From: Stenotrophomonas maltophilia
Lineage (GTDB): Bacteria > Pseudomonadota > Gammaproteobacteria > Xanthomonadales > Xanthomonadaceae
Length of the DNA: 64,000 bases
NCBI RefSeq assembly: GCF_900186865.1
Contig: NZ_LT906480.1
Span: 2,622,001-2,686,000 of the forward strand
Reading direction: 5' to 3'
Part shown: positions 1 through 64,000 of the stretch, piece by piece
Numbering within the stretch: the first letter of the stretch is position 1
Layout of the letters: every line of letters begins with the position of its first letter
Made by a program: the position numbers and the translations under genes
The notes under the pieces: generated by a model
What the model saw: only the letters and a program-made list of their open reading frames with translations
What the model was told of the DNA's origin: nothing
Databases searched by the model: none

Positions 1-317
1 GCGGCATCCAGCACGCTGTGCACATGCTGTTCCGCCGGGCTGATGCGTCGACGGCCGTCCGCGCTGACGGTATCGAGATAGCCGGCGACCGCGTGTGCGA
101 TGACCAGGCCTGCCAGAAGCGCGACCAGCGACAATGTGTTCTCCAGCAGGAGCCAGGCAAGCACGCCGCTGCCGATCAGCAGCAGCTGCACCCCATGCAG
201 CAGGCTTTCGCGCATCGCGGAAGTGTGCGGAAGATCGGTGCGCCGGTGAAAATGGAAATCCAGCGATCCGGCAGCCAGCCACAGGGCGTAGACACAGGCG
301 ATGACAATCGCGCTCAT
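1..317 (-). CDS. Integral membrane protein, unknown function (C-terminus beyond window)
   Basis: The reading frame starts at the ATG at 317 and stays open to base 1, giving 105 residues. Three hydrophobic stretches are visible, at about residues 3-19, 45-61 and 66-84, with a His-rich loop (LDFHFHRRTDLPH) after the first. The start lies 10 bp beyond the stop of the upstream dehydrogenase on the same strand, so the two are probably cotranscribed. I do not recognise the family. The clustered histidines could bind metal, but that is a guess. A small membrane protein is well supported; its function is not. Confidence 0.6.
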   Translation of the reverse strand, partial: MSAIVIACVYALWLAAGSLDFHFHRRTDLPHTSAMRESLLHGVQLLLIGSGVLAWLLLENTLSLVALLAGLVIAHAVAGYLDTVSADGRRRISPAEQHVHSVLDA

Positions 318-327
318 GGCGGCACGC

Positions 328-1491
328 TCAGGGTGTCAATACGATCTTGCGGCAGTCATCGTCCTTGGCATCAAACATTGCATAGCCTTGAGCTGCATCG
401 GCCAGGCGCATCCGGTGCGAGATGATGTCACCCGGGTGCAGCTTTCCTTCCATGATTGCGTCGAGCAGTTCCGGCATCAGTCCCTGCACGTGCGTCTGCC
501 CCATCTTGAACGTCAGCCCCTTGTCGAACGCATCACCCAGCAGAAAACCATGGATGAAGCCAGCGTAGACACCCGGGATGCTGACCACGCCGCCGCGGCG
601 TGCTGCCGCGATGCACTGCCGGATTGCCACGCCGCTGCTGCCCTCCAGCTTCACGGCAGTCAATGCTGACTCCAGCGCACTGCCCTCGGCCTCGAAGCCC
701 ACCGCCTCGATGCAGGCGTCCACGCCCCGCCCACTGGTCTGGGCAAGGATGTAGTCCGCCGGGTCTTCGATCTGCTTGAAGTCGATGGGCGTCACACCGT
801 AGGTACGGCGCGCGTAATCCAGACGGTAACGAAGATGGTCGACCATGAAGATGGTCTCTGCGCCCAGCAGGCGGCAGCAGGCCGCGCTCATCAGCCCCAC
901 CGGGCCCGCACCGAAGATGGCCACCGTCGAGCCCGCCTTCACCCCTGCGTTCAGCGCAGCCTGGTAGCCGGTGGGGAGAATGTCAGACAGGAACAGCACC
1001 TGCTCATCCGCAATGCCTTCCGGAATGCGCAGCGGGCCTACATTCGCCTTCGGTACACGCACGAATTCGGCCTGGCCGCCGGCCACGCCGCCATACAGAT
1101 GGCTGTAGCCGAACAATGCGGCCGGAGGCAGCATGCCCTTCTGATTCAGTGCGGCGCCCTTGCCGGTATTGGTGGTTTCGCAAGCGGCATACTCGGCCAG
1201 GCGGCAATGGAAGCACTCTCCACAGGCGATCACGAAAGGGATCACCACACGATCGCCCGGCTGCACCTGGGTCACGCCGCTGCCGACCTCTTCCACCACG
1301 CCCATGAACTCGTGGCCGAGCACATCGCCATCGTGCAGATCCGGAATCTTGCCGCGATACAGGTGCAGGTCCGATCCACAGATGGCGGTGGCGGTTACCC
1401 TCAGGATCAGATCATCCTCGGCCGCCAGTACCGGGTCCGGTATGGTCTCGACTCGCACATCCTTGCGGCCGTGATAGGTCAATGCCTGCAT
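328..1491 (-). CDS. Zinc-dependent alcohol dehydrogenase (MDR family)
   Basis: This is a cytosolic NAD(P)-dependent medium-chain dehydrogenase of 387 residues, the usual length. The catalytic zinc site is visible as Cys38 (CGSDLH) and His60-Glu61 (GHEFMG). The structural zinc lobe has Cys90, Cys93, Cys96 and Cys104. The Rossmann motif GAGPVGL lies near residue 195. The CGSDLHLY and GHEF patterns fit the branch that includes glutathione-independent formaldehyde dehydrogenases and threonine-dehydrogenase-like enzymes. The substrate cannot be fixed from sequence. It precedes a small membrane protein gene by 10 bp in an apparent operon. Confidence 0.9.
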
Positions 1492-1639
1492 CGTGCTTCT
1501 CCAGGAGCTCGGGACGCCAGCATCGCAAGGCCGCCATCCCGCTTTGGTGACATCCCGGTGTGCACGGCGTTCATTCTACGGGGTCATGGTGTTAACCCGG
1601 CGCGGTGCAGTCTTCGGTCTTTAGCCGCAGGAGCTGCCC

Positions 1640-1828
1640 ATGAACGACAAGCTGCCCTTCAATCCGACGACAGACGTGGACGATCAGTCGAAGGCGCACA
1701 CGCCGGACAAGCGGCGCAACGATCGAGCCAAGTGGAAGGAGCACGACATGCCCGACGACGGCGATGGCCCCAAGGCCGTACCGGAAGACTACGAACGTCC
1801 TGATCCTGACCCGACCGGAAAGCGTTGA
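1640..1828 (+). CDS. Small hydrophilic acidic/basic protein, hypothetical
   Basis: A 62-residue frame starts with ATG behind a CAGGAG ribosome binding site with good spacing. The product is very hydrophilic, rich in Asp, Lys, Pro and Arg, with no predicted membrane segment and no cysteine, and is probably disordered. The clean Shine-Dalgarno site and the lack of a competing gene on either strand favour a real gene. Nothing in it suggests a function. It stands alone between the dehydrogenase, which is divergent, and the DUF6766 gene 100 bp downstream. Confidence 0.55.
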   Translation: MNDKLPFNPTTDVDDQSKAHTPDKRRNDRAKWKEHDMPDDGDGPKAVPEDYERPDPDPTGKR

Positions 1829-1928
1829 GTCCGCCTCACATTCTGGATGCGCCGGATTCACGGGTCATGGTCTGCTACCCGCGCAAGCTTCGCGCACGGC
1901 CTCTGGAACAGACTGAACGAGGTGTTGC

Positions 1929-2567
1929 ATGTGGAAACGCAACGGTCTCTCGCTGGTGCTGCTTGTGCTCACGCTTGTGTTCATCGTTGGGCAGGCGGTT
2001 GCCGGGCATCACGTGCACAACCTGGAACTGGTCGAGCACGGACGCGCGCCGATCGATCTCTGGCACTACCTCGCGACGGGGCACTTCGTCAGCGCCACGT
2101 TCGAGAACTGGGAGAGCGAGTTCCTGCAGATGGGGATGTATGTGCTCCTGACGGTCAGCCTGCGCCAGCGCGGCTCGGCCGAATCGCGGCCGCTGGACCC
2201 TGCGCAGGAACAGAATCGCGTCGAGCCGGGGCCCACGCCGTGGCCGGTAAGGCGCGGTGGTCCATGGAAGACGCTCTACGGTCATTCGCTTGCGATCGCA
2301 TTCGGGCTGTTGTTCCTGTTCAGCTTTACGCTGCATGCAGTGGGAAGCTGGCGCGCCGAGGAAGCCGAACAGCAGTTGAAGGGATTGCCGCCGCCAGGCT
2401 TTGTGGAGCACCTCGCCAGCAGCACATTCTGGTTCGAATCCATGCAGAACTGGCAGAGCGAATTTCTGGCCGTGCTGTCCCTGGTGGTGCTGACGATTTT
2501 CCTGCGCCAGAAAGACTCGCCGCAATCCAAGCCGGTTGAGGCCCCACACGCGCAGACAGGTGATTGA
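1929..2567 (+). CDS. DUF6766 family membrane protein
   Basis: A 212-residue protein with an N-terminal hydrophobic segment (about 6-25) and another near 120-140. It contains two similar WxSEFL elements: ENWESEFLQM after the first segment and QNWQSEFLAV near the C-terminus, each followed by a hydrophobic helix and a LRQ(R/K)xS motif. This internal duplication is typical of the DUF6766 family as I know it. Function is unknown. The gene ends 3 bp before the start of the isochorismatase-like gene, so the two are likely cotranscribed. Confidence 0.75.
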   Translation: MWKRNGLSLVLLVLTLVFIVGQAVAGHHVHNLELVEHGRAPIDLWHYLATGHFVSATFENWESEFLQMGMYVLLTVSLRQRGSAESRPLDPAQEQNRVEPGPTPWPVRRGGPWKTLYGHSLAIAFGLLFLFSFTLHAVGSWRAEEAEQQLKGLPPPGFVEHLASSTFWFESMQNWQSEFLAVLSLVVLTIFLRQKDSPQSKPVEAPHAQTGD

Positions 2568-2570
2568 GCC

Positions 2571-3164
2571 ATGCGAGATGATCCATCGACGGCCCTGCTG
2601 ATCATCGACATGTTCAGTCGATTCGACTTCCCTGGCGCTCAAACCCTGGCGCCGGCGGCAGAGCGGGCGGCCCGGCAGGTCCGGCGCCTGAGGGATCACT
2701 TCGACGAACGCGGTTGGCCGGTCATCTACGCCAACGACAATTTCTCGGAATGGAAGCGCGATTTCCGCCAGCAGGTGGAACAGTGCCGGCGCGACGGTGG
2801 CCCGGCGGGGCGAATCGCCAGCCTTCTCTCGCCTCTGCCTGGTCACTACTTCGTGCTCAAGCCCAAGCACTCCGCCTTTCTGGCCAGCCCTTTGCCGATT
2901 CTGCTGGCCAAACTGGGAGTGCGCCGCCTTTGGCTGTGTGGCATGACGGCCGATTCGTGTGTCCTGGCTACAGCGTTGGACGCCAACGCCAGGGAATTCC
3001 ACGTGGTGTTGGCGTCGGAGGCCGTGGCGGGAATGCCAGCGCAGAAGCGGCGGGCACGGGCGCTGCTTGCTGGTTCGGGCGCAGCGCGGGTCGCGCGGGT
3101 TTCTTCGCTTGTCTCTGGGCAGGAGCGGGATGGCGCTGACGGCGACTCAGGCCCGGTCGGCTAA
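2571..3164 (+). CDS. Isochorismatase-family cysteine hydrolase
   Basis: A 197-residue cytosolic hydrolase of the isochorismatase superfamily, which cleaves amide or vinyl-ether type bonds through a Cys nucleophile. The triad is visible as Asp13 (LLIIDM), Lys97 (FVLKPKHSAF) and Cys130 (CGMTADSCV). The substrate cannot be predicted; members include nicotinamidases and other amidases. It follows the DUF6766 gene with a 3-bp gap. Its last 18 bases overlap the end of the convergent Cys-rich gene. Confidence 0.88.
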   Translation: MRDDPSTALLIIDMFSRFDFPGAQTLAPAAERAARQVRRLRDHFDERGWPVIYANDNFSEWKRDFRQQVEQCRRDGGPAGRIASLLSPLPGHYFVLKPKHSAFLASPLPILLAKLGVRRLWLCGMTADSCVLATALDANAREFHVVLASEAVAGMPAQKRRARALLAGSGAARVARVSSLVSGQERDGADGDSGPVG

Positions 3165-3380
3165 ACCCTTTACACCTGAATGACCGGCGCAGTGTGCGCA
3201 GCAGAAGATCTGGCCGTTTCCTTCAACACCATGCCCGATAACGGCGCAATCGCAGTGTGCGCAGCGCGGTGCGAATGCGTGGATCGCGCATTCGAACGAA
3301 TCGAACGTGCCGCTGCGCCCGCCCTGCTGGAGGGTGAAGCTCTTGTCGTAGTTGTTGCCGCAGACATCACAGGTGGCCAT
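3147..3380 (-). CDS. Cys/His-rich zinc-binding mini-protein
   Basis: A 77-residue protein with several cysteine pairs: CDVC near the N-terminus, then Cys-Ala-His-Cys-Asp-Cys and Cys-Cys-Ala-His-Cys in the second half. The start CDVCGNNYDKSF followed by FDSFECAIHAFAP is typical of a small family of bacterial metal-binding proteins, often annotated as zinc ribbon or metallothionein-like. It probably binds zinc; its role is unknown. It is convergent with the isochorismatase gene and overlaps its last 18 bases. Confidence 0.72.
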   Translation of the reverse strand: MATCDVCGNNYDKSFTLQQGGRSGTFDSFECAIHAFAPRCAHCDCAVIGHGVEGNGQIFCCAHCAGHSGVKGLADRA

Positions 3381-3502
3381 GGGGCACCTCGTGCTGTGGA
3401 AGGAACATGCAGTGTGGACAGCGCGGGTGTCGGTGGCCGTGAATGCACCGTGTCGCGAGGGTGTAGGACGTTCGCGTGGTCACGCGTCGGGCGCGGCCCG
3501 TC

Positions 3503-3949
3503 CTATTCGTCTTTGCCGGGCTCGGCACTGCCACCCCGTGACGCGCCACCACCACAGGGAAATGCGGTCCGCAGCGCTTCGGCAACCAGTGAAGACGCAT
3601 CCTGCTGCAATCGCTCGCCGGGCAACTGCCGGAGATGGGAAGACACACGGTCGACCAGCTCATGCGGGAGAATCCTGCCTTGACCACACCACTGGCCGTG
3701 GCTGGCATCGGCAACGCCCTGGATATAGGCGCTGGCGCGAGCGCTGGACAGGTTCCGGCACTGCTCGCCGTCGCAGAACCCATCAGCGCCTTCGCCCTGC
3801 AGCAGGGTGATGAGTTCGGCTCCACTGACAAGCCAGGTGCGTGCCGCTTGCGTTGTTCCGGCGAGGGCGGATCCTGCCAGGGCGCAGAGGCCGAGTGCGA
3901 GGAGCCGACGCAAGAGGCGGCGCGCCTGGGGTTCGTGATGTCCGTTCAT
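3503..3949 (-). CDS. Secreted Rap1a/Tai-type domain protein
   Basis: The start is placed at the ATG at 3949, behind AGGACTCCGAC, rather than at the longer upstream start. The product has 148 residues, beginning with a twin-Arg-rich signal peptide ending near SALA. The mature part has the Rap1a/Tai layout: SGAELITLLQG, several cysteines that could pair, YIQGVADA, and a C-terminal SLVAEALRTAFPC. Named members are periplasmic immunity proteins against type VI amidase effectors, but many family members stand alone. No effector gene is adjacent, so an immunity role is not supported here. Confidence 0.75.
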   Translation of the reverse strand: MNGHHEPQARRLLRRLLALGLCALAGSALAGTTQAARTWLVSGAELITLLQGEGADGFCDGEQCRNLSSARASAYIQGVADASHGQWCGQGRILPHELVDRVSSHLRQLPGERLQQDASSLVAEALRTAFPCGGGASRGGSAEPGKDE

Positions 3950-4099
3950 GTCGGAGTCCTTGGCGCGTTCCTGTGGGATGCACACAGCGTGGGTCAAAGT
4001 CGAGCTAGCTGGTTGTGGACAGATGGCTTGTAACAGACAGCGGCTGGCCCGCCAACACCCGGGCGGCATTCCCAGGCTTCGCCGCGATCGGGCGCCGAG

Positions 4100-5083
4100 C
4101 TATCGCGCTGCCGTCGACCCTCTGACCACGCACCGGCCCGTCATTACGAGTCGGCGTACCGGCAGCTCCGGCGTGCGCAGGCGCTCAAGCAGCAGCGACA
4201 TCGCGGCCCGCCCCATCTCCTCAACCGGTTGCTCGATCACGGTGATGCCCGGCTCGACCAGCTCGGTCCAGCGTTCGTTGTCGAAGCCGGCCAGTGCCAA
4301 CGCCTCTGGAATCGCCAGCCCGGCGCCGCGGGCGGCTTTCAATGCTCCCATCAACAGCAGGCTGTTGCTGGTGACCAGTGCTTCGGGGCGGGATGGCGTG
4401 GCGAGCCACTGATCGACCGTCGCGATGGCGGCTTCGGCCGTGGGTTCAACCTCACGGTAGTCCGGCTGCAACCCATGCGTGCGCATCGCAGCGAGATAAC
4501 CGTCACGTCGTTCGGCCGCGGTGGTACTGGTGCTGCCGAACAGTCCGCCGATACGCCGATAGCCGCGCTCCACCAGATGCTCGACCAGGCCTGCCATCGC
4601 TGCCGGATTGTCGAGTACCACGCTGTCGATCGGACCGCCGGGCGCGGCACGGTCCACCAGCACCGTCGGATAGTCCAGCGTGAGCCGCTCGAGCCGGCCC
4701 ACCGTGGTCCGGGTCGGCGCGAAGATCAGGCCGCTGATGCGCTCTTCGTGCATCAATTGCAGATACAGTGCCTCCCGCTCGGGGTCCTCGTCGGTGTTGC
4801 AGAGGGTGACCCGAAGACCTTCGCGATAGGCCACCTCTTCCACGGCGCGGATCAGCGCCGTGAAGAACGGGTTGCGGATATCCGCCACGATCAAGCCGAT
4901 GATGCCGGTGTGCCGGGAGCGCAGCCGTCTTGCCTGCAGGTTGGGTCGATAGCCGGTCTGGCGGATCGCCAGCTCGACCCTGCCGCGCACGTCCTCGCTG
5001 ACCGGACCGCCCCCGAGCACCCGTGACACCGTGGATTTGGACACCCCCGCCACGCGTGCGACGTCGTTGATGCTGATGCTCAT
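4100..5083 (-). CDS. fruR: LacI-family transcriptional repressor of the fructose operon
   Basis: A 327-residue LacI/GalR-type regulator. The N-terminal helix-turn-helix (INDVARVAGVSKSTVSRVLGGGP, quoted in part) and hinge occupy about residues 3-60, and the sugar-binding core follows with TGIIGLIVADIRNPFF. It is divergent from fruB. By analogy with FruR/Cra it should respond to fructose 1-phosphate or a related sugar phosphate. A near-palindrome, GGAAACGTTCCC, sits directly upstream of its start codon over the expected ribosome binding site, which suggests autorepression. A perfect copy lies before fruB. Confidence 0.9.
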   Translation of the reverse strand: MSISINDVARVAGVSKSTVSRVLGGGPVSEDVRGRVELAIRQTGYRPNLQARRLRSRHTGIIGLIVADIRNPFFTALIRAVEEVAYREGLRVTLCNTDEDPEREALYLQLMHEERISGLIFAPTRTTVGRLERLTLDYPTVLVDRAAPGGPIDSVVLDNPAAMAGLVEHLVERGYRRIGGLFGSTSTTAAERRDGYLAAMRTHGLQPDYREVEPTAEAAIATVDQWLATPSRPEALVTSNSLLLMGALKAARGAGLAIPEALALAGFDNERWTELVEPGITVIEQPVEEMGRAAMSLLLERLRTPELPVRRLVMTGRCVVRGSTAAR

Positions 5084-5084
5084 T

Positions 5085-5096
5085 GGAAACGTTCCC
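5085..5096. promoter_or_regulatory. Candidate FruR operator at fruR
   Basis: GGAAACGTTCCC is a 12-bp inverted repeat with one mismatch, ending 1 bp before the fruR start codon. A related half site, GGAAACGTGGG, follows at 5097-5107. It matches the perfect palindrome before fruB. The position over the fruR leader fits autoregulation. Confidence 0.65.
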
Positions 5097-5166
5097 GGAA
5101 ACGTGGGCTGTTCATGGCCGGATGGCTGTTCAGGACAATGCTAACGCCAAAGGACTATTGGCTTTT

Positions 5167-5194
5167 TGTGCAGTGCACATTGAAATGTGCAGTG
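5167..5194. promoter_or_regulatory. Repeated TGTGCAGTG element in the fruB promoter region
   Basis: TGTGCAGTG occurs at 5167-5175 and again at 5186-5194, 19 bp apart. The first copy is part of the inverted repeat TGTGCA-G-TGCACA. The spacing of about two helical turns suggests a protein binding site, perhaps for a global regulator. It does not match the CRP/Clp consensus, so the binding protein is unknown. Confidence 0.35.
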
Positions 5195-5205
5195 GGAACG
5201 TTCCC
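5194..5205. promoter_or_regulatory. Candidate FruR operator before fruB
   Basis: GGGAACGTTCCC is a perfect 12-bp palindrome 32 bp upstream of the TTG chosen as the fruB start. It has the central CG dyad typical of LacI-family operators and matches the site beside fruR. Confidence 0.75.
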
Positions 5206-5237
5206 AATACGCCTCAGCCATTCCCCCGGAGCCCGCT

Positions 5238-7748
5238 TTGTCGCCCCTGACCTCCCCTTCCCCCGTCAGCCGGGAACTGATCCGCCTGGATGCGCGGGCA
5301 CAGGACAAGACCAATGCCATCGCCCAGGTGGCCCAGATGCTGGTCGCTGCCGGCTGCGTGGCGCCGGGCTACGAGGCCAGCATCGGACGCCGCGAAGCGC
5401 TGGCGAACACCTTCCTCGGCCATGGCGTGGCGATCCCGCACGGGCTCGGCGAGGACCGCCACCTGGTGCGCCGCGACGGCATTGCGGTGCTGCAGTTGCC
5501 GGAAGGCGTGGAATGGAACCCCGGCCAGGTCACCCGCCTGGTGGTTGGCATTGCCGCCCAGTCCGATACCCACATCACCCTGCTGCGCAGGCTGACCCGC
5601 CTGATCCAGGACGAGGCCGCGCTGCAGCGGTTGTTCACTACTCCCGATGCAAGTGAAATCGTCAATGCGCTGGCCAGTGATGCGACTGTCAGCGTCGCCC
5701 ACGTACCGGTGACGGACCTGGCCGAGCGTTTCGACTGGACCATTGCTTACCCCAGCGGACTGCACGCGCGCCCGGCCACGCGCTGGGCCGAGACGGCGCG
5801 GGGTTTCATGGCCCGGGCCCAGGTGCGCGCGGGCGATCAGGCGGCCGATGCCAAGAGTCTGGTGGCGCTGCTGCAGCTCGGGCTTCGCGAGGGCGATGCC
5901 GTGCGTGTTTCTGCCGAAGGCGCCGATGCCCCCGCACTGCTGGCTGCACTACGCAAGACCATGGACGGGCTGGTCGCGCAGGAAAAGGCCGATGCGGAGC
6001 GTGCAGCGCAGCGAAAGACGGCGCCGGTCGCCGGCTGGAATCCGCCCGAAGCGCAGGCAGCGATCGTCGGCATCGGCGCCAGCCCCGGGCTGGCCATCGG
6101 TCCGGTGCATGTACTGGCCAGCGCGCAGGCCGATGTTGCCGATCGCCCTGCCCCGCTTGGCGAGGGCGGCGCGCGCCTGCAGGATGCACTCAGCCGTACC
6201 CGCCAGCAGCTGGCCGCGCTGCAGGACGACACCCAGCGCCGCCTTGGCGCCTCGGATGCGGCGATCTTCAGGGCACAGGCTGCGCTGCTTGACGACACCG
6301 ACCTGATTACCCGCACCTGCCAGCTGATGGTTGAAGGTCATGGCGTCGCGTGGTCCTGGCACCAGGCCATCGAGCAGATCGCCTCCGGGCTGGCGGCGCT
6401 GGGCAATCCGGTGCTGGCCGGGCGCGCTGCCGACCTGCGCGATGTGGGTCGGCGCGTACTGGCGCAGCTTGACGCCTCTGCGGCCGGTGGCGGCCTGGCA
6501 GATCTACCGGCGCAACCGTGCATCCTGCTTGCCGCCGACCTGTCACCTTCGGATACCGCCAACCTTGACACCACCCGCGTGCTCGGCCTCGCCACCGCAC
6601 AGGGCGGCCCCACGTCGCACACTGCGATCCTCTCGCGCACGCTCGGCCTGCCGGCGCTGGTTGCCGGTGGCGCCGACCTGCTGGCGATCAAGGCCGGCCG
6701 CGAAGCGATCATCGACGGCAGCAGCGGGCGGCTCTACCTGTCCCCTTCCGAGGCCGATCTTGCTTCGGCACGCGCCTGGATCGCCGAGCAGCAGCAGATC
6801 CGCGCGCGCGAAGCCGCACAACGCGCGCAGCCGGCGCAGACCACCGACGGCCATCGCATCGACATCGGCGCCAACGTGAACCTGCCTGAGCAGGTGCCAT
6901 TGGCGCTGGAACAGGGCGCGGAAGGTGTCGGCCTGATGCGCACCGAATTCCTGTTCCTCGAACGCGGCAGCACGCCCAGCGAGGAGGAGCAGTACGCAAC
7001 CTACATGGCGATGGCCAAAGCGCTGGAAGGCCGTGCGTTGATCGTGCGTGCGCTCGATATCGGTGGCGACAAGCAGGTCGCCCACCTGGAGCTGCCGCAC
7101 GAGGAGAACCCGTTCCTCGGCGTGCGCGGCGCGCGCCTGCTGCTGCGCCGCCCGGATCTGCTTGAGCCGCAGCTGCGTGCGCTGTACCGCGCAGCGAAGG
7201 AAGGGGCACGCCTGTCCATCATGTTCCCGATGATCACCTCGGTGCCTGAACTGGTCGCACTGCGTGCCATCTGCGAGCGCCTGCGCGCCGAACTCGAGGC
7301 CCCCGACGTGCCGATCGGCATCATGATCGAAGTACCGGCCGCGGCCGCCCAGAGCGATGTGCTGGCGCGCCACGCCGACTTCTTCTCGATCGGCACCAAC
7401 GACCTGACCCAGTACGTGCTGGCGATCGATCGCCAGAACCCGGAGCTGGCCGCAGAGGCCGACAGCCTGCACCCGGCCGTGCTGCGCGCGATCCGCACCA
7501 CGGTGGACGGCGCACGCACGCAGGGGCGCTGGGTGGGTGTCTGCGGCGGCCTGGCCGGCGATCCGTTCGGCGCGATGCTGCTGGCAGGGCTGGGCGTGGA
7601 CGAACTGTCGATGACCCCGAACGACATCCCGTCCGTGAAGGCACGCCTGCGTGGCAGCGCGCTGGCCGATCTGCAAACGCTGGCTGCGACGGCGCTGGAC
7701 TGCGAAACCGCCGAGCAGGTGCGCGCCCTCGACGGAGCCCGCGCATGA
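5238..7748 (+). CDS. fruB: Fructose PTS multiphosphoryl transfer protein (EIIA-HPr-EI)
   Basis: This cytosolic fusion protein passes phosphate from phosphoenolpyruvate to the fructose permease. In order: EIIA-Fru (about 1-145, phospho-His68 in VAIPHG), HPr (about 165-255, phospho-His176 in SGLHARP) and enzyme I (about 275-836, phospho-His461 in GGPTSHTAI). I chose the TTG at 5238, 836 residues, because a CCGGAG site lies just before it. The ATG at 5187 would put the operator palindrome inside the gene. fruK overlaps the stop by 4 bp. This architecture is typical of xanthomonads. Confidence 0.95.
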   Translation: MSPLTSPSPVSRELIRLDARAQDKTNAIAQVAQMLVAAGCVAPGYEASIGRREALANTFLGHGVAIPHGLGEDRHLVRRDGIAVLQLPEGVEWNPGQVTRLVVGIAAQSDTHITLLRRLTRLIQDEAALQRLFTTPDASEIVNALASDATVSVAHVPVTDLAERFDWTIAYPSGLHARPATRWAETARGFMARAQVRAGDQAADAKSLVALLQLGLREGDAVRVSAEGADAPALLAALRKTMDGLVAQEKADAERAAQRKTAPVAGWNPPEAQAAIVGIGASPGLAIGPVHVLASAQADVADRPAPLGEGGARLQDALSRTRQQLAALQDDTQRRLGASDAAIFRAQAALLDDTDLITRTCQLMVEGHGVAWSWHQAIEQIASGLAALGNPVLAGRAADLRDVGRRVLAQLDASAAGGGLADLPAQPCILLAADLSPSDTANLDTTRVLGLATAQGGPTSHTAILSRTLGLPALVAGGADLLAIKAGREAIIDGSSGRLYLSPSEADLASARAWIAEQQQIRAREAAQRAQPAQTTDGHRIDIGANVNLPEQVPLALEQGAEGVGLMRTEFLFLERGSTPSEEEQYATYMAMAKALEGRALIVRALDIGGDKQVAHLELPHEENPFLGVRGARLLLRRPDLLEPQLRALYRAAKEGARLSIMFPMITSVPELVALRAICERLRAELEAPDVPIGIMIEVPAAAAQSDVLARHADFFSIGTNDLTQYVLAIDRQNPELAAEADSLHPAVLRAIRTTVDGARTQGRWVGVCGGLAGDPFGAMLLAGLGVDELSMTPNDIPSVKARLRGSALADLQTLAATALDCETAEQVRALDGARA

Positions 7749-8701
7749 ACGCCCGCGCCGTCACCGTTACCTTGAACCCGGCGATCGACCAGACCGTGCG
7801 GCTGGCCAGCCTGCGGCCGGGCCATGTGCACCGCGCCCGCAGCAGCCGCGACGATGCAGGTGGCAAGGGCATCAACGTGGCCGCCTGCCTGGCCGACTGG
7901 GGCGTGCCGACCACCGCGCTGGGCGTGCTCGGTGGCGGCAACGACGGTGTGTTCGGCGCGCTCTTCTCCACGCGCTGCATGGTGGATGGTTGCCTGCGTA
8001 TCCCCGGCAGCACCCGCACCAACATCAAGCTGGTTGACGAGGACAACGGCGAAACCACCGACATCAACCTGCCCGGCCTGGCCCTCGACGATGCCGCTCT
8101 GGACGCAGTGTCGCGCAGGCTTGGTGCCTTGCTGCTGCCGGGCCTTCCGGTGGTGCTGTCCGGCAGCCTGCCGTCTGGACTGCCGTCCGATGCATGGGCG
8201 CGACTGCAGGCGCAGGCCGCCGCCGCCGGTGCGCGCGTGCTGCTGGACACCAGCGGCGACGCACTTGTGGCTGCATTGAGTGACACCGCTGGTGCACTGC
8301 CCTACGCGGTCAAGCCCAACCGCCACGAACTGGAGGCCTGGACCGGCACCCCGCTGCCGGACCGCAGCGCCCTGCGCGTCACTGGCCAGGCCTTGGTCGA
8401 ACGTGGCGTTGCGCTCGTAGCGATCTCGATGGGCACCGACGGCGCGCTGTTCATTGATCGCAGCGGCGCCCTGGTCGCTCGACCACCGCGACTGGCCCAG
8501 GGCAGCACGGTCGGTGCGGGCGACGCGATGGTGGCCGGCATCGCTGCCGCCTTGCTGGAGCCTTCCATCGATCTGGACGGCTGCGCGCGGCTGGCGACCG
8601 CGTTCTCGATGAGCCGGCTGCAAAGCGGTGACGCACGACGGCTGGACCCGGCGCAGGTACGCGGTTGGACCGGCGATGTACTGATCGAGCGGTTGGATTG
8701 A
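7745..8701 (+). CDS. fruK: 1-phosphofructokinase
   Basis: A 318-residue PfkB/ribokinase-family enzyme that converts fructose 1-phosphate to fructose 1,6-bisphosphate with ATP. The N-terminal TLNPAIDQTV and AGGKGINVA motifs are typical of 1-phosphofructokinase and LacC. The C-terminal signature GSTVGAGDAMVAG contains the catalytic Asp and the anion hole. The ATG overlaps the fruB stop as ATGA, so translation is probably coupled. It acts directly after import by FruA. Confidence 0.95.
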   Translation: MNARAVTVTLNPAIDQTVRLASLRPGHVHRARSSRDDAGGKGINVAACLADWGVPTTALGVLGGGNDGVFGALFSTRCMVDGCLRIPGSTRTNIKLVDEDNGETTDINLPGLALDDAALDAVSRRLGALLLPGLPVVLSGSLPSGLPSDAWARLQAQAAAAGARVLLDTSGDALVAALSDTAGALPYAVKPNRHELEAWTGTPLPDRSALRVTGQALVERGVALVAISMGTDGALFIDRSGALVARPPRLAQGSTVGAGDAMVAGIAAALLEPSIDLDGCARLATAFSMSRLQSGDARRLDPAQVRGWTGDVLIERLD

Positions 8702-8786
8702 CCCCCCTGCCGGGAGCACGGCGGCGGCTTCAGGCTGACCGCAGCGCTTTCGGCAAGCACGAGCCCGAAGAATTCCAGGAGTTTCC

Positions 8787-10490
8787 ATGCACGCTTTCAC
8801 CGTAGTCATCGCCGCCGGCGAACGCAGCATCGAGGCGGTTCTCGCCGCCGAAGCGCTGCGCCGCGCCGCCCGCCAGCGCGGGCTCGAGCTGATGATCGAG
8901 ATCCGCAGCGACCAGGGCGTGACCGGCGCACTGTCTGCCTCGGACGCCGCCGCCGCGACGCAGTTGCTGCTGGTGGGTGAGGGTGAGGCGGACATCGCGC
9001 GCTTCGCCAATGCCGGGATCGTGCATGCCAGCCTGGGCGAGGTACTGGACGACCCGGCTGCGGCGCTCGCACCGCTCGCGGCCGCGGTGTCGGGCAACGC
9101 CGGCACGCATGCGGGCAAGCGCATCGTCGCCGTCACCTCCTGCCCCACCGGCATCGCCCACACCTTCATGGCGGCGGAGGGCCTGCAACAGGCCGCCAAG
9201 GCGCTGGGTCATGCAATCCGGGTCGAAACCCAGGGCTCGGTCGGCGCGCAGGACGCGTTGAGCGACGAGGAAATCGCCGCCTCAGACCTCGTCCTGATCG
9301 CCGCAGACCGCGAAGTCGATCTGTCGCGCTTCGCCGGCAAGCGCCTGTTCAAGAGTGGCACCAAGCCGGCGATCAACGATGGCCAGAACCTGATCCGCAA
9401 GGCGCTGGCCGAGGCCGGCGTGCAGGCCGGTACCGCGACTCCGGGCCGCACGGCCGAAAAAACCAGGGCCACCGGCCCCTACAAGCATCTGATGACCGGC
9501 GTGTCGTTCATGCTGCCGTTCGTCACTGCCGGTGGCCTGCTGATCGCACTGGCGTTCGCACTCGGCGGCATCTATGCCTTCGATGACGCGCACAAGGGCA
9601 CGCTGGCGTGGTCGCTGTTCCAGATCGGCGCCAAGTCCGGCTTCATGTTGATGGTGCCGGCGCTGGCCGGTTACATCGCCTACTCCATCGCCGACCGGCC
9701 CGGCATTGCGCCCGGCATGATCGGCGGACTGGTAGCAGTGAACATGGATGCTGGCTTCATCGGCGGCATCCTCGCTGGCTTCATTGCCGGTTATGGCGTG
9801 CACTGGATCAACCGTGCGCTGCGCCTGCCGCGCAGCCTGGAAGGGCTCAAGCCGGTGCTGATCCTGCCAGTGCTGGGCACGCTGCTGGTCGGCCTGTTGA
9901 TGATGTACGTGATCGGCACGCCGGTCGCCGGGCTGCTGGCGTGGCTGACCGACTGGCTGCGCAGCATGCAGGGCAGCAGCGCGATCCTGCTTGGCCTGCT
10001 GCTGGGCGGAATGATGGCGGTGGACATGGGCGGGCCGGTCAACAAAGCGTCCTACGCATTCTCTACCGCATTGATTTCCAGCCAGGTCTACACGCCGATG
10101 GCGGCGACGATGATCGGCGGCATGACGCCGCCGCTGGGTATCGCACTGGCGACATGGCTGTTCAGCAATCGCTTCACCGCGGAAGAGCGAGGCACGGCCG
10201 GCGCCGCCAGTGTGCTTGGCCTCAGTTTCGTGACCGAAGGCGCGATCCCCTACGCCGCGCGTGACCCGCTGCGCACCATTCCGGCGCTGATTCTGGGTTC
10301 TGCGGTGGCGGGTGCGATCTCGATGGCTGCCGGCGTCGAGCTGAAGGTGCCGCACGGTGGTGTGTTCGTGCTGCCGATCCCGAATGCGGTCACTCATCTC
10401 GGCATCTACCTGCTGGCATTGCTGGCTGGCGTGGCCGTCACCGCAGTCGCGCTGCGCATCCTCAAGAAGCCGGTGACGGCGGCGACCTGA
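8787..10490 (+). CDS. fruA: Fructose-specific PTS permease EIIBC
   Basis: The 567-residue membrane permease imports fructose and phosphorylates it at C1. Residues 1-105 form a degenerate EIIB-like domain lacking the Cys motif. Residues about 108-205 form the active EIIB with phospho-Cys119 in TSCPTGIAHTFMAAEGL. The EIIC domain from about 225 on has eight or more hydrophobic segments. The MDMGGPVNKASYAF motif of fructose EIIC is present. The gene lies 85 bp after fruK, with its own CCAGGAG ribosome binding site. Confidence 0.95.
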   Translation: MHAFTVVIAAGERSIEAVLAAEALRRAARQRGLELMIEIRSDQGVTGALSASDAAAATQLLLVGEGEADIARFANAGIVHASLGEVLDDPAAALAPLAAAVSGNAGTHAGKRIVAVTSCPTGIAHTFMAAEGLQQAAKALGHAIRVETQGSVGAQDALSDEEIAASDLVLIAADREVDLSRFAGKRLFKSGTKPAINDGQNLIRKALAEAGVQAGTATPGRTAEKTRATGPYKHLMTGVSFMLPFVTAGGLLIALAFALGGIYAFDDAHKGTLAWSLFQIGAKSGFMLMVPALAGYIAYSIADRPGIAPGMIGGLVAVNMDAGFIGGILAGFIAGYGVHWINRALRLPRSLEGLKPVLILPVLGTLLVGLLMMYVIGTPVAGLLAWLTDWLRSMQGSSAILLGLLLGGMMAVDMGGPVNKASYAFSTALISSQVYTPMAATMIGGMTPPLGIALATWLFSNRFTAEERGTAGAASVLGLSFVTEGAIPYAARDPLRTIPALILGSAVAGAISMAAGVELKVPHGGVFVLPIPNAVTHLGIYLLALLAGVAVTAVALRILKKPVTAAT

Positions 10491-10518
10491 TCCCCCCTGC
10501 CCTCACGGTCCTTTCGCG

Positions 10519-10538
10519 GCCCCTGCGCGCGCAGGGGC
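10519..10538. terminator. Perfect 20-bp palindrome between fruA and the porin gene
   Basis: A fully self-complementary stretch with arms GCCCCTGCGC and GCGCAGGGGC, lying between the fruA stop and the porin start. There is no loop or T-run, so it is not a classic terminator. It could weaken read-through, protect the upstream mRNA, or be a binding site. Confidence 0.45.
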
Positions 10539-10573
10539 TCAGCGACCTACGCCCTGCACACGGAGCCCCGCCC

Positions 10574-11827
10574 ATGACCTCCCCTTCCCGCCGCCTGCTG
10601 CCGACAGCGATCCTGCTGGTCCTGCCGTCGCTGGCCGCAGCCGCCGACGCGAGCGATGTCCTCATCCCCAAGCTTGCCTACACCGGCGAAGCCGCCGCCA
10701 CGCTCGACGGCGGCAAGCGCAGCGGTACGGCGTATGCCGGCCAGCTGATGTTCGGTGCCGACGTGGACCTGGACGCTGCGTTTGGCTGGCGAGGCGCGAC
10801 GATCAAGGCCTACGGCATCAATCGTCATGGCACCAACCTCGCCAACAGCAGCACGGGCAACAGCACCTCGGTGCAGGAAATCTTCGGTGGCCAGGGCACG
10901 CGCCTGGCCAACCTGACGCTGGAGCAGAAACTGCTGGACGACCGGCTGGTGCTTGAGGCGGGACGCAGCGTCGCCAACATCCATCATCTAGGTTCGGAGT
11001 TGTGCCAGTACTTCCAGGGCAACTCGGCCTGCGGCAACCCGACCTACGTATTCCGTACCAGCAACTTCACCTGGTGGCCGGTATCGAGCTGGATGGCTGA
11101 TGCCACGGCATGGGTGACGCCGGATGTCTACGTACGCGTGGGCGCGTACCAGGTCGACCCGAGCCAGGCCGAAGATGGCCAGCACGGCCTGAAATGGAGC
11201 ACGAACCAGGCCACTGGCTGGATCGTGCCCTACACGATCGGCTGGCGCAGCCCCGCGTCGGCGCGCTTGAAGGCCCGCTACGAACTGGGTGGCTGGCAGG
11301 ACAACTCGACCTACCGCGACCCGCTGCGCGATGCCAATGGCATGCCGGCGCTGCTCAGTGGCCAGGAGTACGCGACACGTCATGGTCGCTCCGGTGCGTT
11401 CGCCCGCTTCGAGCAGCAGCTCAGCAGCGATGGCAGCGGCCGTGGCCTGACCCTTTTCGGCGCCGCGCTCAAGGGCACCTCCGGCCAGGTGATCGAGGAT
11501 CACTTCCTTCAGGCCGGGCTGGTGCAGAAAGGTACGTTCGCCAGCCGACCGCAGGACAGCATCGCCTTCGTCGTGACGCAGCAGAAGTACAGCAGCATCG
11601 CGCTGGAAAACCTGCGCCTTGCCCGTGCCGCAGCGGGCGGCAGCGGCACCCCGCACGGGAGCCAGGTGATGATGGAGCTGAGCTATGGCATCCAGGTCAC
11701 CCCCCAGCTTCGGGTCGCGCCGAACCTGCACTACATCGTGCATCCGGACCAGTTCAACGAACCCGCACGCCAGCGGGACCTGCCGAATGCGTTGATCGCC
11801 GGCCTGCGGGTCGATTGGAGTCTGTAG
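10574..11827 (+). CDS. Carbohydrate-selective porin, OprB family
   Basis: A 417-residue outer-membrane protein with a signal peptide ending near LAAAADA. The body is a beta-barrel sequence with regular aromatic and polar alternation. The motifs GSELCQYFQGN and FRTSNFTWWPVSSW are OprB-like, and the C-terminal sequence ends in DWSL. OprB proteins let sugars diffuse through the outer membrane. The position 84 bp after fruA on the same strand suggests it feeds fructose to the PTS. Confidence 0.87.
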   Translation: MTSPSRRLLPTAILLVLPSLAAAADASDVLIPKLAYTGEAAATLDGGKRSGTAYAGQLMFGADVDLDAAFGWRGATIKAYGINRHGTNLANSSTGNSTSVQEIFGGQGTRLANLTLEQKLLDDRLVLEAGRSVANIHHLGSELCQYFQGNSACGNPTYVFRTSNFTWWPVSSWMADATAWVTPDVYVRVGAYQVDPSQAEDGQHGLKWSTNQATGWIVPYTIGWRSPASARLKARYELGGWQDNSTYRDPLRDANGMPALLSGQEYATRHGRSGAFARFEQQLSSDGSGRGLTLFGAALKGTSGQVIEDHFLQAGLVQKGTFASRPQDSIAFVVTQQKYSSIALENLRLARAAAGGSGTPHGSQVMMELSYGIQVTPQLRVAPNLHYIVHPDQFNEPARQRDLPNALIAGLRVDWSL

Positions 11828-11869
11828 GAGAATCCGTTTTCGTCCACGCGATTGCCGCTCAACGGCTCA

Positions 11870-12799
11870 TCAAGTCTCGAAGTGGGCTTTCAGCCAGTCG
11901 TCGACACCCTCCAGTTTCACGCCAATGCTGGCATTGAACGTCCCGTCCAGGCTCCAGGAGACGCCCCTGCCCTGGGCGAAGGCAGCACGGTACTTCCTGA
12001 TCATGTTTGATGGGTCACTGGCAAGCTCCTCCATCAGCTGGGGAACGCTCCACACGATCAGCTTGAAGGGAGCACCGAACTTTTCCTCAAGGATGGCGGG
12101 CAGCTGCTCATAACGGACCGTGTCTCCCGCAAGATAGACGATCTCGTTTCGAAGGGGGGGCGAGTGGAAGACGATCTGTGCAGTCATTGCACCGATGTCC
12201 TCTGGTGTGGTCAGCGTAACCGCATTGGAGGCTGTGCCAAGTGCATTGACCTTTCTGCCGGGAAGATCGATGACGCCAAACTCCGGCTCGAAGAGGTAGC
12301 TGGTGAACATGCCGGTGGAAATGACCACCCAGTCCATTTCGGCCTGTGAGCGGAGATAGTCGCGTACATCCAGCTGGGCGTCGAAAAGATCCTGTGGCCC
12401 GCCGCGTCCGATGGCGTCAAAGTCGACCCCGAATTGCCAAGGGAAGTACCTGGTAATGCCCGACTTCACGGCGGCGCGCGCTACCTTCATGGGAGTGTCG
12501 CGGCCAGCGGCGTAGCCGGTGCAGCCGATGACCGTGTCATAACCGGAAAATAGATCAGCCAGCTCATCGACCGTGGCAGTGACCAGGTCGCCAGGAACGA
12601 GGGCCACTCCCAGCGAGCGGATCTGGTCAATGACCGTACGCTTGTCCGGTAGTGTGGATTCAATCGACGCAGGCCTCAGCATCACGCTGATGGTTGCGTC
12701 ATGCACAACCGCGAGCTGGGCCAGGTTGCGGATGACGGGCATTCCGAGTTCGCCGGCACCCAGGACCAGGATTGAGCGGGAAACAATCGGGGGAGACAT
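11870..12799 (-). CDS. NmrA-like NAD(P)-binding oxidoreductase
   Basis: A 309-residue Rossmann-fold protein from the ATG at 12799. The dinucleotide-binding motif is ILVLGAGELGMPVIRNLA at residues 9-26. The GYDTVIGCTGYA strand-turn and a later YFPWQFGVDFD segment fit the NmrA/isoflavone-reductase-like group, which includes aromatic alcohol reductases and redox sensors. It is divergent from an HxlR regulator 74 bp away, a very common pairing in which the regulator controls the oxidoreductase. The sequence looks somewhat less GC-rich than its neighbours, which could mean transfer. The substrate is unknown. Confidence 0.85.
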   Translation of the reverse strand: MSPPIVSRSILVLGAGELGMPVIRNLAQLAVVHDATISVMLRPASIESTLPDKRTVIDQIRSLGVALVPGDLVTATVDELADLFSGYDTVIGCTGYAAGRDTPMKVARAAVKSGITRYFPWQFGVDFDAIGRGGPQDLFDAQLDVRDYLRSQAEMDWVVISTGMFTSYLFEPEFGVIDLPGRKVNALGTASNAVTLTTPEDIGAMTAQIVFHSPPLRNEIVYLAGDTVRYEQLPAILEEKFGAPFKLIVWSVPQLMEELASDPSNMIRKYRAAFAQGRGVSWSLDGTFNASIGVKLEGVDDWLKAHFET

Positions 12800-12873
12800 T
12801 GAAACCACCATCTGTGTGTACGATGGCGGCGATTCTGCGCCCCTCCCTAGTTGCCACGTAAGAAGGCACACCG

Positions 12874-13308
12874 ATGATACCGACCGCACCGTTCATGAGC
12901 ACCGATGAGCTTCTGCGACATTCACAATCGATATGCGACGGCATGAGCGCGGACGACGACGGTCTGCGCCGCGAGGTGCTCGCGCATGCCGGCAGCCGCT
13001 GGTCGCTGGGCATCATTCACGCCCTGGGGGTCTACGGAACACTGCGTCACGCCGATGTGGCGCGGCGGATGAAAGGAGTCACGCAGCGTATGCTGACGCG
13101 TACCCTGCGTCAGCTTGAAAGGGACGGACTGATCCATAGGCAGGATTTCCGTGAGGTTCCGCCGCGCGTGGAGTACACCATCACTCCGCTGGGCAGGGAG
13201 CTGCTGGTTCTTATGATCCCGATGTGGACCTGGGTAGTGGGACACGCCGAGGAATTCCGCCGCTGCAGGGAGAATTTCGACACGCATCACGGCCCTCCCC
13301 CTGACTGA
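12874..13308 (+). CDS. HxlR-family winged-helix regulator
   Basis: A 144-residue DNA-binding protein. The HxlR winged helix spans about residues 30-120, with RWSLGIIHALG, GVTQRMLTRTLRQLERDGLI and the wing EVPPRVEYTITPLGREL. An AAGG site precedes the ATG; a second ATG 21 bp later is also possible. The single Cys near residue 21 could be a redox sensor, as in some family members, but that is inference. It is divergent from the NmrA-like gene, its likely target. Confidence 0.9.
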   Translation: MIPTAPFMSTDELLRHSQSICDGMSADDDGLRREVLAHAGSRWSLGIIHALGVYGTLRHADVARRMKGVTQRMLTRTLRQLERDGLIHRQDFREVPPRVEYTITPLGRELLVLMIPMWTWVVGHAEEFRRCRENFDTHHGPPPD

Positions 13309-13353
13309 CCCGGCCTGCATCCGGTGCATCCAGGCGCTCCCGCCAGCCGTATG

Positions 13354-13382
13354 TAGGATGCCCGCGCTGTGCGGGCATCCTA
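13354..13382. terminator. Strong hairpin between the HxlR gene and the fasciclin gene
   Basis: Perfect 12-bp arms, TAGGATGCCCGC and GCGGGCATCCTA, flank a 5-base loop (13366-13370), and the left arm is preceded by G to give GTAG. No T-run follows. It ends 14 bp before the fasciclin start codon. It may end HxlR transcription, or act in the leader of the next gene. Confidence 0.55.
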
Positions 13383-13396
13383 TCGAGGAACGCACC

Positions 13397-13957
13397 GTGA
13401 ACGCTCTTCAGCGCATCGCCGCCGCAGTCAGCTTCGCCGTACTCGTCTCAGCCGCTTCCGCCAGCTTCGCCGCAGATCCGGTAATGGTTGGCGGGGCCGA
13501 GATGTACGCGACCAGGACCATCGTTGAAAACGCCGTGAACTCCAGGGATCACACCACGCTGGTGGCAGCGGTCAAGGCCGCAGGCCTGGTCGAGACCCTC
13601 AATGGCGCCGGTCCCTTTACCGTCTTTGCGCCCACCAATGCGGCCTTCAACAAGCTTCCAGCAGGCACGGTCGATACACTGGTGAAGCCTGAAAACAAGG
13701 CGCAGCTCACCCGGATCCTCACCTACCACGTGGTCCCAGGACGGTTCAGTTCCGCCCAGCTCCTGGCCGATGCCAGGAAGCACGGTGGAAAAGCCACGCT
13801 GAAGACAGTGCAAGGCGAGCCGCTTACCGTGGCGCTCCACGACGGCAAGCTGTGGGTGATCGACGCCAAGGGTGGCAAAGCAGGCATCAGCATCGCCGAC
13901 GTCAACCAATCCAACGGCGTCATCCACGTTGTCGATACCGTGCTGATGCCGAAGTAG
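13397..13957 (+). CDS. Secreted fasciclin (FAS1) domain protein
   Basis: The GTG at 13397 is chosen over an upstream ATG because a CGAGGAA site precedes it and the product then begins with a clean signal peptide (MNALQRIAAAVSFAVLVSAA, cleaved near ASFA). The 186-residue protein carries one FAS1 domain, about 45-184, with the hallmarks GPFTVFAPTNAAFNKLP and YHVVPGRFS and a closing VIHVVDTVLMPK. Such proteins are periplasmic or secreted and mediate adhesion or protein contacts; the partner is unknown. Confidence 0.9.
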   Translation: MNALQRIAAAVSFAVLVSAASASFAADPVMVGGAEMYATRTIVENAVNSRDHTTLVAAVKAAGLVETLNGAGPFTVFAPTNAAFNKLPAGTVDTLVKPENKAQLTRILTYHVVPGRFSSAQLLADARKHGGKATLKTVQGEPLTVALHDGKLWVIDAKGGKAGISIADVNQSNGVIHVVDTVLMPK

Positions 13958-14041
13958 TGGCGCGCCCTGCCAGACCCTGCCACTCCGGCCAGCAGCATGA
14001 AGCAGTGGACGAGGATCCGGGCGCAGGCCCGGCTCCTCCGT

Positions 14042-15241
14042 TCACTGAAGCGCCTGGGCCAGCTTGAGTACATCCGCCGGGAATGTCGCGTAGTCATCCA
14101 GTGGCGCGCGATGGCTGTCGCGTCGGTGGATGAGGCGCACGGCAACCACGCGCTGCTGCGGAACGATGACCAGGTGCTGGCCCAGGTAACCGTTGGCGGC
14201 GTAGGCAACGGTGGGGCCGCGTTGGATGTCGAACATGTCGGACAGCTTGAGTCCACGACCGGTGATCTCGCTGCCATAGTGCTGCGGCCAGTCCGCCCCA
14301 AGTCGCTCGCCCACGTACGCAATCAATGCACTCTTGCTGTCGAATACCCTGCCCCCGGTGGCCAGCAATGCCTGCTGGACCGGAGCGCTGACCCCATGCT
14401 GCGCCAGGAAGCCGGCCATCTGGCCTTTCAGCTCATAACGCTCCCATGCTGGAATGCGCCACCACAGAAGACCAACATCCGGGGAGCGGGCACTTGCTCC
14501 AGTCAGCAGTGCCACCGATCGCTCGCTCAGCATACGCGTACCCGCCGGGGTCACGCCGCCATCAAGCAGCAGCTGCCCGATCTTCGCCAGATCGCGGGCA
14601 CTCAGCGACAATCCGGCCATGCCCAAGGGGGTGCCCGCACCGTCCTTCAACCAGGTATATCGGGCAATGCCCAGCGGTCTGAACAGGCGCTTCTCAAGGT
14701 AGGCATCCATCGGTTCCCCTGCCAGACGCTCGACAATGCCGGGCAGCAGATTGGTAGCCTTGTTGTTGTACGAGAACGTGGTACCTGGATCGCTGCTCAG
14801 CTCTGCAGCCAGTGCGAGCTTGACCAGGTCCGGCGCAGCTTCCAGCTCTTCCCCCGCGTTGGCCACGTTCTGCAGGCCAGAGGTATGGTCCAGCAGCATG
14901 CGTACCGTGATGTCCCTTTTCCGCCCCTGCTTCCACTCCGCGAAGATGTTGCTTACCGGCTCGTCGACCGAGGCCAGTTTTCCGTCGTCCAGCAGCAGCA
15001 TGATGGCCAGCGCCACCACCGACTTGGTGGCCGACATGAGGTGAACCGGCTCCTCGCCGGTCTCTGGCTGTGGCTCCAGCAGTGTTTTTCCATCCTTCCA
15101 GACAAGCACCGCGTCGGAATGCGCGGCACGGGCGTTGCGTTCGATCGTCGCGACGGCGTCGGCCGTGGTGGTCGTGCTGGCCAGTGCAGGGAGGGCCAGC
15201 ATCAAGGCCGCGAAGCTGGACAACCATCGTGCAGTTTTCAT
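14042..15241 (-). CDS. Secreted serine hydrolase, class C beta-lactamase-like family
   Basis: The 399-residue product starts at 15241, behind GGAAGAG with good spacing. A signal peptide covers about residues 1-21 (cleaved at ALA). The active-site motifs of the beta-lactamase/transpeptidase-like fold are present: Ser70-Ala-Thr-Lys73, and Tyr-Asn-Asn in FSYNNKATN. The HTSGL segment is typical of esterase-like and DD-peptidase-like members rather than true AmpC enzymes. It probably acts in the periplasm on an ester or peptide. Drug resistance is not supported by sequence alone. Confidence 0.87.
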   Translation of the reverse strand: MKTARWLSSFAALMLALPALASTTTTADAVATIERNARAAHSDAVLVWKDGKTLLEPQPETGEEPVHLMSATKSVVALAIMLLLDDGKLASVDEPVSNIFAEWKQGRKRDITVRMLLDHTSGLQNVANAGEELEAAPDLVKLALAAELSSDPGTTFSYNNKATNLLPGIVERLAGEPMDAYLEKRLFRPLGIARYTWLKDGAGTPLGMAGLSLSARDLAKIGQLLLDGGVTPAGTRMLSERSVALLTGASARSPDVGLLWWRIPAWERYELKGQMAGFLAQHGVSAPVQQALLATGGRVFDSKSALIAYVGERLGADWPQHYGSEITGRGLKLSDMFDIQRGPTVAYAANGYLGQHLVIVPQQRVVAVRLIHRRDSHRAPLDDYATFPADVLKLAQALQ

Positions 15242-15658
15242 GGGCATCTCTTCCGGTGAATGCCTGTCCACATTGCCTACAGCTGTAGTCGCGACCGAGT
15301 GCCTGAAGTCATGCCCGGCCACATGACAGCATCAGCACCACGCCCCCTGCATGGCCCCGTAGTCCGCCAGCAGATACGCGAAGCCGATGGCCCTTGCTGC
15401 CGCCCCGCTTTCTGATGGTTCCAATCCAGCCGTTGCAGTCGCAGGCAGGGCGCAACGCCGCTCGATTTCGTTTCGCATTGCAGCAAATGCGGCGTGCCAG
15501 GCAGCACTGCTGATCGCTCAACTGTCTGATTTCCCGAGCTTCTGGTCATCCATCGTTCATTCTGATTGACAGCGTTGTCAGGTCGCGCTTACAAGAGCCC
15601 ACGTCCGGCGCGTGGCGCGGGAACGTCCAGACATCACTTATGGGGAGAGAGGGACCCT
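15242..15658. other. Intergenic region between the serine hydrolase and TonB receptor genes
   Basis: This 417-bp gap holds the divergent control region. Apart from the palindrome at 15567-15580 and the GGGGAGAGAGGG ribosome binding site before the receptor gene, no convincing gene was seen. Short frames on both strands here have no start signal and no recognisable product. Confidence 0.6.
15567..15580. promoter_or_regulatory. LacI-type operator before the TonB receptor gene
   Basis: TGACAGCGTTGTCA is an imperfect inverted repeat with a central CG, lying about 80 bp before the receptor start codon. Its exact reverse complement, TGACAACGCTGTCA, lies before the GH3 gene, and both are followed by GGT on the plus strand. 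The LacI regulator encoded between them is the obvious ligand. Confidence 0.75.
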
Positions 15659-18325
15659 ATGACCGGCCATTTCAGGAAGAGCACACTCGCACAGGCAGTA
15701 CTTGCCACCATCGTCACCGCCACTGCAGCGCTGCCGGTCGCAGCGCAATCAGTCAAGGAAAGCAGCTCGACCGCCACCAGCGAGGCACGGGAGGCCTCAA
15801 CGCTGGACGCCGTCATCGTCACTGTCGAACGCCGGGAACAGGACCTGCAGAAATATGCAGGTACCGCCCAGGCAATTTCCGCGGACGATACGCGTGCGCT
15901 GGGCATCAACAATGAGCTGCGCAACATCCAGGCCCTGGTGCCGGGCATGAGCATGGCCAACCAGGAAGGCAACCTGGAGATCTTCATCCGCGGCGTGGGC
16001 TCTTCGAACAACACCGAACTGGGTGATCCGGGCGCCGCGCCTCACATCAACGGGGCCTACATTGCACGACCGCGCGGTCTGGGCGGCATGTTCTACGATG
16101 TCGAGCGGGTGGAAATCAACAAGGGCCCGCAGGGCACGCTGCGCGGCCGCAATGCGCTGGCCGGCACGCTGAACATCATCACCAAGCGCCCCGACCTGGA
16201 AGCGTTCGGCGGGTATGTTCAGGCCGAGGCCGGCAATCGTGACCATCGCGGTGGCGAGTTCGCCCTGAATCTCCCGATCGGTGGTGGCGCGGCCTTCCGC
16301 GTGGCTGGCTACAAGGTGGAGAAGGACTCTCCGTTCAAGAATGCGGGGCGCGCGCAGGACCTGGAACCGGCTGGCGTGCAGGACGACCGGGGCGCTCGAC
16401 TGTCGTTCCTCTACCAGCCGGATGACAAGCTGTCGATCTTCGCCATGGCCGACATCGGCAAGGAAGGCGGCACGGGCTATCCCGGCGCCAACGTCTACAC
16501 CGCCGCCAGGGCCGGCTACCTGCCGGACGATGTCGACCTGCGGAAGATCATCTACCGTGGCGCGCAGGGCAAGCTCGACAGCACCAACTGGGGGGCGCAG
16601 ACCAGCATTTCCTACGACTTCGGCAAGGTGGCGGTGGAGTACAACGGCAGCTACCGCAACGTGGACTACCGCCAGACCAATGCGCAGAGCGAAGGCATCC
16701 TCTGGCCGGGCCGCAACATCGATCCGGTATCGCCCAGCAACCCCGGTGGCATCGATTACGACAACTACTCCACCCAGTACTGGTTGACCGAGTCGGAGTC
16801 GCAGGTACATGAGCTGCGGTTCACGTCCGACCAGGACGAGCGGCTGCGCTGGACCACCGGCTTGTTCCACTTCAACGAGGACCAGCGGGTGGGCTACCTT
16901 TCGCTGGTGGACAAAGGGCGCTGGTATTCGGGCACTGAATTCACCATGCCGAAGGTCAATGGCAAGTCTTCCGCCGTTTTCGCCGATGGCACGTTCGACG
17001 TCAACGATCGCCTGCGCCTGAAGGGCGGCCTGCGCTACTCCGAGGAGAAGAAGTCGCGTTACGGCATCGGCGGCAACTGGTCGCTGGGCCTGCCTGGCCA
17101 GGGCGGGGACTTTGCCACGCGCCTCGGCACGCCCGGCTTCGAGCCCGCGTTCATGAGCCGTCCGAACTTTGATGTCAGCAACATCACCTCGCAGGCGGAG
17201 ATGGCCCGCTTCCTGCTGCAGGGCGTGCTGCGACACGGTCGCAACGACACCTTGCTGCAGCAGATCGGCGCGGTGCCCGATGGCGGCCCATTCGGCTGCG
17301 TGGACCGTCCCGACATCGGTGGCGATACCGTCGATTGCCCGTACCAGAGCTGGGCCCAGGTCAGCGCGATTCCGGCCCAGCAGTTCGGCAAGAGCAAGTT
17401 CAGCTTTACCGACTGGCGCGCGGGTTTCGAGTACGACGTGAGCGACGACAGCCTGCTGTACGGCCTGGTGTCGACCGGCCACAAGGCGGGCGGCTTCAAC
17501 GACACGTTTGATCCGAAGGAGATTCCCGAGACCTTCAAGCCCGAATCGATCATTGCCTACGAAATCGGCAGCAAGAACTCCTTCCAGATGCTGGGTCGCA
17601 CCTCGACCTTCAACGTCAGCGGGTTCTATTACGACTACAGCGACCAGGTGTTCCAGGACCTGGCGGTGATCGCCACCAACCCGACCACCGGTGAAGCCAC
17701 CGGCTATGCGCTGGTCAACCGCAACGTCGGCAAGTCCGCTGTGTACGGCCTGGAGGCGGAAAGCACCTTGCGACTCCCGCACAACTTCATGGTCAACATC
17801 AATGCACTCTGGATGGACAGTGAGATCAAGCGCGGCACCGTCGCCGATGTCCGCAGCCAGAACTACGACGCCGGTGGCGCCACTTCGTTGATCGACCTGT
17901 CCGGCAATGAACTGCCGCTGGCCTCGAAGCTCACCTTCAACGTGCGCCTGCAGCATACGACCGAGCTGCGCTTTGGCACCTTCGACTGGCAGTTGCTGGC
18001 CTCGTACCGCTCGGCCTTCTATCTCACCCAGTACAACAACCGGGACGTAGAGTTCATCCGACAGGATCCGGCCACTGGTGAGCTGGTCCATGACCGTACC
18101 GAAAGTGCCGCTGAGGCCGGCTTCCCTGACCGCCAGAAGGGCGAGACCACCTTGAACGCGGGCATTGGCTTCACCTCACTGAGCGGCAACTGGCGGGTGG
18201 AAGCCTGGGGCAACAATCTGCTGGGCAACGACGTCTCGCAGAAGGCCCTGGTGGGTTCCGGCATCAACGTCCGCTTCCTGAACGATCCGCGCAGCTACGG
18301 CCTGCGCCTGCGTTACCAGTTCTGA
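15659..18325 (+). CDS. TonB-dependent outer-membrane receptor of a carbohydrate locus
   Basis: The 888-residue receptor starts at 15659, behind a GGGGAGAGAGGG site. It has a signal peptide (cleaved near VAAQS), a TonB-box-like stretch DAVIVTVERRE, a plug domain (about 55-165, with IFIRGVGS and VERVEINKGPQGTLRGRNALAGTLNI in part) and a 22-strand-type barrel ending in the aromatic signature RYQF. These receptors import oligosaccharides, siderophores or vitamins with energy from TonB. The neighbours (sugar symporter, LacI regulator, GH3 enzyme) and the shared operator argue for an oligosaccharide ligand, probably a beta-glucoside or beta-glucan fragment. Confidence 0.92.
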   Translation: MTGHFRKSTLAQAVLATIVTATAALPVAAQSVKESSSTATSEAREASTLDAVIVTVERREQDLQKYAGTAQAISADDTRALGINNELRNIQALVPGMSMANQEGNLEIFIRGVGSSNNTELGDPGAAPHINGAYIARPRGLGGMFYDVERVEINKGPQGTLRGRNALAGTLNIITKRPDLEAFGGYVQAEAGNRDHRGGEFALNLPIGGGAAFRVAGYKVEKDSPFKNAGRAQDLEPAGVQDDRGARLSFLYQPDDKLSIFAMADIGKEGGTGYPGANVYTAARAGYLPDDVDLRKIIYRGAQGKLDSTNWGAQTSISYDFGKVAVEYNGSYRNVDYRQTNAQSEGILWPGRNIDPVSPSNPGGIDYDNYSTQYWLTESESQVHELRFTSDQDERLRWTTGLFHFNEDQRVGYLSLVDKGRWYSGTEFTMPKVNGKSSAVFADGTFDVNDRLRLKGGLRYSEEKKSRYGIGGNWSLGLPGQGGDFATRLGTPGFEPAFMSRPNFDVSNITSQAEMARFLLQGVLRHGRNDTLLQQIGAVPDGGPFGCVDRPDIGGDTVDCPYQSWAQVSAIPAQQFGKSKFSFTDWRAGFEYDVSDDSLLYGLVSTGHKAGGFNDTFDPKEIPETFKPESIIAYEIGSKNSFQMLGRTSTFNVSGFYYDYSDQVFQDLAVIATNPTTGEATGYALVNRNVGKSAVYGLEAESTLRLPHNFMVNINALWMDSEIKRGTVADVRSQNYDAGGATSLIDLSGNELPLASKLTFNVRLQHTTELRFGTFDWQLLASYRSAFYLTQYNNRDVEFIRQDPATGELVHDRTESAAEAGFPDRQKGETTLNAGIGFTSLSGNWRVEAWGNNLLGNDVSQKALVGSGINVRFLNDPRSYGLRLRYQF

Positions 18326-18341
18326 GCAACGCAGCCTTGAA

Positions 18342-18366
18342 GGAGGGCCGGTTTCGCCGGCCCTCC
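18342..18366 (+). terminator. Hairpin after the TonB receptor gene
   Basis: Perfect 10-bp stem, GGAGGGCCGG and CCGGCCCTCC, with a 5-base TTTCG loop, 17 bp after the receptor stop. No U-run follows. It could be a terminator or an mRNA-stabilising hairpin that separates receptor and symporter expression. Confidence 0.6.
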
Positions 18367-18385
18367 GTGCGCAATCACCACGTCC

Positions 18386-18411
18386 CGCCCTGTGCGACAA
18401 CGCACGGGGCG
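18386..18411 (+). terminator. Second hairpin before the sugar symporter gene
   Basis: Arms CGCCCTGTGCG and CGCACGGGGCG with an ACAA loop; one U-G wobble in the RNA. It lies 28 bp upstream of the symporter start codon, so it may shape leader structure. Confidence 0.45.
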
Positions 18412-18439
18412 TCGCCCTGCCCGCGATGACACGAGAATC

Positions 18440-19900
18440 ATGAAACACACAACCCGCTGGTCGCAGTTCGGTGTACTCATCACCGTCTTCTTCTTCTGGG
18501 GCTTCGTTGCCGCAAGCAACGGCATCCTCATTCCGGTGTTCAAGAAGGCGTTCCATCTCAGCCAGGCGCAGAGCATGTACGTGGCGATGGCTTTCTACGT
18601 TGCCTACACCGCCGGTTCGCTGATCTACATCGCCGTGTCCCGCGCCATCGGCACCGACCTGCTGCATCGGGTGGGCTATCGCAACGGCATCTGCATCGGC
18701 CTGCTGGTCTCGGCACTGGGCGCCCTGCTCTTCTATCCAGCAGCCAACACCGGCTCGTTTGCACTGATGCTGTCCGGCCTGTTCATCGTGGGCCTGGGCT
18801 TCTCGCTCCAGCAGATCGCGGCCAATACGCTGGCGGTGATCATGGGTGGCCCGGCCACCGGATCGCAGCGATTGACCATGGCCGGCGGTGTCAACAACCT
18901 GGGCTCGACGGTAGGTCCACTGCTGGTGAGCATTGCCATCTTTGGCAGCGTGTCAGCGGGCAACACAGAGGCGAGCATCGAGAGCGTAAAGATCCCATAC
19001 CTGGTGCTGGGCGCCGCCTTCGTACTGGTAGCCGTGCTGCTGCGGTTCTCGAGCGTGCCCAATCATGTAGAGCTGTCCGCGACGGTCCCCGCAGGTGCAA
19101 CCGGGGCAGATCACCAGACAGACCGCAGATCTGCGCTCGCTTACCCGCAGCTGGTCATGGGCATGATCGCGATCTTCCTTTACGTCGGCGTGGAGGTATC
19201 GACCATCGACAATCTTCCAGCCTACCTTGAGCAGCCCTTGAGCAAGGGTGGACTGGGGCTGGAAACCTCGGTGATCGCCCCGTTCGTGTCGTTGTACTGG
19301 GCCAGCCTGATGATCGGCCGCTGGGGTGGTGCCGCAGGCGCGTTCGATGTGCGCGCAGGCACCCGGAAGCTGTTGATGCTGGCGTTGCCGTTCGTCGCGT
19401 TCGCCATCTACCTTGCCGTCAACGCGATCTCTGGCCACGAACCCGCACAGTTCCTGCACTACGCGCCGGTGATCGTCCTGATGATCATCGCCACCCTGGC
19501 CAGCAAGGGCAGTCCATCGCGCATGCTGCTGTACTTTGCCGTGTGTGGCATTGCGGCGCATCTGGTCGGCATGTTCACCACCGGCATGACCAGTGTGATC
19601 GCCTTCATCAGTGTCGGGCTGTTCTGCAGCACGATGTGGCCCTGCATCTTTACCCTGGCCATCAGCGGCCTGGGCCGCCATACCAACCAGGCAAGCAGCC
19701 TGCTGATCATGATGATCATGGGCGGCGGCATCGTCAGTTGGGCGCAGGGTGCGCTTGCCGACAAGGTCGGCGTGCACTACAGCTTCATCATTGGCGTGCT
19801 GTGTTTCTGCTATCTGGCGTTCTACGCCTGGGCGGCTGGCCGTACACTTCGTCGCCAGGGTGTTGATCTGGAGCGATTGGCGACCGAAGCGGGCCACTGA
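18440..19900 (+). CDS. Sugar:H+ symporter, MFS FucP/GluP type
   Basis: A 486-residue inner-membrane transporter with about 12 hydrophobic segments. The N-terminus FFFWGFVAASNGILIPVFKKAFHLSQAQS is typical of the fucose/glucose-galactose/NagP branch of the MFS (quoted motif key residues: FWGF, N, F). The ATG at 18440 gives the usual short cytoplasmic tail. It probably takes a monosaccharide or disaccharide from the periplasm after GH3 cleavage. It lies downstream of the receptor gene and convergent with the LacI regulator. Confidence 0.88.
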   Translation: MKHTTRWSQFGVLITVFFFWGFVAASNGILIPVFKKAFHLSQAQSMYVAMAFYVAYTAGSLIYIAVSRAIGTDLLHRVGYRNGICIGLLVSALGALLFYPAANTGSFALMLSGLFIVGLGFSLQQIAANTLAVIMGGPATGSQRLTMAGGVNNLGSTVGPLLVSIAIFGSVSAGNTEASIESVKIPYLVLGAAFVLVAVLLRFSSVPNHVELSATVPAGATGADHQTDRRSALAYPQLVMGMIAIFLYVGVEVSTIDNLPAYLEQPLSKGGLGLETSVIAPFVSLYWASLMIGRWGGAAGAFDVRAGTRKLLMLALPFVAFAIYLAVNAISGHEPAQFLHYAPVIVLMIIATLASKGSPSRMLLYFAVCGIAAHLVGMFTTGMTSVIAFISVGLFCSTMWPCIFTLAISGLGRHTNQASSLLIMMIMGGGIVSWAQGALADKVGVHYSFIIGVLCFCYLAFYAWAAGRTLRRQGVDLERLATEAGH

Positions 19901-19922
19901 GCCGCGCCCCTGCCCTGCCAGC

Positions 19923-19951
19923 GCGGCCTGCCGATCGCGCCGGCAGGCCGC
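19923..19951. terminator. Bidirectional terminator between symporter and LacI genes
   Basis: 11-bp arms, GCGGCCTGCCG and CGGCAGGCCGC, with a 7-base loop, between two convergent genes. The stem is perfect; it can act in both directions. Confidence 0.65.
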
Positions 19952-19961
19952 TGAAGCGCGT

Positions 19962-21029
19962 TCAATCGTGACGGACCGGTCCCGTGGATCGCCGGACCTG
20001 CAGGGCGTAGTCAATATCGACCACGCCACCGCTGCCGAGCTCGCGCACTTCCTTGATCAGCTCCATGGCCGCGCGCCGGCCCATCTCACGGGTGGGCTGG
20101 CAGACCGTGGTCAACGCCGGATAGATCTGGCGGGCGATCGGCGTGTCATCGAAACCACAGACCGAGATGTCGCCCGGCACCGAAAGGCCGTGCTCGAACA
20201 CCGCGCAGATGACCCCGGCCGCCATATCGTCGTTGGCAGCGAAGATGGCGGTCGGCCGATCAGGCCGATCAAGCAGTGCGTTGGCGCCGATGTAGCCGGA
20301 TTCGTACGAGAACTCACCTTCCAGCACCAGGCTGGGGTCGTAGCGCAGGCCTGCCCTGCGCAGGCCTTCGCGATAGCCTGCCAGGCGCCACATGCTTGCG
20401 CCATGCGCGGCGTGTCCCTTGATATGGGCGATGCGGGTATGGCCCAGCGAGGCCAGGTGTGCGATCAGCGCCACCACCGCGCCGATTTCATCCACGACGA
20501 CGCCCACGTTCCGGTTCTGTTCCTTCGCCGAAATGCTGGAGTACGGAATGCCCAGATCGACCAGGCGCTCCAGCAGGGCCGTGTCGTCGGTCAGGGGCGG
20601 CGTCAGCACCACGCCGTCGAGCTGCGACTGCATGATCAATGACTCGACCTTTTCCACGATATCGGCCGCGTCGTAGATCAGCGGAGCGAGCATCAGGTTG
20701 TAGTGCTGTTCCATGCATGCGTCCAGCACCCCCATCTCGATCTCCATCAGATAGTTCGAGGACGGATTATCGAAGAGCATCGCGATGAGGTAGGAACGCC
20801 GGCCGGCGAGGACCCGTGCCGAGGGCAAGGGGCGGTAGCGCAGCTTTTCCACTGCCGCGTCCACCCGGGCCCGGGTGCTCTTGGAGACGTTCGGCTCGTT
20901 GTTGAGCACCCGCGAGACGGTCTTCATCGAGACCCCGGCCGTTGCCGCGACATCCTCGATCCGCACGCGTCCCGGCCTGCCTGCGAGCACCTGCTCAGGT
21001 CCCGGCATCCCCCGCCCTCTGCCCGTCAT
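19962..21029 (-). CDS. LacI-family regulator of the TonB/GH3 carbohydrate locus
   Basis: A 355-residue regulator if started at the ATG at 21029; the ATG at 21005, with a GAGGGCGGGGG leader, is an alternative. The helix-turn-helix IEDVAATAGVSMKTVSRVLN lies near residues 23-42. The ligand-binding core has the SalR/NagQ-like features common in xanthomonad and Caulobacter sugar loci (RSYLIAMLFDNPSSNYLMEI). The N-terminal Arg/Gly/Pro-rich extension is unusual. Two palindromes of identical sequence in opposite orientation lie at the receptor and GH3 promoters and are its likely targets; the second is also 127 bp upstream of its own start, so autoregulation is possible. Confidence 0.9.
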   Translation of the reverse strand: MTGRGRGMPGPEQVLAGRPGRVRIEDVAATAGVSMKTVSRVLNNEPNVSKSTRARVDAAVEKLRYRPLPSARVLAGRRSYLIAMLFDNPSSNYLMEIEMGVLDACMEQHYNLMLAPLIYDAADIVEKVESLIMQSQLDGVVLTPPLTDDTALLERLVDLGIPYSSISAKEQNRNVGVVVDEIGAVVALIAHLASLGHTRIAHIKGHAAHGASMWRLAGYREGLRRAGLRYDPSLVLEGEFSYESGYIGANALLDRPDRPTAIFAANDDMAAGVICAVFEHGLSVPGDISVCGFDDTPIARQIYPALTTVCQPTREMGRRAAMELIKEVRELGSGGVVDIDYALQVRRSTGPVRHD

Positions 21030-21155
21030 AGCCTCACCATCTCTACCGAAATCCTGCACCACGGGATGTGGATGCAGATGCAACTTTATCCTCAAAACCC
21101 ATGCCGCTGTGCAGCAAGCATTCGTTCCACCGGCTGGGTATGCTCGGTTTCCGAC

Positions 21156-21169
21156 TGACAACGCTGTCA
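21156..21169. promoter_or_regulatory. LacI-type operator before the GH3 gene
   Basis: TGACAACGCTGTCA, the reverse complement of the site at 15567-15580, lies 44 bp before the ATG chosen for the GH3 gene and between it and the divergent LacI gene. Confidence 0.75.
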
Positions 21170-21213
21170 GGTTGCTTTCTGGTCGCCGAGCCCACCCAAG
21201 CCACCCTTCCGAG

Positions 21214-23802
21214 ATGATTGTTCCGATGAACGTCCGTCATTCCGATCGTGCGAAGCGCAACCCCGTTCTACGTCCACACCGCCTGATGCTGGCTGCATCG
21301 CTTGCCATGGCGCTGGTGCCTGCGACCGGTGCGGCCCCTGCCCCGGTGAACGACTCAGGTACCATCACTCCCGCGCACTGGCCCAAGGCAACCTGGCCGC
21401 TGGCCAACGATCCGGCCATGGAACGACGCATCGACGCGCTGATCGCATCAATGACGCTGGAAGAAAAGGTCGGCCAGATCGTACAGGGCGATATCGCCAG
21501 CATCACGCCCGACGACGTGCGCAGATATCGATTGGGTTCAATACTGGCGGGCGGCGCATCCGACCCAGGTGGCCGCTACAACGCAAAACCCGCCGAATGG
21601 CTTGCGCTGGCCGACGCGTTCTGGGAAGCCTCGATGGACACGCGCAACGGTGGCAAGGCCATTCCCATCGTCTGGGGCATTGATGCGATGCATGGCCAGA
21701 GCAATGTGGTGGGTGCCACTCTGTTCCCGCACAACATCGGCCTGGGCGCAGCGCGCAACCCGGAACTGCTGCGCGAGATCGCAAGGATCACCGCTGCCGA
21801 AACCCGTGTGACCGGCATGGAATGGACCTTCGCGCCGACCGTGGCCGTTCCGCAGGACGACCGCTGGGGGCGCACGTACGAAGGCTACTCGGAAGATCCG
21901 GCATTGGTGGCCAGCTATGCAGGCGCATTCGTCGAAGGCCTGCAGGGCAAGGCCGGCGCGGCCGACTTCCTCGACGACCACCACGTGATGACCACGGTCA
22001 AGCATTTTCTCGGCGATGGCGGCACGGGCAATGGCAAGGACCAGGGCAACACCACGGTCAGCGAGGCAGAACTGCGCGACATCCATGCCGCCGGATACCT
22101 GCCGGCGATCAATGCGGGCGCGCAGTCGGTGATGGCGTCCTTCAACAGCTTCCATGGCGAGAAGATGCATGGGCACAAGCCGTTGTTGACCGATGTGCTG
22201 AAGGGTCGGATGGGCTTCGGCGGCTTCGTGGTCGGTGACTGGAACGGCCATGGCCAGATCAAGGGCTGCAGCAACACCGATTGCGCGAAGACCTATGTTG
22301 CCGGCCTGGACATGGCGATGGCGCCGGACAGCTGGAAAGGCATGTACGAAAGCACGCTGGCCCACGTGAAGGACGGCAGCCTGCCGGAGGCGCGGCTGGA
22401 CGATGCCGTTCGCCGCATTCTGCGGGCGAAGATGCGCATGGGCCTGTTCGACAAACCCAAGCCGTCCGAGCGCGCATTGGGCGGCAGATTCGAGCTGCTC
22501 GGGTCGCCGGCGCATCGCCAGGTGGCGCGGCAGGCCGTGCGTGAATCGCTGGTGCTGCTCAAGAACCAGAACCAGCTGCTGCCACTCCCGCCGAAACAAC
22601 GGGTGCTGGTTGCGGGCGATGCCGCGAACGACATGAGCCGTCAGGCGGGCGGCTGGACGCTCAGCTGGCAGGGCGATGGCACGCGTCGGGAGGACTTCCC
22701 GAATGCTGAAACGATCTGGGAAGGTCTGGAGGCACAGGTCAGGTCGGGCGGCGGCCAGGCCGAACTGGCGGTCGATGGCCGCTACCGCAACCGGCCGGAT
22801 GTGGCCATCGTGGTGTTCGGCGAAGATCCGTATGCCGAATTCCAGGGCGACCTGCCCAACCTGATGTTCAAGAACGGCAAGTCCGGAGACCTGGAGCTGA
22901 TGCGACGCCTGAAGGCAGACGGCATTCCGGTCGTGGGGGTGTTCCTGAGCGGGCGCCCGTTGTGGCTGAACCGCGAAATCAACGCCGCCGATGCCTTCGT
23001 GGCCGCGTGGCTGCCGGGATCGGAAGGTGGGGGCGTGGCCGATGTGCTGCTGCGTGGGGCCGATGGGCGCGTGCAACACGACTTCCGCGGAAAGCTGAGC
23101 TACTCCTGGCCACGCCGCGCCAACCAGTACCAGAACAACGTGGGGCAGAAGGACTACGACCCGCAGTTCGCCTTCGGATACGGCCTTACCTATGCCGACA
23201 AGGGAAATCTGCCTGCGCTTTCCGAGGACCCGGGCATTGATCCGGACGCCGCCGGTAGCGGTACCCTGTTCGATCGTGGTGTGGCCGGCACTGGGCTGAT
23301 GCTTCGCCTGACTGCCGCCAATGGCGAATCGACCGATGTCGTGCACCCCAATGCAACGACTGCCGACCAGTCACTGGCGATGGTCGCAATCAACACCGAT
23401 GTGCAGGAGGGCGCACGCCGGTTCAGTTTCCGGGCGCCGGCCACGGTGGCGTTGCAGGCCAATACTCCGCTGGACTGGTCGCGCGAGACCAACGGCGAGC
23501 TGTCCGTGGTAGCAACCGTGCGTGTCGAACAGCTCCCGGCAGAAGCCGCAGTGACACTCGGTACCGCCTGCGGGGCGGCCTGTGCTGCCGAGGTTGCGCT
23601 GGGCCCTGCGCTGTCGGTGGCGCCGCGCAATGAGTGGGTCAGGCTGGGCGTTCCCCTCAAGTGCCTGGCCAAGGCCGGGGCGGACATGAGCCGCTTGAAC
23701 GTGCCGTTTGCGCTGCGCGCCGGAAAGGGCACAACGCTTGCGATCACCTCGGTCGTACTGGGCACCGAGTTCGATCGCAAGGTGGAGTGTGCGACGCAGT
23801 AG
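21214..23802 (+). CDS. Secreted glycoside hydrolase family 3 beta-glucosidase/exoglucanase
   Basis: Started at the ATG at 21214 (862 residues; the ATG at 21226 is equally possible), the protein has an N-terminal signal peptide ending near ATGAA. The (beta/alpha)8 domain holds WGIDAMHGQ, the substrate-binding KHFLGDG and the nucleophile Asp342 in VVGDWNGHG. The second alpha/beta sandwich domain follows, with VFGEDPYAE, and a further C-terminal domain (about 680-862) resembles that of ExoP-type exo-beta-glucanases. It releases glucose from beta-linked glucans or cello-oligosaccharides in the periplasm. It shares its operator with the receptor gene. Confidence 0.92.
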   Translation: MIVPMNVRHSDRAKRNPVLRPHRLMLAASLAMALVPATGAAPAPVNDSGTITPAHWPKATWPLANDPAMERRIDALIASMTLEEKVGQIVQGDIASITPDDVRRYRLGSILAGGASDPGGRYNAKPAEWLALADAFWEASMDTRNGGKAIPIVWGIDAMHGQSNVVGATLFPHNIGLGAARNPELLREIARITAAETRVTGMEWTFAPTVAVPQDDRWGRTYEGYSEDPALVASYAGAFVEGLQGKAGAADFLDDHHVMTTVKHFLGDGGTGNGKDQGNTTVSEAELRDIHAAGYLPAINAGAQSVMASFNSFHGEKMHGHKPLLTDVLKGRMGFGGFVVGDWNGHGQIKGCSNTDCAKTYVAGLDMAMAPDSWKGMYESTLAHVKDGSLPEARLDDAVRRILRAKMRMGLFDKPKPSERALGGRFELLGSPAHRQVARQAVRESLVLLKNQNQLLPLPPKQRVLVAGDAANDMSRQAGGWTLSWQGDGTRREDFPNAETIWEGLEAQVRSGGGQAELAVDGRYRNRPDVAIVVFGEDPYAEFQGDLPNLMFKNGKSGDLELMRRLKADGIPVVGVFLSGRPLWLNREINAADAFVAAWLPGSEGGGVADVLLRGADGRVQHDFRGKLSYSWPRRANQYQNNVGQKDYDPQFAFGYGLTYADKGNLPALSEDPGIDPDAAGSGTLFDRGVAGTGLMLRLTAANGESTDVVHPNATTADQSLAMVAINTDVQEGARRFSFRAPATVALQANTPLDWSRETNGELSVVATVRVEQLPAEAAVTLGTACGAACAAEVALGPALSVAPRNEWVRLGVPLKCLAKAGADMSRLNVPFALRAGKGTTLAITSVVLGTEFDRKVECATQ

Positions 23803-23812
23803 GCGCGGTGTT

Positions 23813-23859
23813 GAATGCCCTGGTGCGGCCGTCACGTAACGTGCCGCGCCAGGGCATTC
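23813..23859 (+). terminator. Long hairpin after the GH3 gene
   Basis: Outer arms GAATGCCCTGG (23813-23823) and CCAGGGCATTC (23849-23859) match perfectly; inner arms GCGGC and GCCGC extend the stem. It starts 10 bp after the GH3 stop. Confidence 0.65.
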
Positions 23860-23993
23860 GCTGGGCAGCCGGCACGGTATGATGCTGCCACCCCGGCACT
23901 TGCACTGATCGCAGCGGGCGCCTGCACGCCGATCACATGCGCCGGAGAACCGGCGACGCGGTCGATGGGCGGCGCCGCGCACGCCCCTACTCC

Positions 23994-25241
23994 ATGCTTG
24001 CTTCCCATTCTTCCCTCATCATCTGGATGGCGGTGGCCGTTGCCACTGTCGGCCTGCTGTTCCGTCCGTTCCGCATCCCGGAGTACGTGTGGGCGCTCGG
24101 TGCGGCCGCGCTGCTTCCGCTCAGCGGCATTGTGTCGTTCGGTACTACCTGGCACGCAGTCGCCGAAGGCCGCGATGTCTACCTGTTCCTGGTCGGCATG
24201 ATGGTGCTGGCCGAGCTCGCACGCCGCGAAGGGCTGTTCGACTGGCTGGCGTTGTACGCGGTGCGGCACGCGGGCGGATCCGGGCGACGCCTGTTCGACC
24301 TGGTGTTCCTGGTCGGCACGCTGGTAACGGTGTTTCTTTCCAATGATGCGACAGCCGTGGTGCTGACGCCGGCGGTCTACGCGGCCTGCAAGGCGGCCCG
24401 GGCCAATCCCCTGCCGTACCTGTTCGTCTGTGCCTTCATCGCCAACGCGGCCAGCTTCGTGTTGCCCATCTCCAACCCGGCCAATCTCGTGGTGTACGGC
24501 CAGCACATGCCGCCGCTGCTGCAGTGGCTGGCGCAGTTCGCACTGCCCTCGCTGGCGGCGATCGGTGCGACCTATCTTGTGCTGCGCTGGGTGCACCGTC
24601 GCGAAATCGCACAGCCGCTGGTGGCCGCGCCGGCGCATCGCCCGTTGACCGACGGCGGCCGACTGAGCGAACTGGGCGTGCTGTTCACCGGCACGGTGCT
24701 GCTGGTTACGTCCGCCTTGAACGGGCCGTTGGGCCTGACCACGTTCTGCGCGGGCACGCTGAGCGTGGTGGCAGTGGCGATCCGCCAGCGACGCAGCCCG
24801 CTGCCGCTGCTGCGCCACGTATCCTGGGGGGTGCTGCCGCTGGTGGCGGGGCTGTTCGTGCTGGTGGAAGCGGTAGCGCAGACCGGTGTCATCCAGAGTT
24901 CGGCCAGCGCGCTGCAGGCGCTGGCGAATACGTCGCCGCACCAGGCCAGCTGGCTGGCCGGCGGCGCCGCTGCACTGCTGAGCAACGTGGCCAACAATCT
25001 GCCGGTCGGCCTGGCGGCTGGTTCGTTGGGGCAGATGGCGGACCTGCCGGCGCAGACCCGTGCCGCATTGCTGGTCGGCGTGGATCTGGGCCCGAACCTG
25101 TCGGTGACCGGCTCGTTGGCCACGATGCTGTGGCTGATGGCGTTGCGTCGCGAAGGCGAGCATGTCAGCGCGCTCGACTTCCTGCGCGTCGGCGCGCTGG
25201 TGATGCCACCTGCACTCATCGCAGCGTTGTTGCTGCTGTGA
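23994..25241 (+). CDS. ArsB/SLC13-type ion transporter
   Basis: A 415-residue inner-membrane protein with about 11 hydrophobic segments. The ATG at 23994 is chosen because upstream sequence is Arg-rich and lacks membrane character. VFLSNDATAVVLTP and LSNVANNLPVG are the two inverted-topology hairpin motifs of the ArsB/NhaD ion transporter superfamily. It may export arsenite or carry another anion. No arsR, arsC or arsH lies nearby, so arsenic specificity is not assured. It is convergent with the OprP-like porin gene. Confidence 0.8.
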   Translation: MLASHSSLIIWMAVAVATVGLLFRPFRIPEYVWALGAAALLPLSGIVSFGTTWHAVAEGRDVYLFLVGMMVLAELARREGLFDWLALYAVRHAGGSGRRLFDLVFLVGTLVTVFLSNDATAVVLTPAVYAACKAARANPLPYLFVCAFIANAASFVLPISNPANLVVYGQHMPPLLQWLAQFALPSLAAIGATYLVLRWVHRREIAQPLVAAPAHRPLTDGGRLSELGVLFTGTVLLVTSALNGPLGLTTFCAGTLSVVAVAIRQRRSPLPLLRHVSWGVLPLVAGLFVLVEAVAQTGVIQSSASALQALANTSPHQASWLAGGAAALLSNVANNLPVGLAAGSLGQMADLPAQTRAALLVGVDLGPNLSVTGSLATMLWLMALRREGEHVSALDFLRVGALVMPPALIAALLLL

Positions 25242-25266
25242 CCAGAGTGCAGGCGGCGCCCCTGCC

Positions 25267-26700
25267 CTAGAAGACCAGCTGCAGGCGGGTATTGAAGGTG
25301 GTGCCTTCATCCCTGCCCATTGCACTGCCGCTGCGGTGACGGGTCTGCCAACGGACGGCTTCGAACATCACGCGACTGAAATCGTTGAGGTACCAGTTCG
25401 CGCCCAGGGTCCACGCGTTACCGGTACCGCCACTGGGCAGCTCGGCATAGTCCACGTCTTCATAGCGGCCCTTCAGCTCCCAGGCACCGCCGCCGCCGCG
25501 CGTCACCGGATCGGCGACCTTCACCTTCCCCCAGGTACCGGCCTTGCCCGAGTACGACGGCAGCGCGCCCGCCAGGAACCAGCCGGCAGAAATCGCCCAC
25601 GCCGCGTGGTCGCGATCGTAGCGACCGCCGGCATCGGCCCCGCGCAGGGTTCGCGTACCCCACTCGCCCGTTGCCCACGCCGGGCCGAAGAAGCCGGCCA
25701 GTTCGGCACCGTAGGCGGTGCTGCGCTCGGCGCCCAGCAGCGTGCCCGGTGTGATCCTGACCAGATCGTTGAAATGTCCCGCGATGGCCGAACTGCGCAC
25801 CACGCCGCTGGCCCCGGCGGGAATCTTCTCGTGGAACGCCCATGCGCCCAGATGCAACGTGGCAGCAGCGGTGTCCAGCGGATTCCAGTGCACGCGCGTG
25901 GTCCAGGTCTGGCTGTCGTTGTCGGTTCCGGCGTTGTTGAGATCGTTGCCGGCCACCGACAGGCTGGCGTGCCAGCCCTTTCCATACACGCGCTCGGTCA
26001 GCCCGACACCGAACAGGCCGCGCTGCGGCAGCATCAGCGTGCCGACCACGTTGCGTTCCTGGAACGGCGTGTTGGAGGTGCTGCTGGAGCCATCGATACC
26101 GCGATCGTTCAAGCGGTTGCCCATCGTGAGATCGGCCGGCAGGCCGAACAGGGTGTGGTCCAGCGTGGCGTAGACCGACTTCCAGGCCACCGCGTTGTCG
26201 GCGAAGTCACCCTCCACCACCCAGCCCAGTGTGCCGTAGCGTCCCTCGGCCCCCAGGCGCACCGAACGGACCTCGGTGCCCGAAACGTTGCGATCACCGA
26301 CCGCCGAACCGTCCGTACTGGAGGCATCGACGAACAGGCGGCCGCGGGGACGGAACACCGTAGTGCCGTCGGCGCTGCTGAACTCGGGTGCGCCCTTGGC
26401 CCAAGAGACATTGGGCTGCCTGGACTGGCCGGATTCCAGTGCGGCCACCCGCGTTTCCAGCGCGGGCGCGGGCGGCGCGGATAGTGCGGCCGCAGTGCCC
26501 TGCCCGCCCTCGACGGCGCGGAGGCGCGCTTCCAATTGCTGGATCTGCAGCGCCTGCTGCTGCACCAGGCGTGACAGCTCGGCCTGGCTCAACGGCGCGG
26601 GCGGCGAAGGAGTGGACTGGGCGTCGGCGTGGCCACTGGCCAACAGCAGGCCGAGCGCGACCGGCAGCGCTGCCAGCGGCAGCACGGTGGAAGGGTTCAT
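25267..26700 (-). CDS. OprP/OprO-like outer-membrane porin
   Basis: A 477-residue porin with a signal peptide (cleaved near HADA). A short coiled coil (about 40-66, LSRLVQQQALQIQQLEARL in part) is followed by a beta-barrel with FRPRGRLFVDAS, typical of the phosphate-selective porin O/P family. The final RLQLVF fits the C-terminal aromatic rule. It lies 134 bp downstream of the ABC permease gene on the same strand and probably delivers the same anionic substrate to the ABC transporter. Confidence 0.85.
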   Translation of the reverse strand: MNPSTVLPLAALPVALGLLLASGHADAQSTPSPPAPLSQAELSRLVQQQALQIQQLEARLRAVEGGQGTAAALSAPPAPALETRVAALESGQSRQPNVSWAKGAPEFSSADGTTVFRPRGRLFVDASSTDGSAVGDRNVSGTEVRSVRLGAEGRYGTLGWVVEGDFADNAVAWKSVYATLDHTLFGLPADLTMGNRLNDRGIDGSSSTSNTPFQERNVVGTLMLPQRGLFGVGLTERVYGKGWHASLSVAGNDLNNAGTDNDSQTWTTRVHWNPLDTAAATLHLGAWAFHEKIPAGASGVVRSSAIAGHFNDLVRITPGTLLGAERSTAYGAELAGFFGPAWATGEWGTRTLRGADAGGRYDRDHAAWAISAGWFLAGALPSYSGKAGTWGKVKVADPVTRGGGGAWELKGRYEDVDYAELPSGGTGNAWTLGANWYLNDFSRVMFEAVRWQTRHRSGSAMGRDEGTTFNTRLQLVF

Positions 26701-26834
26701 GGACTCTCTCTCCGGCCAGCCGGCCCCCTGGCCCGGCGCTGGCCTGTTGCGGTGGTGCGGGGGAAGATCGGGGGAGGAAGCTCGCGCCGCCGGATCGGAC
26801 CGGCGGCGCGGCAGGCGGGCTCAACCCGGCCCGG

Positions 26835-27611
26835 TCAGCTGGTGGCCTGTGCCTGGGCGTTGGGACGCCAGGTGATCAGCTTGTTCTCGACCACGTCCAG
26901 CAGGGCGTCGATGACCAGCACGAAGGCGGCCAGGATGATGATGCCGGCGAACACACCCACGGCATTGAAGTTGCCCTCGGCCTGCGCGATCAGGTAGCCC
27001 AGGCCCGCCGAAGCGCCGAGGTACTCACCAATGATCGCACCGACCACTGCAAAGCCGACCGAAGTACGCAGCGAAGACAGGATCCAGCTCGCCGCTGCGG
27101 GGAAGTAGACATGGCGCAGCAGGTCACTGCGGCTCGCCCCCAGGATGCGGGCGTTGGCCAGCACCACCGGGTTCACCTCGCGCACGCCCTGCATGGCATT
27201 GAAGAACGTAGTGAAGAACACCAGCGTGACCGCCAGCGCCACCTTCGACCACAGGCCCAGCCCCAGCCACAACACGAAAATCGGCGCCAGCACTACACGC
27301 GGAATCGCGTTGAAGCCTTTGATGAAGGGATCCAGGATGCGCGCCGAGCGCCGGCTCAGGCCCAGCCAGACACCGCCGGCCACGCCCAGGCCGGTGCCGA
27401 TGATGTAGCCCAGTGCGGTTTCGGTCAGCGTGATGTACACATGTTGGTAGAAGGAGGTATCGGACAGCCAGGTCCAGGCCTGCTGCACGATGACCGTTGG
27501 CGAGGGGAAGAAGAACGGATCGATCACTCCCAGCGCGATGCCACCTTCCCAGCCACCGAACACGGCGACCACCAGCGCGAGCTGGATGAACTTGTCAGTC
27601 TTGGCGTGCAT
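26835..27611 (-). CDS. ABC transporter permease, SsuC/TauC type
   Basis: The ATG at 27611 follows GGAGAAGAGCT, giving a 258-residue inner-membrane permease; the longer frame into the ATPase gene is rejected. It has about six hydrophobic segments and the BPD-type EAA loop (LGASRSDLLRHVYFPAAASWIL, cited by its ends LGAS and WIL) of the sulfonate/nitrate/taurine family. Its first 17 bases overlap the end of the ATPase gene, so translation is coupled. Confidence 0.9.
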   Translation of the reverse strand: MHAKTDKFIQLALVVAVFGGWEGGIALGVIDPFFFPSPTVIVQQAWTWLSDTSFYQHVYITLTETALGYIIGTGLGVAGGVWLGLSRRSARILDPFIKGFNAIPRVVLAPIFVLWLGLGLWSKVALAVTLVFFTTFFNAMQGVREVNPVVLANARILGASRSDLLRHVYFPAAASWILSSLRTSVGFAVVGAIIGEYLGASAGLGYLIAQAEGNFNAVGVFAGIIILAAFVLVIDALLDVVENKLITWRPNAQAQATS

Positions 27612-28428
27612 AGCTCTTCTCCACTTCGCCGCGCAGGCAGGCCCAGATGTCGCGGTACAGGTCGGTGAAACGGTCATCCAGCTTGATCTCGGCCACGTTG
27701 CGCGGCCGTTCCAGATCCACGTCGAAACTGCGCACCACGCGGCTCGCCGGGCCGGAGGACAGCACCACCACGCGGTCACCCAGCGCGATTGCTTCTTCCA
27801 GGTCATGGGTAATCAGGATCACCGAGCGGCGATCCTCCTGCCACAGGCGCAGCAGCTCGTTCTGCATCAGGTGGCGGGTGTGGATGTCCAGCGCCGAGAA
27901 CGGCTCGTCCATCAGGATCACCTTCGGCTCGACGATCAGCGCCTGCGCCATCTGCACACGCTTGCGCTGGCCACCGGACAACTGGTGCGGATAGCGATGC
28001 TCGAAACCGGCCAGGCCGACCTTGGCCAGCCACGCGTTGGCCTTGGCCTTGCGTTCGGCTTCGGGCACGCCGCGGAAGCGCAGGCCCAGCTCGACGTTCT
28101 GGAAAGCTGTCTTCCACGGCAGCAGGGCGTCCTGCTGGAACAGGTAGCCGACCGACTCCTGCACGCCGCTGACCGTGCGGCCATCGATGGCCACGTCGCC
28201 CGAGGATGGCCTCAGCAGGCCAGCTACGGAATTGAGGATGGTGCTCTTGCCGCAGCCGGTGGGCCCAACGATGGCGAGGAACTCGCCGTCACCTACCTGG
28301 ATGTCGACATCGCGAACGGCGGTGAACTCGCCGAAGGACATGGTCACCTTGTTGATGGCGACCATGGTCTGTGCAGGCTCCAGCTGCGGTGCGCCGTTGA
28401 GTTGGCGCACGGTGGCATTAAGGGCCAT
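27595..28428 (-). CDS. ABC transporter ATPase, SsuB/TauB type
   Basis: A 277-residue nucleotide-binding subunit. Walker A is GPTGCGKST (residues 55-63), the signature is LSGGQRKRVQMA, Walker B is VILMDEPFSALD, and the H-loop is LITHDLEEA. It energises import together with the permease and lipoprotein beside it. The family includes transporters for sulfonates, taurine, nitrate, thiamine precursors and aromatic acids, so the solute remains open. The gene starts 14 bp after the binding-protein gene stops. Confidence 0.93.
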   Translation of the reverse strand: MALNATVRQLNGAPQLEPAQTMVAINKVTMSFGEFTAVRDVDIQVGDGEFLAIVGPTGCGKSTILNSVAGLLRPSSGDVAIDGRTVSGVQESVGYLFQQDALLPWKTAFQNVELGLRFRGVPEAERKAKANAWLAKVGLAGFEHRYPHQLSGGQRKRVQMAQALIVEPKVILMDEPFSALDIHTRHLMQNELLRLWQEDRRSVILITHDLEEAIALGDRVVVLSSGPASRVVRSFDVDLERPRNVAEIKLDDRFTDLYRDIWACLRGEVEKSYARQD

Positions 28429-28442
28429 GGGGTTACCTCCGC

Positions 28443-29504
28443 TTACGGTTGGGCAGCCGGCGCCGCAGCGTTGGCACGCTCGACGAAGGCATTGGTGTAG
28501 GTCTTGGACAGATCGATGTTGGCCTTGGCCACATCCGTATTGAACTCACGCAGCACCTTCAACGGCGTCTCCAGGTCGGCCGGCGTGAAGCGTCCATCGC
28601 GGGTGAATATCGCGCGCGCGTTCTCCACCGCGCGGGCATAGGTGGCGCGGTCGCCGGAGACGTAGCTGTCCGGCAGCGCGGCAACGATCTCCTCGGCACT
28701 GTTGTCGGCGATGAACTTCAACGCCATCTGCTCGGCACGGGCGATCTTCTCGGCCGCTTCGGGGCGCTTGTCCAGGAAGCTCTGGTTGGCATACATCACC
28801 GAGGTCGGGTACAACCCGCCATAGACCTGGCGGGCGCCTTCGTCGCTGCGCGCGTCAAGGATGATCTTCCCGACCTTGCGCTCGGTGATCAGGGTTGCAG
28901 CCGGATCGTAGTTGACCAGCAGGTCGATCTTGCCCTGCTCGAGCGCGGCGACTGCAGCAGCGCCGGAGCCGACGCCGATCAGCGAAATGCTGTCGGCCGG
29001 AATATCGTGCTGCGCCAGAAAGTGGCGGACGAAGAAGTCGGACGAGGAGCCCGGTGCGGTGATGCCGACCTTCTGGCCCTTGATGGACTCCGGTCGCGCA
29101 GGATCAAACGTGGCGTCTTCGCGCCCCGCCATCACCAGGCCGGAATTGCGCGAGAGCAGCACGAAGGCCACCACGTCCTTGCCCTTGGCCTGCATCTGGA
29201 TGGTGTGGTCGTAGAAACCGACCGCCACGTCGGTGGAATTCGCCACCAGGGCCTGCAGCACCTTCGAGCCACCCTGGGCGAAGTTCTCGGTTCTTACGTC
29301 CAGGCCGACGTCCTTGAAGTAGCCCTTGGCATCGGCAATGAAGAACGGAAGGTTGTTGAGGTTGTAGGAGCCGACGCTGATGCGCACGGGTGCATCGTCA
29401 CCGGTGCCGGTGGATGCGCCATCGGGGCGCCCGCTGTTGCTGCAACCGGCCGCGGCCAGACCGGCCGCGCACAGCGCGGCCATGAAGAACTGCTTGTACA
29501 TCAT
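28443..29504 (-). CDS. ABC substrate-binding lipoprotein, NMT1/SsuA type
   Basis: A 353-residue periplasmic binding protein. Residues 1-21 form a lipoprotein signal with Cys21 in LAAAGCSNS. The mature part resembles the NMT1/TauA/SsuA fold: VRISVGSYNLNNLPFFIADAKGYF at the start (key VGS, P, A, KGYF), GITAPGSSSDFFV for ligand contact and YPTSVMYANQSFL near the middle. It binds an unknown anion for the adjacent ABC transporter. It lies 72 bp downstream of the PrpF-like gene's end on the same strand. Confidence 0.9.
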   Translation of the reverse strand: MMYKQFFMAALCAAGLAAAGCSNSGRPDGASTGTGDDAPVRISVGSYNLNNLPFFIADAKGYFKDVGLDVRTENFAQGGSKVLQALVANSTDVAVGFYDHTIQMQAKGKDVVAFVLLSRNSGLVMAGREDATFDPARPESIKGQKVGITAPGSSSDFFVRHFLAQHDIPADSISLIGVGSGAAAVAALEQGKIDLLVNYDPAATLITERKVGKIILDARSDEGARQVYGGLYPTSVMYANQSFLDKRPEAAEKIARAEQMALKFIADNSAEEIVAALPDSYVSGDRATYARAVENARAIFTRDGRFTPADLETPLKVLREFNTDVAKANIDLSKTYTNAFVERANAAAPAAQP

Positions 29505-29576
29505 CCCTCCCAGGAGTGAAGCATCTACGTTGTAATGGCTGGCATGCGCGTCTGCGCCGGCCCTGCCGGGTTCAGA

Positions 29577-30698
29577 TCATGCCGCTGACGTCCATTGGCG
29601 GGCTTGGGTGGAACTGGCCATGGCAGGCACTGGCGTTGTCGCAAACACGCGACCTTCGAACAATCGGCGTGCGGTGCGGACCACGCTGGCAATCACCGGT
29701 GCGTCATCCGAGCTGCGACTGAGGCCCACCTGCAGGTCCCCGCTCGGATGTTCGAGGGTAATGCTGCCGGGAACGGACAGGCACCCGACCAAAGTGTGGG
29801 CCAGCGTGCCCGGCGTGACGGCGGCGGTAGCCAGGCCGACCGCGCCGGTAATGGCCAGTGCGGTGTGGCATTGGTGCGGCATGAAGTAACGCACCTGCAG
29901 ATCGCCGCCGTGTTGCGGCGCCGACAGCAGCACCGGCTTGGGAATGACCTTGTTGCCGGCGTCGGCGATGCCCATGCGGGCGCCCGCCTCGATGCGCAGC
30001 GCTTCCAGCCGGCGCATGAGCGCGGCATCCGCGTTCAGTTCGGCGGGCGATGCATCACCGCGCACGCCCAGGTCCTCGGCATGCACCAGCATCATCGGCA
30101 TGGCGCAGTCCACCAGGCTGACCGGCACGCCATCGATGGTTTCCCGGGCGTGGCCGCTGGGCAGCAGCTTGCCGGTGCGGGCGCCTGCGGCATCAAGGAA
30201 GGAAAGCCTGACCGGCGCGGCCGAGCCCGGTGCGCCGGCAATGCGCGTATCACCGCGGTAGACCAGATGGCCACCCGGCGTTTCCACCGTGGCGATGATC
30301 AGCTTGCCGGTGTTGACGTTGTGGATGCGCACCTCGGTCTGCGGATCCTGAGCCTGCACCAGCCCCCGCTCGATGGCGTACGGGCCCACCGCCGCCAGCA
30401 TGTTGCCGCAGTTGGGGGACGTGTCCACCACCTGCTGCTCCACCCGTACCTGGGCGAACAGATAGTCCACGTCGGCGTCTGCCCGGCTGGATCGATCGAT
30501 GATGGCCACCTTGCTGGTCAGTGCGTTGCCGCCACCGATGCCATCGATCTGCAGCGGATGGCCCGACCCCATTACTTCCACCAGCAGGCGATCGCGTTCA
30601 ACAACGTCCGCCGGAAGGTCGCTGGCCAGGAAGAACGGGCCCTTGGATGTACCACCGCGCATGAGTACGCAGGGAATGCTGAGCAGATCGTTGGACAT
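29577..30698 (-). CDS. PrpF/GalD-family isomerase (4-oxalomesaconate tautomerase-like)
   Basis: The ATG at 30698 gives 373 residues; upstream residues in the frame run into the divergent LysR gene. PrpF-family proteins have a double diaminopimelate-epimerase-like fold and move double bonds in di- and tricarboxylic acids. The visible features are CVLMRGGTSKGPFFLASDLP (start; CVLMRGGTSKG), DGIGGGNALTSKVAII and DTSPNCGNMLAAVGPYAI with its conserved Cys. The RGGTSKG start and length match 4-oxalomesaconate tautomerase GalD. No gallate dioxygenase or hydratase gene is near, so the pathway is unsettled. It heads an operon with the ABC transporter and porin. Confidence 0.82.
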   Translation of the reverse strand: MSNDLLSIPCVLMRGGTSKGPFFLASDLPADVVERDRLLVEVMGSGHPLQIDGIGGGNALTSKVAIIDRSSRADADVDYLFAQVRVEQQVVDTSPNCGNMLAAVGPYAIERGLVQAQDPQTEVRIHNVNTGKLIIATVETPGGHLVYRGDTRIAGAPGSAAPVRLSFLDAAGARTGKLLPSGHARETIDGVPVSLVDCAMPMMLVHAEDLGVRGDASPAELNADAALMRRLEALRIEAGARMGIADAGNKVIPKPVLLSAPQHGGDLQVRYFMPHQCHTALAITGAVGLATAAVTPGTLAHTLVGCLSVPGSITLEHPSGDLQVGLSRSSDDAPVIASVVRTARRLFEGRVFATTPVPAMASSTQARQWTSAA

Positions 30699-30721
30699 AC
30701 GTGTGTTAGATTGATGCGTGT

Positions 30722-30739
30722 AGGGGATGAATGACCCCT
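30722..30739. promoter_or_regulatory. Inverted repeat in the PrpF/LysR divergent promoter
   Basis: AGGGG and CCCCT arms around ATGAATGA, located 23 bp upstream of the PrpF-like start and 69 bp upstream of the LysR start. A plausible LysR operator, though the arms are short. Confidence 0.4.
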
Positions 30740-30807
30740 CTGTGATTCGATACTGGCATGACCCCAATTGATCTGTGAATTGCTGATTTTTGGATGATTG
30801 ATACCCA

Positions 30808-31710
30808 ATGAGCATCAATTGCGAGATCCTGGATCTACGCGCATTCCTGCTGGTGTCGGAGACGCGCAGCTTCCACCGCGCCGCGGAGATCCTGCACGTC
30901 TCCCAGCCGGCACTCAGCCGACGGATACAGAAGCTGGAGCAGGCTGTGGGTTCGCCACTGCTGGAGCGCACCACGCGCAGCGTCAGCACCACCGCCGTCG
31001 GCGAGAACCTGCTGCCGCTGGTGCGTCGTATGCTGGAGGAATTCGATGGGTCACTGTTCTCACTGCGGGGCCGGGACGATACGCGGGGCGCTACCGTCAC
31101 CATCGCCTGCCTGCCCACGGCGGCGTTCTACTTCCTGCCCAGCGTGATGGCGCGTTTCCACGAAGCGCATCCCAACGTGCGCTTCCGGATCCTGGATATC
31201 CCGGCCACCGAAGGCCTGCAGGCGGTAGAGCGTGGCGAAGTCGAGTTCGGCATCAACTTCATGGGCGCCAACGATCCGAATCTCGATTTCGACGTGCTGG
31301 CCGAAGATCCCTTCGTGCTGGCCTGCCGACGCGATCATCCGCTGGCCCGCAAGCGCAAGGTGGAATGGGCCGATCTGGCCGAGCACCAGCTGATCACCGT
31401 GCATCGCACCAGCGGCAACCGCACGCTGCTGGATGGTGCCCTGGCGCGCGAGAACCTCAAGCTGAGCTGGCACTACGAAGTGACCCACCTGTCGACGTCA
31501 CTGGGCATGGTCGAGGCCGGCATCGGCGTGTCGGTCCTGCCGAAAATGGCCACGCCGGACGGGGATCATCCGACCCTGGTGACGCGCACGATTGGTAACC
31601 CCGTGGTGTCGCGCACGATCGGGATCGTCCGTCGCCGGGGCGCCCTGCTCTCGCCTACTGCGGAACGCTTTCTGCAGATGTTGATGAGCCAGTGGCGCGG
31701 GGAGACCTGA
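30808..31710 (+). CDS. LysR-family regulator
   Basis: A 300-residue LysR-type regulator. The N-terminal helix-turn-helix (about 5-65) reads FHRAAEILHVSQPALSRRIQKLE (key AAEILHVSQPALSRRI), and the C-terminal effector domain begins near residue 95. It is divergent from the PrpF-like gene with 109 bp between starts, the usual arrangement for control of a divergent operon. It therefore probably regulates uptake and isomerisation of the carboxylic acid handled by that operon. Confidence 0.9.
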   Translation: MSINCEILDLRAFLLVSETRSFHRAAEILHVSQPALSRRIQKLEQAVGSPLLERTTRSVSTTAVGENLLPLVRRMLEEFDGSLFSLRGRDDTRGATVTIACLPTAAFYFLPSVMARFHEAHPNVRFRILDIPATEGLQAVERGEVEFGINFMGANDPNLDFDVLAEDPFVLACRRDHPLARKRKVEWADLAEHQLITVHRTSGNRTLLDGALARENLKLSWHYEVTHLSTSLGMVEAGIGVSVLPKMATPDGDHPTLVTRTIGNPVVSRTIGIVRRRGALLSPTAERFLQMLMSQWRGET

Positions 31711-31756
31711 GCATCGTTTGCTGGACAGGCCGCCCCCGGATCTGGCCGAGGGTGAT

Positions 31757-31779
31757 GGCCGGGCATGGCTCGGCCCTAC
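31757..31779 (-). repeat. REP element (SMAG type, GTAG-headed) overlapping the uvrA2 stop
   Basis: Read on the minus strand it starts GTAG and continues with arms GGCCGAGC and GCCCGGCC around a CAT loop, with one G-U pair. This matches the GTAG-headed REP family of Stenotrophomonas. The TAG within GTAG is the stop codon of the UvrA-like gene. It also lies between two convergent genes and may serve as their terminator. Confidence 0.7.
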
Positions 31780-34424
31780 AGAGGAGCCAGCTCGCGCGCA
31801 AGGAAAGGCGCTGTCCTGCTTCCCCGCGCGCGGGCCACCTGTTGCGGCGTTCCCTTCGCCACGATGGTGCCACCCGCGCTGCCTGCGCCCGGCCCGACGT
31901 CAATCACCCAGTCCGCCTGGGCGACCGCCCGCATGTCATGCTCGATCATCACCACCGTATTTCCTGCGTCGACCAGCCGCTGCAGCTGAACCAGCAGCCT
32001 GTCCGCATCCGACGCGTGCAGGCCGGTGGTGGGTTCGTCCAGCACGTAAAGCGTGCGCCCGCGCTGGCTGCGCTGCAGTTCAGTGGCCAGCTTGATGCGC
32101 TGGGCCTCGCCGCCTGAAAGCTCCGTGGCCGGCTGGCCCAGCCTCAGGTAACCCAGGCCGATGTCCTGCAGCAGCTGCAACGGCCGGGCAATGACCTCTT
32201 CCGCCATGAAGAATGCATGCGCCTGGTCCACGGTCATCTGCAGGACCTCGGCGATGTTGCGGTCGTTCCACAGCACCTTCAGCGTGGCCTCGTTGTAGCG
32301 GGCGCCGTGGCAGGTGGGGCATGGGGCATAGACGCTGGGCATGAACAGCAGTTCGACACTCACGAAACCCTCGCCTTCGCAGGTTTCGCATCGGCCCTTG
32401 GCTACGTTGAACGAGAAACGACCCGCATCGAAGCGACGACGACGTGCGGCGGGCGTCGCCGCGAACAGTTTGCGTACGTGATCGAACATCCCGGTATAGG
32501 TGGCGAGGTTGGAGCGCGGTGTGCGGCCAATCGGCTTCTGGTCGACCTGCACGACCCGCTGGATGGCGTCCACATCACCGGCCAACTGGCCTCGGGTGGT
32601 TTCCATCACCGTCGGCCCGTCGTTCGGCGACGCCTCGGCGCCATCGTCCGCGGGTTCATGCCCCAGGTGCAGCAGCATCAGCTCGGGCAAGGCCTGTGCC
32701 ATCAGGCTGGACTTGCCCGACCCCGAAATGCCGGTCACGGCCGTCAGCAATCCCAGCGGCACCTGCGCGTCCACTCCCTGCAGGTTGTGGCGATGGATGC
32801 CCTGCAGTTCCAGCCAGTGGGTGGCGGTGCGCTGCCGACGGGTGGGCGCGGGTACCTGGTCGAACAGATACAGTGCCGTGCGCGACTCCTGCACCTGGCG
32901 CAGGCCGCCCGGCTCACCGCTGTAGAGCACGCGCCCTCCCCGCTCGCCGGCCTCCGGGCCCACGTCCACCAGCCACTGCGCGCGGCGCATCAGCTCCAGA
33001 TCGTGCTCGACCACGAACACCGAGTTTCCGCCATCACGCAGCCGGTCCAACGCGTCGTACAGCGCCTGGCTGTCGGCGGGATGCAGTCCGGCCGAAGGCT
33101 CGTCGAGCACGTACAGCACACCAAACAGCAACGAGCTGAGCTGCGTGGCCAGCCGCAGGCGCTGCAGTTCGCCGGCGGACAGCGTGGGCGTGGCGCGGTC
33201 CAGCGAGAGATAGCCCAGGCCAAGCTCGCGCAGTTGCCGTACCCGCCCCATGACTCCGCCCGCCAGCCGCTGTGCGGCCAGCCGCTTCTCTTCGGACAGG
33301 GCCGAGGTCAGGCGCACGTCGGGGGCGCCCTCGTGCGTCGCGCGGCCACTCGCGGCGCGCCGGGCACGATCGCGGGGTGTCGCATGCGTGCTGATAGGTG
33401 CACCCTTGCTGTGTGCACCGAAATCACCTTCCGCGATGGGCTCCAGCAGATCCGCCAGTTGATCCAGGGGCAACCGCATGAACTCACCGATATCCACGCC
33501 CGCGAAGGTGACCGAGAGCGCTTCCGGCTTCAGCCGCTTTCCGTGGCAGACCGGGCACAGCTTGCCTTCCATGTAGCGGGAAACCCGTTTGCGCATCAGC
33601 GCGCTCTGGGTGTTGGCGAAGGTATGCAGCACATAGCGACGCGCGCCGGTGTATGTACCCATGTAGCTCGGCTCGAGCTTTCGCTTGAGCGCAGCCCGGG
33701 TCTCGGCAGGCGTGAAGCCTGCATAGACCGGCACGGTGGGCGTTTCCTCCGTGAACAGGATCCACTCCCGATCCTTCTTCGGCAGCTTCTTCCACGGTAC
33801 GTCGATGTCGTAGCCGAGCGTGACCAGGATGTCGCGCAGGTTCTGGCCATGCCAGGCCGGCGGCCAGGAGGCGATGGCGCGCTCGCGGATGCTCAGCGAC
33901 GGATCCGGCACCATCAAGGCTTCCGTCACCTCGTAGACGTGCCCCAGCCCGTGACAGGTGCTGCAGGCGCCCTGCGGGGTATTGGGCGAAAAGTCCTCGG
34001 CGTAAAGCATCGGCTGGTTGGCCGGGTATGCACCTGCACGCGAATACATCATGCGCACCAGGCTGGACAGCGTAGTGACGCTGCCCACCGATGAGCGCGC
34101 GTTGCTGGCGCCGCGCTGCTGCTGCAGGGCCACTGCCGGCGGCAACCCGTCGATGGCGTCCACATCGGGCACGCCGGCCTGGTCGATCAGACGCCGTGCA
34201 TACGGCGCAACCGACTCAAAGTAGCGCCGCTGCGCCTCCGCGAAGATCGTGCCGAACGCCAGCGATGACTTGCCGGAGCCCGAAACACCGGAAAACACCA
34301 CCAATGCGTTGCGCGGGATGGAGACGTCGACATTCCTGAGGTTGTGCTCGCGCGCGCCACGCACCTCGACGCAACCGCTGGCAGCGGCGGCACATGACGA
34401 TTCACCAAAAGGGGGCTTGGACAT
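31776..34424 (-). CDS. UvrA2-type ABC ATPase (UvrA paralogue lacking the UvrB-binding domain)
   Basis: An 882-residue tandem ABC ATPase of the excinuclease UvrA family, shorter than the usual 940. Walker A motifs are GVSGSGKSS near residue 48 and GISGSGKSS in the second half; the signatures are [12 protein letters not shown] and [12 protein letters not shown]. Zinc pairs CSTC, CPVC, CETC and CPTC are present. After [21 protein letters not shown] sequence the UvrB-binding domain of canonical UvrA is missing and the text jumps to [13 protein letters not shown]. Paralogues of this class are linked to resistance to DNA-binding drugs rather than to standard excision repair. Confidence 0.9.
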
Positions 34425-34517
34425 CTTCGCGATCCTGCAGGCAGTGAGCGGCGCGCGTAGGGGCGCGCCCGATAGTGCATTTTCGCTGTTGTGGAGTGAA
34501 TGCGGGTGATGGCGTGG

Positions 34518-34885
34518 TCACGCCATGGTGCGCCGATACAACTGATCGAGCGTAGCCGTGCGAACGAGGCGGCCGCGATTGTAGAAATGCAGCACCGGCT
34601 CGCTCAACGTCACGTCAGCCGGAACCAGGTTCATGCCTTCGCAGCCGACCACGACCGAGCCCCATCGTCCGACGGGAACAACCCGCGATGCCATCCGCAT
34701 ATCAGCCAGGCATCCTGACCCGATGCCTGTGGCGTTACCCGCGTTGAATTGACGGCTGGATCCGAATCGGTACAGAGATTTCGCGTGGAGGAGCATGCCG
34801 TGAACCTTTCTGGCGGCGGCAGCGGGGAATCGGCAAGCGCCGGGCTCGCAGCAAATGCGGCGATGAGCGTAATGAAAGCCTTCAT
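34518..34885 (-). pseudogene. Secreted hypothetical protein, frameshifted
   Basis: Two overlapping frames make one protein. The first frame, from the ATG at 34885, gives a signal peptide (MKAFITLIAAFAASPALA) and a mature part down to WHRGLFPSDDGARS. The second frame resumes as VVVGCEGMNLVPADV and runs through LHFYNRGRLVRTATLDQLY to the stop at 34518. The join falls at the CCCC run 34660-34663, where one base seems to be missing. Related small xanthomonad proteins, as I recall them, have both halves in one frame. It could be a real mutation or a sequencing error. Function is unknown. Confidence 0.65.
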
Positions 34886-34925
34886 GTCGCTGCACATCTA
34901 AAAGGAGCGGCCGCCGAACCGCAAA

Positions 34926-35357
34926 CTAAGCGGCGTGCACGTGGGGCTCAACCGCAGCGGCCAGCACATCAATACCCCACGCGGAACCCGCAATCTCCTC
35001 GGGCTGGCTTCTCTTGAAGCGTGACCAGTCGGCCCTGGCAAGTCGGCCGACCAGAAGCTGGTCGGCAGGAAGCTGGTGCATCGACCAATAGGGGAACTGC
35101 CGGGTAGAGACACGCCCCCGGGCCAGCTCCACCACATCCGTGTGGCTGGTCGATTGCAGCACCCGCTCGTAGACGCTGGCCACCCCATCTTCCGGCCCTT
35201 CGAAGTACTGCACGAATCGCGTGCCGTCATGCAGCAGCACGCCTGTCACCCCTGCAAGCTTGTTGAACCTCGCAGCATCGGTGACGAGTGCTTCCAGGCG
35301 GTCAATCGAAAGGCCTTCAACGGCCTGGCTTGCGTATACAACGGCCCGGATGGGCAT
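34926..35357 (-). CDS. BLUF-domain blue-light photoreceptor
   Basis: Started at the ATG at 35357, the product has 143 residues and is almost only a BLUF domain. The flavin-binding residues are present with the spacing of AppA: Tyr8 (VVYAS), Asn32 (RFNKLAGVTGVLL) and Gln50 (FVQYFEG). BLUF domains bind FAD and change hydrogen bonding on blue light. Without an attached output domain it must act by protein contact. It is divergent from two small zinc-ribbon genes, which could be partners, but this is only positional. Confidence 0.9.
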   Translation of the reverse strand: MPIRAVVYASQAVEGLSIDRLEALVTDAARFNKLAGVTGVLLHDGTRFVQYFEGPEDGVASVYERVLQSTSHTDVVELARGRVSTRQFPYWSMHQLPADQLLVGRLARADWSRFKRSQPEEIAGSAWGIDVLAAAVEPHVHAA

Positions 35358-35434
35358 GGACTTCGCCTTGAATGCAGGGCCACGTCGGCACCTATTCACA
35401 CTCTAGCACCCGGCGCAAGTCCGGGCCGTGATGC

Positions 35435-35457
35435 GTATTCTTAATTCTTCAGAATAC
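35435..35457. promoter_or_regulatory. AT-rich inverted repeat in the BLUF/zinc-ribbon divergent promoter
   Basis: GTATTCT and AGAATAC flank a 9-base AT-rich spacer, in an otherwise GC-rich window. It lies 78 bp upstream of the BLUF start and 71 bp before the first zinc-ribbon start. A second hairpin, CCCGG/CCGGG, lies at 35409-35425. A regulator site or promoter is likely. Confidence 0.45.
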
Positions 35458-35527
35458 GGTTCGCGCCTGGCAGCGCGACAGACGGCATGATGAACGCCCC
35501 CGTACGTTCAGGGCTTTATTCATCTTC

Positions 35528-35773
35528 ATGCGCGACATCGGACAGTTCTATGTAAACAGCGTCGAAGGAGTGGCGCGTGAGGATGGCACCCTGCTGCAGG
35601 TCACCCGGATCGATTGTTCCTGCCTGAAGTGTTCAAGGCAGTTCCGCGCCATTCCTGATCATGGCCTCGTCGACCTCAACGGCGCTGCTTCGCTCAGTTG
35701 CCCAGGCTGTGGCAACCACCAGTCCGTCAGCCGGGCGCGGCTGGAGGAGTTCGTGCTGCGTAGTGATCCATGA
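35528..35773 (+). CDS. Mini zinc-ribbon protein 1
   Basis: An 81-residue protein with a CSCLKC motif near residue 30 and CPGC near residue 58, spaced as a four-Cys zinc ribbon. The N-terminus (GQFYVNSVEG) and the C-terminal QSVSRARLEEF resemble the next gene's GLFKIRDLTY and QAISNAGLIS, so the two look like paralogues from a duplication. No enzyme domain is attached. Zinc binding is probable; nucleic acid or protein contact is a guess. Confidence 0.7.
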   Translation: MRDIGQFYVNSVEGVAREDGTLLQVTRIDCSCLKCSRQFRAIPDHGLVDLNGAASLSCPGCGNHQSVSRARLEEFVLRSDP

Positions 35774-35862
35774 GCTGAAGCGCGCCGTTTCTCGACACTG
35801 TGCCAACCCTGTCGACACCTTCGCCTCGCATCTTCCCGTAGTGCACCCACAACGCCGTTCCA

Positions 35863-36114
35863 ATGAGTCATACCGGCCTATTCAAGATCAGGGACCTCAC
35901 CTACACGCCAGGCGCGGAGGGCGACCTGGCCCGTGCCCTGCAGATCGAAGCCACCTGCACGGCCTGCGGCGCAACCAGCGTCTGGGGCGAGCAGGAGATG
36001 GAGCATGTGCGAGGAGGAACCGTGCTTGCGTGCCGGGCGTGCGGTACGCGCCAGGCCATCAGCAATGCGGGCCTGATCAGTACCCCGTCAGGGATACGCC
36101 ACCGCCGGGGCTGA
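35863..36114 (+). CDS. Mini zinc-ribbon protein 2
   Basis: An 83-residue protein with CTAC and CRAC knuckles about 25 residues apart. Layout and length match the preceding mini zinc-ribbon protein, with GLFKIRDLTYTPG at the N-terminus and QAISNAG after the second knuckle. It starts 89 bp downstream of its paralogue on the same strand. Function is unknown. The start is the first ATG; no strong ribosome binding site was noted. Confidence 0.66.
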   Translation: MSHTGLFKIRDLTYTPGAEGDLARALQIEATCTACGATSVWGEQEMEHVRGGTVLACRACGTRQAISNAGLISTPSGIRHRRG

Positions 36115-36125
36115 GCGGGGCGGCA

Positions 36126-36145
36126 CCGGGCCATGCGCTGCCCGG
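36126..36145. terminator. Hairpin between convergent zinc-ribbon and MetF-like genes
   Basis: CCGGGC and GCCCGG arms with an 8-base loop, in the 51-bp gap between convergent genes. Short stem; probable bidirectional terminator. Confidence 0.4.
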
Positions 36146-36165
36146 CAGGCACGATTGATGGCCTG

Positions 36166-37035
36166 TCAGCGGCGGGCAACCGATGGCAGCGCCCGATGCT
36201 GGTTGATCCAGTCCAACGACTGGGCAATTCCACCGAACGGAAAGAAGTGCGGGCTGACCAACCCGTGGGCATCAGTCAAACCGCCCGCCAGACGGTCCAC
36301 GAACACCTCCGGGCCCGCGCTGCCCAGCAACCGGCCGATCGAGATGCCATACCGGGACAGCATCAATGCACTGGCCCCCACCCCGCACATTGCGGCGTAG
36401 CGTACCAGCCGCGCGATGCTTGCCGGGCCCGGCACGCCAACCAGCACCGGAACGTGGATGCCACGGGCGCGCAGCGCGTGCAACCAGGCCAGGACGATGT
36501 CGGCATCGAAGGCGAACTGCGTGATGATCACTGGCGCCATGCCGCGCGCTTCGATGGACTGGCACTTGTGTTCCAGTACCTGCCAGCACGCGTCACTGCC
36601 CAGGACCGGATGGCCATCGGGGTGACCGCCGATGGCGACGACCTTGATACCGGCCCTCTCCAGAAGGCCGCTCTCGATGATCGAAGCGCTGTCAGCAAAT
36701 GGGCCGGCGGGCGTGGCCAGATCGCCAGCGATCACCAGGCACTGCGTTGCTCCGGCCTTGTTGGCGGCGCGCTGCAGGAACCGTTCAAGCACCGTGCGCG
36801 ACCGGATGCGGCGGGCCGAAAGATGCGGCATCGGCTCGAAGCCCAGTTCGCGCACCCTGCGCGCCGCTGCCAGGCGTGCGTCGTCGTCCTCGCTGGCCAG
36901 CCAGGGAATGGAGATCGTGGTGCCACGCGGAATGCGGGTGGCTTCGGCACCCAGCGCCGGCATGGCCCTGGCGCTCACCTCCAGCGAAAAGGCATCAAGG
37001 AAGGCCTGCACCCGCAGCGACGTAGGCGCGGACAT
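36166..37035 (-). CDS. MetF-like methylenetetrahydrofolate reductase homologue
   Basis: A 289-residue single-domain TIM barrel of the MetF type. Counterparts of E. coli MetF motifs are visible: SLEVS with Glu19 for SFEFFPP, MPHLSAR, AGDLATP, GGHPDGHP for YPEVHP, and ITQFAFDAD for ITQFFFD. The C-terminal end HFFPFGG differs from the usual FYTLN, so it is a divergent member. The likely cofactor is FAD. The start codon overlaps the stop of the upstream LysR gene as TGATG, so both are translated together. Its place beside mesX and mesD links it to methyl transfer for methionine. Confidence 0.82.
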   Translation of the reverse strand: MSAPTSLRVQAFLDAFSLEVSARAMPALGAEATRIPRGTTISIPWLASEDDDARLAAARRVRELGFEPMPHLSARRIRSRTVLERFLQRAANKAGATQCLVIAGDLATPAGPFADSASIIESGLLERAGIKVVAIGGHPDGHPVLGSDACWQVLEHKCQSIEARGMAPVIITQFAFDADIVLAWLHALRARGIHVPVLVGVPGPASIARLVRYAAMCGVGASALMLSRYGISIGRLLGSAGPEVFVDRLAGGLTDAHGLVSPHFFPFGGIAQSLDWINQHRALPSVARR

Positions 37036-37949
37036 CACGCGCCCACGCCTGCATTGCTGGCCAGGGGCGAACTGTTCCGCGCCAGTTCGATGAAGGCCTG
37101 CAGGTAGTCGATGCTGGTATCGGCCTCGCGCGCACCCAGATAGATCTGCTTGGGAATGCCCTTCGCACCGAGGCGCACCGGCACCACGTCCATGCGGGTG
37201 GCGTACTCTTCCACCAGCCAGCGCGGCATGGCGGCCACGCCACGACCACTGGCCACCATCTGCATCATGATGTCGGTGGTCTCAATGGCCTTGTGCCGTC
37301 GCGGCGTAATGCCGGCCGGCAGCAGGAACTGGTTGTAGATGTCCAGGCGCTCGAACGGCACCGGATAGCTGATCAGCACTTCCTGGCCGAGCTGGCGCGG
37401 CTTCACGTAATCCACCTTGGCCAGGGCGTGGTTCCTGGCCACCACCAGCACCTGCTCGTAGTCGAACACGGGAATGAACTTGAGGCCTGGCTTCAGCAGT
37501 GGATCGGGGGTAACCAGCAGGTCGATCTCGTAGCCGAACAGCGCGCCGATGCCGCCGAACTGGAATTTCTGCTTGACGTCCACATCCACATCCGGCCACG
37601 CGGCCAGGTATGGCGAGACGATCTTCAGCAGCCACTGGTAGCAGGGATGGCATTCCATGCCGATGCGCAGCGCGCCGCGCTCGCCCTGTGCGAACTGGCC
37701 CAACCGCTCCTCGGCCAGATCCAGCTGCGGCAGCACGCGGTTGGCGACGGCCAGCAGGTATTGCCCGGCCTGGGTCAGGCGCAGGCTGCGGCCTTCGCGC
37801 AGCCACACATCAGTGCCCAGCTGCTGCTCCAGCTTCTTCATGCTGTGGCTCAGGGCCGACTGGGTCAGGTTGAGTACGCCGGCGGCCGCGGTAAGCGAGC
37901 CCTGCTGCTCGACCTGCTGCACGATGCTGAGGTGGATCCGCTCCAGCAT
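37035..37949 (-). CDS. LysR-family regulator, MetR-like
   Basis: A 304-residue LysR-type regulator. The helix-turn-helix AAAGVLNLTQSALSHSMKKLE is near residues 22-42, followed by the sensor domain with RIGMECHPCYQWL, a stretch typical of MetR-type regulators of methionine genes that sense homocysteine. It is divergent from the flavin reductase/mesX/mesD genes, with 75 bp between start codons, and is coupled to the MetF-like gene. It probably controls both directions through the inverted repeat at 37976-37998. Confidence 0.88.
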   Translation of the reverse strand: MLERIHLSIVQQVEQQGSLTAAAGVLNLTQSALSHSMKKLEQQLGTDVWLREGRSLRLTQAGQYLLAVANRVLPQLDLAEERLGQFAQGERGALRIGMECHPCYQWLLKIVSPYLAAWPDVDVDVKQKFQFGGIGALFGYEIDLLVTPDPLLKPGLKFIPVFDYEQVLVVARNHALAKVDYVKPRQLGQEVLISYPVPFERLDIYNQFLLPAGITPRRHKAIETTDIMMQMVASGRGVAAMPRWLVEEYATRMDVVPVRLGAKGIPKQIYLGAREADTSIDYLQAFIELARNSSPLASNAGVGA

Positions 37950-37975
37950 GACGATGAATCCTGCTCATGGATAGG

Positions 37976-37998
37976 TGAAGTAATACCATTTTACGTCA
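37976..37998. promoter_or_regulatory. LysR/MetR-type operator in the mes divergent promoter
   Basis: Arms TGAAGTAA and TTACGTCA are inverted repeats matching at 7 of 8 positions, with a 7-base TACCATT spacer. The site lies between the divergent LysR and flavin reductase genes. The T-N11-A geometry of LysR sites and the TGAA start fit a MetR-like factor. Confidence 0.6.
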
Positions 37999-38024
37999 TG
38001 GAAGGCCGTGGCTAGCATCGGGTC

Positions 38025-38612
38025 ATGCTTTCACCTGCCCGCCCCCTTCGAATCGTCGCCGTGTCCGGCGGATTGCAGCGCCCCTCCAAGGCCGCCACCC
38101 TGGCCGAGCATCTGCTGGGCCTGATCGGCGAGGACATCCACAGCGAGCAGCACCTGGTCGAACTGGGCGCACTGGCCCCGCATCTGGCCGGTGCGCTCTG
38201 GCGTTCGCAGTTGCCCGACACCGTGGAACGCCAGTTGACCACCGTCGAGCAGGCCGATGTGCTGGTGGTGAGCACGCCGGTCTATCGCGGCTCGTACACA
38301 GGGCTGTTCAAGCATTTCTTCGACTTCGTCCACCAGGACGCACTGGTCGACACCCCCATCCTGCTGGCCGCGACCGGCGGCAGCGAGCGCCATTCGCTGG
38401 TGATCGACCATCAGCTGCGCCCGCTCTTCAGCTTCTTCCAGGCACGCACCCTGCCGCTGGGCGTCTACGCCACCGACCGCGATTTCGCCGACGGTCGCGT
38501 GCACAACGATGCCCTGATCGAGCGCGCACGGCTGGCGGTGCAGCGGGCCATGCCGCTGCTGGACCTGCCTCGCCAGCGCGCCGCCGACCTGGAAGCGGCC
38601 GCAGCACTTTGA
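38025..38612 (+). CDS. NADPH-dependent FMN reductase, MsuE-like
   Basis: A 195-residue flavodoxin-like flavin reductase. The FMN-binding loop VAVSGGLQRPSKAATLAEHLL (key SGGLQRPSK) and the STPVYRGSYTGLFKHFFDFV segment (key PVYRGSYTGLFKHF) match the MsuE/SsuE group that supplies reduced FMN to two-component monooxygenases. No such monooxygenase is adjacent; the next gene is mesX. It may therefore supply reduced flavin for the oxygen-dependent MesX/MesD system, which is inference. First gene of the divergent mes operon. Confidence 0.87.
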   Translation: MLSPARPLRIVAVSGGLQRPSKAATLAEHLLGLIGEDIHSEQHLVELGALAPHLAGALWRSQLPDTVERQLTTVEQADVLVVSTPVYRGSYTGLFKHFFDFVHQDALVDTPILLAATGGSERHSLVIDHQLRPLFSFFQARTLPLGVYATDRDFADGRVHNDALIERARLAVQRAMPLLDLPRQRAADLEAAAAL

Positions 38613-38668
38613 ATGCCGGATGCCCTCGCCCGCATCCGGATGTCACCCCGCACTACGGAACGCCACCC

Positions 38669-39646
38669 ATGACGACCGACACCTTCACCTTCAGCATCAC
38701 GCAGATCCCATTCAACGAGGATTACCAGCCTGCCGACGGGACGCGCATCACCACCAATTTCGCCAACCTGGCCCGCGGCGCGTCCCGCCAGGAAAACCTG
38801 CGCAACACGATCAGCATGATCAACAACCGCTTCAACGATCTGGCGCACTGGGACAACCCCAGCGCGGATCGCTACGCGGTCGAGCTGGACATCATCTCGG
38901 TGGAGATGCACATCGGCAACAGCGATGGCGGCGATCCGTTCCCGCTGATCGAGGTGCTGCGCCCGACCATCGTCGACACCCGCACCGGCGCGCGCATCGA
39001 AGGCATCGTCGGCAACAATTTCTCGTCCTACGTGCGCGACTACGATTTCAGCGTGGTGCTGCCGGCCAGCAACGAAGGGAAGGCCACCTTTGGCATCCCG
39101 GAGGGCTTTGGCGACCTGCATGGCAAGTTGTTCAAGCATTTCCTGGAGTCCGAGGCCTACCGCGCCAACTTCAGCAAGGGGCCGGTAATCTGCATCAGCG
39201 TATCCAGCAGCAAGACCTATCACCGCACCGAGAACCACCACCCGATCCTGGGCGTGGAATACCGCCAGAGCGAGTTCTCTCCCACTGACCAGTACTTCGA
39301 CAAGATGGGCCTGCAGGTGCGCTACTTCATGCCGCCGGGCAGCGTCGCACCGCTGGCGTTCTACTTCCAGGGCGACCTGCTGGGCGACTACTCGAACCTG
39401 GAGCTGATCGGCACCATCAGCACGATGGAGGCCTTCCAGAAGATCTACCGCCCGGAGATCTACAACGCCAACTCCGTGGCGGGCAAGGTCTACCAGCCCA
39501 GCCTGAAGCACCAGGATTACTCCTCCACCCGCATCGTCTACGACCGCGAAGAGCGCAGCCAGCTGGCGGTCAAGCAGGGCCGGTTCACCGAAGAACACTT
39601 CATCAAGCCGTACCGCGACGTGCTTGAGCAGTGGGCTGCCCGCTGA
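38669..39646 (+). CDS. mesX: DUF1852 protein MesX, partner of methionine synthase MesD
   Basis: The ATG at 38669 gives 325 residues, all matching the DUF1852 type (FSITQIPFNEDYQPADGTRITTNFANLARG at the start; key FSI, F, Y, R, TTNFANLARG). No membrane segment or signal peptide is present. From published work as I recall it, DUF1852 (MesX) is needed together with MesD for a folate-independent methionine synthesis that requires oxygen; the methyl donor is not known. mesD follows 39 bp downstream, which supports the assignment. Confidence 0.88.
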   Translation: MTTDTFTFSITQIPFNEDYQPADGTRITTNFANLARGASRQENLRNTISMINNRFNDLAHWDNPSADRYAVELDIISVEMHIGNSDGGDPFPLIEVLRPTIVDTRTGARIEGIVGNNFSSYVRDYDFSVVLPASNEGKATFGIPEGFGDLHGKLFKHFLESEAYRANFSKGPVICISVSSSKTYHRTENHHPILGVEYRQSEFSPTDQYFDKMGLQVRYFMPPGSVAPLAFYFQGDLLGDYSNLELIGTISTMEAFQKIYRPEIYNANSVAGKVYQPSLKHQDYSSTRIVYDREERSQLAVKQGRFTEEHFIKPYRDVLEQWAAR

Positions 39647-39685
39647 TCCATTGATTCCCCATTCGCCCCCAGGAAACCAGACGCA

Positions 39686-40720
39686 ATGTCGACGAAGAAA
39701 CTGCTTCCCACCTCCACCGCAGGCAGCCTGCCCAAGCCCTCCTGGCTGGCCGAGCCCGAGAAGCTCTGGTCACCCTGGAAGCTGCAGGACGACGGCCTGA
39801 TTGAAGGCAAGCAGGATGCACTGCGCCTGTCCCTGCAGGAGCAGCAGCACGCCGGCATCGACATCGTCAGCGACGGCGAACAGACCCGGCAGCACTTCGT
39901 CACCACTTTCATCGAGCACCTCAGCGGCGTCGATTTCGAGAAGCGCGAAACGGTCCGCATCCGCAACCGCTACGATGCCAGCGTGCCGACCGTGGTCGGC
40001 GCCGTGAGCCGTCCGAAGCCGGTGTTCGTCGAGGATGCGAAGTTCCTGCGCCGCCAGACCACGCAGCCGATCAAGTGGGCCCTGCCCGGCCCGATGACCA
40101 TGATCGATACGCTGTACGACGCGCACTACAAGAGCCGCGAAAAGCTGGCCTGGGAGTTCGCGAAGATCCTCAACGAGGAAGCGAAGGAGCTGGAAGCCGC
40201 TGGCGTCGACATCATCCAGTTCGATGAGCCGGCCTTCAACGTGTTCTTCGACGAAGTGAACGACTGGGGCGTGGCCGCGCTGGAGCGTGCGGTTGAGGGC
40301 CTGAAGTGCCAGACGGCGGTGCACATCTGCTACGGCTATGGCATCAAGGCCAACACCGACTGGAAGCAGACACTGGGCTCGGAATGGCGGCAGTATGAAG
40401 AATCGTTCCCCAAGCTGCAGACCTCCAGCATCGACATCATCTCGCTGGAATGCCAGAACTCGCACGTACCGATCGACCTGATCGAACTGGTGCGCGGCAA
40501 GACGGTGATGGTGGGCGCCATCGACGTAGCCTCCAATACGGTCGAAACGCCGGAAGACGTGGCCAACACGCTGCGCAGGGCGCTGCAGTTCGTGGATGCC
40601 GACAAACTCTACCCAAGCACCAACTGCGGCATGGCGCCGCTTGCACGGGAAGTGGCACGCGGCAAGCTGCGCGCGCTCAGCGAAGGGGCCAGGATCGTGC
40701 GTGAGGAGCTTTCGGCGTAA
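39686..40720 (+). CDS. mesD: Short cobalamin-independent methionine synthase (MesD type)
   Basis: A 344-residue enzyme equal to the C-terminal catalytic half of MetE; the N-terminal folate-related half is absent. The zinc and homocysteine site is complete: His213 and Cys215 (AVHICYG), Glu255 (ISLECQN) and Cys314 (STNCGM). It methylates homocysteine to methionine. Together with MesX it forms a system independent of methylfolate. The ATG has an AGGAAA site. The gene's last 44 bases overlap a convergent open frame of unclear status. Confidence 0.9.
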   Translation: MSTKKLLPTSTAGSLPKPSWLAEPEKLWSPWKLQDDGLIEGKQDALRLSLQEQQHAGIDIVSDGEQTRQHFVTTFIEHLSGVDFEKRETVRIRNRYDASVPTVVGAVSRPKPVFVEDAKFLRRQTTQPIKWALPGPMTMIDTLYDAHYKSREKLAWEFAKILNEEAKELEAAGVDIIQFDEPAFNVFFDEVNDWGVAALERAVEGLKCQTAVHICYGYGIKANTDWKQTLGSEWRQYEESFPKLQTSSIDIISLECQNSHVPIDLIELVRGKTVMVGAIDVASNTVETPEDVANTLRRALQFVDADKLYPSTNCGMAPLAREVARGKLRALSEGARIVREELSA

Positions 40721-41246
40721 CCTTGGCTGGGGAGGTGTTCCCGTTTCGGTGCGGCGAGGATGGATTCTGGCCGGGCACAGACCAGGTTCCACCTCGTCCC
40801 TGCACCTCGGGCCTGGCGGCCATCACGCGCGGCCGTGGCGCCAGCGCTTCCTTGATCCGCCCCATCTCGCTTGCGCCGGCCTCGGCCAGGCGCCGGGCCT
40901 GCTGCCGCTGCGTCCGGGTCAGTGGCGGCGCGAACACGGCGCCCGGTTCGGATGCACTCTGCACCAGTCGGGCGACGGCGTCACGCAGTGGCAGTTGTGG
41001 GCAGAGCCGCGCCGCGCACCAGCGCTCGGCGTAGCGCTTCGCCTGGCGGGCGCTGGCGACGGACACGACCTTGCTCTGTGACATCCTGCGTGCGTCCAGT
41101 TTCAGGCGGAACCCGAGCACGGCATGCGGCACGATACTGGCCACCGAACGGCCGTTCCACCACAGATCCCAGCGCTCGCCGCTCTGCACCCAGCCGGACG
41201 GCCGGGTGACGATCATGAAATCTGGACGGTGAAATGATGAGCCCAT
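40677..41246 (-). CDS. Hypothetical protein, convergent with mesD
   Basis: An open frame of 189 residues from the ATG at 41246 (or 179 from 41216). It reads RPDFMIVTRPSGWVQSGERWDLWWNGRSV and has a basic, Arg- and Ala-rich C-terminal half. No domain is recognised. The central part looks like real coding sequence, but the last 44 bases overlap mesD on the other strand and the final 40 residues are of low complexity, so the true end may differ. Confidence 0.45.
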   Translation of the reverse strand: MGSSFHRPDFMIVTRPSGWVQSGERWDLWWNGRSVASIVPHAVLGFRLKLDARRMSQSKVVSVASARQAKRYAERWCAARLCPQLPLRDAVARLVQSASEPGAVFAPPLTRTQRQQARRLAEAGASEMGRIKEALAPRPRVMAARPEVQGRGGTWSVPGQNPSSPHRNGNTSPAKVTPKAPHARSWPLR

Positions 41247-41329
41247 GATGGGAAGCATACGAACGCCCGTCGCACCGGCTGAGATCAGGGTAACGCCCCC
41301 CTGCACTGCTACGCCTCCACGAAAAGCAA

Positions 41330-42142
41330 TCAATGTGACGCGTCACGGCTGATGCTTTCGATCCAGTCGATGTAGCGCGATACGCGAACGTTGTAGACCA
41401 CCTGGCCATAGAACCCCGCCTCGAGCGCATGCTCTGGAACCGCAGTGATCCACGAACCAAGCCCCACCAGCTGCGGCGTTCCGTGATCATCAATCACCAA
41501 CGGACCGCCGCTGTCACCGTTGCCGAGAGCCCCCTCCAGCGGCAGGGCCTGCGGTGGCGGATCGAACCGGTACCAGAGATACCGTTCGTTGCCGCCGGTA
41601 ATCGCGTTGAATGCCCGCCGCAGGGTCGTGCGATGCGGGCCGCCCGGCGCCAGCCCTACGACGCCATTGCCGGTAGCCCCCTTCCCTATCAGGGCCGCGA
41701 TCTGCGCGACTTCGGCAGCACCGCGATAGAGCGCTACGGGCTGTACATCCTTTACAGCAGTCGCAAGCCTGATCAGTGCGATGTCATCCGATGCTGCCAG
41801 GAACGCGTGGATCCTGGAGGGATTTCCTGTCGCCAGCGCCTCCTTGCCCAGGGCCTCCGGCATTCTTCTGAAACCGGGATGCAGGAAGACGCGCTCGACC
41901 GCATAGGCGCGTCCATTGATGGAGATGGATTCTTCCATCCCTTCCATGGGTGCCGCATGCGCTGCGGTCAGCACCCAGCGCGGGGCGATGAGAACGCCAT
42001 GTCCTTCGCCCGGCATGTCGGCCAGCGCCGGGAAGACAGAGGCATCGATCTGATACCGGGCGTCGTCAACGTCATCACGGATGACCACGGCACCGGCAGT
42101 GAACGGGAGCGCAGCAAGCGCCAGGAAAAGCCAGCGGTTCAT
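41330..42142 (-). CDS. Secreted trypsin-like serine protease
   Basis: The ATG at 42142 gives 270 residues with a signal peptide ending near TAGA. The chymotrypsin-fold triad is present: His in VLTAAHAA, Asp in SDDIALIRL and Ser in GNGDSGGPLVI. The second barrel ends with VYNVRVSRYIDWIESI. Substrate specificity is not clear. It is probably exported through Sec and active in the periplasm or outside the cell. It stands alone between the hypothetical gene and a serine hydrolase on the same strand. Confidence 0.88.
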   Translation of the reverse strand: MNRWLFLALAALPFTAGAVVIRDDVDDARYQIDASVFPALADMPGEGHGVLIAPRWVLTAAHAAPMEGMEESISINGRAYAVERVFLHPGFRRMPEALGKEALATGNPSRIHAFLAASDDIALIRLATAVKDVQPVALYRGAAEVAQIAALIGKGATGNGVVGLAPGGPHRTTLRRAFNAITGGNERYLWYRFDPPPQALPLEGALGNGDSGGPLVIDDHGTPQLVGLGSWITAVPEHALEAGFYGQVVYNVRVSRYIDWIESISRDASH

Positions 42143-42387
42143 AGGGTGGTCATCCCTGTAGTCGATCACTACAGCCTAGCCGCGGGCACCCGCGTTGTGG
42201 AGAACATGCGACCAACGACAGCATGCAGCGACGAATGCCAATAGTTCGAGCGCAAAGCCCTGCGGCCGACAGCCGCCGGGGCCGAGCAGTCTGTCCAGAT
42301 CGGTTCCAGGCTTGTCCGACACGTCGTCCTGCGAAGCCACATTGGTGCACGGACCGGGCCGCGTGGGCCCGAGCCTCAGCGGGCGGT

Positions 42388-43545
42388 TCAACGCGCCGCG
42401 ATTCTCCCGACCAGGGTATCGATCGCCGCCTCCATGGCACGCGCGGTCCGGTCGCCGCTCTGGTTGGTGATCACGAAGATGCCCAGATCGTGCTCCGGCA
42501 TGATGTAGATGTAGCACTGCGAGCGTGGAACGCCACCGTGGTGGGCGTAATAGACACCCTTCTGGCGATCGCCAGCGACGATGTTCCAGAAATAGCCGAT
42601 GCTGAACTCGTCGTCGAATCTGGCCAGAGTGCGATGCGATTCCTGCACCACCGGGCCGTTGGCCAGCTGGAACTGAAGGTATTTCACCATGTCGGGCACT
42701 GTTGCCTTGACGTTGCCGGAAGCGCCCCATGGCAACTGTGGCATCGGCGAGGTCGGCACCGGATTGTCGCTGTGGTAGCCGATGGCAAGACGGTCTTTTT
42801 CCGCATTCCCCAGCTTGATCCCGATGCTGGTCATTGCTGCGGCGTCGCTGAAGAAGCCACGCAGCAATGACGTGTAGTCGGTCTTGTAGACGCCTTCCAG
42901 AATGTGGGCCGTCAGCTCCGTCCCAGCACTGGAGTAGGCGTACTCTTTCCCGGGCATCCGTGGGATCCGCACGGCGTGCAGATCCCGCAGGAAATCCGGC
43001 TTGCCGTAATGCGCATAGAGGGCACTGAGTTCACCGGGCACGCGGTGATCGGTGAAGTCCTCCAACACGGTGTTCGCCCGCTCCGGCAGCATGTTCGGCA
43101 GGCCACTGGTGTGTGACAGCAGGTGACGGACCCGTATGGGCTGGCCCTGGTACTGCAGGTTCGGATAGTCGCCCTGCAGGTAGCTGCGAACGTCATCCTC
43201 CAGGCCCACCCTGCCCTCAAGCACCGCACGGGCCATCAACGTGCCCGCCAGGGTCTTGCTCAGCGAGCCGATCTCATACAGCGTTGCGTCGGTCGGAACA
43301 TCGGGCTTGCCGGCTACCATCTCGCCGCGGTGACGGATGAAGGTCTTGCCCCGGTACACCACGCCGATGGAGGCCGAGTGCAGCAAAGGCTGTTCGATCA
43401 GGGCCTGGGCCACCTCGTCAACCGCCGCCCCCACATCGTTCGGCGGAGTCTTCCTGCCCTCGCAGCCGACGGCAAGGAGCACTGCGGATAGCACGACGGC
43501 ATTGAGCCATTGCCGGTTTCGGGTAGTCGTTGACATGGATTCCAT
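42388..43545 (-). CDS. Lipoprotein serine hydrolase, beta-lactamase-like fold
   Basis: A 385-residue protein with a hydrophobic N-terminus and a lipobox-like LLAVGC at residue 28. The SxxK motif is SLSK, followed by HTSGL and the Tyr-Ser-Ser element YAYSSAGTEL. The fold belongs to the class C beta-lactamase/DD-peptidase-like family, which includes esterases and peptidases. It probably faces the periplasm. The ATG at 43536 is an alternative. It is a second such enzyme in the window but not a close copy of the one at 14 kb. Confidence 0.85.
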   Translation of the reverse strand: MESMSTTTRNRQWLNAVVLSAVLLAVGCEGRKTPPNDVGAAVDEVAQALIEQPLLHSASIGVVYRGKTFIRHRGEMVAGKPDVPTDATLYEIGSLSKTLAGTLMARAVLEGRVGLEDDVRSYLQGDYPNLQYQGQPIRVRHLLSHTSGLPNMLPERANTVLEDFTDHRVPGELSALYAHYGKPDFLRDLHAVRIPRMPGKEYAYSSAGTELTAHILEGVYKTDYTSLLRGFFSDAAAMTSIGIKLGNAEKDRLAIGYHSDNPVPTSPMPQLPWGASGNVKATVPDMVKYLQFQLANGPVVQESHRTLARFDDEFSIGYFWNIVAGDRQKGVYYAHHGGVPRSQCYIYIMPEHDLGIFVITNQSGDRTARAMEAAIDTLVGRIAAR

Positions 43546-43663
43546 GCGCCGGCGCTTGAAGGTCGTGGGAACGGGCGCTCACGATAATTGATTGCCATGA
43601 GCGGCTGAAGGTGCCATCCGGCACCTCCAGTCGCGCCCCTCCCTGGAGGCCCCCTGCCCCCCG

Positions 43664-44668
43664 TCAGCGCTGGTAGTCCTTCAGGAACAACCAGGTGATC
43701 AGCGTGGCGTCCGGCCCCTTCGGGTCGGTGAATGGCAGGCCCGACTGGCTGCCGCTCCAGGCATGCCCCATGCCCTGCACCACGTAGTGCTGGACCAGCG
43801 CCCTGCCACCGTAGGCGTAGGTGTCGACGGTATACGCGCGGCCGCCCGGCACCTGCCCGTGATAGGTGCTGGTCGGCACGTATTTCACCGAGTCGTTGTC
43901 CTGGCCGTCGTCGGCCAGGTCATTGGTCTGCAGGAACTGGCGCACGGCCTGCTGGCCGTTCACCGGATTGACGGTGAGATCGGCGCTGCCATGGAACACC
44001 AGCACCGGCAGCGGTCGCGGCGACGGCGAACCCGAGCACTGCCACGCCAGGCGGCCATTGCTGTCCGGCGAATAGATGCTGCCGGCCAGCAGTGCGTAGG
44101 CGCTGCCGGAAATCGTGGTCGCGCCCTTGAACATGCCACCGGAGTGGATGGCGCCGGCAGCGAACACATCCGAATAGCAGGCCAGCATGATCGAGGTCAT
44201 CGCACCACCTGCCGAAATGCCGGTGACATAGACCCGGCGCGGATCCACGCTGTAGTCCGCTTTCACCTTGTCCACGATGCCGGCCAGGATCGACGCTTCG
44301 CCGCTGTCGCGGGCCTGGTTGATCGGCAGCTGCCAGTTCCAGCAGCGGGCCGGATTGGAGGTGACGTTCTGCCGGGGGTAGACCACGATGAACCCTTCGG
44401 TGTCGGCCACATCATTGAAGCCTGACGCCTCCCCCATCAGGTTGGGCCCGTTGACGCAGCCGTGCAGCACCAGCAGCAACGGTAGCGGCTGCTGGTCGTC
44501 GTAGCCCGCCGGCACCCACACCTGGTACTCGCGGGCGCCGAACAGATTGCCGTACAGGCCAATGTCCCAATGCCCGGCCGGGCCTGCGGCAAGGGCACTG
44601 CCCGCCATCGCCAGCCAACTGCACAGCACCAGCAGTACAACCTTGATCGAATCGATTCCGGATTTCAT
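43664..44668 (-). CDS. Secreted PHB-depolymerase-type esterase
   Basis: The ATG at 44668 follows GAGGATCTGGCC and gives 334 residues with a signal peptide ending near ALAA. The alpha/beta hydrolase core has LLVLHGCVNGP for the oxyanion region, the nucleophile Ser152 in GISAGGAMT, the Asp in FHGSADLTVNP and the His in GMGHAWSG. This matches extracellular poly(3-hydroxybutyrate) depolymerase/LpqC-type esterases, which also include feruloyl esterases. It is divergent from a TonB receptor and shares the ACCTAGGT control region. Confidence 0.87.
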   Translation of the reverse strand: MKSGIDSIKVVLLVLCSWLAMAGSALAAGPAGHWDIGLYGNLFGAREYQVWVPAGYDDQQPLPLLLVLHGCVNGPNLMGEASGFNDVADTEGFIVVYPRQNVTSNPARCWNWQLPINQARDSGEASILAGIVDKVKADYSVDPRRVYVTGISAGGAMTSIMLACYSDVFAAGAIHSGGMFKGATTISGSAYALLAGSIYSPDSNGRLAWQCSGSPSPRPLPVLVFHGSADLTVNPVNGQQAVRQFLQTNDLADDGQDNDSVKYVPTSTYHGQVPGGRAYTVDTYAYGGRALVQHYVVQGMGHAWSGSQSGLPFTDPKGPDATLITWLFLKDYQR

Positions 44669-44767
44669 GGCCAGATCCTCATGCGTGAGTCGTGGATGAA
44701 GTGGTACCGGGACGCGCTTCCGGCTGGGGGGCGCGCCCAGTATCCGCATCCAGCGGCCGCTGCCGAC

Positions 44768-44781
44768 TGGACCTAGGTCCA
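44768..44781. promoter_or_regulatory. ACCTAGGT palindrome in the esterase/TonB receptor promoter
   Basis: A perfect 14-bp palindrome, TGGACCTAGGTCCA, 99 bp before the esterase start and 84 bp before the receptor start. The 8-bp core ACCTAGGT is also at 52536-52543. CTAG-containing sites are rare in such GC-rich DNA. Confidence 0.65.
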
Positions 44782-44865
44782 CTCGCCGCTGCGTGATGAC
44801 ACCGCTAGCCTTGGCTGCAGGATGGCAATGGGCCATCTGCAAGCAGCTGCCTGGGGGAGGACCGA

Positions 44866-47064
<2,199 letters not shown>

Positions 47065-47096
47065 CGCATCCGTTACGATCTTCAGGAAGCTTCTGC

Positions 47097-47975
47097 ATGA
47101 CGCAGTCTTACGACGACCTGTACTGGAACAGCGACGATGGCCTGCGCCTGCACGCGCGCGACCATGCAGCGGACGCCCGGCAGGCGCCCCGCGGCACCGT
47201 GGTCTGCATTCCCGGCCTGACCCGCAATGGTGCCGATTTCGATGCATTGGCCGAAACACTCACCGCCGAGGGATGGCGCGTGATCGCCGTCGACCTGCGT
47301 GGCCGCGCCGGTTCAGAACGTGCGCACGATCCGTCCAGCTACAACCCGCGCACCTACGCAGATGACATGGTCGCGCTGCTGCGCGCGCAGAACATCGACA
47401 AGGCGGTGTTCGTCGGCACCTCACTGGGCGTGCTGGTGACCATCACCCTCGCTTCGCGCGCGCCGGAGCGGATCGCGGGCGCGGTGCTCAATGATGCCGG
47501 CCCCAGGGTGCCGCGTGAGGCGCTGGCACGGATCGGCAAGTATGCCGGCAAGCCGGTACCGCCGATGGACCTGGTGCAGGCCACGGCCTACGTGGAATCC
47601 ATCGGCAAGGCTGCGTTCCCTCGCTTCAGCGCCGACGACTGGCGGCAGATGGCGGTGCGCACCTTCCGCCCGCGCAGCGATGGCCTGCTGGAACTGGACT
47701 ACGACCCGGCAGTGATCCGCACCACCCGGCCATGGCTGCTGTGGCTGTTGCGTCCCCTGCTGTGGCGTGCGGTTCGCGGGCTGACCGCCCGGGTGCCGGT
47801 GCTGGTGGTGCGCGGCGCGCTGTCCGACATCCTGCCGGCCGATGTGGCGCGGCAGATGGCGGCCACCTCGGAAAGTGCCCGTCTGGTGGAGGTGCCCGAT
47901 GTCGGCCACGCTCCGATGCTGTCCGAACCAGAGGCGCGTGACGCGATCCTTGCCTTGCTGGAGCGTGTGGTGTGA
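47097..47975 (+). CDS. Alpha/beta hydrolase
   Basis: A 292-residue cytosolic hydrolase. The nucleophile elbow is GTSLGV, with Ser in VFVGTSLGVLVT; DLRGRAGS follows the usual pattern before it, and the His is in VPDVGHAPML. The Asp of the triad is likely in VVRGALSDIL. The family covers esterases, lactonases and dehalogenases. It follows the receptor by 33 bp, and its stop overlaps the start of the MaoC gene as GTGA, so the genes are cotranscribed and coupled. Confidence 0.88.
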   Translation: MTQSYDDLYWNSDDGLRLHARDHAADARQAPRGTVVCIPGLTRNGADFDALAETLTAEGWRVIAVDLRGRAGSERAHDPSSYNPRTYADDMVALLRAQNIDKAVFVGTSLGVLVTITLASRAPERIAGAVLNDAGPRVPREALARIGKYAGKPVPPMDLVQATAYVESIGKAAFPRFSADDWRQMAVRTFRPRSDGLLELDYDPAVIRTTRPWLLWLLRPLLWRAVRGLTARVPVLVVRGALSDILPADVARQMAATSESARLVEVPDVGHAPMLSEPEARDAILALLERVV

Positions 47976-48448
47976 GTGCGGACAGCGAGCTGCCTCCCGC
48001 CCTGCAGGCCGTGCAGCAGTGGGCCGCCCGTGAGCGGCTGAGTGGCGTGACCTGCCTGGACCAGGCGCGCATCGATGCCTTTGCCGACGCCACCGGCGAC
48101 CACAACTGGATCCATGTCGATCCAGCGCGGGCGCAGGCGCAGATGCCGGGCGGGCGTACCATCGCACACGGCTTCCTGCTGCTCTCGCTGACGGTGGAGG
48201 ACGATGTGGCCGCCCTGGCTGGCTTCCCCGGCATCGCCCATGTGCTCAACTACGGCTTGAACAAGGTCCGCTTCCTGGCGCCGGTGCCGAGCGGGTCCGA
48301 GGTGCGGGTACGCTCGCAGCTGCTGTCACTGGATGCGCGCCAGCCCGGCCAGTGGCTGCTGATCCAGCGCAAGGCCGTCGAGCGGGTCGCCGATGGCGAG
48401 CTGGCACTGGTCGCTGAGCAGCTGTCACTGGTCGTGATTACGCCCTAG
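47972..48448 (+). CDS. MaoC-family (R)-specific enoyl-CoA hydratase
   Basis: A 158-residue hot-dog-fold protein from a GTG start overlapping the preceding stop by 4 bp. The hydratase-2 motif is ATGDHNWIHVDPARA, with the catalytic Asp and His, followed by HGFLLLSL. Enzymes of this type hydrate enoyl-CoA to (R)-3-hydroxyacyl-CoA. This links the operon to beta-oxidation and to hydroxyalkanoate metabolism, which agrees with the PHB-depolymerase-type esterase nearby. Confidence 0.88.
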   Translation: MSADSELPPALQAVQQWAARERLSGVTCLDQARIDAFADATGDHNWIHVDPARAQAQMPGGRTIAHGFLLLSLTVEDDVAALAGFPGIAHVLNYGLNKVRFLAPVPSGSEVRVRSQLLSLDARQPGQWLLIQRKAVERVADGELALVAEQLSLVVITP

Positions 48449-48484
48449 CACCACCCCGCCCGATTCTCTCCCTACACTGGAGCG

Positions 48485-51400
48485 ATGTTGACGCCCTCCA
48501 TCGTCCTCTTCGCCTGCATTGCATGGACCGCACTGCTGTTTGGCGTGGCGCTGTGGGGCGAGCGCCGGGGGCACCGGCTTTCGAAGGCATGGCCGCTCAT
48601 CTATGCACTGTCGCTGGCCGTGCACTGCACCGCGTGGACCTACTACGGTGCGGCCTCGCAGGGGCGGCAATGGGGTTTCCCCATTCCACCAACCCTGGCC
48701 GGCATGGCGCTGATCTTCGCGTTCGGCCTGCCGTTTCTGCTCCGTCTCGGGCGGCTGGCCAAGCAGCACAACAGTGCCACCATCGCCGATCTGGTCGTTG
48801 CACGACTGCGTGCCGATCGCGGCCTCGGCTTCACCATCACCCTGGTGGCGCTGTTCGGCATCATTCCGTACATCGCACTGCAGCTGAAAGCCGTCAGCCA
48901 GGGGCTGGGCACCCTGCTGGGTGATGGGTTCGCGCCTGCCGGTGCGCAGCTGGACATGTCGTTCTGGTTCGCGCTGACGATGGCCGCGTTCACCCTGCTG
49001 TTCGGTGCACGCAAGGCCTCGGCCACCGAGCCCAACCGCGGCATCGTGGTCGCGCTGGGCCTGGAGTCCGTATTGAAGCTGGTGGCGCTGCTGGCCATTG
49101 GCCTGAATGCGGCGCTGTCCGTGCACAAGGCCGGCACACCGCTGCTGGAGAAGATGGCGCAGCTGCCGCCCCCGGCCATCGTGCCGGACTATCTCACCAT
49201 GGTCGCGCTGGGGGCGATCTCCGCGTTCACCCTGCCGCACCAGTTCCATGTCGGCGTGGTCGAGCTTCGCCAGACCTCGGACCTGAAGACGGCACGCTGG
49301 ATGTTCCCGGTCTACCTGCTGCTGATCGGCCTGCCGTCGGTGCCGATGGCATTGGCCGGCGCCGCGCAGCTGCCGGCCTCGGTATCGCCTGACCTGTACG
49401 TGCTGGCGCTGCCGCAGGCCGGCGGCCATCATCTGCTGGCGCTGCTGGCCTATCTGGGCAGCCTGAGCGCGGCCACCGGCATGATGATCCTGTCCGGGCT
49501 GACGTTGTCGATCATGCTTGGCAACCATGGATTCGGTTCGCGCCTGCTCGGCGGCATCGGGGGTGGCGTGGCCAACGCCGATCTGCGCCCGCGCGTGCTG
49601 GCGTTCCGCCGTGCCGGCATCCTCGCCGTGTTCCTGATGTCGTGGCTGTACAGCCGCGCGATGAGCGACACCGAGGCACTCAGCGATTTCGGCCTGATGT
49701 CCTTCACCGCCCTCTCGCAGCTGGCACCGGCTGGGCTGCTGGCGGTGTATCGCCCACGTACGCCCTCCGCGGCCATCATAGCCGGCATCGTGCTGGGCTC
49801 ATTGGCCTGGCTCTGGCTGGTACTGCTGCCGATGGTGATCCCGGCCGCGACGCCGTCGGTCAGCGCCGACGGGCTGCACTGGTTGGCGGTGGTCTCGCTG
49901 CGCGTGCAGCCGGGGCATATCGCCATCAGCATGGGGGCCAGCCTGGCGGTCAACCTGCTGACCGTGGCCCTGGTGTCGCGGGCCGTGCGTCCGTCATTGC
50001 CGCGGAGGCGGGATGCGGTGGCTGCGGCGTCCCTGCGCAGGACCGCCGGACGCTTCCTTGGCCAGGAGCGTGCGCGCCAGCTGCTCGACGGCCACGCCGG
50101 GCAGATGCTGGATGACGACCGGGTCACCGCCGTCGAGCGTGAGCTGACGGCCGTGGTGGGCGCAGGCATGGCACGGCTGCTGGTCGAAGCCGCACGCGAG
50201 GGCGGCACCGCGCCGCTGGATGCGGTGACCCGCGCCGTCGGCGAAGCTACCCAGGTGCTGCGCTTCAACCAGCGACTGCTCGAAGCCGCGCTGGAGAACA
50301 TGAGCCAGGGCATCAGCGTGGTCGATGCGCAGCTGCAGCTGGTGGCCTGGAACAGCCGCTACGCCGCGCTGTTCAAGTTCCCGCCGGAGCTGCTGCAGGT
50401 CGGGCAGCCGGTGGTCAACCTCACGGCGTGGGCACTGGGGCAGCTGAAGATCGGCGATGGCCCCGGCGACACGCCCACCAGGGCGTTGCAGCGCCGCGTC
50501 GCGCACATGCGCCGTGGCACGCCGCACCTGTCGGAACGGATATTTCCCGATGACACCATCGTCGAGATCCGCGGCAACCCGATGCCGGGCGGTGGCTACG
50601 TGGCCACCTTCACCGATGTCACGGCGTTCCGCCGCGCGGAGGATGCGCTCAAGCGCAGCAATGAAACGCTGGAACGCCGCGTACAGGACCGCACCGCGAG
50701 GCTGCAGCAGGCGGTCCAGGAGGCCGAGCGCGCGAACGCGGCGAAAACCCGCTTCCTGACGGCGGTCGGCCATGACCTCATCCAGCCCCTGCATGCGGCC
50801 CAGCTGCTGACCGAGGCGATGTCGCAGCACATCGAATCCGAGTTCCTCGACAGTTTCCTGCGGCAGATCCGCGGCGCACTGGATTCCACCGATGACCTGC
50901 TGTCCGGCCTGCTCGATATTTCGCGACTGGAAGCCGGTGGGTTGGTGGCCGATCCGCGCCCGTTCGCGCTGTCGACGGTGCTGGATCCGCTCGCGCAGGA
51001 GTTCGCGGTGCTGGCGGCGGCGCGCGGCCTGCAGTTCCGCCATGTGCGGAGCCAGGCCTGGGTCCATAGCGATCCCCTGCTGCTGCGCCGGGTGCTGCAG
51101 AACTTCCTGGCCAATGCCATTCGTTACACCCGCCATGGCGGTGTGTTGCTGGGTGTGCGCCGCCAGGGGCAGGCACTGATGATCGGCGTGCATGACACCG
51201 GCCCCGGCATTACTCAGGAGCAGCAGGCGGTGGTGTTCGAGGAGTTCCACCGGGTCGATCGCAGCAACGGCCAGGGACTGGGACTGGGCTTGACCATCGC
51301 CCACCGCATCGCCGATCTGCTGCATGCACCCTTGCACCTGCGCAGCGTGCCCGGGCACGGCTCGGCCTTCTCGATCAGCGTGCAACGCGCAGCACCGCCT

Positions 51401-51814
51401 GTGGCCCCGCGCAGTTCGGCACCGACGGGTGGCAGCAACGCCCTCAAGGGTATCCGCGTACTGGCAGTGGACAACGACCCGGACGCGCTGGAGGCGATGC
51501 GGCAACTGCTGCTTTCCTGGGGCTGCGACGTCATCGCGGCAGGCAGCGCCGATGCCATCGGGGCCTCAGCGCACGAGGCGGCGCTGTGGCTGTTCGACTA
51601 TCACCTGGATGACGGCGATACCGGTGTTGCGCTGTGGCAGCGGCTGGCGGACATGCATGGACCGCGGCCGACGGTAATCCTCAGTGCGGATACCGGCAGC
51701 GATACACGCGAGGCGGTGCGCGGCGCTGGGCTATCCCTGCTCAACAAGCCGTTCAAGCCGTTGGCGTTGCGCTGGGCGATCAACCACCTGCTGGCGGCCA
51801 CTGCCACGCGCTGA
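48485..51814 (+). CDS. Hybrid sensor histidine kinase with Na+/solute symporter-like N-terminus
   Basis: A 1109-residue membrane protein. Residues 1-500 form about 12-13 hydrophobic segments of sodium/solute symporter type. A PAS domain (about 600-705, WNSRYAALF) and a coiled coil precede HisKA with phospho-His763 (AVGHDLIQPLH). HATPase motifs are NFLANAIRY and DTGPGI. A receiver domain at the end has Asp1038 (LFDYHLDDG). Transporter-like kinases such as CbrA sense or move their own ligand. The partner regulator is convergent with a 4-bp gap. Confidence 0.92.
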   Translation: MLTPSIVLFACIAWTALLFGVALWGERRGHRLSKAWPLIYALSLAVHCTAWTYYGAASQGRQWGFPIPPTLAGMALIFAFGLPFLLRLGRLAKQHNSATIADLVVARLRADRGLGFTITLVALFGIIPYIALQLKAVSQGLGTLLGDGFAPAGAQLDMSFWFALTMAAFTLLFGARKASATEPNRGIVVALGLESVLKLVALLAIGLNAALSVHKAGTPLLEKMAQLPPPAIVPDYLTMVALGAISAFTLPHQFHVGVVELRQTSDLKTARWMFPVYLLLIGLPSVPMALAGAAQLPASVSPDLYVLALPQAGGHHLLALLAYLGSLSAATGMMILSGLTLSIMLGNHGFGSRLLGGIGGGVANADLRPRVLAFRRAGILAVFLMSWLYSRAMSDTEALSDFGLMSFTALSQLAPAGLLAVYRPRTPSAAIIAGIVLGSLAWLWLVLLPMVIPAATPSVSADGLHWLAVVSLRVQPGHIAISMGASLAVNLLTVALVSRAVRPSLPRRRDAVAAASLRRTAGRFLGQERARQLLDGHAGQMLDDDRVTAVERELTAVVGAGMARLLVEAAREGGTAPLDAVTRAVGEATQVLRFNQRLLEAALENMSQGISVVDAQLQLVAWNSRYAALFKFPPELLQVGQPVVNLTAWALGQLKIGDGPGDTPTRALQRRVAHMRRGTPHLSERIFPDDTIVEIRGNPMPGGGYVATFTDVTAFRRAEDALKRSNETLERRVQDRTARLQQAVQEAERANAAKTRFLTAVGHDLIQPLHAAQLLTEAMSQHIESEFLDSFLRQIRGALDSTDDLLSGLLDISRLEAGGLVADPRPFALSTVLDPLAQEFAVLAAARGLQFRHVRSQAWVHSDPLLLRRVLQNFLANAIRYTRHGGVLLGVRRQGQALMIGVHDTGPGITQEQQAVVFEEFHRVDRSNGQGLGLGLTIAHRIADLLHAPLHLRSVPGHGSAFSISVQRAAPPVAPRSSAPTGGSNALKGIRVLAVDNDPDALEAMRQLLLSWGCDVIAAGSADAIGASAHEAALWLFDYHLDDGDTGVALWQRLADMHGPRPTVILSADTGSDTREAVRGAGLSLLNKPFKPLALRWAINHLLAATATR

Positions 51815-51818
51815 CCGT

Positions 51819-52493
51819 TCAGGGCTCGGGCAGCTCTTCGATCAGCCGGGACGGATCGGCCAACCCCATTTCGTGCAGCACGCGGATGGCCTGCGCGCGG
51901 TTGCGTACGCCCAGCCGCTCCATGATGCGTGTCATGTGCGCCTTGACCGTGCGCAGCTGTACGCCCAGCCGGTCGGCAATCTGCTTGTTGAGCAGGCCCT
52001 CGGCCACCAGCCCCAGCACTTTGTATTGATGTGCGGACAGGCTGGCCAGGCGCGCGGCGAGGTCGGCATCCCTGCTGAACGGCGCTACCCGCGCCACCGG
52101 CTCGCGCAGCAGCGCCGGGATCCAGCGTTCGCCCTCCAGCACGGACTGCAGCGCGGACTGCAGCTCGTTCAAACCCGAGCTCTTGGGCAGGTAGCCCGCG
52201 GCGCCGAGGTCGATGGCGCGCCGGATCACCTGCGGCTCCTCGTTGGCGGAGACGATGATGATCGCCAGGCCCGGCTGCAGCGCACGGATGGTCGCCAGCC
52301 CGGCCAGCCCATGGTTGCCCGGCATGTGCAGGTCCAGCAGCATCAGGTCGATCGACTGGTTCTCGATCGCCTCCAGCACGCTGTCCAGTGAATCCGCCTC
52401 GCTGATCTGCAGATCGGCGACCGCCTCTTCCGCCGCGCGATGCAGTGCCGCACGGAACAAGGGGTGATCATCGGCGATGAGCAGGGTTGGCAT
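51819..52493 (-). CDS. NarL/LuxR-family response regulator
   Basis: A 224-residue regulator. The receiver domain (about 1-120) has Asp8, Asp9, the phospho-acceptor Asp54 (LLDLHMPG) and a Lys near 105. The C-terminal LuxR-type helix-turn-helix is about 150-210, with LLNKQIADRLGVQLRTVKAHMTRI (key NKQIADRLGV, TVKAHM). It is the likely partner of the convergent hybrid kinase and resembles AgmR/GlpR-type regulators. The ACCTAGGT palindrome beside its start and at the receptor promoter is its likely site. Confidence 0.91.
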   Translation of the reverse strand: MPTLLIADDHPLFRAALHRAAEEAVADLQISEADSLDSVLEAIENQSIDLMLLDLHMPGNHGLAGLATIRALQPGLAIIIVSANEEPQVIRRAIDLGAAGYLPKSSGLNELQSALQSVLEGERWIPALLREPVARVAPFSRDADLAARLASLSAHQYKVLGLVAEGLLNKQIADRLGVQLRTVKAHMTRIMERLGVRNRAQAIRVLHEMGLADPSRLIEELPEP

Positions 52494-52533
52494 GTCCTGG
52501 CGAGATTATCAAATCGGCTGCGCGCGGGAACAG

Positions 52534-52545
52534 GTACCTAGGTAC
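52534..52545. promoter_or_regulatory. ACCTAGGT palindrome before the acyl-CoA ligase gene
   Basis: GTACCTAGGTAC is a perfect 12-bp palindrome, 78 bp before the ligase start and 41 bp before the response regulator start. It shares the ACCTAGGT core with the site at 44771-44778. Confidence 0.65.
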
Positions 52546-52622
52546 GCTGGTACAGCAGGAAGGGCTTGATAGTGTGGTGCGGAGAAGGTCGGCGACCGCA
52601 ACGCCGCCCACGAGGAAATGCC

Positions 52623-54269
52623 ATGTCATCCGCCCCCACTCCCGATGCCCATGCCTATCCACTGCTGATCAAGCAGCTGCTGCTGATGCCGCTGGCGGTG
52701 AGTCCTGAACAGGAAGTCGTCTATGGCGACAGGGTCCGATTCGATTACCGCACCCTGCAGGCGCGCATCGGCCAGCTGGCCGGCCTGTTGACCTCGTTGG
52801 GCGTCGGCCACGGCGACACGGTGGCGGTGATGGACTGGGACAGCAACCGCTACCTGGAGGCCTACTTCGCGGTTCCGATGATCGGTGCGGTGCTGATGAT
52901 GGTGAACGTGCGCCTGGCCCCCGAGCAGATCGCGTACACGCTGAACCACAGCGGCGCGCGGGTGATCCTGGCCAACCGCGAGTTCCTGCCGCTGCTGGAC
53001 GCCATCGACGAGCAGCTGCCGGACCTGCGCACGCGCATCCTGCTGGACGATGCCGGTGGCCCGCTGCCGCCTGGCTTCGCCACCGAGTACGAAGCGGGGT
53101 TGCGCGGTGCCACGCCGGTCGTCCGCTTCCCGGACTTCGACGAGAATGCCCGTGCCACGGTGTTCTACACCACCGGAACCACCGGATTGCCCAAGGGGGT
53201 CTATTTCAGCCACCGGCAGCTGGTGCTGCATTCGCTGGCGGCGATGGCCGCGCTCGGCGGCGCACCCCGCCAGGGACGCCTGCATCGTGACGATGTCTAC
53301 ATGCCCATCACCCCGATGTTCCATGTGCACGCGTGGGGCCTGCCCTACGTGGCTACCGCGATGGGCATCAGGCAGGTCTATCCGGGGCGCTACCTGCCTG
53401 CGAAACTGCTGGCGTTGATCGCCCGCGAAAAGGTGACCTTCTCGCACTGCGTGCCAACCATCCTGCACATGCTGCTGGAGCACCCGGACGCCGCGCAGAC
53501 CGACCTGGAGGGCTGGAAGGTGATCATCGGTGGTGCCGCGCTGCCCCGTGCCTTGGCGCAGCGCGCACTGGCGCGGGGCATCGACATCTTCGGCGGCTAT
53601 GGCATGTCCGAGACCTGCCCGCTGCTCACCATCGCCCAGATCGACGTGGACAGCGTGACCGATGCCGACGAGGTGCTGTCACTGCGCACCAAGGCCGGCA
53701 TTCCGGTGCCGCTGGTGGACCTGCGCATCGTCGACCCGGACATGGGCGATGTCGTCCACGATGGCGTCGCCACCGGTGAAGTGGTGGCGCGCGCCCCCTG
53801 GCTGACCCAGGGCTACCTGCACGATCCCGAGGCTTCGGCAACGCTGTGGGCGGGCGGCTACCTGCACACCGGCGACATCGGCAACATCGACGAAGCTGGC
53901 TACCTGCGTGTCACCGACCGCATCAAGGACGTGATCAAGACCGGGGGCGAATGGATCTCCTCGCTCGCGCTGGAAGACATCATCGCACTGCACCCGGCGG
54001 TCAGCGAGGTCGCGGTGATCGGTATCGCCGACACGAAATGGGGCGAGCGGCCATTGCCACTGGTGGTCAGGAAGCCGGGAAGCCATGTGGCCGAAGCGGA
54101 GATCATCGAACTGGTCGCGGCGCGCAGCCGTTCCGGAGACATCTCACGCTATGCGATCCCGGAGCGCGTGAGCTTCGTGGATGCAATCGAGCGGACCAGC
54201 GTGGGCAAGATCAACAAGAAGAAGCTGCGCGGGCTGCATGATCCGGTCCTTGGCACCGGCGGGCGATGA
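52623..54269 (+). CDS. Fatty acid/acyl-CoA ligase, AlkK type
   Basis: Started at the ATG at 52623 (548 residues), this is an AMP-forming acyl-CoA synthetase. The phosphate loop is YTTGTTGLPKGVYFSH, the adenine loop is GGYGMSETCPLL, and the hinge and C-terminal domain run through GGYLHTGDIGNID, DVIKTGGEWISS and VGKINKKKLRG. It activates a fatty acid with CoA and ATP. The AlkK-like motif structure suggests medium or short chain acids. It is divergent from the response regulator. Confidence 0.92.
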   Translation: MSSAPTPDAHAYPLLIKQLLLMPLAVSPEQEVVYGDRVRFDYRTLQARIGQLAGLLTSLGVGHGDTVAVMDWDSNRYLEAYFAVPMIGAVLMMVNVRLAPEQIAYTLNHSGARVILANREFLPLLDAIDEQLPDLRTRILLDDAGGPLPPGFATEYEAGLRGATPVVRFPDFDENARATVFYTTGTTGLPKGVYFSHRQLVLHSLAAMAALGGAPRQGRLHRDDVYMPITPMFHVHAWGLPYVATAMGIRQVYPGRYLPAKLLALIAREKVTFSHCVPTILHMLLEHPDAAQTDLEGWKVIIGGAALPRALAQRALARGIDIFGGYGMSETCPLLTIAQIDVDSVTDADEVLSLRTKAGIPVPLVDLRIVDPDMGDVVHDGVATGEVVARAPWLTQGYLHDPEASATLWAGGYLHTGDIGNIDEAGYLRVTDRIKDVIKTGGEWISSLALEDIIALHPAVSEVAVIGIADTKWGERPLPLVVRKPGSHVAEAEIIELVAARSRSGDISRYAIPERVSFVDAIERTSVGKINKKKLRGLHDPVLGTGGR

Positions 54270-54288
54270 CGGCCTCTGCCGGCATCGC

Positions 54289-54888
54289 TCAACCGCGCGA
54301 CGACCCACCCTGCAGCAGCTGGACCCAGCTCTGGAATCCCTCCAGGAAGCGCTGCAGGCGCTTGCGCGTCGCCGCGTCGAAATCTTCCGCGTCATCGTCG
54401 TAGGCGGCCGCTGCTTCGGCCACATAGAGCTGTGGCGAGGCCATGGTCAATGCGCCCATGGCGGTCAGTGTATGGCGCAGCTGCGACTGTGCCAGTTTGG
54501 TGCCCCAGCGGCCCGGCGTAGCGCCGATGATCGCCACCGGCTTGGCCGAAAGGACCGTGCGGTACTCGGCATCGTCGCGGGACAGCCAATCGAGCGTGTT
54601 CTTGAGTACGCCGGGCAGTGACTGGCTGTACTCCGGCGTGGCGATCAGCACGCCGTCAGCGGCCGCAATGGCCGCGCGCAGGCGCTTGACCCCGGCAGGG
54701 CCGGCCGGGTCGGCGGCTTCCAGGTCTTCGTCGAACAGCGGAATATCGGCAATGGTGTCATGCACGGTCAGCAGCAGGCCCGCAGGCGCGGCGCCTGCTG
54801 CTGCCCTGACCAGGCGCCGGTTGTAACTGTTGCTGCGCAGGCTGCCGGCAAACGCCAGGATGTTCAGCGGTGGAGGGTTGTCGGACAT
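54289..54888 (-). CDS. NADPH-dependent FMN reductase family protein
   Basis: A 199-residue flavodoxin-like protein. The FMN-binding loop AGSLRSNSYNRRLVRAA is at residues 14-30, and ATPEYSQSLPGVLKNTLDWLSR carries the typical PEYxxSxPGxLKNxLD motif. Family members reduce FMN, quinones, azo dyes or chromate. The gene is convergent with the acyl-CoA ligase gene, with 19 bp between stops. It is different from the MsuE-like protein at 38 kb. Confidence 0.88.
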   Translation of the reverse strand: MSDNPPPLNILAFAGSLRSNSYNRRLVRAAAGAAPAGLLLTVHDTIADIPLFDEDLEAADPAGPAGVKRLRAAIAAADGVLIATPEYSQSLPGVLKNTLDWLSRDDAEYRTVLSAKPVAIIGATPGRWGTKLAQSQLRHTLTAMGALTMASPQLYVAEAAAAYDDDAEDFDAATRKRLQRFLEGFQSWVQLLQGGSSRG

Positions 54889-55106
54889 GCGGGATTCCTC
54901 GGATGCGTCGGTGCGGGGTCACGGGCCAGGCATCGACAGCGCTGGTGGGCGAGGGCCAGACTGGATCTGCAGAGGATCACGGTTCCGGCGGTGTAGTGCC
55001 TTCGTCCTTGCTGCTCCCTCTTCCAGGGCGAACAGGGCGCGGCGGGGCAATCCAGCACGTGCCACTTCTGCCCGCGTTGCGGCCCCTGTCATGCCACATC
55101 GTACGC

Positions 55107-56873
55107 CTACTGCACGGGCTGGCTGGCTTCAGTGATGGACACAGGTCGTGCCACGCTGTCGAACGTATTGACCTTCCAGATGTAGCGTACGCCATCCTGT
55201 TCGATGACCTTCTGCAACAACGGTATCTGCTTGGCTGCGATGATTCCGCTGGCACGCTGATATGCCGGTCGCCCGGCCAATGCCGGATAGCTGCCGGAAG
55301 CGTCAAGCTGATAGCTGAGGGTGGTGGCGCGGCCCGGCTGGACCGAGGAAAGCAGATAGCCTTCGTCCACATTGAATCGATTGCCAAAGGTGTGCCGGGT
55401 GGTGACGCCCTCTGCATCCTTGACGTCCACCCACTTCGTGGCCGGCGAATTGGCCTGGCACAGTTCCTTGCTGCCGTCGGCATAGCACCCGTTGGCCGGC
55501 CCGTAACTGTAGGCCCACGTATAAGGCTGGTCGATGCCCGGCCCGGTGACTGTCCTGGAAACCAGCGACCACGTGTAGTACCTGGCGGGCGTGTATTCGA
55601 TCGAGTCGAGGAACCCGCTACCGGTGCTGTCGGGCATATTGCAGCCATAACGCGCCCACGAGCGGCCATGCAGCGTCGGCTCGAAGCGATACTTCGCCAC
55701 TGCACCACTGGGATGGCGGATCGAACCGGAATGGCCGTAGGTCACCACACCCGGATTCCGGCAGAAACCCCGCTCTGCGGGAACGGCACCGGCACCCATG
55801 GTGCCTGCGTTGAACCCCGTAGTCTGCCAGTAGGACTGGTCCGGGAAGGTGACCTTGTAGCCACCCACCACGGTACCGTAGGTCCACGTCCTCCCGCCCG
55901 CACGGACCGCGCTCACTTCGCTTGGCAGCGTGCTGGGCGATCCAGCCGTCCATTCGAGATCGACGGTGCGGCCATCGTTGGCTGCGATGCGCAGCAACTG
56001 CCGTGGATTTGCCGGATCCCACGTGTAGGTCACCGAATTGCCAAACCGGTCTCGGGCACTGGTCGGAAGAATATGGAACTCCTGCCGGAAAAGAACGAAC
56101 TCGAACTCCGTAACCGAGCCGAAGTTTCCCCGCGAGTATCCCTTCTTGATCAATGGCGGTCCGCTACCAAGGCTGGCCATATGATTGAGCGTATAGGTGA
56201 TACCGGCAGGCGTCGTGACTTCGAAGCCCTCACCTGCCCCATCGTCCATGGCGACGCAGCGGATGACATTGCCGCTCTTGGTTCGCATCGGGTACGCATG
56301 GCCTGTACTCGGCACCGGCCATTCGTTGCTTTGCGCGAGTAGATCTTCGTCACCGGTCTCTGGCAGGTAGAGCTGCGTTCCATGCCAGAACTCGTCGGAG
56401 TTGAAGTACTCGGTGAATGTCCCCGGTCCTGTCGGCGTCTGTGCCTTCACCGTGACGATCTCGGTTGGAGGCGGGGTGAACTTCGAACAGCGGTTGAGCG
56501 GCTCGGCCACCACGTAATTCTTCCATCCCCCCTGGGTGCTGAACGTTCCATGCACCCTGGGCAGGGCCAGGTCCCACACCCCGAACATGCCCAATCCCTG
56601 CCGGCCCTGCGCACCTGCCACCAAGCGCCGCTTGATGCCCACCTCCAGCGCACTGTTGCCCGGCAGGTCGACGTCCGTCTGCAGAAATTCCACCGAGCCG
56701 GTAAACAGCCCGATCCTTTCCCCGAACATGTCACCGGTATCCAACTGCAGAATCTGCCCGCGGGCATTCAGCGCCGCCGCGTAATCCTCCATCACCGTCG
56801 AGCCGCGGTTGGCGCTCGACGCAGGCAGGGCCGTCATACACAGCAGCGCAGCTGCCGCGATCCTTGCGTACAT
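55107..56873 (-). CDS. Truncated RHS-repeat protein (N-terminal part only)
   Basis: A 588-residue secreted protein with a signal peptide (cleaved near PASSA). The sequence has YD-repeat-like elements, such as DRFGNSVTYTWDPANPRQLLRI and GVTTRHTFGNRFN (key DRFGNSVTY), which belong to the RHS/YD family. It resembles the N-terminal part of the large xanthomonad RHS proteins, which usually exceed 1200 residues. It stops after PVSITEASQPVQ, and the RHS core and toxin tip are missing. I infer a truncated or degenerate remnant; an intact short member is possible. Confidence 0.75.
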   Translation of the reverse strand: MYARIAAAALLCMTALPASSANRGSTVMEDYAAALNARGQILQLDTGDMFGERIGLFTGSVEFLQTDVDLPGNSALEVGIKRRLVAGAQGRQGLGMFGVWDLALPRVHGTFSTQGGWKNYVVAEPLNRCSKFTPPPTEIVTVKAQTPTGPGTFTEYFNSDEFWHGTQLYLPETGDEDLLAQSNEWPVPSTGHAYPMRTKSGNVIRCVAMDDGAGEGFEVTTPAGITYTLNHMASLGSGPPLIKKGYSRGNFGSVTEFEFVLFRQEFHILPTSARDRFGNSVTYTWDPANPRQLLRIAANDGRTVDLEWTAGSPSTLPSEVSAVRAGGRTWTYGTVVGGYKVTFPDQSYWQTTGFNAGTMGAGAVPAERGFCRNPGVVTYGHSGSIRHPSGAVAKYRFEPTLHGRSWARYGCNMPDSTGSGFLDSIEYTPARYYTWSLVSRTVTGPGIDQPYTWAYSYGPANGCYADGSKELCQANSPATKWVDVKDAEGVTTRHTFGNRFNVDEGYLLSSVQPGRATTLSYQLDASGSYPALAGRPAYQRASGIIAAKQIPLLQKVIEQDGVRYIWKVNTFDSVARPVSITEASQPVQ

Positions 56874-56990
56874 GGTGTCCCCCTCGTCGACGAAGCAGAG
56901 CTTACTTCGCGCTCGTCGGCACCGGCAAGGATGATTCCCCGCACGTCACAGCGTCCTGACCCGCCCCGGCGGCCCTGGAAACGCCGTTAC

Positions 56991-57734
56991 TCAGATACGC
57001 GTCGTGGCCATGAACCGTTCGCGGTCCTGCTGCGTGCGGCGGCGGATCTCCTCCAGCGCCTGGCTTTCGGTCGCCTGCAGCATGGCCTCGAACAGACGCT
57101 GGAAGTGATGGCGCATCGCATTGCGCGCGGCCACCGGATCACGCGCGCGCAGGGCTTCGAAGATCGCCATGTGCTCGTCGGCACGGCTGGCGCCATCATC
57201 ATGGCAGACCCGTGCATAGACCTCGGTTACCCGCGGCAGTTCGCTGCGCATGCGCCAGATCTGCTGCACGAAGAACTCCACCACCGGGTTGCCGGAAAGC
57301 CGTGCGATGGCCAGGTGGAAACGGCGGTCGTACTCGCCAGCTTCCGCGTCGCTCAGGTCGCGACGGCACAGTGCTTCGGCCAACGCCTGCAGCTCGGCAA
57401 TGCCGGCATCATCCAGATTGCTTGCCGCCAGAGCGGCGGCCTCGGCCTCGAATACCGCGCGGGCAGCGGTGAGGTCGAAGGCGCTGACATCCGGCAGCCC
57501 GCCGGGCGCCTGCGTCGGGCGCGGCTTCACATGCACGCCCGAACCGATGCGGATCGCGATCCAGCCCTGTGCTTCCAGTGCGATCTCGGCTTCGCGGATG
57601 GTGACCCGGCTGACACCGAACCGTTCGGCCAGTTCACGCTCGCCCGGCAGCCGCGAGCCCGGCGGAAATTCGCCGTCCTCGATCAGCTTGCGGAGCTTGG
57701 CAGCGATGGTCTGGTAAAGGCGGTTGGCGGACAT
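56991..57734 (-). CDS. GntR-family (FCD) regulator of alginate genes
   Basis: A 247-residue regulator. The GntR winged helix is about 5-72 with LPGERELAERFGVSRVTIREAEIALEAQGW (key PGERELAERFGVSRVTIREA). The FCD domain follows (about 85-225) with the metal-binding residues typical of this class (EYDRRFHLAIARLSGN, DEHMAIFEALRARD). It is next to the alginate receptor and upstream of the lyase operon. It likely senses an alginate-derived sugar acid, which is inference. The GGTATG motifs at 60809-60923 are its likely targets. Confidence 0.88.
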   Translation of the reverse strand: MSANRLYQTIAAKLRKLIEDGEFPPGSRLPGERELAERFGVSRVTIREAEIALEAQGWIAIRIGSGVHVKPRPTQAPGGLPDVSAFDLTAARAVFEAEAAALAASNLDDAGIAELQALAEALCRRDLSDAEAGEYDRRFHLAIARLSGNPVVEFFVQQIWRMRSELPRVTEVYARVCHDDGASRADEHMAIFEALRARDPVAARNAMRHHFQRLFEAMLQATESQALEEIRRRTQQDRERFMATTRI

Positions 57735-57836
57735 GCGGCTGACCCTTGGCGATTCCTTCCCGGTCCCTGCCCTGCCACCGCGGCCGGCAAGGGTCCGGTT
57801 GGAGCGACGGCGCGACCACTGGCCGCGCCGCCCTGT

Positions 57837-60728
57837 TCAGAACTTGTATCGTACACCGAAATACGCACGTCGCCCGTAGGTCACCACTTCGCGGAAGTTC
57901 CCATAAAGCGGCTGGTAGGCCACGCGCGGCTCGTTGGTCAGGTTCATCAACTCCAGCGACAGCGACAACCGCTTGTTCACCCGGTAGCGCAGGCGCAGGT
58001 CCACGCTGGTGTTGTCATCGTAGTAGCGGTTCTGCTGTGCGGTGTTGCCGGTGAAGTCCTGATAGTAGTGCGAGCGGAACTTGCCGATGGCCTGGATGTT
58101 GAAGCGCCCGACGTCCCAGTAGATCGAGCCGGACAGGACGTGCCGCGAGAAGCCGCTGAGGCCCGCCGGCGGCACGATCGCCGGAATGATCGTGCCGTCA
58201 CTGGCCAGCTGCTCGCCCAGTCGCGAGTCCTGGGTCCGGTAGTCGGCATCGGCGTAGTTGTAACTGACCTTGAAGCCCAGTCCGTCGAACGGCTTGGGCA
58301 GGTACGACAGTCGATGGGTGGCGGTCAGCTCGAAGCCGGTCAGCGTGCTGTCCTCGTCGGTGGTTACCTGCTGGCGTACCGGCACGGTCACGCTCTGGCC
58401 GTCGATGGTGTAGGTCTCCGGCACCAGCGCAGTGGCCGTGCCGCCGTTGAACTGCTTCCAGTACACCGCGCCGGCCAGCATCGTGTCCGGGTTCGGGTAC
58501 CACTCCAGTGACAGGTCGCCGTTCCAGGACATCAGCGGCTGCGCGGCGGGGTTGCCGCTGGCGCTGATGTCATCCAGCGCGTCGGCCAGATTGCCGTAGG
58601 TGGCATCACTGCTCACGTTGATGGTGCGCCCGGCACCCAGCGCGGCGATGTCCGGCCGTGACATCGCGCGGTATGCACCGACCCGCAGCAACAGGTCCGG
58701 GCGCAGTTCGAAGGCCGCGTTGAGGCTGGGCAGCAGCTTGTCGTTGCCCGCCTTGAACACCTGCGTGCTGTACGCACCGGTGGGTTGCAGGCGGATCGTG
58801 CCGTCACCATTGTCCTCGATACGCAGCCCGGTACGCACGCCTTCGGAGCGAACATCGGTCTTGACCCAGCGCAGGCCGAGGTTGCCGGTCACCGGCAAGC
58901 CGAACAGGCTGCTGCTGAACTCCCCCATCAGATAGAGCGCGCGTGTCTTCTCGGTGATATCGACATTGTTCGGATCCTGGAAACCCGGATCCAACCCACT
59001 GTCGAGGCTGCCACGGAACGACTGGTACAGGCAGTTCGGATCGAAGTACGCCCACGAGGAGATCGTGTTGCCGCTGGCGGCATCCATGAAGTCATCCTGC
59101 GGGAACGGCGCGCGGCAGGCCCGGTTGGCGGCGATGATCTTCGCCTTGTCGGCCGCCACGCGCTGGTCGTAGTCGGTTACCAGGGTGTTGTCGCGCAGAC
59201 GGTAGTCAGCCTGGCTGGCACGCACGCCACCCTTGATGCGGGTGAAGAAGCCGGACTCCGGCATGAAGCTGGCATCGAAGCGGCCGGCCTTGATCCTGTG
59301 GTCGTTCTCCGTTGCGCTGGAGGTGACGCGCGACGCGCCGGTGTAGGCGTCCCAGTTGTTGGGGTCGAAGTTCGGCGCCAGCGCGACACTGGGCACTTCG
59401 CCGTGCCAGTCCCAGTCATAGTCCACGTAGCCGGTGGCACCACTGCTGATGCCCGGCACGATGGCATTGTTGACGTCGCGCTGGTTGGCACGAAGGCGGG
59501 TCATGCGCTCGCTGTCGAGGCGATTGGTGTGCGAGTACGAAAGATCGGTGGACAGTTCCCAGGCCGGGGTCGGTCGCAGGATCAGGTTCAGGCCACCCCC
59601 GGTGTACTCCTCGCCACGCCAGTAGCGGTTTGAAGTGGAATCAATCGAGGTGCTGCCATGCAGGTGGCGCACGATGCCGTCCTCGTCCACCTCACGCCGG
59701 GTGATGCCACGGCGGGCGTTGGACAGGCTCAGGTCGCTGCGGTTCTCGTACCAGTTGCGCTCGGTGTGTTCGAAGTCGAGGTTCACTTCAACCACGTCAT
59801 TGGGCCGCCACTGCAATGCGGCGAACTCGCTCTGCCGGTCGTTGCGCTCCTGCTTGAGCCGGTAGATGCGGCTGCTTGGCACCAGGTAGTACGGCGCGCC
59901 GTTGGCGATGGCCTGCGCGGACACTTCATTGCAGTTGGCATTGCCCACGTTCTGCGTGCCATCGCAGGCATACCAGGTGGAACCGCTGGTGATGCTCTCT
60001 TCCGGGTCGGTGCCGTCCAGGCGCTGGAAGCCCAGCGAGATGCCCAGCTTCTGCCCGTTGCCGAACTCGAACTGGTCGATGTAGCTGGCGGTGCCGCGAT
60101 AGCCGATGCCGTCGTCGTCGCGGTACTTCTTGTCATACTCGGCCCAGCTGCCGCGCAGGTCCAGCTGCGCCGCACGCTTGCCGTACTCCAGTGGGCGCAC
60201 TGTTTCCAGGCCGATGGTGCCAGCCACGCCGCCTTCGATGATGTCGGCGCGCTGGGTCTTGTAGATGGCCACCGTATTGATCAGCTCGGCGGGGAACATG
60301 TTGAAGTTCACCGAGCGGTCGCCGCTGCCGTTGGTGATCTCGCGGCCATTGAAGTTGGTGCTGCTGAGGAAGGCACCCAGGCCACGGATGGAGATTTCCG
60401 AGGCGCCGGTCTTGTCGCGGGTCGAAGCGGCGCCGGTCAGGGTCTCGATCGCATCGGCCAGCGAAGGCGCCGGCAGGTCGCCGATGTCATCGGCCGTGAG
60501 CACGTCGGCAATGACCGTGTCATCGCGCTTCTTGTTGATCGAACTCTGCATCGATTCGCGGATGCCGGTGACCTGCACCTGGTCCAGCGTGGTGGGATCC
60601 TGCCCTGCCGCGTCCTTGCCGGATTGCGCCTGGGCCGTGGGCAGCCCCGCCAGCACGGCGAGCAGCGCCACGATCAGGGGTGTGGGGGACAACGAGATGC
60701 TGTGCACTGCTCCGGCGGGTCGCCGCAT
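57837..60728 (-). CDS. TonB-dependent receptor of the alginate locus
   Basis: A 963-residue receptor of the Xanthomonas/Caulobacter type. The ATG at 60728 follows GGGAGGAGGAAACC, a strong site. A signal peptide (cleaved near AQA), a TonB-box stretch LDQVQVTGIRESM and a plug (about 55-180, IADVLTADDIGDLPA; ISIRGLGAFLSSTNFNGRE) precede the barrel, which ends in VRYKF. It is divergent from the PL6/PL17 lyase genes, so the ligand is probably oligo-alginate. The GntR gene lies downstream on the same strand. Confidence 0.92.
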   Translation of the reverse strand: MRRPAGAVHSISLSPTPLIVALLAVLAGLPTAQAQSGKDAAGQDPTTLDQVQVTGIRESMQSSINKKRDDTVIADVLTADDIGDLPAPSLADAIETLTGAASTRDKTGASEISIRGLGAFLSSTNFNGREITNGSGDRSVNFNMFPAELINTVAIYKTQRADIIEGGVAGTIGLETVRPLEYGKRAAQLDLRGSWAEYDKKYRDDDGIGYRGTASYIDQFEFGNGQKLGISLGFQRLDGTDPEESITSGSTWYACDGTQNVGNANCNEVSAQAIANGAPYYLVPSSRIYRLKQERNDRQSEFAALQWRPNDVVEVNLDFEHTERNWYENRSDLSLSNARRGITRREVDEDGIVRHLHGSTSIDSTSNRYWRGEEYTGGGLNLILRPTPAWELSTDLSYSHTNRLDSERMTRLRANQRDVNNAIVPGISSGATGYVDYDWDWHGEVPSVALAPNFDPNNWDAYTGASRVTSSATENDHRIKAGRFDASFMPESGFFTRIKGGVRASQADYRLRDNTLVTDYDQRVAADKAKIIAANRACRAPFPQDDFMDAASGNTISSWAYFDPNCLYQSFRGSLDSGLDPGFQDPNNVDITEKTRALYLMGEFSSSLFGLPVTGNLGLRWVKTDVRSEGVRTGLRIEDNGDGTIRLQPTGAYSTQVFKAGNDKLLPSLNAAFELRPDLLLRVGAYRAMSRPDIAALGAGRTINVSSDATYGNLADALDDISASGNPAAQPLMSWNGDLSLEWYPNPDTMLAGAVYWKQFNGGTATALVPETYTIDGQSVTVPVRQQVTTDEDSTLTGFELTATHRLSYLPKPFDGLGFKVSYNYADADYRTQDSRLGEQLASDGTIIPAIVPPAGLSGFSRHVLSGSIYWDVGRFNIQAIGKFRSHYYQDFTGNTAQQNRYYDDNTSVDLRLRYRVNKRLSLSLELMNLTNEPRVAYQPLYGNFREVVTYGRRAYFGVRYKF

Positions 60729-60808
60729 GGTTTCCTCCTCCCACAGGATCGCCTGCATGCCAGGCGTGGGACGCAGCTTCGGCACGGCGACATGAAAATG
60801 TCAACCAA

Positions 60809-60816
60809 TTGGTATG
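60809..60816 (+). promoter_or_regulatory. GGTATG motif 1, alginate control region
   Basis: TTGGTATG followed by CGATTG, 81 bp upstream of the receptor start. Its inverted partner CATACCAC is at 60840-60847. GntR regulators of sugar acids often bind GGTAT-type inverted repeats. Confidence 0.45.
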
Positions 60817-60839
60817 CGATTGTTCAAATGCCTTTGATC

Positions 60840-60847
60840 CATACCAC
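60840..60847 (-). promoter_or_regulatory. GGTATG motif 2, alginate control region
   Basis: CATACCAC on the plus strand, GTGGTATG on the minus strand. It is the inverted partner of the motif at 60809, with a 23-bp spacer. Confidence 0.45.
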
Positions 60848-60915
60848 TTGATCGCAATTTAATGTGCTCATGCAGCATGACTTTGCGCGAAAGGTGGCTT
60901 ACAACAGACCCGAAA

Positions 60916-60923
60916 GTGGTATG
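60916..60923 (+). promoter_or_regulatory. GGTATG motif 3, before the PL6 gene
   Basis: GTGGTATG lies 46 bp upstream of the PL6 lyase start. It is a direct copy of the minus-strand motif 2, so it may control the lyase operon separately. Confidence 0.45.
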
Positions 60924-60969
60924 CAGGCCCACCCTGAAACGACGGCCCGGCCGTCCCTGGAAGGATTTC

Positions 60970-62409
60970 ATGCGCATTCACTCGCTGGCGCGTCACCGAT
61001 CCAATGATTCATGGCTGTTTTGCCTGACCACTGGTCTGGCAATGTGCCTGACCACTTCAGCAGCAAGTGCAGCCAGCTGGCTCGTCCACGATGTCGCGGA
61101 GTTCACTACCGCCGCCTCGGCGCTGCAGCCTGGCGATGAGATCGTGCTGGCTGACGGCACCTGGACCGATGCCCGGCTGCTGCTTAAGGGTCAGGGCACG
61201 GCAGCCGCACCGATCGTGCTGCGCGCGCAGACCGCCGGCAAGGTCGTCCTCAGCGGACGCTCGGACCTGCGCCTGGCCGGGAACTACCTGCAGGTGTCCA
61301 ACCTGGTGTTCCGCAACGGCTATGCGCCGGGTGATGCGGTGGTGGCGTTCCGCGAGTCGAGCAAGGCCGTCGCCAGCAACAGCCGCGTCACCGGCCTGGT
61401 GATCGATGACTACACCAACCCGGATGCCAGCGACCAGGACTACTGGGTATCGCTGTATGGCAGCAACAACCGGTTGGATCACAGCCAGTTGCGCGGCAAG
61501 ACCAACGCCGGGCCGACCGTGGTGGTGGTGCGCGATGCCACCCAGGGCCTGGACAACCAGCACCGTATCGACCACAACTGGTTCGGGCCGCGCCCGGCGC
61601 TGGGCGTCAACGGGGGCGAAACGATCCGCGTCGGCACCAGCGACAGCTCACTGAGCGATTCCAACAGCACGGTGGAGAACAACTGGTTCGAAGGCTGCGA
61701 CGGCGAGACTGAGATCATCAGCAACAAGTCCGGCGGCAACACCTACCGCGGCAACGTGTTCTACCGTTCGGCCGGCGCGTTGACCCTGCGCCATGGCAAC
61801 GGCAACCGGGTGATCGACAACGTCTTCCTCGGCGATGACAAGGCCGGCACCGGCGGCGTACGCATCATCAACGCCGACCAGACCGTCAGCAACAACTACT
61901 TCGAGCGGCTGGCCGGGTCCAGCAACCGCTCGGCACTGGCGGTGATGGATGCGCAGGCCAGTCCTCCGCTGTCCGGCTATGCGCCGGTGGTGAATGCCAC
62001 GATCAATCGCAACACCTTCGTGGACGCGGCGAAGATCAGTTTCGGCGTCGGCCACGATGAAGCCAAAGGCATCGTGGTCGCCGCCAGCAGCAGCCGCTTC
62101 ACCGGCAACCTGATCGTCAACCGCAGCAGCAGGAACCCGCCGAATGCCGCCAGTTCGCTGGCCGGCATCGACTTCAGCGGCAACGTGCAGTCGCCGGCAG
62201 CCAGCACCGTGTTCCCGGGTGGCGTAGAGGGCCGTGGCGTCAGTCTGCAGCAGGCTGCCAGCGGATTGTGGGTGGCCACGCCTGCCCTGCCCGCCGTGGG
62301 CGCCGATCCTGCCCTGGCGATGACCGCGCGCGAGGCGACCGGCGTCGACTGGTATCCCAAGGTGGGCGAAGTTGCCCTGTCACGCACCCGCAATGGAGTT
62401 GATCGATGA
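60970..62409 (+). CDS. Alginate lyase, polysaccharide lyase family 6
   Basis: The ATG at 60970 follows AAGGA and gives 479 residues. A signal peptide precedes SAASAASW. The rest is a right-handed parallel beta-helix with many Asn-rich turns. The catalytic Lys lies in IISNKSGGNTYRGN and the Arg in GALTLRHGNGNRVIDN, matching the Lys/Arg pair of chondroitinase B and PL6 lyases. It cleaves alginate by beta-elimination in the periplasm or at the surface. Its stop overlaps the PL17 start as ATGA. Confidence 0.92.
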   Translation: MRIHSLARHRSNDSWLFCLTTGLAMCLTTSAASAASWLVHDVAEFTTAASALQPGDEIVLADGTWTDARLLLKGQGTAAAPIVLRAQTAGKVVLSGRSDLRLAGNYLQVSNLVFRNGYAPGDAVVAFRESSKAVASNSRVTGLVIDDYTNPDASDQDYWVSLYGSNNRLDHSQLRGKTNAGPTVVVVRDATQGLDNQHRIDHNWFGPRPALGVNGGETIRVGTSDSSLSDSNSTVENNWFEGCDGETEIISNKSGGNTYRGNVFYRSAGALTLRHGNGNRVIDNVFLGDDKAGTGGVRIINADQTVSNNYFERLAGSSNRSALAVMDAQASPPLSGYAPVVNATINRNTFVDAAKISFGVGHDEAKGIVVAASSSRFTGNLIVNRSSRNPPNAASSLAGIDFSGNVQSPAASTVFPGGVEGRGVSLQQAASGLWVATPALPAVGADPALAMTAREATGVDWYPKVGEVALSRTRNGVDR

Positions 62410-64000
62410 GGTTGCAGCCGCTGTTCGTTTCCCTGGCTTTGGCCGCCCCCTTCGCCCTGCTGCCGAGCGCATCGCTGTCCGCAGCGCCCGCTGCCGCTGC
62501 GCGGCAGGCCGACACCGCGCCGGTGCTGGTCACCGCTGCGCAGTGGCAGCAGATGGCCAGCGAAGGCCGCCGCTACCCGTGGTTCGCCAAGGAGCAGGCG
62601 CGCACCGAGGCAACACTGAAGAAGATGATGAAGGCCGGCATCGACGTGCCGGTGCCCAGGGACAAGGGCGGCGGGCGCACCCATGAACAGCACAAGCGCA
62701 ACTACCAGGCACTGTTGGCGGCGGGCACGCTGTTCCGGTTGACCGGCGACAGGACCTACGTGGATTACGCGCGTGACATGCTGCTTCAGTATGCCCAGCT
62801 GTACCCGACGCTCGGCCCGCACCCGGAAGGCAGGGGCCAGATTCCCGGCCGCGTGTTCTGGCAGGTGCTCAACGATTCGGTGTGGCTGGTCAACGCCATC
62901 CAGGGCTACGACGCGATCCGTGACGTGCTGTCCGCCGAGGACCGCAACACCATCGAATCGAAGGTGTTCCGGCCGATGGCCGAGTTCCTCGTCAGCGAAC
63001 CGAAGAACTACGACCAGATCCATAACCACGCCACGTGGGCGGTGGCCGCCACCGGCATGACCGGCTACGTGCTGCGCGACCAGGAACTGGTGGAGAAGTC
63101 CCTGCGCGGCAGCCAGAAGGACGACAAGTTCGGCTTCCTGCGGCAGATCGACCTGCTGTTCTCGCCCGATGGCTACTACGAGGAAGGCCCCTACTACCAG
63201 CGCTATGCACTGGCGCCGTTCCTGCTGTTCGCCAACGCCATCGAACGCAATGAGCCGCAGCGGAAGATCTTCGCGCGTCGCGATGGCGTGCTGCTGAAGG
63301 CGGTGGATGTGCTGGTGCAGTCCAGCTATGGCGGCCTGTTCTTCCCGATCAACGATGCGATCCTGGACAAGGGCATCGACACCGAAGAGCTGGTGGCCGG
63401 CATCGGCATCGCCTATGCGCGCACCGGTGATGACCGCCTGCTGTCGGTGGCCCAGCAGCAGAAACGCCTGCTGCTTTCGCCCGAAGGCCTGCAGGTGGCG
63501 CAGGCACTGGCCGCCAACAAGGCCAAGCCCTTCGACTACCGCCCGATGCTGCTGCGCGATGACCCCGACGGCGACCGCGGCGGCCTGGCGATCCTGCGCA
63601 TGAACGGCGAACGCGGCCAGGCACTGGTGCAGAAGGACACGATGCAGGGCATGGGACACGGCCACTTCGACAAGCTCAACTGGCTGTTCTACGACAACGG
63701 CAACCCGGTGGTGACCGATTACGGCGCCGCCCGCTTCCTCAACGTGGAAGCCAAGCGCGGTGGCATCTACCTGGCCGAGAACCGCAGTTGGGCCAAGCAG
63801 ACCGTGGCCCACAACACCCTGGTGGTGGACGAGCAGAGCCACTTCAACGGCGACTGGAAGCGTGGCGAGGCGCATGCCCCGCAAGTGCGCTTCTTCCAGG
63901 CCGATGCCGATACCCAGATTGCCTCGGCAACGATGCGCGATGCCTATCCCGGCGTGGCGTTCACCCGCACCCAGGCGCTGCTGCGCCACCCCGACCTGGG
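62406..64000 (+). CDS. Oligo-alginate lyase, polysaccharide lyase family 17 (cut by window edge)
   Basis: The frame starts at the ATG at 62406, overlapping the PL6 stop by 4 bp, and is open to the end of the window (531 codons). A signal peptide ends near LSAAP. The N-terminal alpha/alpha toroid holds the catalytic region: Asn207-His208 (HNHATW), Tyr263/Tyr264 (GPYYQRYAL) and His418/His420 (GMGHGHFDKLNW), matching the Asn, Tyr and His residues of Alg17C-type lyases. The heparinase II/III-like beta domain begins near 380. It releases unsaturated monomers from oligo-alginate. Confidence 0.92.
   Translation, partial: MRLQPLFVSLALAAPFALLPSASLSAAPAAAARQADTAPVLVTAAQWQQMASEGRRYPWFAKEQARTEATLKKMMKAGIDVPVPRDKGGGRTHEQHKRNYQALLAAGTLFRLTGDRTYVDYARDMLLQYAQLYPTLGPHPEGRGQIPGRVFWQVLNDSVWLVNAIQGYDAIRDVLSAEDRNTIESKVFRPMAEFLVSEPKNYDQIHNHATWAVAATGMTGYVLRDQELVEKSLRGSQKDDKFGFLRQIDLLFSPDGYYEEGPYYQRYALAPFLLFANAIERNEPQRKIFARRDGVLLKAVDVLVQSSYGGLFFPINDAILDKGIDTEELVAGIGIAYARTGDDRLLSVAQQQKRLLLSPEGLQVAQALAANKAKPFDYRPMLLRDDPDGDRGGLAILRMNGERGQALVQKDTMQGMGHGHFDKLNWLFYDNGNPVVTDYGAARFLNVEAKRGGIYLAENRSWAKQTVAHNTLVVDEQSHFNGDWKRGEAHAPQVRFFQADADTQIASATMRDAYPGVAFTRTQALLRHPDL

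Follow-up and report, generated by a model that had tools for sequence, protein, structure and literature searches.

The window analyzed here is a 64,000-nucleotide stretch of Stenotrophomonas maltophilia DNA (contig NZ_LT906480.1, positions 2,622,001 to 2,686,000). Open reading frames and family profiles confirmed the positions and the divergence of the five-gene arrangement that a sequence-only reading of the same DNA had described, with a metF-like gene and the gene of a MetR-like regulator on one side of a short gap and msuE, mesX, and mesD on the other (Table 1). The coupling of the MetF-like gene to the regulator, also claimed in that reading, is visible as the pentamer TGATG, in which the stop codon of the MetR-like gene overlaps the metF-like start.

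Table 1. Features of the methionine cluster, in positions of the window.
Feature	Positions	Strand	Remarks
metF-like gene	36166..37035	-	289 aa; ATG start; GTG one codon upstream
MetR-like LysR-family regulator	37035..37949	-	304 aa; PF00126/PF03466
MetR-box-like element TGAATCCTGCTCA	37955..37967	.	inside divergent gap 37950-38024
msuE-type FMN reductase	38025..38612	+	195 aa; TIGR03566
mesX (DUF1852)	38669..39646	+	325 aa; PF08908; Pfam name 'putative oxygenase'
mesD, core methionine synthase	39686..40720	+	344 aa; NF006589, PF01717

The operon does begin with an MsuE-like flavin reductase, which scored 248.7 bits against the TIGR03566 cut-off of 212.5. MesX matched PF08908 over the whole protein (606.3 bits, positions 3–323 of 323), and sequence and profile searches of the PDB found no significant relative for it, with one profile match at E 0.1. 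The short methionine synthase that follows was assigned to MesD, as it scored 702.7 bits against the NF006589 cut-off of 392, adjoins mesX, and consists of PF01717 only, without the folate-binding N-terminus. All four zinc ligands previously read from the sequence (His213, Cys215, Glu255, and Cys314) are present.

MesX/MesD and a flavin-reductase neighbor were published by Price et al. in 2021 (PMC7857596), so the core of the cluster is already known. According to that article, the S. koreensis genes carry out an oxygen-dependent synthesis of methionine that is independent of B12 and methyl-THF and needs MesX, and mesX and mesD alone rescue an E. coli ΔmetF strain. The use of reduced flavin and oxygen by MesX, which the sequence-only reading had also suggested, was inferred there (section 13), and an unlinked MetF relative of A. 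baylyi, ACIAD1783, is mentioned. The published system and the window share the gene pair, the zinc ligands, the nearby flavin reductase, and an occurrence mostly in MetH genomes, whereas the accessible parts of the article mention no linked MetR-like gene, linked MetF-like gene, or QueH, and no riboswitch, queuosine, or methylfolate trap. This extension (linked MetR-like, MetF-like, and QueH) is the new part. Among the literature matches listed, which covered few subscription journals, none connected MesX/DUF1852 to a neighboring MetF-like gene, to QueH, or to a riboswitch, and no usable link was found on the methionine need of S. maltophilia.

The MetF-like protein is an MTHFR by PF02219 (36.5 bits) and is not canonical MetF, scoring 29.9 bits against the TIGR00676 cut-off of 293.7; a separate canonical MetF (290 bits) is encoded elsewhere in the genome. 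Its best match in both sequence and fold was the SYK-6-type enzyme 7xg9/7xlf, with 35–36% identity to the SYK-6 enzyme in the structural alignment. In the tree, which has a very long outgroup branch and omits near-identical and short rows as well as two long or duplicate ones, the island copies formed one clade (100/99). Its sister (98/93) comprised three copies, two of them from sphingomonads and adjoining GcvT/LigM-type genes, the third with no such neighbor. By sequence, tree, and predicted structure, the protein is nearest to the Sphingobium SYK-6 type. What was noted earlier as an "altered C-terminus" is more aptly seen as the difference of another MTHFR subfamily, extending over the whole length. 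Glu19, which we take to resemble the catalytic Glu28 of E. coli, was invariant in 25/25 aligned rows; in a four-row alignment, the two residues fell in different columns, with the GD and TQ motifs aligned. The SYK-6 MTHFR is reported to oxidize methyl-THF to methylene-THF (PMC13001107). By analogy, the MetF-like protein may work in the same direction, and its grouping with the SYK-6 enzyme points to the draining of methyl-folate rather than its supply.

SYK-6-type MTHFR was, in work of Yu et al. from 2025, reportedly coupled to THF-dependent demethylases. Among relatives elsewhere, a GcvT-type gene was adjacent in all five of a hand-picked set of plasmid loci and in 3 of 13 further loci (L145–L147), with a weak match ~4 kb away in L140. 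Four of the 13 (L136–L138 and L140) lie in operons resembling corrinoid methyltransferase operons, the families having been tested in L136, and in six no demethylase or corrinoid-type neighbor was recognized. Relatives with GcvT-type or corrinoid-methyltransferase-like neighbors sit where methyl-THF is made. For a further MetF relative, P. putida PP_4638 (subfamily unspecified), no phenotype was recorded in 101 experiments.

An alternative is a catabolic role, in which the metF-like gene would act in LigM-like demethylation of aromatic methoxy groups and only be lodged beside mesXD. Of the three outside relatives nearest to it, two adjoin GcvT/LigM-type genes, and a 4-oxalomesaconate tautomerase, an enzyme of protocatechuate 4,5-cleavage, is encoded ~5 kb away in the window. 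We consider this unlikely, as open reading frames and families of the window surroundings included no GcvT/LigM-type gene, and tblastn with three reference proteins (E ≤ 1e-10, at least 35% of the query) found none in the best 80 of 477 mesX loci, whose flanks extend up to 8 kb either way. The metF-like gene, moreover, stays linked to the MetR-like one across Xanthomonas, Achromobacter, Bordetella, and Janthinobacterium. The cluster shares with the SYK-6 type the sequence, fold, and tree position of its MTHFR but differs in its neighbors, which here are a MetR-like regulator and a methionine synthase that works without B12. The "prpF" matches beside the cluster in seven Stenotrophomonas loci were set aside, the window's own being the tautomerase and not part of the methylcitrate cycle.

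Recurrence was surveyed in the best 80 of 477 confirmed mesX places, ranked by similarity to the window MesX, of which ~20 were Stenotrophomonas. In these loci mesD was always present (80/80), MsuE was found in 77, a MetR-like gene (at least 60% identity) in 76, and a metF-like match in 61, of which 60 were intact and one broken. The co-occurrence that the earlier reading had proposed to look for was therefore found, and in Xanthomonadaceae, as well as in several genera of Burkholderiales, the three accompanying genes travel with mesX-mesD. The MetF-like gene was present in 47 of the 395 genomes of the window's family, and the MetR-like gene adjoined it in all 30 best loci. The patchiness of the metF-like gene could indicate hitchhiking, that is, carriage by a mobile methionine module without a common function. 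Outside Stenotrophomonas, the MetR-like proteins are 86–93% identical to that of the window and most MesD proteins 86–92% (those of L064 and L066 reach 58%), which would fit horizontal transfer. Hitchhiking, however, is also improbable in our view, given that 60 of the 61 loci with the metF-like gene hold it intact, that it overlaps the regulator gene in the window, and that it is under purifying selection. Its dN/dS in eight Stenotrophomonas pairs was 0.16–0.24, similar to MsuE (0.12–0.29) and above the MetR-like gene, mesX, and mesD (0.03–0.13).

The sequence-only reading had assigned the MetF-like protein a role in supplying or sensing the methyl source, and a direct feeding of MesX/MesD by this enzyme, or feeding via a folate intermediate, would be in keeping with the tight linkage, the shared gap with its conserved site, and the methyl source of MesX left open in print (PMC7857596). 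This is the least probable of the alternatives and quite unlikely, as the E. coli ΔmetF rescue took mesX and mesD only, MesD has no folate domain, and the metF-like gene is missing or broken in 20 of the best 80 of 477 loci. Nor was an intact copy found in the 14 distant plasmid-borne mesX loci examined, of 209 records with a match. Of the extended system first proposed, the association of the genes is supported and the methyl-source role of the MetF-like protein is not.

The regulator scored 221.7 bits with its best NCBIfam model, NF011950 (MetR), against a cut-off of 382, and from its sequence it is called MetR-like only. The gap element TGAATCCTGCTCA matches seven of the eight letters of TGAA-N5-TTCA, which we take to be the MetR-box consensus. 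At least seven of these letters were found in 67 of 77 divergent gaps (from 75 loci, the window's own gap counted twice), compared with ~3.5 of 77 in single-base shuffles, and the site was conserved in an alignment of 25 gaps. The canonical MetF/MetR pair of E. coli has the MTHFR fold, the LysR regulator, and such a site in the divergent gap in common with the cluster, whereas both window proteins fall well below the equivalog cut-offs and the genome has its separate canonical MetF.

A connection to vitamin B12 (QueH neighbors, riboswitches in relatives, and CbiC missing from most genomes) was absent from the sequence-only reading. Among 55 mesX genomes, which are related so that the counts are not independent, the B12-synthesis marker CbiC occurred in two and was missing from 53, and MetH occurred in 54. 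S. mori has both canonical MetF and the MetF-like gene; MetE was not detected in it, nor MetH by two domains, and among the 55 it is the one where MetF was found without MetH or MetE. The prediction that the MetF-like gene favors MetE-less genomes failed (16/26 with MetE and 18/29 without; Fisher p 1.0); here a genome of weak partial MetE matches (G375) was placed in the MetE group, and broken metF-like copies were scored as absent. MetE would drain methyl-THF too. The MetF-like gene showed no significant association with genomic QueH either (p 0.15).

B12-independent replacement enzymes, metE among them, occur under B12 riboswitches. Such a riboswitch lies directly upstream of mesX in three alphaproteobacterial loci (L093, L097, and L150), whereas RF00174 had no match in 28 beta- and gammaproteobacterial sources, the window included, where the MetR-like regulator may take its place. 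In A. baumannii, B12 reduces the DUF1852 transcript (log2 −8.3) and that of a flavin reductase two locus tags off (−2.5). The gene queH was found in 16 of the best 80 of 477 mesX loci, in four gene orders, and in Robbsia in addition. Like metE and QueH, the cluster encodes a stand-in for a B12 enzyme, but some of its lineages have such stand-ins grouped together. QueH is described as a B12-independent epoxyqueuosine reductase that replaces QueG (PMC6461909). A 466-aa MTHFR relative beside queH in Acinetobacter rudis (G416) was not counted as the same module because the genes are convergent and the protein is different. Separately, of 12 hand-chosen, annotated plasmid loci, the four from Acidovorax, Comamonas, Novosphingobium, and Paracoccus hold methylcitrate-cycle genes next to mesXD, the Acidovorax and Comamonas PrpB-like proteins being below the prpB cut-off; as a lead only, these genes fit a theme of B12 independence.

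The methylfolate trap belongs to the textbook physiology of B12 deficiency. It is documented in Gram-negatives, and the accessible literature names only MetH and MetE as bacterial escapes. Our preferred reading, to which we give roughly even chances, is that the cluster acts as a B12-scarcity module: MesX/MesD would supply methionine, and the MetF-like enzyme would drain the methyl-THF left unused by an idle MetH. When B12 runs short, MetH would stall and homocysteine would rise, whereupon the regulator, if it behaves as MetR does, would switch on both divergent arms. MsuE would provide FMNH2 to MesX, which with oxygen would free a methyl group from some metabolite and pass it to MesD for homocysteine. 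MetF would meanwhile go on producing 5-methyl-THF, unusable by the idle MetH, and the MetF-like enzyme, as a relative of the SYK-6 MTHFR, would oxidize it to methylene-THF and so relieve the trap. In part of the lineages, queH would add its B12-independent replacement of QueG in the same neighborhood. In favor of this reading are the SYK-6-type affinity of the MetF-like protein, its linkage and purifying selection, the B12 findings, and the gene content of S. mori. Against it count the failed MetE prediction and the missing association with QueH, the near and the 14 plasmid-borne loci without an intact metF-like gene, the six loci of relatives with neither kind of neighbor, a dN/dS higher than for the MetR-like gene, mesX, and mesD, the transfer of the catalytic direction from an enzyme of 35–36% identity, and the absence of a PP_4638 phenotype. 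More tentatively, and with a probability somewhat short of even, the cluster may be a portable B12-independence island in users of environmental B12, where a dedicated, regulated MTHFR running in reverse to undo the methylfolate trap is combined with a methionine synthase free of B12 and, in some cases, with QueH.

If the B12-scarcity module holds, a dedicated enzyme oxidizing methyl-THF would be a new solution to the methylfolate trap. The module makes the methyl donor of MesX testable, as the metF-like gene should matter to the folate pool and have no bearing on the donor. It likewise makes testable how B12 represses mesX where no riboswitch was found, perhaps via homocysteine and the MetR-like regulator.

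The divergent layout described by the sequence-only reading, with metF-like and MetR-like genes facing away from msuE-mesX-mesD, was borne out by coordinates, family matches and the zinc ligands of MesD. The metF-like and MetR-like genes overlap by TGATG, 75 bp separate the MetR-like gene from msuE, and identity between the window's MesX and copies from Stenotrophomonas maltophilia reaches 97%. The core MesX/MesD system is not new, since results on it are in print. Passages of Price et al. (2021; PMC7857596) report that MesD requires MesX and oxygen, not methyl-THF, and that the pair rescued both delta-metE and delta-metF E. coli; they also note a putative flavin reductase, frequently close to the MesD/MesX genes. 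Excerpts on A. baumannii AB5075 (PMC12892962) give decreases with B12 of log2 8.3 for the DUF1852 (MesX) transcript and, at a distance of two locus tags, log2 2.5 for a flavin reductase.

Features of the mesX cluster and neighboring genes (window positions)
Feature	Position	Strand	Remarks
4-oxalomesaconate tautomerase	29577-31118	minus	NF033377, 496.9 bits (cut-off 440)
UvrA-like ABC ATPase, 882 aa	31776-34424	minus	PF17755
BLUF blue-light sensor	34926-35399	minus	PF04940; adjoins cluster
metF-like	36166-37035	minus	
MetR-like LysR	37035-37949	minus	
msuE	38025-38612	plus	divergent from metF-like/MetR-like arm
mesX	38669-39646	plus	divergent arm
mesD	39686-40720	plus	divergent arm
Beta-lactamase-fold protein, 385 aa	42388-43545	minus	PF00144, family match

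Conservation was surveyed in the best 80 of 477 confirmed mesX places, a set leaning to Xanthomonadaceae and Burkholderiales because it was chosen by likeness to the window's MesX. mesD was present in 80/80 loci, MsuE in 77 and a MetR-like gene (at least 60% identity) in 76; the metF-like gene matched in 61, was intact in 60, and was thus absent or broken in 20. The proposed co-occurrence with mesX held in these near loci, where the extended cluster is real. Its limit showed in 14 mesX loci on plasmids, taken from 209 records with a match: six from alphaproteobacteria and four each from Burkholderiales and gammaproteobacteria. No intact metF-like copy was found among them, that of Cupriavidus N-1 being partial and broken; a MetR-like gene at ≥50% identity was found in seven. 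In a separate draw from the window's own family, 47/395 genomes contained a metF-like gene at E ≤ 1e-40, adjoined by a MetR-like gene in all of the best 30 of those 47. Across the class, 6/369 genomes had mesX above cut-off, and a MetF-like relative reached E ≤ 1e-20 in 18/369. In two of these 18, G000 and G274, the copy is close and of the island type, and both genomes have mesX.

The BLUF gene occurred in just two of the best 80 loci. The tautomerase gene is overlapping-divergent with a PsrA-like LysR gene (match under cut-off); the distance from this protocatechuate 4,5-cleavage context to the metF-like gene is about 5 kb. Beyond the metF-like gene, and on the other strand, eight Xanthomonas loci (e.g., L030 and L040) had a PurU-like (formyl-THF deformylase) match, and PurU is also beside MetF relatives in demethylase clusters. 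MetF relatives sit in look-alike operons in loci L136–L138 and L140; the L136 operon, which probably serves methyl catabolism, also encodes RACo, DUF1638, a pterin-binding methyltransferase and a protein that binds B12.

Novosphingobium and two Agrobacterium loci have a cobalamin riboswitch directly upstream of mesX and on the same strand; in Shinella and Acetobacter the riboswitch is likewise in the upstream gap, on the opposite strand. None was found in Paracoccus, the sixth alphaproteobacterial locus, or in the 28 beta- and gammaproteobacterial sources, window included. The gap between the divergent arms was conserved across families (alignment of 25 of 77 gaps). Scored against the MetR-box consensus, 67/77 gaps (75 loci, the window's gap entered twice), which come from related loci and are not independent cases, held a MetR-box-like site matching at least 7 of 8 letters, nearly always at the identical position; single-base shuffles gave about 3.5 of 77. 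The conserved gap and site suggest that the MetR-like protein controls both arms. E. coli MetR responds to homocysteine, which by analogy may be the signal here.

Genome content was examined in 55 mesX genomes (50 from the 80 loci and five more). MetH and canonical MetF were each found in 54, MetE in 26 and the B12-synthesis marker CbiC in two; genomes without CbiC, a single marker, likely make no B12. The window's own genome has MetH and MetF, while searches for MetE and CbiC found neither. QueH, described in part of PMC6461909 as an alternative to B12-dependent QueG, was seen in 16 of the best 80 loci in four gene orders, with family membership confirmed in two loci. Robbsia has queH-mesX-mesD; in genome G224 a shortened queH lies 3′ of mesD, beside a frame resembling a transposase by eye. 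All 55 genomes had QueG or QueH (19 both, 17 QueH only, 19 QueG only); the window's cluster lacks queH, and its genome has both elsewhere. As a further pairing of B12-independent enzymes, QueH directly adjoins MetE in contigs G373:C155, G383:C62 and G396:C25. Bordetella ansorpii (L125, 6196-8355) carries a second module, metR(truncated)-queH-metF, away from mesX and adjoining a possible mobile-element gene. Methylcitrate-cycle genes (acnD, prpF, prpC, prpB or PrpB-like), a B12-independent propionate route, lie beside mesXD in L092, L093, L098 and L148.

Mechanistically, MsuE would supply MesX with FMNH2; a flavin reductase of another family (PF01613), which adjoins mesD in Acinetobacter, favors this reading. 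The MetF-like enzyme would convert methyl-THF back to methylene-THF. Methionine formation by MesX/MesD uses O2 and proceeds without methyl-THF (part of PMC7857596), and under sulfonamide, loss of MetH or B12 uptake in Gram-negatives leads to methyl-THF accumulation (part of PMC5070874). The most telling case for a drain, resting on a single draft genome, is S. mori (G414), where msuE adjoins an intact metF-like gene and both canonical MetF and MesX/MesD are present; searches of the draft found no MetE, no MetH (PF02965 or PF02574) and no MetR-like gene beside metF-like/msuE. We know of no other methyl-THF outlet in S. mori. MetE would also drain methyl-THF, and it was equally common with (16/34) and without (10/21) the metF-like gene among the 55 genomes (p 1.0), which counts against a drain. 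The metF-like gene is under constraint (dN/dS 0.16–0.24, eight pairs), similar to MsuE (0.12–0.29) and weaker than MetR-like/MesX/MesD (0.03–0.13); this and its absence or breakage in a quarter of near loci further weaken the drain reading. Its synonymous divergence (0.59–0.83 in seven of eight pairs, 0.30 in one) was mostly well above that of its neighbors in the same strain pairs (0.14–0.54), hinting at recombination or a different history. Overall, the evidence is about evenly balanced on whether the cluster is a module for B12 scarcity that probably drains methyl-folate; its core is known, and the extension is new and testable.
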